Of a stretch of DNA of 21,085 nt, positions 1 to 21,085 are shown piece after piece; the stretch's first letter is position 1, and each line of letters opens with the position of its first letter. A program made the translations under genes and the position numbers. Under the pieces are notes generated by a model. It did no database searches and was not told the origin of the DNA. It was given only the letters and a program-made list of their open reading frames with translations. This DNA is from a virus. The stretch lies in IMG/VR virus record IMGVR_UViG_3300037258_000748, positions 1 through 21,085 of that record; one strand, 5' to 3'.

Positions 1-131
1 CGAACTGCCGTGATCGTCAGCGGGGAACCCACCGCCGCGCCGGACTCCACGGGTTGATACAAGACCGGCTCCCCGAACGTCTCCTGCATTATGGAGTTCG
101 CTGCCGCGTCGATCGTGGGCCAGTCCGACAT
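1..131 (-). CDS. Head-tail attachment protein, gpFII-like (partial, 3' end outside window)
   Basis: The minus-strand frame starts with ATG at 131 and stays open to the window edge, giving about 43 residues that begin MSDWPTIDAAANSIMQETFG. The start overlaps the TGA of the DUF2190 gene by one base (TGATG), which indicates translational coupling. In lambda-type head modules the small gpFII-like head-tail joining protein follows the decoration and capsid genes, and the visible N-terminus, with its 'FGEPVLYQP' stretch, resembles that group. The identification rests on position and a short N-terminus, so the family name is tentative, but a coding start here is well supported. Confidence 0.6.
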   Translation of the reverse strand, partial: MSDWPTIDAAANSIMQETFGEPVLYQPVESGAAVGSPLTITAV

Positions 132-493
132 CAGAAGTCGTGGTTTAGCCGCACACGTACGGTTGGATCGCCCGTCAGACCGCCTGGTGCGTTCACTCCG
201 CTCGGCGTGGTCAGCGCCGCAACCCCGATCTTTGTGTTGCTGGTTGCGGTCGAGGTGCACTCCTGGGACGAGTTGTTCCAGTAGACGTAATCGCCCTCGG
301 CGAAGGTGCTCGTGTCCTTCGTGAGATCGAACACGCCTTCGGTGAGCACCTCGGAGCTGTCGCCACTGCTCTGGTTGTTGACCGCCACACCGAAAATGTG
401 GCCAGTCCCGGTTACGAGCAAGCCACCACCCGACAGCACCGCGTACGGCGCAGTGACGGTGACGGTATCGCCTTTTTGAACGTAGTTTTTCAT
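131..493 (-). CDS. DUF2190 family capsid decoration/stabilisation-type protein
   Basis: This 120-aa protein begins MKNYVQKGDTVTVTAPYAV and carries the DUF2190 pattern: an N-terminal 'G(D)tvtvtaP' strand, 'SGGGLLVTGTGHIFGVAV', a 'VFDLTKDTSTFAEGDYVYWNN' stretch and a C-terminal 'KIGVAALTTPSG...VRVRLN' strand. Phage DUF2190 proteins are small beta-rich proteins encoded directly after the major capsid gene and are thought to decorate or stabilise the head. The start is fixed by AAGGAG about 8 nt upstream of the ATG. The gene sits 18 nt after the capsid gene and overlaps the next gene by one base, so all three are probably on one late mRNA. It has no signal peptide or membrane segment. Confidence 0.85.
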   Translation of the reverse strand: MKNYVQKGDTVTVTAPYAVLSGGGLLVTGTGHIFGVAVNNQSSGDSSEVLTEGVFDLTKDTSTFAEGDYVYWNNSSQECTSTATSNTKIGVAALTTPSGVNAPGGLTGDPTVRVRLNHDF

Positions 494-511
494 CTTGAGT
501 TCTCCTTTTCC

Positions 512-2743
512 TTATGCGCCTGCGTTCTTTTGCAGCCCGCGATAGTCGATCGCAGCAGCCGCGAAGTCCATACGCGCTTTCATCTCGATTCCGTCCACCT
601 CGAAGCCCTGGCGAGTCTCGAAGTACACGCCCGCTTGTCCTTCGAGGAAGCAGTACTCGATGGTGTCGATCTGCGTCGGATCGGCGACCATGTACCAGGC
701 GGTAGTGCTCGCCGCGTCGAGGCGCGGTTCGACGATCGGCACCAAGCCTTGAATCCACTCGGGCACCACGCCGGTGACCTGATTGGCGGCCAACTGGATC
801 GGGTAGATCAGTTGCAGCGCCAGCGTTTCGAGCGCGGCCGGAACCAGCAGATACCGAGGGATCAGATTCAACGGCGTGCCCTGCGGACCAGTCTGCGTGC
901 GCATCTCGACGCGCCCGGCGGCGATTCCCGTCACCGGATTGGCCGCGCCGAGCGCTAATGCGCTGTTGGCGCCGGTCAGCAGGTTGTTGTGCGCGGTGGC
1001 GAACATCGCGGTGTTGTCCACCTGCATCACCTGATTGCCGGTGATGATGGCCCAGACCACATCCGACTGCTTGCGCGCGGCGGCCACGCCGAGCACCGCC
1101 GGAATCCGCGTGAACGCCTGCAGGTCGTCGTTGATGATGGTCTTGCGGGTCAGCGCCACGACCCCGCCATACGTCGCGAGCGAGTAGTTCTGGTTCGTGT
1201 CGGTGAGCGTCAGACGCGTGTACTCGCCCTTTTCATTCAAAGGCCGCAGCGCGGGCGAGTCCGACAATTGCACGCGGTTGATCGGTTTGAAGTCGGGCGC
1301 GGTGACCTGGCGGCAGAACGGTTTGAAGGTCTGCGGGTACGCTTCATAGGACTGCCGCAGCGTCTTGTTGGCGACATTCGCCAGGATCGACGGGAAGTCG
1401 CTGGTGGACTCTGCGCCGCCGCCGAAGATCTCTACCTTGCCGTCGTACTGGATCAACGCCTTGGTCGCGATGGTCATCTTGTCCATGCCGCGCGTGTTGA
1501 CGCCGCGCAGTTCCAGGCTCTCGCGCGCCATCTCCAGGAGCGAGAAGCCGACGTACTCGCGCCCCATCTCCTCTGCACGCCGCTGCATCTCGGAACCGCC
1601 GCCGGGAAGAAACTCCATCTCTCCCGCGAACGACCGGCGCTTCTGCATGTAGAACTGCGGATTGCAGCGCAGCACCAGAGCTTCCTGCATGCACGCAAGG
1701 CGCGTCTCGTTGGCGTCGCGCGTGATCACAACCTCGCTTCGCGGCTGGAACTCGCGGCCCTCGCGAGTCTGGTTCGCACGCGCCGCTAGCTCGTCCTGGA
1801 TCTTCGCGCGAGCCGCGTCGACCGTCACACCTCCATCAATCAGCCCATCGATGAACTGTTGCGGAACACCGTACTTCAGCATCGGCGCGCCAATCATGCG
1901 GATCTCCGAAGCTCCGGCGAACCGCAGCTTCGCGTCCTCGATCGAGACGCCCGCTGTCACCAGAGAAGCTGCGAGTTTCTCCAACTTGAAACCGGCGCCC
2001 AACGACGTGATCTCACTCACGCGATGCCGCTCCAGCCTCGTTCCCTCGGCGCGCGCCGCGTCGAGCACTACTTGATCATTGCGGGCATCTCCGCCCGCTT
2101 GAGTCGTCGTTTCCATAACGATGGTCTCCTTAGTTGGGCGAGTTGCCCGGGTTCGATCCGCGGCTTTAGCTGACAAAGGCGTCGCGGACAAAAACGTGGT
2201 GGTGAAATCCGCCGGTACGTTGACCGCCGAAATCTCAAATGGCTCCCAATCGGTCGCCGTGAAAACATTGCTGGTCGCGCCGTTGCTGGCGTCCTGTGGT
2301 TCCTTGGCGTAGAGCCAGGTGCCGAAGCTGAGGCTCCGAATAATTCCAGACTGGATTCCTGACCAGACCAAGTCGCTGGTTGCGTCCTGACCTTCCGGCC
2401 GGAACTTCAACGTCGCCATCCCCTTCGGGCCATCGGCCCAAGCCTTCTGGACAACGCCGATCTGCGCGCGTGTCCCAGCCTTGTTCGCCATCACCGAGCG
2501 AACGTCGGTCCCGCTCATGTGGTTGTCGAACACCGGTGCGCCGTTGTTCAGCCGGTCCAGCCGCGCCCCGGCCATGTCCAGTTGCAGCATGTACTCATCG
2601 CCGGTGTCGGGATCGGTCCTGGGGACGGTCGCACCGCCGTACCAGACCACATCGACGGTCCGCTCGTCAGCGTCGAGCGTGGTCGGAACGAACGAGATCT
2701 CGTCGTCGTTCGCGGCGAAGTACTCGCCTCGCGGTTCGCTCAT
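512..2743 (-). CDS. Prohead protease / major capsid protein fusion
   Basis: This 743-aa protein joins two head-assembly functions usually encoded separately. Residues about 25-186 look like a phage prohead protease: a conserved His in 'VFDNHMSG' (H75), a Ser-rich 'GIIRSLSFG' (S137/S139) and 'EPFEISAVNVPAD' (E170). From roughly residue 350 to the end it looks like a major capsid protein, with 'GGVVALTRKTIINDD', 'LLVPAALE' and the terminal 'MKARMDFAAAAIDYRGLQKN'. The start at 2743 is chosen because AGGAG lies about 7 nt upstream and MSEPRGEYFA fits; an in-frame extension to 2803 has no good ribosome site and overlaps the portal gene. A second strong AAGGAG and ATG lie inside the gene at codon 210, just after the protease part. 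Catalytic residues are assigned by motif only. Confidence 0.85.
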   Translation of the reverse strand: MSEPRGEYFAANDDEISFVPTTLDADERTVDVVWYGGATVPRTDPDTGDEYMLQLDMAGARLDRLNNGAPVFDNHMSGTDVRSVMANKAGTRAQIGVVQKAWADGPKGMATLKFRPEGQDATSDLVWSGIQSGIIRSLSFGTWLYAKEPQDASNGATSNVFTATDWEPFEISAVNVPADFTTTFLSATPLSAKAADRTRATRPTKETIVMETTTQAGGDARNDQVVLDAARAEGTRLERHRVSEITSLGAGFKLEKLAASLVTAGVSIEDAKLRFAGASEIRMIGAPMLKYGVPQQFIDGLIDGGVTVDAARAKIQDELAARANQTREGREFQPRSEVVITRDANETRLACMQEALVLRCNPQFYMQKRRSFAGEMEFLPGGGSEMQRRAEEMGREYVGFSLLEMARESLELRGVNTRGMDKMTIATKALIQYDGKVEIFGGGAESTSDFPSILANVANKTLRQSYEAYPQTFKPFCRQVTAPDFKPINRVQLSDSPALRPLNEKGEYTRLTLTDTNQNYSLATYGGVVALTRKTIINDDLQAFTRIPAVLGVAAARKQSDVVWAIITGNQVMQVDNTAMFATAHNNLLTGANSALALGAANPVTGIAAGRVEMRTQTGPQGTPLNLIPRYLLVPAALETLALQLIYPIQLAANQVTGVVPEWIQGLVPIVEPRLDAASTTAWYMVADPTQIDTIEYCFLEGQAGVYFETRQGFEVDGIEMKARMDFAAAAIDYRGLQKNAGA
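2126..2131 (-). promoter_or_regulatory. Internal Shine-Dalgarno within the protease/capsid fusion gene
   Basis: AAGGAG on the minus strand lies 9 nt before an in-frame ATG at 2114-2116 (codon 210). Initiation there would give a 534-aa product without the protease domain. This is a prediction from sequence; lambda-type phages are known to use internal starts in protease/scaffold genes. Confidence 0.45.
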
Positions 2744-2762
2744 TGGTTTTCTCCTGTTGGTT

Positions 2763-4451
2763 CTACGTGAGGTACATCCGCGTGGGGGAATCCCATCGTG
2801 CACTGTTGGAAGCGCCAGCCACGAGCAGTTCCTTGATCATTCCGAGGTCCTCCTCGGAGAGCTTGGCCGACTGATTGGTCGGCCTCGGAGCGCCCGGCAC
2901 GGCTTTGCTTGTCGGCGTTCGTTCCTCGGTTGCGGCGGGCTGCTCCTGGCCGCGCAGAGTCATGTTGCGCGGATCGCAGTCGAGGATGATTTCGTACTTA
3001 TCCATCAGCTTGTTGAACAGAGCGATCTGTTCGATCTGGGCATTGGGATCGAAGCCGTTGGCCACCACCGCTTCGAACCATGTCACGCGCCCGATGCGAA
3101 TGTCCTTCAGCGCAGCCTCGGCATCCTTCACCGGGTCCACCGATTCAAATCGGGGCGCAGTCCACTGCGTGCCGTACAGGTTGATCTTCGGATCGGTGAC
3201 GGCCTTCGCCGGGACCTTCCCCAGCAACACGAGTGTGTCGATCACGCGCCGACGCACCGGCATGCAGAACATCGGAATCAGAGTCAGCCACCGGTATCCT
3301 TCGATGGTGTTGCGGAACCCCAACTGGCCGCCGCGCCAGCTCGAATAGTTGACCAGCGAGAGGTCGCCCGCCAGCATCTCGTAGGGAATCCCCAGGCCCG
3401 CCGCGATCCCCTGCAGTTCCGTCATCTTGTATTCGCGATAGCCGCCCGCCACCGGCGGATTGTTGAACTTCACATCCTCGCCCGGCTTCAAGTAAGCGGT
3501 CATGCCGGGTTGAAACGACTCGACCGGATTCCGCGTCAACGGATCTTTCCCCTGAATGCCCAGCGTCGAGCCATCGATCCCCTCCGGTTGCGTGACCATC
3601 GCCACGACGCAGGCTTCGATCTTCTTGCGCACGCGCTCCGCATCGGCGTAGTCATCGAGATCGCGTAGCGCCATCATCACCGGATGCAGCCACGGAATGC
3701 CGCGCACCTGGCCGGGCCGCAGCACGCGATACGTGTGCAGCACCTGCTCGGCGGGAATCGGCTGGCTCAGGATGCCGCCGCGCGGGTTCAAAATCAGAAC
3801 GCCGCCGGGATGATACGTGTACAGCCAGTACGCGGACCGCCGACCGAGCAGATCGAACTCGACGCCCTGCATGATGTGGCCATTCACCGTCCCCATCGTT
3901 TTGGTCTGGTCGAGAAAGTCGGCCTCCAGGATCTGAAGCTGAAGCGGTACGCGCAGGTTGTCCTTCGCCAGGCGCGGCCGGAACCGTAGGATGGCCTCGC
4001 CGCTCTCGGCGGCCGTGCGCATGATCAGCGACTGCATCCCATAAAAATCCAACCGTTGCGGCGTATCGCAGTTCTCTACGAAGTACGGCCACTCGGCATC
4101 GATGATGCGATCGAGCCCTGCGTCGCCCGTCTTCGCCTGCGGCACGATGCCGGTCCCGACCGTGTTGCCGGCCAACTCCTCAATCGCCTTCGACGCATAC
4201 GGATTATTGCGGATCAGGTCGCGGCTCCGGTTGCGGAGCCACACCAGCGACCCCATCAACTCGACGTTGGCGTCGGTCGATGGAGCGTACCAACCGTAAG
4301 CGCGCCGTCCCGCGCTCGCCCCGTCGTAGGAGAAGCGCGACGCGTGCCGCTCGAGGTAACCCTCGGTCAGCTCCAGCGCCATGCGCGCCTGTGTTCGCCG
4401 CAGCCCGTAACGAGGCGCAACGAAGTTGATGGCGCGGTCGAGAACGTTCAT
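2763..4451 (-). CDS. Phage portal protein, lambda family
   Basis: This 562-aa protein is the dodecameric channel of the head vertex, through which DNA is packaged and to which tail connectors bind. The N-terminal half has features typical of lambda gpB-type portals: 'MNVLDRAINFVAPRYGLRR', 'LRNRSRDLIRNNPYASKAIEELAGNTVGTGI' near residues 72-103, 'EWPYFVENCD' and 'QLQILEADFLDQ'. The middle holds 'ILNPRGGILSQPIPAEQVLHTYRVLRPGQVRGIPWL' and 'GLGIPYEMLAGDLSLVNYSSWRGG'. Length fits the family. Its ATG overlaps the TGA of the upstream zinc-ribbon gene by 4 nt (ATGA), and it ends 19 nt before the chosen start of the protease/capsid gene, so it belongs to the late head operon. No frameshift is seen. Confidence 0.93.
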   Translation of the reverse strand: MNVLDRAINFVAPRYGLRRTQARMALELTEGYLERHASRFSYDGASAGRRAYGWYAPSTDANVELMGSLVWLRNRSRDLIRNNPYASKAIEELAGNTVGTGIVPQAKTGDAGLDRIIDAEWPYFVENCDTPQRLDFYGMQSLIMRTAAESGEAILRFRPRLAKDNLRVPLQLQILEADFLDQTKTMGTVNGHIMQGVEFDLLGRRSAYWLYTYHPGGVLILNPRGGILSQPIPAEQVLHTYRVLRPGQVRGIPWLHPVMMALRDLDDYADAERVRKKIEACVVAMVTQPEGIDGSTLGIQGKDPLTRNPVESFQPGMTAYLKPGEDVKFNNPPVAGGYREYKMTELQGIAAGLGIPYEMLAGDLSLVNYSSWRGGQLGFRNTIEGYRWLTLIPMFCMPVRRRVIDTLVLLGKVPAKAVTDPKINLYGTQWTAPRFESVDPVKDAEAALKDIRIGRVTWFEAVVANGFDPNAQIEQIALFNKLMDKYEIILDCDPRNMTLRGQEQPAATEERTPTSKAVPGAPRPTNQSAKLSEEDLGMIKELLVAGASNSARWDSPTRMYLT

Positions 4452-4636
4452 TCGGCTGCCGTGTAAACAGTTTCCCTATACGTCTTCTGCGAGCGAACCG
4501 CCTTCACCTCGACGGCCTTAAACACCTTCTCGAAGTTCGGGCACATTGGATTCGAGCAGGTGAACAGGCCCTGCTCGTTCAGCACGAGCACCGGCGACCC
4601 GCAGTCGCACTGGATCACCGAAGGACTGATGCGCAT
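4448..4636 (-). CDS. Small zinc-ribbon-like phage protein
   Basis: This 62-aa protein (ATG at 4636) has four cysteines arranged as two close pairs: 'CDC' (C10, C12) and 'CSNPMC' (C27, C32), within 'VIQCDCGSPVLVLNEQGLF'. This is the look of a zinc ribbon. Its TGA overlaps the ATG of the portal gene (ATGA), so the two are translationally coupled, and it occupies the slot between gpW and portal. The frame is open upstream to a TTG at 4717 (89 aa) with a GTG at 4663; none of these starts has a convincing ribosome site, so the N-terminus is uncertain. Metal binding is inferred from the cysteines; the role, perhaps head assembly or DNA binding, is unknown. Confidence 0.65.
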   Translation of the reverse strand: MRISPSVIQCDCGSPVLVLNEQGLFTCSNPMCPNFEKVFKAVEVKAVRSQKTYRETVYTAAE

Positions 4637-4804
4637 TCGCTTTGCTTCGTTTGGGACGGCCACTTGCGTACCACGCCTGCCCTCGCAATATCCTTTGGAC
4701 CGATTAGCCCTGCCCAAGTGTCATCGTGATCGACGTCGGCCGGCGGTCGCCTTGAAACCAGACTGGTTCAACTTCGCCCGCTTTTTTTCGAGCGCTCGGC
4801 AACT

Positions 4805-4810
4805 TATAAT
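4805..4810 (+). promoter_or_regulatory. -10 box of promoter for the plus-strand membrane protein gene
   Basis: A perfect TATAAT lies 51 bases before the ATG at 4862. A T-run at 4782-4788 is in the -35 position at about 17 bp spacing, but it is a poor match to TTGACA. The box is in the right place to let this gene be transcribed against the phage late operon. Confidence 0.5.
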
Positions 4811-4861
4811 ACGGCAACCTGCCTTCGTGCAGTAAATTAAAGCAAACAGAAGGTCTTCTTG

Positions 4862-5878
4862 ATGGATGACGAAGAGATCATAACTGAAGAACGCGTTTCT
4901 CTGACCGATCACGCACTCCGACGCTTATCCGTGGAAGAATTTCTGGTTGACTTTCTCGGCGGCCTCATTCCTGGGGTTCTTTTCTTCGCAGCCGCAGCGG
5001 TTGTTGTTTTTCCTGTCATGCACGCAGTCCTTCGTCAAGAGGGGAGGACAAATCATCCCGATCTAGAAGGTGCTGCTTTAGCGACAATAGCCGCAACAAA
5101 GGATACACCGAACGCCTTGTGGTTCGCCATTTTGATCGTCGCGTTGCTGGTCTCATACGTCGTGGGCCATCTTTTCTATAGACATGACCCGAACGGCCCG
5201 GACCGTCGCAGCTTCCGATGGCTGGCGCGAAGGCGCCAATATCGAAAAACAGACTTGGCGGTTCAGCCGGTCAAGAAATGGCTATGGCTAGTCTTTTGTC
5301 CTTGGAAACTAGATCGGAAGGAAGTCCTTCGCGAGGAGTTGGCTTGCGAAAATTGGGAGGAATGCCAGTTTCCCTATCCTCATTATGATGAGTACTTGAA
5401 GAAGCGCGGTCTCAATCACTTGCTTCCTTGGGCTGTCTGGACTTCTCAGCCTGATCACAGGACAAAGAACTACATCAATCGCTTAAAAATACTTCTTCGC
5501 CAGCGCCATCCGGATAAGTGCGCATCAATCGTCCGGAATGAAGCTCATGTTCGATTGGCCACTTCGACTTGGTATGTTTCTGGGACACTTCTTGCTCTTT
5601 CAGTGGGCGGCCTGGGGAGCCTGCTTACTTTGGCGATAGTGAGGATGCGTTCACAGCCAACCCCACTCTCGGCAGTGCTGCTCGGCGAATATCTACCTGC
5701 AAGCTCTTGCTGTTTTGCGGTTTTGCTGTTCGCATTGTATGCGCGCATTTCGATTGCACAGTTCCTGCATTATCAACGAATGCGTGAAGTGTACTACGTT
5801 TTAGAGACGGCACTCACGGCGCTCCATAGAGCCCCAGGGAGTGCACCCCATGCGAAACCGCATTCACATGGAGCCTAG
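4862..5878 (+). CDS. Multi-spanning membrane protein of unknown function (probable moron)
   Basis: I do not recognise a characterised family. The 338-aa protein has an acidic N-terminus (MDDEEIITEERV), then hydrophobic segments at about 31-53 and 86-104, a long polar and basic central region (about 105-235) with 'PYPHYDEYLKKRGLNHLLPW' and 'RNEAHVRLATSTWYV', two more hydrophobic segments at about 240-260 and 275-297, and a cytoplasmic-looking tail 'FLHYQRMREVYYVLETA'. Four membrane passes are likely. The ATG at 4862 is preferred over a TTG one codon earlier because GAAGG lies about 8 nt upstream. It is on the opposite strand to all surrounding head genes, is visibly more AT-rich, and has its own TATAAT, which is the pattern of a moron expressed from the prophage. 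Superinfection exclusion or another host-benefit role is inference only. Confidence 0.85.
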   Translation: MDDEEIITEERVSLTDHALRRLSVEEFLVDFLGGLIPGVLFFAAAAVVVFPVMHAVLRQEGRTNHPDLEGAALATIAATKDTPNALWFAILIVALLVSYVVGHLFYRHDPNGPDRRSFRWLARRRQYRKTDLAVQPVKKWLWLVFCPWKLDRKEVLREELACENWEECQFPYPHYDEYLKKRGLNHLLPWAVWTSQPDHRTKNYINRLKILLRQRHPDKCASIVRNEAHVRLATSTWYVSGTLLALSVGGLGSLLTLAIVRMRSQPTPLSAVLLGEYLPASSCCFAVLLFALYARISIAQFLHYQRMREVYYVLETALTALHRAPGSAPHAKPHSHGA

Positions 5879-5979
5879 CAGGCAAACCGTCGAGAGTGGC
5901 CTCGGATATTGGTTGCTTCACCAGGTCATTTTGAACCACAATGCCCGATCGTCGGAAATGAGGTGCTGAAGCCAAGCCA

Positions 5980-6249
5980 TCACCACTGCTCCCACGGCGG
6001 GAACCCCGCCACGTGGGGACCGTCCCCACGCCGGTGTTCCGCGAGCGTCGACTTGCTGGTCTTCTGAGCACTGGCCTCCCGGATGGCGTCTTCGGTTTCG
6101 GCGATGGCCTTCCGAATGTCATCAACGGTTCGATACTGCACCTCGCGCCCATCGGGAAAGCGCGCGCGCAGCGTCGGGTTGCCAAGCGCCATGTACAGCG
6201 CGTTCAAGTTTGAAGTCAGTTGCGCGACGGTCAGAGTGGTGAGCGCCAT
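5980..6249 (-). CDS. gpW-like head-tail connector/head completion protein
   Basis: This 89-aa protein begins MALTTLTVAQLTSNLNALYM and continues with 'RFPDGREVQYRTVDDIRKAIAETEDAIRE'. It resembles lambda gpW: a short helix, a beta hairpin containing the 'v..dGr.v.y' strand, then a helix. gpW plugs the portal after packaging and provides the site for gpFII. It lies directly after the large terminase gene, as W follows A in lambda; its ATG overlaps the terminase TGA by one base (TGATG), which fixes this start over an in-frame upstream start at 6276. The next head gene on this strand is separated by the inserted plus-strand membrane-protein gene. Confidence 0.75.
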   Translation of the reverse strand: MALTTLTVAQLTSNLNALYMALGNPTLRARFPDGREVQYRTVDDIRKAIAETEDAIREASAQKTSKSTLAEHRRGDGPHVAGFPPWEQW

Positions 6250-8144
6250 CAGAACCAGTTCCTCCGTGGGACCCACGGCTCGGGAGCTGTCCGCTCAATG
6301 AACGCGGGTGGCACGGTCTCGGTCGGTGCCTGCGGATGCGGCTCCCGCTGCGACACGACCGGCTTCGACTCAGCGCGTCGACCACCCGCCATCTGCGCGA
6401 ACTTGTCACAGTGTGCGCCCAGCCGCAAGCCGCTCGCGTACAGCGCGTACAGCGCCGCGTAGGCGTACACCCGGCAGTCCAGCGCTTCGTTTCTCGCGCC
6501 AGCGGCCTTCTTCCATTCCTGCTTCGGGAAGCCGTTGTGATAGCGCGTGAATTTCCTCTCGGCCGTCAATTGCTCGAAGTACTCCAACTCGCGCCCGAGG
6601 GGAAAGTGACAGAATCCCGGCCCCGGCTCCTGGATCTTCAGGCGGTCATAAATCGCCGTCTTCGCGGCGTCGACCCCGACCATGAAGAACGGTGTCTGGT
6701 TCTTCCGGCTCGGCTTACGAGGCCAGATCGGAGTCTGACCGGGCCGTCCTTTCACCGCGTATACGCGTCGCGCATAGCGGTCGCGCGTGAACCGAAGAAC
6801 CAGCGCGTCCTTGAATCCACAGTCGATCGCCGCCGCAACCACGCGCATGCCCAGGCCAGACTCGTGCATGCACTCGGAAGTGAGCAGTCCCTCCAGGTGA
6901 TCCCAGACCTCGTTGCGCATAATGTCGCCGGGGATCACGTGATAGGCAATCGACCACGACTCCTCATCGCGCCCCCATCCGACGAGCTCCACCTCGAGCC
7001 GATCCGCCTGGACGTCCACGCCGGCCGTAATCAACGCCGCGCCCTCCGGCGCCTCGGACTCGAATGGCTCGCAGCGATTCCACAGCGCCCGCTCGTCCAT
7101 AGGAGTCTCGTGCTTCTCTTCCCACAGTTCGGCGAGCACCGTGTTCACGAACGCCTTGAGCGTCTCAGGCGATTTCTTCGCCGCAAGGAACTCAACAGCA
7201 ATCGATCCCCAACTCCGCTTCGGCGAGATCAGCTGCGAGACGCGGAACCCAGGAATCGGCGACGAAGGATTCTGCGCGCGATACTCGCCGTGCTCCACCA
7301 TCCGCGCTTTCTCATGGTGCGGGATCAGTTCGTGGCATCCAGCGCAGCGATACGCCGCTTCTTCCGGTTTCCCTTCGGGCCACACAAGTCCAGGCCCGGT
7401 GCCGTCGCCGAGCACCAGCACCTGGAAGTAACCGCACTTTGGACATGCCACGAAGTAATCGCGCTGGTCGCTTTCAAGCCACGCGAGTTCGATCCGGCTG
7501 ATGCCCTTGATCGTCGGCGTCGACGCCATGACGATCTTCTTGTTGTGCGCGAACTCGGAGGTGCGCTGGATCGCCAGCGACACCGGATCGCCTTCTGTGC
7601 CCGCGCTCGCCGGATAGCGATCCACCTCATCGAGGAGCGCATACCGGATCGGCCGCATCGCAAGGCCGGAGGGTGAGATCGCCCCTGTGAAAGTGATGTG
7701 CCCTTCCCCGTTCGCGAGTACCTTGTGCAGCGTGGTGTTGTTCGAATCGCGCGACTTGGCCGGCGCGATCTTGCCGTGCAGCGAAGGCGTGGAGCGGAAC
7801 ATCGGAGCGACGCGGTCCTTCGAGAGCGCCTTGGCATCCTCGGTACGCGGCTCGACCACCAGCACCGGCCCCGGATCAACGTCGGCAATGAAGCCGATGA
7901 AGTTCAGCAGCACTTCCGTCTTCAGAAGCTGCGCCGCCGAAAGCAGCACGACCTGCCGGCACGGATGCGCAGGACTGAGCACCTCCATCGGCTCGCGCTG
8001 ATACGGCCGCGTGTGCCACTGTCCGCGCTCGGCCGCCGCGCCACCGGTGAGCACACGATTCTCGTCGGCCCACTTCGCGACCGTGATGTCGCGCGGCGGC
8101 AGCATCGCCGCGGCGCCCACTTCGTGAATCGAAAACGGCTGCAT
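6249..8144 (-). CDS. Terminase large subunit, GpA family (Phage_GPA)
   Basis: The motor ATPase and nuclease that cuts concatemeric DNA and pumps it through the portal. From the ATG at 8144 it is 631 aa, the usual size of GpA proteins. Seen in order (add two if the TTG at 8150 is used): 'PYQREPMEVL' near 47-56, a variant Walker A 'SAAQLLKTE' at about 69-77, Walker B 'ALLDEVDR' at about 169-176, a coupling motif 'MASTPTIKGISRIE' at about 206-219, and a zinc-binding pair CPKC...CAGC at about 234-270. The second half, with 'AGVDVQADRLEVELVGWG' and 'AAIDCGFKDALVLRF', fits the nuclease domain. The TTG at 8150 would overlap the small-subunit stop by 4 nt, so the exact start is open. Confidence 0.95.
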   Translation of the reverse strand: MQPFSIHEVGAAAMLPPRDITVAKWADENRVLTGGAAAERGQWHTRPYQREPMEVLSPAHPCRQVVLLSAAQLLKTEVLLNFIGFIADVDPGPVLVVEPRTEDAKALSKDRVAPMFRSTPSLHGKIAPAKSRDSNNTTLHKVLANGEGHITFTGAISPSGLAMRPIRYALLDEVDRYPASAGTEGDPVSLAIQRTSEFAHNKKIVMASTPTIKGISRIELAWLESDQRDYFVACPKCGYFQVLVLGDGTGPGLVWPEGKPEEAAYRCAGCHELIPHHEKARMVEHGEYRAQNPSSPIPGFRVSQLISPKRSWGSIAVEFLAAKKSPETLKAFVNTVLAELWEEKHETPMDERALWNRCEPFESEAPEGAALITAGVDVQADRLEVELVGWGRDEESWSIAYHVIPGDIMRNEVWDHLEGLLTSECMHESGLGMRVVAAAIDCGFKDALVLRFTRDRYARRVYAVKGRPGQTPIWPRKPSRKNQTPFFMVGVDAAKTAIYDRLKIQEPGPGFCHFPLGRELEYFEQLTAERKFTRYHNGFPKQEWKKAAGARNEALDCRVYAYAALYALYASGLRLGAHCDKFAQMAGGRRAESKPVVSQREPHPQAPTETVPPAFIERTAPEPWVPRRNWF

Positions 8145-8146
8145 GT

Positions 8147-8665
8147 TCAAAGGCCCGCGTCCGCGACCGACTTGCTTACCTTCCGCAACAAGGCTGTAAT
8201 CTCAGCTCCCAGCATTCGATGAATCGTTTTCTCGTCGTCCACAGCCGCCAGCATCGGAGCCAGGCGATCCGGCATCGCCATCAGTCCGTCCTTGACGATC
8301 GCGGAGAACGTGGCCGCGTATTCCGAAGCGCGTGCCGCGTCGATCAACTTTCCGGCGCGCTCCTTGTAATCCAGTTCAGCCGTCCGCGCCTGGAAACTCT
8401 CCTTGACCGCTCGTGCCCGCAGGTACGCGGTGACCGGATCTCCTGTGGGCGTCGGAGACTCATGCATCGGAAGCCGCTCCGGCGGGGCAGCAGCTTCACG
8501 GACTGTCTGCCCGGCGAAGGTGTTCTTCGACCACTCCCGGTTGGCGCGCTCCGCATCGATGGTCCCATCGGGTAGCTTCGTGATCCGCTTGGTGGCGATG
8601 GCCTTCTGAACAGCGGTCAGGCTGCATCCGCGCGCCTTTGCGTAAGTCCGTAAAGAGATGCCCAT
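8147..8665 (-). CDS. Terminase small subunit, Nu1-like
   Basis: This 172-aa protein opens with a winged-helix-type DNA-binding segment, 'MGISLRTYAKARGCSLTAVQKAIATKRI' (residues 1-28), like lambda Nu1, which recognises cos and recruits the large subunit. The middle includes a charged helical stretch 'YLRARAVKESFQARTAELDYKERAGKLIDA', matching the oligomerisation region of Nu1-type proteins, and a C-terminal helical part. It lies immediately upstream of the GpA gene. Packaging sites in lambda-type phages often lie just upstream of this gene, so the short region 8666-8760 is where a cos-like site might be, but I could not identify one. Confidence 0.85.
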   Translation of the reverse strand: MGISLRTYAKARGCSLTAVQKAIATKRITKLPDGTIDAERANREWSKNTFAGQTVREAAAPPERLPMHESPTPTGDPVTAYLRARAVKESFQARTAELDYKERAGKLIDAARASEYAATFSAIVKDGLMAMPDRLAPMLAAVDDEKTIHRMLGAEITALLRKVSKSVADAGL

Positions 8666-8760
8666 TCGACGAAGATTCGCCTTGCTTTCCGGTTCAAACG
8701 GAGTGATGAATCGTGGTGCGCGAAGACGCGCAAGCGATTGAATAGAAAGGTATAACCACC

Positions 8761-9189
8761 ATGAAAAACCACGAAGCCACCGAAACCACCCAAGCCGCCG
8801 CCGTTGCGGAACTGGGCGCGCCCGTCGCGCCGGAGAAGGCGTCCCCGAAGAAGGCTGCCACCCAGAAGAAGGGTGCGCCCAAGGGCCAGCAAAAGGCCAA
8901 GGGTGCCAAAGCCAAAACCGCCGCGCCGAAGAAGGCAGCCAAGGCCACGAAGAAGACCGCCAAGCCCGAACGCAAGGCCGCCGCCCCTCGCGCCGAGAGC
9001 AAGGGCGCGAAAATCCTGGACATGATCGCCCGCGCCAAGGGCGCGACCCTTGCCGAGATCATGAAGGCCACGGACTGGCAGGCCCATAGCGTGCGCGGGT
9101 TCATCTCCACCGCCGGGAAAAAGCACAACGTCAAGATCGAATCCTCGAAGAACGACGCGGGCGACCGCGTTTACAAAACCGCCAAGTAG
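8761..9189 (+). CDS. DUF3489 domain protein with histone H1-like tail
   Basis: This 142-aa protein has two parts. Residues about 20-80 are an Ala/Lys/Pro-rich, repetitive tail ('SPKKAATQKKGAPKGQQ', 'APKKAAKATKKTAKP') like histone H1 or bacterial H1-like proteins. Residues about 80-142 carry the DUF3489 domain: 'KILDMIARAKGATLAEIMKA', then 'WQAHSVRGFISTAGKK' and a basic end. DUF3489 proteins are small, probably winged-helix DNA-binding proteins common in prophages and integrated elements. The ATG has AAAGG about 9 nt upstream. It runs opposite to its neighbours, is divergent from the terminase genes and convergent with the methyltransferase group, and a strong hairpin follows its stop. DNA compaction or regulation is an inference. 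Confidence 0.85.
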   Translation: MKNHEATETTQAAAVAELGAPVAPEKASPKKAATQKKGAPKGQQKAKGAKAKTAAPKKAAKATKKTAKPERKAAAPRAESKGAKILDMIARAKGATLAEIMKATDWQAHSVRGFISTAGKKHNVKIESSKNDAGDRVYKTAK

Positions 9190-9208
9190 AAACTTCCCGC
9201 CACCGATG

Positions 9209-9238
9209 CCGCCGCCGGGTTCAACGATCCGGCGGCGG
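9209..9238 (+). terminator. GC-rich hairpin after the DUF3489 gene
   Basis: A perfect 10-bp stem (CCGCCGCCGG at 9209-9218 and CCGGCGGCGG at 9229-9238) with a 10-nt loop starts 20 nt after the DUF3489 stop. It is followed by TT and mixed pyrimidines rather than a long T-run. It also spans the end of the convergent 54-aa gene, so it may act in both directions. The missing U-tract makes strong intrinsic termination uncertain. Confidence 0.55.
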
Positions 9239-9385
9239 TTCTGCTTCCAGAATCCTCAGTTCCGCCGACCAGTCCGATAGCGCCATGCACAGGCCCTCGA
9301 CGTCCGGGTGCCCGGCGATCAACAGCGCTTCAACCTCGGCGATCTCCGCGCGGCACCGGGCCACCTCACGCTGCCACTGCTCCAT
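9221..9385 (-). CDS. Small hypothetical protein (54 aa) coupled to the methyltransferase
   Basis: This short minus-strand frame begins with ATG at 9385, immediately after the TGA of the ParB/methyltransferase gene (TGAATG), and ends at TGA 9221-9223. The protein begins MEQWQREVARCRAEIAEVEA, continues 'ALSDWSAELRILEAEPPPDR', and looks like a short amphipathic or coiled-coil helix pair. Its position right after the methyltransferase stop and phage-like codon use support it being real. I recognise no family. Its last codons lie in the hairpin shared with the convergent DUF3489 gene. Confidence 0.6.
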   Translation of the reverse strand: MEQWQREVARCRAEIAEVEALLIAGHPDVEGLCMALSDWSAELRILEAEPPPDR

Positions 9386-10735
9386 TCATGTCGTAGTGTT
9401 CATTCTTTCGGCTTTCACTTGCTCAAACGTCCGACCATCGCCATCGAGCGTTGCTTCTTGGCCGGTGAGCCGCTGCCATCGCTCAACCACGACATCGACG
9501 TATTTCGGATCGAGCTCCAGCCCGTAGCAGACGCGCTCGGTCAGTTCAGCCGCGGCGAGTGTAGTGCCGCTGCCGAGAAACGGTTCGTACACTAATTCGC
9601 CGAGCCTGGTGTGATTCAGAATCGGTCGCCGCATCAGCGCGACGGGTTTCTGCGTCGGATGATCGAGCTTCTCCTCATCCGACCCACCCATAATAAATTT
9701 CGGCGACGGCGAATCCCAGATGGTAGAGTTCTCGCCGGGCTTCCCGTACCACGGCGCGTTCTTCTTTCGGACGTACCAACAGGGCTCGTGCTGGAACCAG
9801 TAGTGCGTTCTCGTGAGCACAGTCCGTCCCTTGTTCCAGATGATCTGCTGGTGATGTAGAAAGCCAATTCGCAGCAAGCCATCGAGAACCTCGCGCGTGA
9901 ACTTTGATGCGTGCCAGACGTAGGCCACCTCGAGGCTCGGCACCAGCGCGAAGGCTTCCGACCAATCCGCGCGCGTGTCGCCCGAGATTTCCGTTTGCGT
10001 GTGACCCTCAGTCCGGTGCTTCATGTAGCTCGCCTCGGCGGGTCCGCAACCATTCAGCCCGGCGCGATCGCGCCACTCGGAATCAAGCTCAATTCCATAG
10101 GGAGGGTCCGTCACCATCAGGAACGGTTTGCGATCACCGAGCAACCGGGCCACCGCCTCGGGGCTGGTAGAATTGCCGCAGAGGACGCGGTGTTGACGAC
10201 GCGGATCGCCGCAGAGCCACAGGTCGCCGAGCCGGGTGACGGGCGCGACCGGCGGCAGCGAAACCAGATCCTCTTCCCCGCTCGTTTCCTCGGCTGGGAA
10301 CAGGTAGGCGTTAAGTTCATCCTGATCGAATCCTGTTAAGGCAAGATCGAAGTCGCTGTCCAGTTCTTGGATGCTCTGAAGTTCCGGCCCGATCAGATCC
10401 AGATCCCAAGTCGCTTCGTCGTGGGACCGGTTGTCCATCAGCCGGTACGCCTTCACCTGGCCGGGCGTGAGATCGAGCGCGACGTGCACGGGAACCTCGG
10501 TCATCGCCATCGACTGGGCGGCCAGCAGACGGACGTGGCCGACGATAATCACGCCGTCGGCATCGACCACGATCGGCTGACGCCACCCAAAGGCTCGAAT
10601 GGAGGAAGCGACCTTCTCAACTGCCGACGCAGGAATCACCCGGGCATTGTTCGGATACGGAGTGACTCGGCCAATCAGCCACCACTCGACGGCGAACGCC
10701 GGGGACTCCGGTTTGGTTTGATTGGGGCGGCGCAT
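9386..10735 (-). CDS. ParB-domain / DNA methyltransferase fusion (beta-class N6/N4 type)
   Basis: This 449-aa protein has two domains. Residues about 12-100 are ParB/sulfiredoxin-like: 'RVTPYPNNARVIPASAVEKVASSIRAFGWRQPIVVD' followed by 'GHVRLLAAQ' (66-74). Residues about 170-425 are a DNA methyltransferase of the N4-cytosine/N6-adenine family, with catalytic motif DPPY at 210-213 and the S-adenosylmethionine motif FLGSGTT at 386-392. This order (DPPY before FxGxGT) is the beta class. 'DHPTQKP' at 359-365 is a typical linker motif. Such fusions are common in phages and probably protect phage DNA from host restriction; no restriction gene is adjacent. ATG 10735 is chosen over an in-frame TTG at 10762. 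Target sequence and the substrate base are unknown. Confidence 0.9.
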   Translation of the reverse strand: MRRPNQTKPESPAFAVEWWLIGRVTPYPNNARVIPASAVEKVASSIRAFGWRQPIVVDADGVIIVGHVRLLAAQSMAMTEVPVHVALDLTPGQVKAYRLMDNRSHDEATWDLDLIGPELQSIQELDSDFDLALTGFDQDELNAYLFPAEETSGEEDLVSLPPVAPVTRLGDLWLCGDPRRQHRVLCGNSTSPEAVARLLGDRKPFLMVTDPPYGIELDSEWRDRAGLNGCGPAEASYMKHRTEGHTQTEISGDTRADWSEAFALVPSLEVAYVWHASKFTREVLDGLLRIGFLHHQQIIWNKGRTVLTRTHYWFQHEPCWYVRKKNAPWYGKPGENSTIWDSPSPKFIMGGSDEEKLDHPTQKPVALMRRPILNHTRLGELVYEPFLGSGTTLAAAELTERVCYGLELDPKYVDVVVERWQRLTGQEATLDGDGRTFEQVKAERMNTTT

Positions 10736-10822
10736 GGGTGACAACTTCAACGGGGGTGACAACCTGGTAAAATCAAGCCCGATCTCGAAGAATCAATGCT
10801 TTAAGAGCAGGGTGACAACCTG
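10736..10822. repeat. Three direct copies of GGGTGACAAC upstream of the methyltransferase gene
   Basis: GGGTGACAAC occurs at 10736-10745, 10754-10763 and 10810-10819. The last two copies extend to the same 13 bases (GGGTGACAACCTG, 10754-10766 and 10810-10822). The first copy abuts the methyltransferase ATG. Start-to-start spacings are 18 and 56 bp. This may be an operator or repeated binding site for a regulator, possibly the ParB-domain protein itself, but that is a guess. Confidence 0.6.
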
Positions 10823-10837
10823 AAAATCGGCTGCTAA

Positions 10838-11074
10838 CTAGGCAGACTGCGCCGCCATTCGACCCGCGGCCGCCGCCTCCAAAGTCAGGTCCCTGAAATG
10901 GCCCGCCGCCATGCCGGGGACGCTACCCGTTCGCGCCCGTGTGGCCCGTGTCGCGCCGTCTGGCTCGGGGTTGGCTGGTTGGGCCACTGAGTTCGTCGGG
11001 CGCGCCTGGCCGCCACGGAACGCGCCCCGCATCCGGGCGATATGCCGCGCACCTATTTGTCGTCGGGCCTTCAC
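10838..11074 (-). CDS. Small basic hypothetical protein (78 aa)
   Basis: The frame starts with GTG at 11074, which overlaps the TGA of the upstream gene by 4 nt (GTGA), and ends at TAG 10838-10840. The protein begins (M)KARRQIGARHIARMRGAF and ends 'HFRDLTLEAAAAGRMAAQSA'; it is Arg-rich at the N-terminus with a low-complexity middle. The overlapping start is the main evidence for reality. I recognise no family. It lies between the 112-aa gene and the methyltransferase and is probably co-transcribed with both. Confidence 0.5.
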   Translation of the reverse strand: MKARRQIGARHIARMRGAFRGGQARPTNSVAQPANPEPDGATRATRARTGSVPGMAAGHFRDLTLEAAAAGRMAAQSA

Positions 11075-11409
11075 GGAACTATACAATCCGCAACCACTTG
11101 CAGGAAGACGCCGCGGGTCGCAACCGGCATGCCGTCGTCGTCCCGTCCATCTACCCGGCGAAGCCTCCAGCACTGCTGGCCGCTGTCGAGCTTTTGAAGG
11201 AAGCTATATCGCGTGCCCGCTTGCGCGTGGGTCTCGACCGGGTTTCCGCCGTCCTCCTGGCAAAGCCAGATTGCCCGCAGCTGTTTCTTCCGCCCGTATG
11301 AAGCCTTCACGTATCCACCAGCCACCAGCCGCTCCGCTGCCTCGAGCGTTCGGAATCCAAGCGATCGGCCATCAGCCGCGTAGAACGGGATCTGGTCAGG
11401 AGCTTTCAT
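11071..11409 (-). CDS. Conserved-looking hypothetical protein (112 aa)
   Basis: The ATG at 11409 gives a 112-aa protein beginning MKAPDQIPFYAADGRSLGFR, with 'TLEAAERLVAGGYVKASYGRKKQLRAIWL' in the middle and 'CWRLRRVDGRDDDGMPVATRGVFLQVV' at the end. It is soluble and mixed alpha/beta in appearance, with two cysteines that are too far apart for an obvious metal site. I do not recognise a named family. It is the first gene downstream of the predicted promoter at 11540-11569 and overlaps the next gene by 4 nt. An in-frame TTG at 11433 would add eight residues but lacks a ribosome site. Confidence 0.7.
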   Translation of the reverse strand: MKAPDQIPFYAADGRSLGFRTLEAAERLVAGGYVKASYGRKKQLRAIWLCQEDGGNPVETHAQAGTRYSFLQKLDSGQQCWRLRRVDGRDDDGMPVATRGVFLQVVADCIVP

Positions 11410-11451
11410 CGGGGCACACTTCGGATAACGCAAGGAAGGGAGAGAGTTTTG

Positions 11452-11469
11452 CGAGAGTCCCGTCTCTCG
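11452..11469. repeat. Short inverted repeat in the leader of the 112-aa gene
   Basis: CGAGAG (11452-11457) and CTCTCG (11464-11469) form a 6-bp stem with a 6-nt loop, between the predicted promoter and the ATG at 11409. It could be an operator or a leader hairpin. Confidence 0.35.
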
Positions 11470-11539
11470 GTATTACCTTTGGAGTGATCCTACGGAGGGT
11501 GCGCTTTGCGCTAGCCTATCGAACCGGACCTTCACCGTA

Positions 11540-11569
11540 AATATACGCAGCGCGTGGAAAAAGTGTAAA
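11540..11569 (-). promoter_or_regulatory. Predicted sigma70-type promoter for the 112-aa/78-aa/methyltransferase group
   Basis: On the minus strand, TTTACA (11564-11569) and TATATT (11540-11545) are separated by 18 bp, each matching 5 of 6 consensus bases. It reads toward the 112-aa gene, leaving a leader of about 125 nt that contains a small inverted repeat. It lies between the transposon and these genes, so it could keep them expressed despite the insertion. Confidence 0.5.
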
Positions 11570-11626
11570 CCGCACGCGAATCGCTTTTTCGTTCTTCCGT
11601 ACCCGGCCGCCCGCTGCCGCATCAAC

Positions 11627-11667
11627 CTGATGGGCTGACGGGTCTGACGGCACTTCTTCAAAAACTC
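11627..11667. repeat. Left arm of a large inverted repeat split by the transposon
   Basis: CTGATGGG (11627-11634), CTGACGGGTCTGACG (11635-11649) and TTCAAAAACT (11657-11666) recur in inverted order beyond the other transposon end as AGTTTTTGAA (14397-14406), CGTCAGACCCGTCAG (14414-14428) and CCCATCAG (14440-14447). Before insertion the arms would have been separated only by a loop of about 30 nt. Confidence 0.7.
11660..11667. repeat. Target site duplication, left copy
   Basis: AAAAACTC directly abuts the left terminal inverted repeat and is repeated exactly at 14367-14374 next to the right one. An 8-bp duplication is within the range known for the IS1 family. Confidence 0.93.
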
Positions 11668-11687
11668 GGTAGTGGGTCAGTTTGAAA
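11668..11687 (+). repeat. Left terminal inverted repeat
   Basis: GGTAGTGGGTCAGTTTGAAA, identical over 20 bp to the complement of 14347-14366. Matching stops just after this point. Confidence 0.93.
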
Positions 11688-11719
11688 AATCTCGCGCGGA
11701 GTTTGGCCGGCGGATTGCC

Positions 11720-11896
11720 TTACTTCGGAACGCTGAAGATTGCGATCCGGTTGGTGCCAATGTTGATGGTTTCGAGTAGTGTTCCGACGAACACCCGCTT
11801 TCTCCCGGTCACTTTAGCAAGCCTCCAGCCGGTTCCCTTAGTCATCCGTTCGCCCTTCTTCGCCTTCTGCCCCTTGATAGTAATTTCGCTCGCCAT
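11720..11896 (-). CDS. Small basic passenger protein (58 aa)
   Basis: The ATG at 11896 opens a 58-codon frame ending at TAA 11720-11722, with GGAG about 11 nt upstream. The protein begins MASEITIKGQKAKKGERMTK and ends 'VFVGTLLETINIGTNRIAIFSVPK'; it is strongly basic in the first half and beta-like in the second. I do not recognise a family. It is divergent from the Ntn hydrolase gene with about 140 nt between them, an arrangement often seen when one gene regulates the other, but no DNA-binding fold can be claimed. Confidence 0.55.
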   Translation of the reverse strand: MASEITIKGQKAKKGERMTKGTGWRLAKVTGRKRVFVGTLLETINIGTNRIAIFSVPK

Positions 11897-12010
11897 TTGA
11901 ATTAGGTCTCCAATAGAATTGTTGCAAAACAGAATCCAGCAATCGTATCACGTGCCGATGGTCTGGCGTCTGCCTGCACGTCCACACTTTCGGCCTGCCC
12001 CACAGCGATA

Positions 12011-12031
12011 TCCTTGGATAGTATCCAAGGA
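12011..12031 (+). promoter_or_regulatory. Perfect palindrome covering the Shine-Dalgarno of the Ntn hydrolase gene
   Basis: TCCTTGGATA (12011-12020) and TATCCAAGGA (12022-12031) are exact inverted repeats around a single G. The right arm contains AAGGA of the ribosome site (AAGGAG, 12027-12032) for the GTG at 12039. As DNA it would make a good operator. As RNA the arms could pair, although a one-base loop would force the inner pairs open, and would hide the ribosome site. Confidence 0.7.
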
Positions 12032-12038
12032 GAAATCC

Positions 12039-12908
12039 GTGACGATTATTGCGGGGTTCCATGTTCAAAACGGCATCCTTCTAGCTGCCGACACGATGTA
12101 CACAGGGGGAACCAAAGTCCACCAGCCGAAACTCTTTGGTTACACACTTAACGCGAATACCATTGAGTCTTGCTCGCTCGTATTCGCATTGGCGGGGCAT
12201 GAGAATTACGGAAAAATGGCCATCGACGATTGCGTCGAGGAAATTCTGGGGTGCGAGCCAAAGCATCGAACGATGAAGGCGATTAAAAAGGCGCTCCGTA
12301 AGGCGGTCAAGGCGATCAATGATGAATACGTAGACACCCGTACGGACCCTGCCGAGAAAGAGGCGGCCAAGTTTGATCTAATCATTGGGGCGTGGCTGCC
12401 CCTTGCTGGTGGCCTCCAGATGTTTAAGAGCAGCGGCCCTGCCGTCCTCCCGGCGGGGCTGTATCATTGCGCGGGAATCGGCGCGTATCTGGGAGATTAC
12501 TTGATGCGCAACGTCGTCAGCCAGTCAATGAATCTAAAAGCTGCTGCGCTTCTAGCGATACAAGCGCTTGGTGCTGCAAAGACGTACGATTCAAATTGCG
12601 GGGGCGATACCCAGTTCATGACAATCTCCCCAGGTGGAGGACTAAGCCCCGTTGTTCCCTACACAATTCATAATTCGGAGTCGTACATCTCGCAATTCGA
12701 GTCATTCTCCCGCAGGCTTTTGTTCAACGTTGGCGATGCAGATATGAGCGATGCTGATTTCGAAGCATGGCTAACAGCTTTCACTGATCACGTGAGGGTA
12801 ATTAGGAGACTATGGAAAGGCCAAGGCTGGGCTGAACTGAATCAGCAACTCGCCAAACTTAGGGCAACAGCGCCACCAAATCCTCCACAGCCCACAAGCG
12901 ATCAGTAA
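12039..12908 (+). CDS. Proteasome-type Ntn hydrolase (transposon passenger)
   Basis: This 289-aa protein starts (M)TIIAGFHVQNGILLAADT. With the initiator Met removed, the new N-terminus is Thr1; Asp falls at 17 and Lys at 30, close to the Thr1/Asp17/Lys33 catalytic set of proteasome beta subunits and HslV. Later stretches also match that fold: 'LVFALAGHENYGKMAIDD', 'DLIIGAWLPLAGGLQMF', 'YHCAGIGAYLGDYLM' and 'MNLKAAALLAIQAL...GGDTQFMTISPGG'. The GTG at 12039 is chosen because AAGGAG precedes it by 6 nt and because it puts Thr at position 2; the frame is open to 11919 but the extension has no coding character. The C-terminal tail (from about 215) is extra compared with HslV. No unfoldase ATPase gene is nearby. 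Its 3' end overlaps the convergent transposase by 50 bp. Protease activity is inferred. Confidence 0.8.
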   Translation: MTIIAGFHVQNGILLAADTMYTGGTKVHQPKLFGYTLNANTIESCSLVFALAGHENYGKMAIDDCVEEILGCEPKHRTMKAIKKALRKAVKAINDEYVDTRTDPAEKEAAKFDLIIGAWLPLAGGLQMFKSSGPAVLPAGLYHCAGIGAYLGDYLMRNVVSQSMNLKAAALLAIQALGAAKTYDSNCGGDTQFMTISPGGGLSPVVPYTIHNSESYISQFESFSRRLLFNVGDADMSDADFEAWLTAFTDHVRVIRRLWKGQGWAELNQQLAKLRATAPPNPPQPTSDQ

Positions 12909-13683
12909 TACCCGCTGCCATCGCAGGCGAGACCCTGAGGGTCTGATGCTGCCTTACGTAGTTGTAGTACATCGTGTGAATCGCGACAGTCGCGATGTGA
13001 TTCTCAAGCTTCTTTGAAAAGGCGTTTGTTAAACGCGTGAAGCGGCGCATCGACATTCTCATTGTGAGGTTCTGGCGCTCGATATAGCTGGTGCTGATGT
13101 GGCGCGGCTCGGGCTTGCCGCTAATTGCCTTTGGCTCACAGCCAATGCACGTTGCGGGGCTGTAGCGCTTCTGTGGTTCCGCTGATTCTCCGTAAACCTT
13201 AATCAGCATGGCATAATCGATTTGCTCTCCGAATGCAGCGTCAACAGCGGTGAGATAGAGCTTGAGGCCGTCGGTAGTAAGTTGCACCCGATTCTTGAGA
13301 CGGCCTGCGAGGTCCTGAATAAACTGGGTTGCGGTCGCCGGGTCACGTTTACCAATTAGCCACGAACAGATAAGTTTCGAGTCGGCATCAATTGCGACAA
13401 AGGTCCAAGCATCGCCGCAAAACTTCTCAGCGGACATTGCCGGAGTGACATTCTTTTCCTTAGCCGCAATAAACGACCAAAGTTCGTCGCACTGAATCCG
13501 CTTGGCATTCAGGTTCACCAAGTTTTTATCAAGGTAGTCCGCACAAGCCGCGCCGAGTTCCACCAGCAGCTTCGCGATTGTGTTTTTCGATGCTCCCGTC
13601 ATGCGGACGGTAGAGCGAATCGAGCAGCCTTCAACTAGGGCGGTTACGATCTGCACTCGCTTGTCTTTGGCTAGCTTGTTCAT
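12859..13683 (-). CDS. IS1-family transposase (single ORF, DDE)
   Basis: This intact 274-aa transposase has an N-terminal helix-turn-helix part, 'RVQIVTALVEGCSIRSTVRMTGASKNTIAKLL' (9-40), and a DDE catalytic core with D66 in 'RIQCDELWSF', D138 in 'LTTDGLKLYL' and E202 in 'SYIERQNLTMR'. This is the layout of the IS1-family branch that makes transposase from one uninterrupted ORF rather than by frameshifting. The start at 13683 follows a good promoter so closely that the transcript may be leaderless. The 3' end overlaps the convergent Ntn hydrolase gene. With perfect ends and a full catalytic set the element may still be able to move. Confidence 0.93.
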   Translation of the reverse strand: MNKLAKDKRVQIVTALVEGCSIRSTVRMTGASKNTIAKLLVELGAACADYLDKNLVNLNAKRIQCDELWSFIAAKEKNVTPAMSAEKFCGDAWTFVAIDADSKLICSWLIGKRDPATATQFIQDLAGRLKNRVQLTTDGLKLYLTAVDAAFGEQIDYAMLIKVYGESAEPQKRYSPATCIGCEPKAISGKPEPRHISTSYIERQNLTMRMSMRRFTRLTNAFSKKLENHIATVAIHTMYYNYVRQHQTLRVSPAMAAGITDRLWAVEDLVALLP

Positions 13684-13689
13684 ACTCTT

Positions 13690-13719
13690 ATTCTAGCTCA
13701 GTCAAGCATGAAAGGTCAA
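13690..13719 (-). promoter_or_regulatory. Predicted promoter of the transposase gene
   Basis: TTGACC (13714-13719) and TAGAAT (13690-13695) on the minus strand are 18 bp apart, each 5 of 6 to consensus. Transcription would start about 7 nt after the -10 box, at or within a base or two of the transposase ATG (13683), implying little or no leader. Confidence 0.5.
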
Positions 13720-13772
13720 GTAGAAAATGCAGGAAAAATCAGCGGCGGAGAATTACGCTTGCGTGGATCTGT

Positions 13773-14042
13773 CTAGCTATCTGAAGAGGAGTGCGGAGCT
13801 TTTGTGCGCGCTGTTGCGTTTCGCAAGAAGTCGCGAAGAAACGCAAGTGAGTCAGGGCCCCGAGGAACGGATTGAGTCAACGCCACGTCTGTCTTCTTGA
13901 GTTCTATCTCGAAGTCCTCTTTCGTTAGATTGAGGCGCGTCGTTACGAGCCGTTCCAGGGTGGCTATGCGAACGGTAGTGGCCTGAATCCAGAGGTACAG
14001 ATCACCGATAAGGCCAGCGATTTCCTTATCTGTAGGATTCAT
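13773..14042 (-). CDS. Small helical passenger protein (89 aa)
   Basis: The ATG at 14042 overlaps the TGA of the 86-aa gene by 4 nt (ATGA) and the frame ends at TAG 13773-13775. The protein begins MNPTDKEIAGLIGDLYLWIQ, followed by 'TVRIATLERLVTTRLNLTKEDFEIELKKTD', and is predicted to be mostly helical with a heptad-like stretch that could form a coiled coil. The coupling suggests it works with the 86-aa basic protein. It lies just upstream of the transposase gene on the same strand. I recognise no named family. Confidence 0.7.
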   Translation of the reverse strand: MNPTDKEIAGLIGDLYLWIQATTVRIATLERLVTTRLNLTKEDFEIELKKTDVALTQSVPRGPDSLAFLRDFLRNATARTKAPHSSSDS

Positions 14043-14299
14043 TTTTTCTCCCACCGCGTCTTTGCCGCTTTAGCCGCGATCTGGGAGCGCTTGCGCGGTC
14101 CAAGCGCAGCGGCGCGGGCGATACCACCCTTGAGGCCACCGAGACGGCCTAGGGCTACGGCGTGCGGATTCTTGGATGGATCTACTGGCTTGGCGTCTTC
14201 CCGTGGATCGTACTTTGGGGCTTGGCCGGTGGCTTCTTGGATTATCTGGTAGGCGAGCTGGTTAGGGTCGCGGGGGCGTTTGCTTGAGCGCTCGGACAT
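14039..14299 (-). CDS. Small basic KGG-like passenger protein (86 aa)
   Basis: The protein begins MSERSSKRPRDPNQLAYQII and carries a glycine/basic motif in 'AVALGRLGGLKGGIARAAAL' followed by 'GPRKRSQIAAKAAKTRWEKK'. This pattern resembles small KGG-motif proteins encoded on many plasmids and transposons. It is likely a nucleic-acid-binding or regulatory protein, but the function is unknown. GGAGG lies 4 nt before the ATG at 14299. It is the first gene inside the right terminal repeat and overlaps the 89-aa gene, so the pair forms a two-gene unit upstream of transposase. Confidence 0.75.
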   Translation of the reverse strand: MSERSSKRPRDPNQLAYQIIQEATGQAPKYDPREDAKPVDPSKNPHAVALGRLGGLKGGIARAAALGPRKRSQIAAKAAKTRWEKK

Positions 14300-14346
14300 G
14301 ATGCCTCCAGTATGGCAAGCCCCACACCGAAGTCAAGATGTGGAAA

Positions 14347-14366
14347 TTTCAAACTGACCCACTACC
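14347..14366 (-). repeat. Right terminal inverted repeat
   Basis: Complement of the left repeat, identical over 20 bp. It is followed at once by the second AAAAACTC. Confidence 0.93.
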
Positions 14367-14374
14367 AAAAACTC
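14367..14374. repeat. Target site duplication, right copy
   Basis: AAAAACTC, identical to 11660-11667. Confidence 0.93.
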
Positions 14375-14396
14375 CTATATGCGCGCGTGATGAACT

Positions 14397-14447
14397 AGTT
14401 TTTGAAAACAAGTCGTCAGACCCGTCAGTTTTCCCTCAACCCATCAG
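14397..14447. repeat. Right arm of the large inverted repeat split by the transposon
   Basis: It contains AGTTTTTGAA (14397-14406), CGTCAGACCCGTCAG (14414-14428) and CCCATCAG (14440-14447), mirrored in 11627-11666. It overlaps the last codon and stop of the helicase gene. The 15-bp block itself holds two direct CGTCAG units. Candidate roles are a replication origin with iterons or a terminator. Confidence 0.7.
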
Positions 14448-15913
14448 CCACGGGGTTGCTCGTCGTGGGAGCGAAGTCCGATGCCGATGTACACCGCGCC
14501 ACGCTCTGAGTGGATTTTCGCGAAGCCACGATCCGTGAGCTTCGTCCCGAAGGCCGTAGAGGTTAACGGCGATCGTTCGCCGCCATCCGTGGCCCACTGC
14601 TTGTAATCGGTGTACAAGGCGGTCGCGCTCGCCCGGCACTCGTCGCCCGCAACGCAGCGCTCTTGGATGAACCGCCCGAGTTGGTCCATGTCTTCCCGCC
14701 ACTGATCTTTCGCAGCCTCGACCTCCGCAGGTTTCCCAATTCCCTCGGCATACCAGAGCCGCGCGCCGTCAACCGCCCAGGCAAGAATCCCTTCGGCTTC
14801 AGTCAGCAGTTTGCCGGGAAGCTCCTTATCGATCTGCTCTTTGGGAATCGTCACCGTGAACGGAATCGGGTGCAGCCGGTTGAATGTTGCTTTGTCGTCC
14901 ACGTCGCGGATCGTGGGCTTGCGGTTGGTGTCCATCCACAGTTTGTGCGTTTCGACGAACTCGATCGGGTTCTCGTACTTTCGTGTCGCCTTGATTTTGC
15001 CCATCCCCTGCGTGATGCGCTTCAGCTTCCCTTGCGCGAGCCGCTGCCCCTCTTCGGTTTCGGAAGTCTGGACGAAGCGCGCTCCCCGCAGGTCCGCGAG
15101 GTCGGCTTGGGTGTTATTCGACTCCTGCCGCACCATGAGCGTGTCTACCTGAAGCAGAACACTATATTCCTCGACAAGATTACGGAACGTGCTGAGCATG
15201 GTGCTCTTGCCGTTGTCTCCGGTGCCGAACGGAATGAAGACGGCCTTCTCGATCGTCGTGCCGGTGAGCGAGTAACCCAGTGCCCGCCGAAGGTAAGCCA
15301 CCAGGCGTCGTGAACGATCGCTATCAGCGTCCGATGCATCCGGGCCGCCGCCCAACACCTGCGCGAGGAACGTCAGCCATTGCGGGCACGCCGCCGACGG
15401 AGTGTATCTGTACCGCACGAGTTTGGTAATGAGGTCCGAACGCCGGTGTTCGCGCATCTCGCCGGTTCGCAGATCCACCGTGCCGTTTAGGAAATTCAGC
15501 GCGAACGGGTCCGTATCAAGTTCGGCTGGACGCGCGTAGATTTCACATTCCGCCATCGACAGCATGCTGCTGATGCGGCGGGCGTCGAGTGATGAACGCG
15601 CGAACTTCTCAGCTTTCTCGTTAGTGCCCCGGTCAATGGCCTGCTTCAGAAATTCGAGCATCGTCATCTTCGCAAGGCGGCGCGTCTGATCGGTGTCATC
15701 GACGGCCCAGCGCATGCCGTCCCAAACCAGCCATTTCTTGAAGGCGTGGCAATATTTCAGATCCTCGCCGTAGAGCGCAATCAGGCGCTCAGCGTTGCCA
15801 TGATCGTTGTAGAGATACGACAGGAGATCAGGCACATCGCCGGCATGCTCTGGCTCTTGAAACCGCTGGACGAATGTGTCGATGTCAGCCTCGTCGCGGA
15901 TTTCATTCGTCAT
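14444..15913 (-). CDS. Phage replicative helicase/primase, D5/P4 type
   Basis: This 489-aa protein has the P4-family phage/plasmid primase C-terminal layout. A D5_N-type domain carries 'DPFALNFLNGTVDLRTGEMREH' (135-156) and 'SDLITKLVRYRYTPSAACPQW' (159-179). An SF3-type helicase core follows, with Walker A 'GTGDNGKST' (230-238), 'LADLRGARFVQTSETEEG' and 'MGKIKATRKYENPIEF'. A C-terminal winged-helix-like region spans about 420-480. It unwinds DNA at the phage or element origin. Its ATG overlaps the stop of the CHC2/TOPRIM primase by 4 nt, so the bifunctional P4-type polypeptide is split here into two coupled genes. Its end lies in the inverted repeat interrupted by the transposon. Confidence 0.9.
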   Translation of the reverse strand: MTNEIRDEADIDTFVQRFQEPEHAGDVPDLLSYLYNDHGNAERLIALYGEDLKYCHAFKKWLVWDGMRWAVDDTDQTRRLAKMTMLEFLKQAIDRGTNEKAEKFARSSLDARRISSMLSMAECEIYARPAELDTDPFALNFLNGTVDLRTGEMREHRRSDLITKLVRYRYTPSAACPQWLTFLAQVLGGGPDASDADSDRSRRLVAYLRRALGYSLTGTTIEKAVFIPFGTGDNGKSTMLSTFRNLVEEYSVLLQVDTLMVRQESNNTQADLADLRGARFVQTSETEEGQRLAQGKLKRITQGMGKIKATRKYENPIEFVETHKLWMDTNRKPTIRDVDDKATFNRLHPIPFTVTIPKEQIDKELPGKLLTEAEGILAWAVDGARLWYAEGIGKPAEVEAAKDQWREDMDQLGRFIQERCVAGDECRASATALYTDYKQWATDGGERSPLTSTAFGTKLTDRGFAKIHSERGAVYIGIGLRSHDEQPRG

Positions 15914-16635
15914 GCTGTCGTCGCCAGTCCTTTTTCGACCAGCTCGATCAGCTCAAGTTCACCGTGCCCTCTTTCGAACCACTCAGTGACGTCTTTCGCG
16001 CTTTCGAGTTCCAGAATGACGAGTCGTGTCACGCGGCCGAGCAGGGCGCGGGCAATTCGTGCGGCCCGCTCGCGACCCGGCCTATCGTTATCGGGGATCA
16101 GAATCACTTCGCGTCCAGCGAGCGCCTCGGTGAATTCAGGCAGCCATGGTACTTCAGCGCCTCCGGCGTTAGTTGTTGCGACGAAGCCCTGGCCCCGCAG
16201 GGTCTCCACGTCCTTTTCCCCCTCCACGACGAAGACAATGGGCGCCTCGACGATTTCCCGCAAATGATAGAGCACCTGTCGTTTGCTCTTCTTATTGATC
16301 CAGCCGCCGTGGCCGTCGGATCGTCGCTGGAAGAAGCCCTTCGGCTGGGTGCGCACCACCTGATAAAGCACGTTGCCGGCTTCATCCACGTAGTCGTAGG
16401 TGGCTACGATTGCCCGGCGTTGGTTCGCCGAGCGCTCCGGCCAGAGCCCCTTGGCCTTCAAAGCTGCGATCACGTCGCGTTGTGTGCATCCCGCGTGGCA
16501 GTGCAGCAACACTTTGCCGTCGCCTTCTCTGATACTTAGGCTGGGGTTGCGATCATCGTGTGCGGGGCATCTTGCCATCCAGCTGGAGCCGGAACGACGG
16601 GCTTCGAGAGCGTGCGCGATGGAAGCGGCGGTCAT
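15910..16635 (-). CDS. DNA primase, CHC2 zinc finger plus TOPRIM domain
   Basis: This 241-aa primase half has a CHC2-type zinc finger 'CPAHDD' (C23, H26) paired with 'LLHCHAGC' (C46, C50), a linker 'ATYDYVDEAGNVLYQVVR' (78-95) and a TOPRIM fold with 'FVVEGEKD' (E138) and 'LIPDNDRPG' (D182, D184). It synthesises primers at the phage origin and probably acts with the helicase encoded immediately downstream. The ATG at 16635 overlaps the upstream TGA by 4 nt (ATGA), which decides the start; a longer in-frame start at 16737 would run into the preceding gene. Confidence 0.9.
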   Translation of the reverse strand: MTAASIAHALEARRSGSSWMARCPAHDDRNPSLSIREGDGKVLLHCHAGCTQRDVIAALKAKGLWPERSANQRRAIVATYDYVDEAGNVLYQVVRTQPKGFFQRRSDGHGGWINKKSKRQVLYHLREIVEAPIVFVVEGEKDVETLRGQGFVATTNAGGAEVPWLPEFTEALAGREVILIPDNDRPGRERAARIARALLGRVTRLVILELESAKDVTEWFERGHGELELIELVEKGLATTA

Positions 16636-17153
16636 GACCGGCAACTTCTGGCGGCGAAATAGTTCGGCCCGATGCCTGCCGCGACGAGAGCTTCTCGGAT
16701 CTGGTGTTTCCGCCGGCTGATCATCTGCCGGGAACACCCGACTACGACGGCGGCATCAACTACGGAGAACCAGGACAATGCAAATGCTGTTTCGCGAACA
16801 ATCTGGGGTAGCGATGCCATGGCGCGTTCGAGGTCGATACGGAATTGGTGGATCGAAACGGAGGTGGGACCTGCATCCGGCACTGGGAGTTCGCGCCGCT
16901 GGCGTCCCTGTGCGAGGCGGTATCGCAGCATGGATGTCAACTCCTTGTCCATCAGGCGCGAGGCAAACGTTTGGAGCGACGCCCTCTCGGCGTCGAACTT
17001 TGGCCAGCGGGCAATGAACGTCAGAACGAGTTGGCTTTCGACATCCTCGCGCTCATCAGTGGCCAAGCGGCAGCGATGCACGAACGCACGCGCCTTCCGT
17101 CCTGCGAGATGTCGAATGGCCGGGAGCGCCTGGTCCAGAGTGACGTCAGCCAC
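16632..17153 (-). CDS. Sigma-factor-like (ECF-type) protein
   Basis: This 173-aa protein resembles a small sigma-70-type factor. Residues about 15-80, with 'RARAFVHRCRLATDEREDVESQLVLTFIARWPKFD' and 'ASLQTFASRLMDKELTSMLRYR', look like region 2. Residues about 105-160, with 'RAMASLPQIVRETAFALSWFSVVDAAVVVGCSRQMISRRKHQIREAL', look like region 4 with its helix-turn-helix. The GTG at 17153 is chosen because AAGGGG precedes it and it overlaps the upstream stop by 8 nt; the frame is open to 17309 but that part lies inside the upstream gene. It may direct RNA polymerase to phage promoters or bind DNA at the origin. The match is by pattern and is weaker than for the primase genes. Confidence 0.65.
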   Translation of the reverse strand: MADVTLDQALPAIRHLAGRKARAFVHRCRLATDEREDVESQLVLTFIARWPKFDAERASLQTFASRLMDKELTSMLRYRLAQGRQRRELPVPDAGPTSVSIHQFRIDLERAMASLPQIVRETAFALSWFSVVDAAVVVGCSRQMISRRKHQIREALVAAGIGPNYFAARSCRS

Positions 17154-17496
17154 GACGGCCCCCTTCGCTCCGCCCGCCAGCGAGTTCGATTTCCATCGAG
17201 AATGGAAGGCCATGCCGGACTTCGAGCGTGCGGATCTCTCCGGAGTCCACCTCGCGCACATAGGAAAAGAACTCCGCAAGCTGCTGCCGAAGCTCCAACG
17301 CGCCGTCAAGCGGTTTACCTGTTGTCGCGGCCGTCCCGAACTTGACGTACCGAACCGTGACGGGGGGCGGAGTTAGAACCAACTCGCCGCCGCGGATCTG
17401 GAGGTGCTCAAAGAGCCCAAAGCCGAGATGTTGCATCGCCGCGATGAACCCCACTTCGGACGGCCGCAGATTCTGGATGGCGATGGAGGAGGTCAT
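17146..17496 (-). CDS. Phage hypothetical protein (116 aa)
   Basis: The ATG at 17496 overlaps the TGA of the HTH gene by 4 nt. The protein begins MTSSIAIQNLRPSEVGFIAA, has 'MQHLGFGLFEHLQIRGGELVL' and 'TVRYVKFGTA', and ends in a Gly/Arg-rich tail 'LAGGRSEGGRRG' that also contains the ribosome site for the next gene. I do not recognise a family. The place in the operon, between a DNA-binding protein and a sigma-like protein, suggests a role in early regulation or replication. Confidence 0.75.
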   Translation of the reverse strand: MTSSIAIQNLRPSEVGFIAAMQHLGFGLFEHLQIRGGELVLTPPPVTVRYVKFGTAATTGKPLDGALELRQQLAEFFSYVREVDSGEIRTLEVRHGLPFSMEIELAGGRSEGGRRG

Positions 17497-17708
17497 CTCG
17501 CCGCCCCCGCCTGGAGAGCTGTTGGGGGCTGATGTGCGATGATCCACGCGTCAACGTCCTCGGGTCGATACCGGACCAGTGCGCCGATCTTGAGGTACTG
17601 AGGGCCTCGTCTTTGGCTGCGCCACTTTCTCAGCGTCAGAACGCTGATCGAGCAAGAGTCCGCCACTTCGTGTTCATTCAGGAGTCGCTGTTGTGTGTTG
17701 AGCTTCAT
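17493..17708 (-). CDS. Excisionase-family helix-turn-helix protein
   Basis: This 71-aa protein begins MKLNTQQRLLNEHEVADSCS and continues 'VLTLRKWRSQRRGPQYLKIGALVRYRPEDVDAWI', the standard HTH_17/excisionase-AlpA pattern (a MerR-like winged helix with 'GP.y.kiG..vrY...dv..wi'). Members act as excisionases or as small transcriptional regulators. It is the first gene of the replication operon and is coupled to the next gene by ATGA. The leader upstream holds a small hairpin (17721-17738). No integrase gene is in the window, so excisionase versus regulator cannot be settled. Confidence 0.85.
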   Translation of the reverse strand: MKLNTQQRLLNEHEVADSCSISVLTLRKWRSQRRGPQYLKIGALVRYRPEDVDAWIIAHQPPTALQAGAAR

Positions 17709-17720
17709 CTCGATTCTTGC

Positions 17721-17738
17721 TGCGGGGTGTTTCCCGCA
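17721..17738. repeat. Inverted repeat in the leader of the HTH gene
   Basis: TGCGGG (17721-17726) and CCCGCA (17733-17738) form a 6-bp stem with a 6-nt loop, 12 nt upstream of the HTH gene start. It is a possible operator for autoregulation. Confidence 0.35.
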
Positions 17739-17818
17739 ACCTCTACATCGAGAATGCCCGAGACAGGTTTTTCTGGATACGAACTTACGCGGAAGTAATC
17801 AGGAAGAAAACTGGAAGC

Positions 17819-18748
17819 TTAACGACGGGCGGCCCGCTTCAGGGATGGCGGCAATTCCCCACGAAGGAGTTGATCACTGGTCAAACCCATGCTCGTAGCC
17901 ATCGCCTCGAAATTCGACCTGCGCATCTCTCCGGTGGTTCGAAAACTGCGCACGGTTCGGTCTGTCGTATTGAATTGATTGCCAAACTGCGTGTCCGTGA
18001 GCTTCGTGTGTTCCAGGTAATCTGTCACCACCCTGAGGGCCTCTGCGCTCCCGAGGGTTCGGGACATCCGCTTTCTCGGTGCCTTTTTGCGCAACTCAGC
18101 GCGATCGCCAACCACGGTGGCAGCAGCGATCTCCAGAGTTGACACGTCAACGGCGACGCCAGAACCCTCAAGGCTCACGAGTTCGGACAGAGTCCGAGTC
18201 GGGATGGACGTTGTCGGGTTGAAGCCGGACGGAAGGCGGTGCGGCACCAAAAGAACTGGAGCCGGCGACTGCTGTAGGCGCGAACACTGGCCCAGCAGTT
18301 GAATACCATCCGGCCAACACAGTCCGCACATAAGAAAGAGTTCCCAATACGTGTCAGCGATCCGCCTTCGGCCGAGTAGCCACAAGCGGGACGGGACCAG
18401 TGTCGACGGTTTCGACGTGAGGCCAGCGGTTTTTCTGATCAAGGTCGCGATCTGGTCGAAATCAGCTTCCCAACGATGGAGATCGGCTGGGGCCAAAGGG
18501 ATGCGACCGATCTCCGGGCAGAGATAGTAGGGTTCGCCAGGCTTGCGTGGATCGTGAATGACCTCGACTGGATGAGGCGTTCCGCAGTCCCCGCAGATAA
18601 GTGCGGTTGCATCTGATGTTCGTCGGAGCAAGCCGAGACTGATGACGGCGTCGCGTTGAGCGGGTAGCCACTCTGCGAGTTCGGAAGCGATCAGGACGTG
18701 GTTGCGGAGCTCCGCCCGTCGCCAGACAAGATCGAGAGCGTCACTCAC
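17819..18748 (-). CDS. Unknown protein with Cys cluster and C-terminal HTH-like region (309 aa)
   Basis: The GTG at 18748 overlaps the TGA of the 387-aa gene by 8 nt (TTG 18754 is an alternative). The protein begins (M)SDALDLVWRRAELRNHVL. Near residues 52-59 it has 'CGDCGTPH' and at 77 another Cys in 'YYLCPEIGRIPL', a possible zinc site. A central 'LWLLGRRRIADTYWELFLMCGL' and 'APVLLVPHRLP' follow. The last 80 residues are basic and hold 'LTDTQFGNQFNTTDRTVRSFRTTGE', which looks like a helix-turn-helix. I have an impression of similar uncharacterised proteins in mobile islands but cannot name a family. It probably works with its overlapping partner. Confidence 0.8.
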   Translation of the reverse strand: MSDALDLVWRRAELRNHVLIASELAEWLPAQRDAVISLGLLRRTSDATALICGDCGTPHPVEVIHDPRKPGEPYYLCPEIGRIPLAPADLHRWEADFDQIATLIRKTAGLTSKPSTLVPSRLWLLGRRRIADTYWELFLMCGLCWPDGIQLLGQCSRLQQSPAPVLLVPHRLPSGFNPTTSIPTRTLSELVSLEGSGVAVDVSTLEIAAATVVGDRAELRKKAPRKRMSRTLGSAEALRVVTDYLEHTKLTDTQFGNQFNTTDRTVRSFRTTGEMRRSNFEAMATSMGLTSDQLLRGELPPSLKRAARR

Positions 18749-19904
18749 GCTCAATTCCCCATGGCTTGAGGTGCTGCTTGATAATCGCGTGCTCGACGAC
18801 CTGATCCTTGAGAGGGCACGAATTAGGTGAAATGTTGAAACTCACCGTTTTCGGCCTTGGCTTGCCCTGGATAAAGGTGACCTTCAGTTTCACCTGATCA
18901 ACCCGCAGGTCGTCTAGCCGCCAATTGTTTGTGTTCAGCGCGTCCTCGATCAGTGTGTGAATGCTTGCGCCATTGGAGTATGGGAGTAGTTCCAGCGTGA
19001 CCCTGCCCGTATGCTTGTCGGGGACCGACACCTGCATTGTGCGGATTGTGACGCTGAAGATACCAGCTCCCGCTTCTGTCGGGAAACTGAAAGAAGGGTC
19101 CTTCAGGTGATCGAGATAAAACGCAACGCCCGTCGGTGATTGCATCGAAAGATCTTCGGCTAATGCGGTCGAGGCAAAGATTCGTTCGAGGTCGCGTCGC
19201 AACTGCTTGGTGCCTTCGGCATAGAGCTCCAGGTGGCCGCGGCTCTCGTCGTACCGGAATACGACGTCAAATGCTGGCGTCTGCGGCCGCCGTCTCATCT
19301 TCCCATCCTCGTCGAAACCCGCAAATGTGTCCGGGTAGTCGGAAAGGTACACGATGAAGTAGTGAACGGAGCCGTGCCGGCGGAGGTCGAAGTCGTGGTA
19401 GTGCCCCCGTCCCTGGTTCTCGACATAGTAGTCCGACACCGCCTGTCTCAGAGCCATCCGCGCCTCGGGAGTGATGTTCGGAGGCTTCTTGGGAAGATCG
19501 TGCCGGCGATGCCAGTACCGCGTGAGATTGTCCGCATAATTCAGCTGACTGGCAACCTGGAACACTCCCGGGTATTCGAGCAGTGTGTGAAACGCCTTCT
19601 CTGTGTGGCTGGGAAGCGCTGCCAACTCCGCGACCAGATCTCTGCCGTGGAATCCCCCCTCTGCGATGATGACTTGAACACCCTGTTTGGTCGCAAGGCC
19701 GGCGACGTTTAGGAAATCCGCCCCGATTGTCTCTCGCGCGGTTGCCGGTAGCGCTTGCCAAGCCGCGTAAACGGCTTCGTAATCGTCCTCTTTCAAGCTA
19801 TCCCAGGGCAACTCACTGAGAACGCCGCGGCGATCGAAATACTGCCGAAGCATTGGAAAAGGAACAAGCAGGAGGAACTTTCGTGGATTGTACTCGATTC
19901 TCAT
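18741..19904 (-). CDS. Unknown protein (387 aa), partner of the downstream Cys/HTH protein
   Basis: The ATG at 19904 has GAGGG about 6 nt upstream and gives a protein beginning MRIEYNPRKFLLLVPFPMLR. The frame stays open to 20051, but the extra part is low-complexity and lacks a good ribosome site. Visible stretches include 'YFDRRGVLSELPWDSLKEDDYEAVYAAWQALP', 'NYADNLTRYWHRRHDLPKK', 'HYHDFDLRRHGSVHYFIVYLSDYPDTF' and 'AFDVVFRYDESRGHLELYAEG'. No membrane segment, signal peptide or nucleotide-binding loop is seen. I recall similar uncharacterised proteins in genomic islands but no function. Length and a clean start support a real gene, translated together with the 309-aa protein. Confidence 0.85.
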   Translation of the reverse strand: MRIEYNPRKFLLLVPFPMLRQYFDRRGVLSELPWDSLKEDDYEAVYAAWQALPATARETIGADFLNVAGLATKQGVQVIIAEGGFHGRDLVAELAALPSHTEKAFHTLLEYPGVFQVASQLNYADNLTRYWHRRHDLPKKPPNITPEARMALRQAVSDYYVENQGRGHYHDFDLRRHGSVHYFIVYLSDYPDTFAGFDEDGKMRRRPQTPAFDVVFRYDESRGHLELYAEGTKQLRRDLERIFASTALAEDLSMQSPTGVAFYLDHLKDPSFSFPTEAGAGIFSVTIRTMQVSVPDKHTGRVTLELLPYSNGASIHTLIEDALNTNNWRLDDLRVDQVKLKVTFIQGKPRPKTVSFNISPNSCPLKDQVVEHAIIKQHLKPWGIERE

Positions 19905-20426
19905 GACACCCTCGCGACCCGGTTGAAAGCCGGATGCTGAGCGCGGGGTCCGCGGCGCCCGGTCTTGCTGAACATCTTTGCTGAGAGTCGAGTGGGCTGA
20001 TCCGCTGCCGCCGAGCGCCTTCGCGCCCAACGCAAATTTCCCAGTTGCCACGGCAACGGCGACGCGTGCCGAGCAGTGAGGAGCGAAACGGCCTCCGCAT
20101 CCTCTGGGCTTCCCAGTCGAGATCGTTAATTCCCCGCGCTGGTGAACAACTCCCTCAGCTATTTACTTGCAATACAACCTCAAACCGAAATAGTCGAGAA
20201 CACGAACCAAACGCTGCCGCCGGGGGAGGAATGCGGCAGATGCTCGATCAGGCCCACCACCCGGCTGCGGGCGCGAAGGCCTATACTTAATGCTATCAAA
20301 ACAACAAGATGCCGTCGAATTGTTTGGTGGGATCTCGTCCAGGTCTGGGCCGGAGGATGCTCACTTGAGCTGGTCTGGCAATGACCCTGCACCTCCCGTG
20401 GACGCAGCTCGATTGAACGGAACCGT
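19905..20426. other. Divergent intergenic region of about 520 bp
   Basis: No convincing gene is present: frames here lack ribosome sites and family resemblance. It must hold promoters for the minus-strand unknown pair and the plus-strand helicase-like gene. A 14-bp inverted repeat with GTTGCC and GGCAAC arms (20044-20057) and a TATACT-like box (20282-20287) without a matching -35 are the only signals seen. It may mark the junction between phage-type genes and another island. Confidence 0.5.
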
Positions 20427-21085
20427 ATGGAGATTATCGACAATATTAACCGTTTGCTCGGTGACGATCTCAAGCAGTCGATCCGGGCCGGTGCCAAGGT
20501 CAGAATCGCGGCCTCGTGTTTTTCGATCTACGCCTTTGAAGCACTCAAAACGGAACTCGAGGCGATCGACTCCCTGCAGTTCATCTTCACGGCTCCAACG
20601 TTCGTTCCCAGCGAGGTCACGGACAAGGTCCGAAAGGAACACCGCGAATTCCACATCCCCAAGCTTGAACGGGAGCGCGGCTTCTATGGCAGCGAATTTG
20701 AAATCCGCCTGAAGAACAAGCTCACCCAGCGCGCTATTGCCAGGGAGTGCGCGGAGTGGATGCGCCGCAAGACCGCCTTCCGCTCCAATCGCGGCAAAGC
20801 TCCCATGCAACAGTTTGCCTGCCTGGAGGGGACGGGCACGGACGCAGTGTACATGCCACTCCACGGCTTTACCGCTGTGGACCTCGGCTACCAACAAGGC
20901 AACGCCGTCTCGAACATGGTCAACAAGATGGACGAGCCGTCCGTCGCCGCCACGTACATCAGCCTGTTCGATCAAATTTGGAGCGACGAGGAAAAGCTCA
21001 AGGACGTCACCGGCCTGATCTGCGAGCACATCGCGGCGGTGTATCAGGAAAACCCGCCGCAGCGCATCTACTTCCTGATGCTCTA
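20427..21085 (+). CDS. PLD-like domain/SNF2-type helicase protein, N-terminal part (runs off window)
   Basis: The plus-strand frame from ATG 20427 stays open to the window end (219 codons). It begins MEIIDNINRLLGDDLKQSIR and continues 'KVRIAASCFSIYAFEALKTELEAIDSLQFIFTAPTF', 'IPKLERERGFYGSEFEIRLKNKLTQRAIARECAEW', 'VYMPLHGFTAVDLGYQQGNAVSNMVNKMD' and 'AATYISLFDQIWSDEEKLKDVT'. This strongly resembles the N-terminal phospholipase-D-like part of large SNF2/DEAD-type helicase proteins found on mobile islands, often near DNA methyltransferases and other defence genes. The helicase motifs themselves would lie beyond the window. An in-frame TGA at 20385-20387 excludes a much longer N-terminus. A 222-aa frame on the other strand is only its shadow. 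Confidence 0.8.
   Translation, partial: MEIIDNINRLLGDDLKQSIRAGAKVRIAASCFSIYAFEALKTELEAIDSLQFIFTAPTFVPSEVTDKVRKEHREFHIPKLERERGFYGSEFEIRLKNKLTQRAIARECAEWMRRKTAFRSNRGKAPMQQFACLEGTGTDAVYMPLHGFTAVDLGYQQGNAVSNMVNKMDEPSVAATYISLFDQIWSDEEKLKDVTGLICEHIAAVYQENPPQRIYFLML

Follow-up and report, generated by a model that had tools for sequence, protein, structure and literature searches.

The Rex genes of lambda have been studied for decades. How widespread Rex-like immunity-region pairs are, and whether their main role is to tune lysogeny or to exclude rivals, is unsettled. RexA has a published structure like those of RdgC, Iml3 and Chl4; rexA is transcribed together with cI, and its product biases a bistable switch (PMC11077077). 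RexA, RdgC, Iml3 and Chl4 are reported to have a common DNA-binding scaffold (PMC11077077; PMC4080450), and the CENP-N/Chl4-CENP-L/Iml3 fold is reported to be similar to those of RdgC and TBP (PMC4080450). We describe a pair of genes, A and B, that, like lambda RexA-RexB and the Rex-like pairs of actinophages (PMC11077077; PMC6426606), forms a module of two genes in temperate-phage immunity regions, and that provides a clean system in which to ask this question. The Rex and A-B pairs have no sequence match. The RdgC/Iml3/Chl4 fold of RexA is weakly resembled by the model of A, which has an added helical N-terminal part. RexB, the partner of RexA, sits in the membrane and has four helices; B, by contrast, looks soluble, with Cys and HTH parts and, in the window's copy, a maximum 19-residue hydropathy of 1.35. 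Rex adjoins its repressor; A-B have XRE/ImmA or WYL genes nearby in many loci, but no repressor gene is visible in the window, the whole stretch of DNA analyzed here, which is a fragment of a soil phage, 21 kb long (21,085 bases). The pair and its neighbors are arranged as follows.

14444..15913, minus strand: D5_N/DUF5906 phage primase-helicase
15910..16737, minus strand: primase with zinc ribbon and Toprim, first gene of the replication block
16632..17309, minus strand: sigma-70-region-2-like protein (cluster c2), true start uncertain
17146..17547, minus strand: c7, a conserved small protein that comes after A-B in relatives
17493..17708, minus strand: AlpA/excisionase-like gene, 71 aa, directly downstream of B, assigned by reading its sequence
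17819..18748, minus strand: gene B, 309 aa from a GTG at 18748, with a zinc-type N-terminal domain and a C-terminal DNA-binding-like module
17855..18019, minus strand: HTH-like C-terminal module of B, the part exchanged among phages
18518..18595, minus strand: invariant cysteines of B (C-x2-C ... C) and a nearby His, presumed Zn site
18741..18748, minus strand: overlap of the A stop and the B start, 8 nt, GTGAGTGA
18741..19904, minus strand: gene A, 387 aa, ATG at 19904; phrog_37634
20427..21085, plus strand: start of gene C (219 aa), which encodes an HKD/PLD-SNF2 helicase, is divergent from A and runs off the contig

Near A-B, we found no Rfam RNAs or tRNAs and no promoters or terminators above chance; operator-like inverted repeats were found neither there nor upstream of A. 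Elsewhere in the window, an IS1/IS240-type transposase (12859-13683) separates the late and early gene blocks of the phage record, and a ParB-like nuclease domain is fused to a DNA methyltransferase (9386-10762; phage-family matches).

Genes A and B as a unit

Both open reading frames lie where the initial annotation had placed them, and their 8-nt overlap is confirmed. When positions 17301-20500 were shuffled 300 times, the longest run without a stop had a mean of 167 codons and a maximum of 314; length by itself is strong evidence for A, but only moderate evidence for B. The sequence GGGGA is located 7 nt upstream of the B start codon. We take A and B to be real genes because their homologues evolve under purifying selection, with dN/dS ratios of 0.05-0.11 for A and 0.19-0.23 for B. 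Their description as proteins of no recognized function also stood: neither has a match of worth in Pfam or NCBIfam, zero PADLOC families match A or B at E-values up to 1, and the single hit of A is to phrog_37634, a nameless family without a function (E = 1.1e-17, residues 5-387 of 387).

Single-sequence scans with A or B across the viral and genome collections found nothing, as did tblastn in phage and plasmid records; A-B homologues came to light only with alignments built from phage relatives. We collected the terminase relatives of the window, 35 virus records that are mostly partial, and found A in three of them, with B adjacent in the same three; therefore, such phages manage without A-B. 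An alignment of A found 17 viral loci, and an extended alignment found 24 genome loci, located in Acidobacteriota, Phycisphaerae, Lentisphaerae and Desulfatitalea. The gene is rare in the Acidobacteriota sample, where it is present in 3 of 297 genomes, one being the query's own.

Gene B directly follows A in 36 of the 42 loci, the window included. Where B is missing, either the contig stops at or just past the A match (L131, L132, L134 and L139), or A itself is broken or cut short (L123 and L138). Probing with B yielded only loci that have A, two of them new, and whole-genome searches added five A-B pairs and one A at a contig end. In total there are 43 intact pairs, including some nearly identical copies, with zero exceptions among loci that have an intact A and sequence continuing past it (43/43). 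Relatives also keep the genes tightly coupled, either overlapping or 1 nt apart. Across 38 pairs, the identities of A and of the B N-terminal domain correlate at 0.96, as linkage alone would also give. A and B are obligate, adjacent and coupled partners, and the co-occurrence analysis upheld the earlier suggestion that they form a unit: homologues were never found apart, or in housekeeping loci. Two marginal matches to B without A in Acidobacteriota (E ~1e-4, with internal stops) were rejected as noise. The open-access literature gave no sign of an earlier description of the pair.

Fold of A and domains of B

AlphaFold modeled A (pLDDT 82, pTM 0.57, 16 sequences) with a helical N-terminal part, at about residues 1-125, followed by a mixed alpha/beta part. 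The best PDB matches of the model are CENP-N/Chl4 chains and then RdgC, with RnlA and Iml3 lower (Foldseek E-values of about 0.007-0.02, TM-scores of about 0.2-0.4). The Z-scores are 7.5 for CENP-N/Chl4 and 5.7 for RdgC, which is within the range of unmatched models. The top BFVD match of the model is a phage 'recombination-associated protein', RexA is not among the best 50 fold matches listed, and a sequence search against solved structures in the PDB gave no match of note. None of these individual fold matches is significant, and as a set they are coherent; the model tentatively suggests that A weakly resembles the RdgC/CENP-N(Chl4) fold, which is the fold of lambda RexA.

The likeness to each relative has its limits. 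CENP-N/Chl4 and CENP-L/Iml3, the top fold matches, align from A residue 55 onward, but they are eukaryotic kinetochore proteins with about 12% identity or less to A, and likely share a scaffold only. RdgC may have its fold in common with A residues 125-387, but there is no Pfam match, and RdgC is a stand-alone, ring-forming protein, whereas A has an obligate partner. The RnlA toxin has a central alpha/beta domain (NRD) that the fold search ranks as similar to A, with Z-scores of 5.2-5.9 against the model. This match, and the organization of A and B as two overlapping genes, would suit a toxin-antitoxin pair related to RnlA/RnlB. We consider such a pair highly improbable: A has no Pfam match to HEPN, which RnlA contains, and the C-terminal half of its model stays alpha/beta, while B has DNA-binding modules and shows no match to any RnlB model in the scans.

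The initial annotation had seen in the 309-aa protein a Cys cluster, an HTH-like C-terminal part and a likeness to a sensor or regulator. The Cys cluster is the C-x2-C...C set, which is invariant in the 38 pairs, and the N-terminal domain also has a conserved W-x2-G motif. For the B of the window, the HTH is a weak match, to the phrog_7950 'repressor' at an E-value of 0.005, but it is backed by relatives, whose C-terminal modules are HTH or winged-helix-like. Judged by its sequence, a zinc-type domain joined to a DNA-binding one, B does appear to be a regulator-like protein. A fold search with the B model alone gave no convincing match.

The C-termini of B fall into at least three large types. 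Between L116 and L117, the A proteins are 93% identical and the B N-terminal domains are 77% identical, but the C-termini differ in length and belong to unrelated clusters, and therefore point to a recent exchange. On the tree of A, the C-terminal types of B mostly track clades; exchanges are therefore occasional.

The immunity/early region and its defense genes

We clustered and annotated the neighbors of A-B across loci. Upstream, 15 loci have a serine recombinase, the small c5 protein or both, 12 loci (11 plus L166) have XRE and/or ImmA/IrrE genes on the same strand, and four have a divergent WYL regulator; a divergent HTH_17 protein lies upstream in L099, and an HTH-ImmA fusion is divergent from the pair in L198 (G042:C152). 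Downstream, there are c7, the sigma-like protein, ParB-like, PDDEXK, AAA_24, primase, helicase and recombination genes, with the sigma-like group (cluster c2) present in 27 of the 42 loci. The setting that stays constant for A-B is a temperate phage's immunity/early region. The earlier placement at the accessory edge of a prophage was only partly right, as the window is a fragment of a virus, 21 kb long, and the pair in it abuts early replication genes.

These neighbors bear on an alternative in which A-B act in phage recombination, excision or replication, with A as an RdgC-like clamp that B loads at att sites or origins; the pair could, for instance, be a directionality factor of the neighboring serine recombinase, or a replication/recombination mediator. 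The serine recombinase or its c5 partner in the 15 loci, the downstream primase, AAA_24 and PDDEXK genes, the AlpA/excisionase-like gene adjoining B in the window and the RdgC-like hint from the modeled fold of A are consistent with such a role. However, in many loci XRE-ImmA or WYL genes are found in place of a nearby serine recombinase, and close relatives keep the replication block without A-B. We regard this role as unlikely.

Gene C lies divergently across a 522-bp gap from A. It was initially likened to the helicases of defense islands, correctly so: it is an HKD/PLD-SNF2 gene, probably of a defense-type operon, up to 75% identical to 'SNF2-related' plasmid proteins that head DUF4391/DNA-methyltransferase/DEAD-helicase operons, and a full-length homologue is classed as HKD+Snf2 by PADLOC. 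Only 219 residues are within the window, and a similar operon, if present, would extend past the contig end. We dropped gene C as a part of the A-B unit: it was found in 0 of the 35 related virus records, and relatives have other upstream genes.

Defense genes adjoin A-B in a minority of loci, and they are different ones each time. A diverged A-B in the Acidobacteriota sample (L197, G057:C100, 1610-9805) has cas9 and cas1 as divergent neighbors, together with a CRISPR array of 20 repeats and fragments that resemble integrases; in L198 (3-9677) the pair is divergent from a UvrD-like gene and BrxA/BrxB/BrxC-like (BREX) genes as well as from the fusion; in L121 (6282-8795) a defense-type protein combining SIR2 and nSTAND (SIR2-STAND) is encoded 131 bp downstream of B; and in L127 PDC-M30 is beside A-B. 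Because these neighbors vary and are absent from most loci, they fit cargo beside a fixed module.

The proposal that A-B is itself a defense module was not borne out, as its constant neighbors are phage regulatory and replication genes and gene C was found in none of the 35 related, mostly partial records. Defense is nevertheless possible, as one of two live readings, though not the leading one. According to it, A-B would chiefly be an anti-phage (superinfection-exclusion) module from the prophage that senses invading DNA and blocks it. A site beside or within the repressor operon fits the prophage-expressed rexAB and CarolAnn gp43/44 (PMC11077077; PMC6426606), the pair varies in presence and is replaced in one slot, defense genes are beside it in several loci, gene C included, and the swapping of targeting domains would suit an arms race. 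We find this reading doubtful, since no PADLOC family or effector or nuclease domain matches A or B, the window's A and B have no strong hydrophobic segment (maximum 19-residue hydropathies of 0.95 and 1.35), and what is constant around the pair is phage regulation and replication, not defense.

The reading that we place first, with tentative confidence, is that A-B is a Rex-like DNA-binding module of the temperate-phage immunity region, which steers lysogeny or excludes rivals. A would embrace DNA with its RdgC/RexA/Chl4-type fold, with little sequence preference, and the N-terminal domain of B would bind A. The C-terminal module of B would then provide sequence-specific targeting as an exchangeable reading head, and the complex would thereby be brought to the control region of its own phage, or to sites of replication or recombination. 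The most likely net effect would be a modulated decision between lysogeny and lytic growth, as reported for lambda RexA, and the exclusion of other phages may be a second activity. The reading gives a testable hypothesis for two phage protein families that are blank in current libraries.

Other pairs in the same slot

Relatives that have the same c7-sigma-primase-helicase block, but lack A-B, hold other overlapping pairs in its place. In L095, the slot contains A'-B', a SAP domain protein followed by a Cys-rich protein, and in L155 it contains A''-B'' (4854-6861). A' is present in 13 viral loci; in all 11 that we examined (ten of them distinct), B' is directly downstream. Regulatory genes also precede A': in L141, A' is overlapped by 4 nt by the gene for a LexA repressor that contains a peptidase domain, and in L143 likewise by a similar gene; ImmA-like genes lie before A' in L148 and L149, the latter also having an XRE gene.

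Comparison of profiles connected neither A with A' nor the N-terminal domain of B with B' (probability under 10%). Between A'' and A the probability is 6.5% over 247 columns, and between B'' and B it is 7.1%; as links from profile comparison, these are suggestive only. A-B is replaced in its slot by pairs of the same layout without a detectable sequence relation. We therefore call the pairs analogous because of their slot, their layout and their shared C-terminal modules, and do not assume that A and A' descend from a common ancestor. Three B' proteins have one each of the same C-terminal types as B, with identities of 40% over 190 aa, 47% over 85 aa and 28% over 123 aa (the E-values of this comparison refer to a set of 48 sequences).

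It is possible, though we would not yet lean on it, that these pairs belong to an undescribed and widespread class, in which a Rex/RdgC-like clamp is joined by an obligate zinc adaptor with a cassette-like targeting module, and of which at least three versions take each other's place in the slot, in phages of several bacterial phyla.

The second gene of the A''-B'' pair in L155 encodes a Cys-rich region and an HTH-like C-terminal region; by eye, the gene that precedes the pair is DinD-like.
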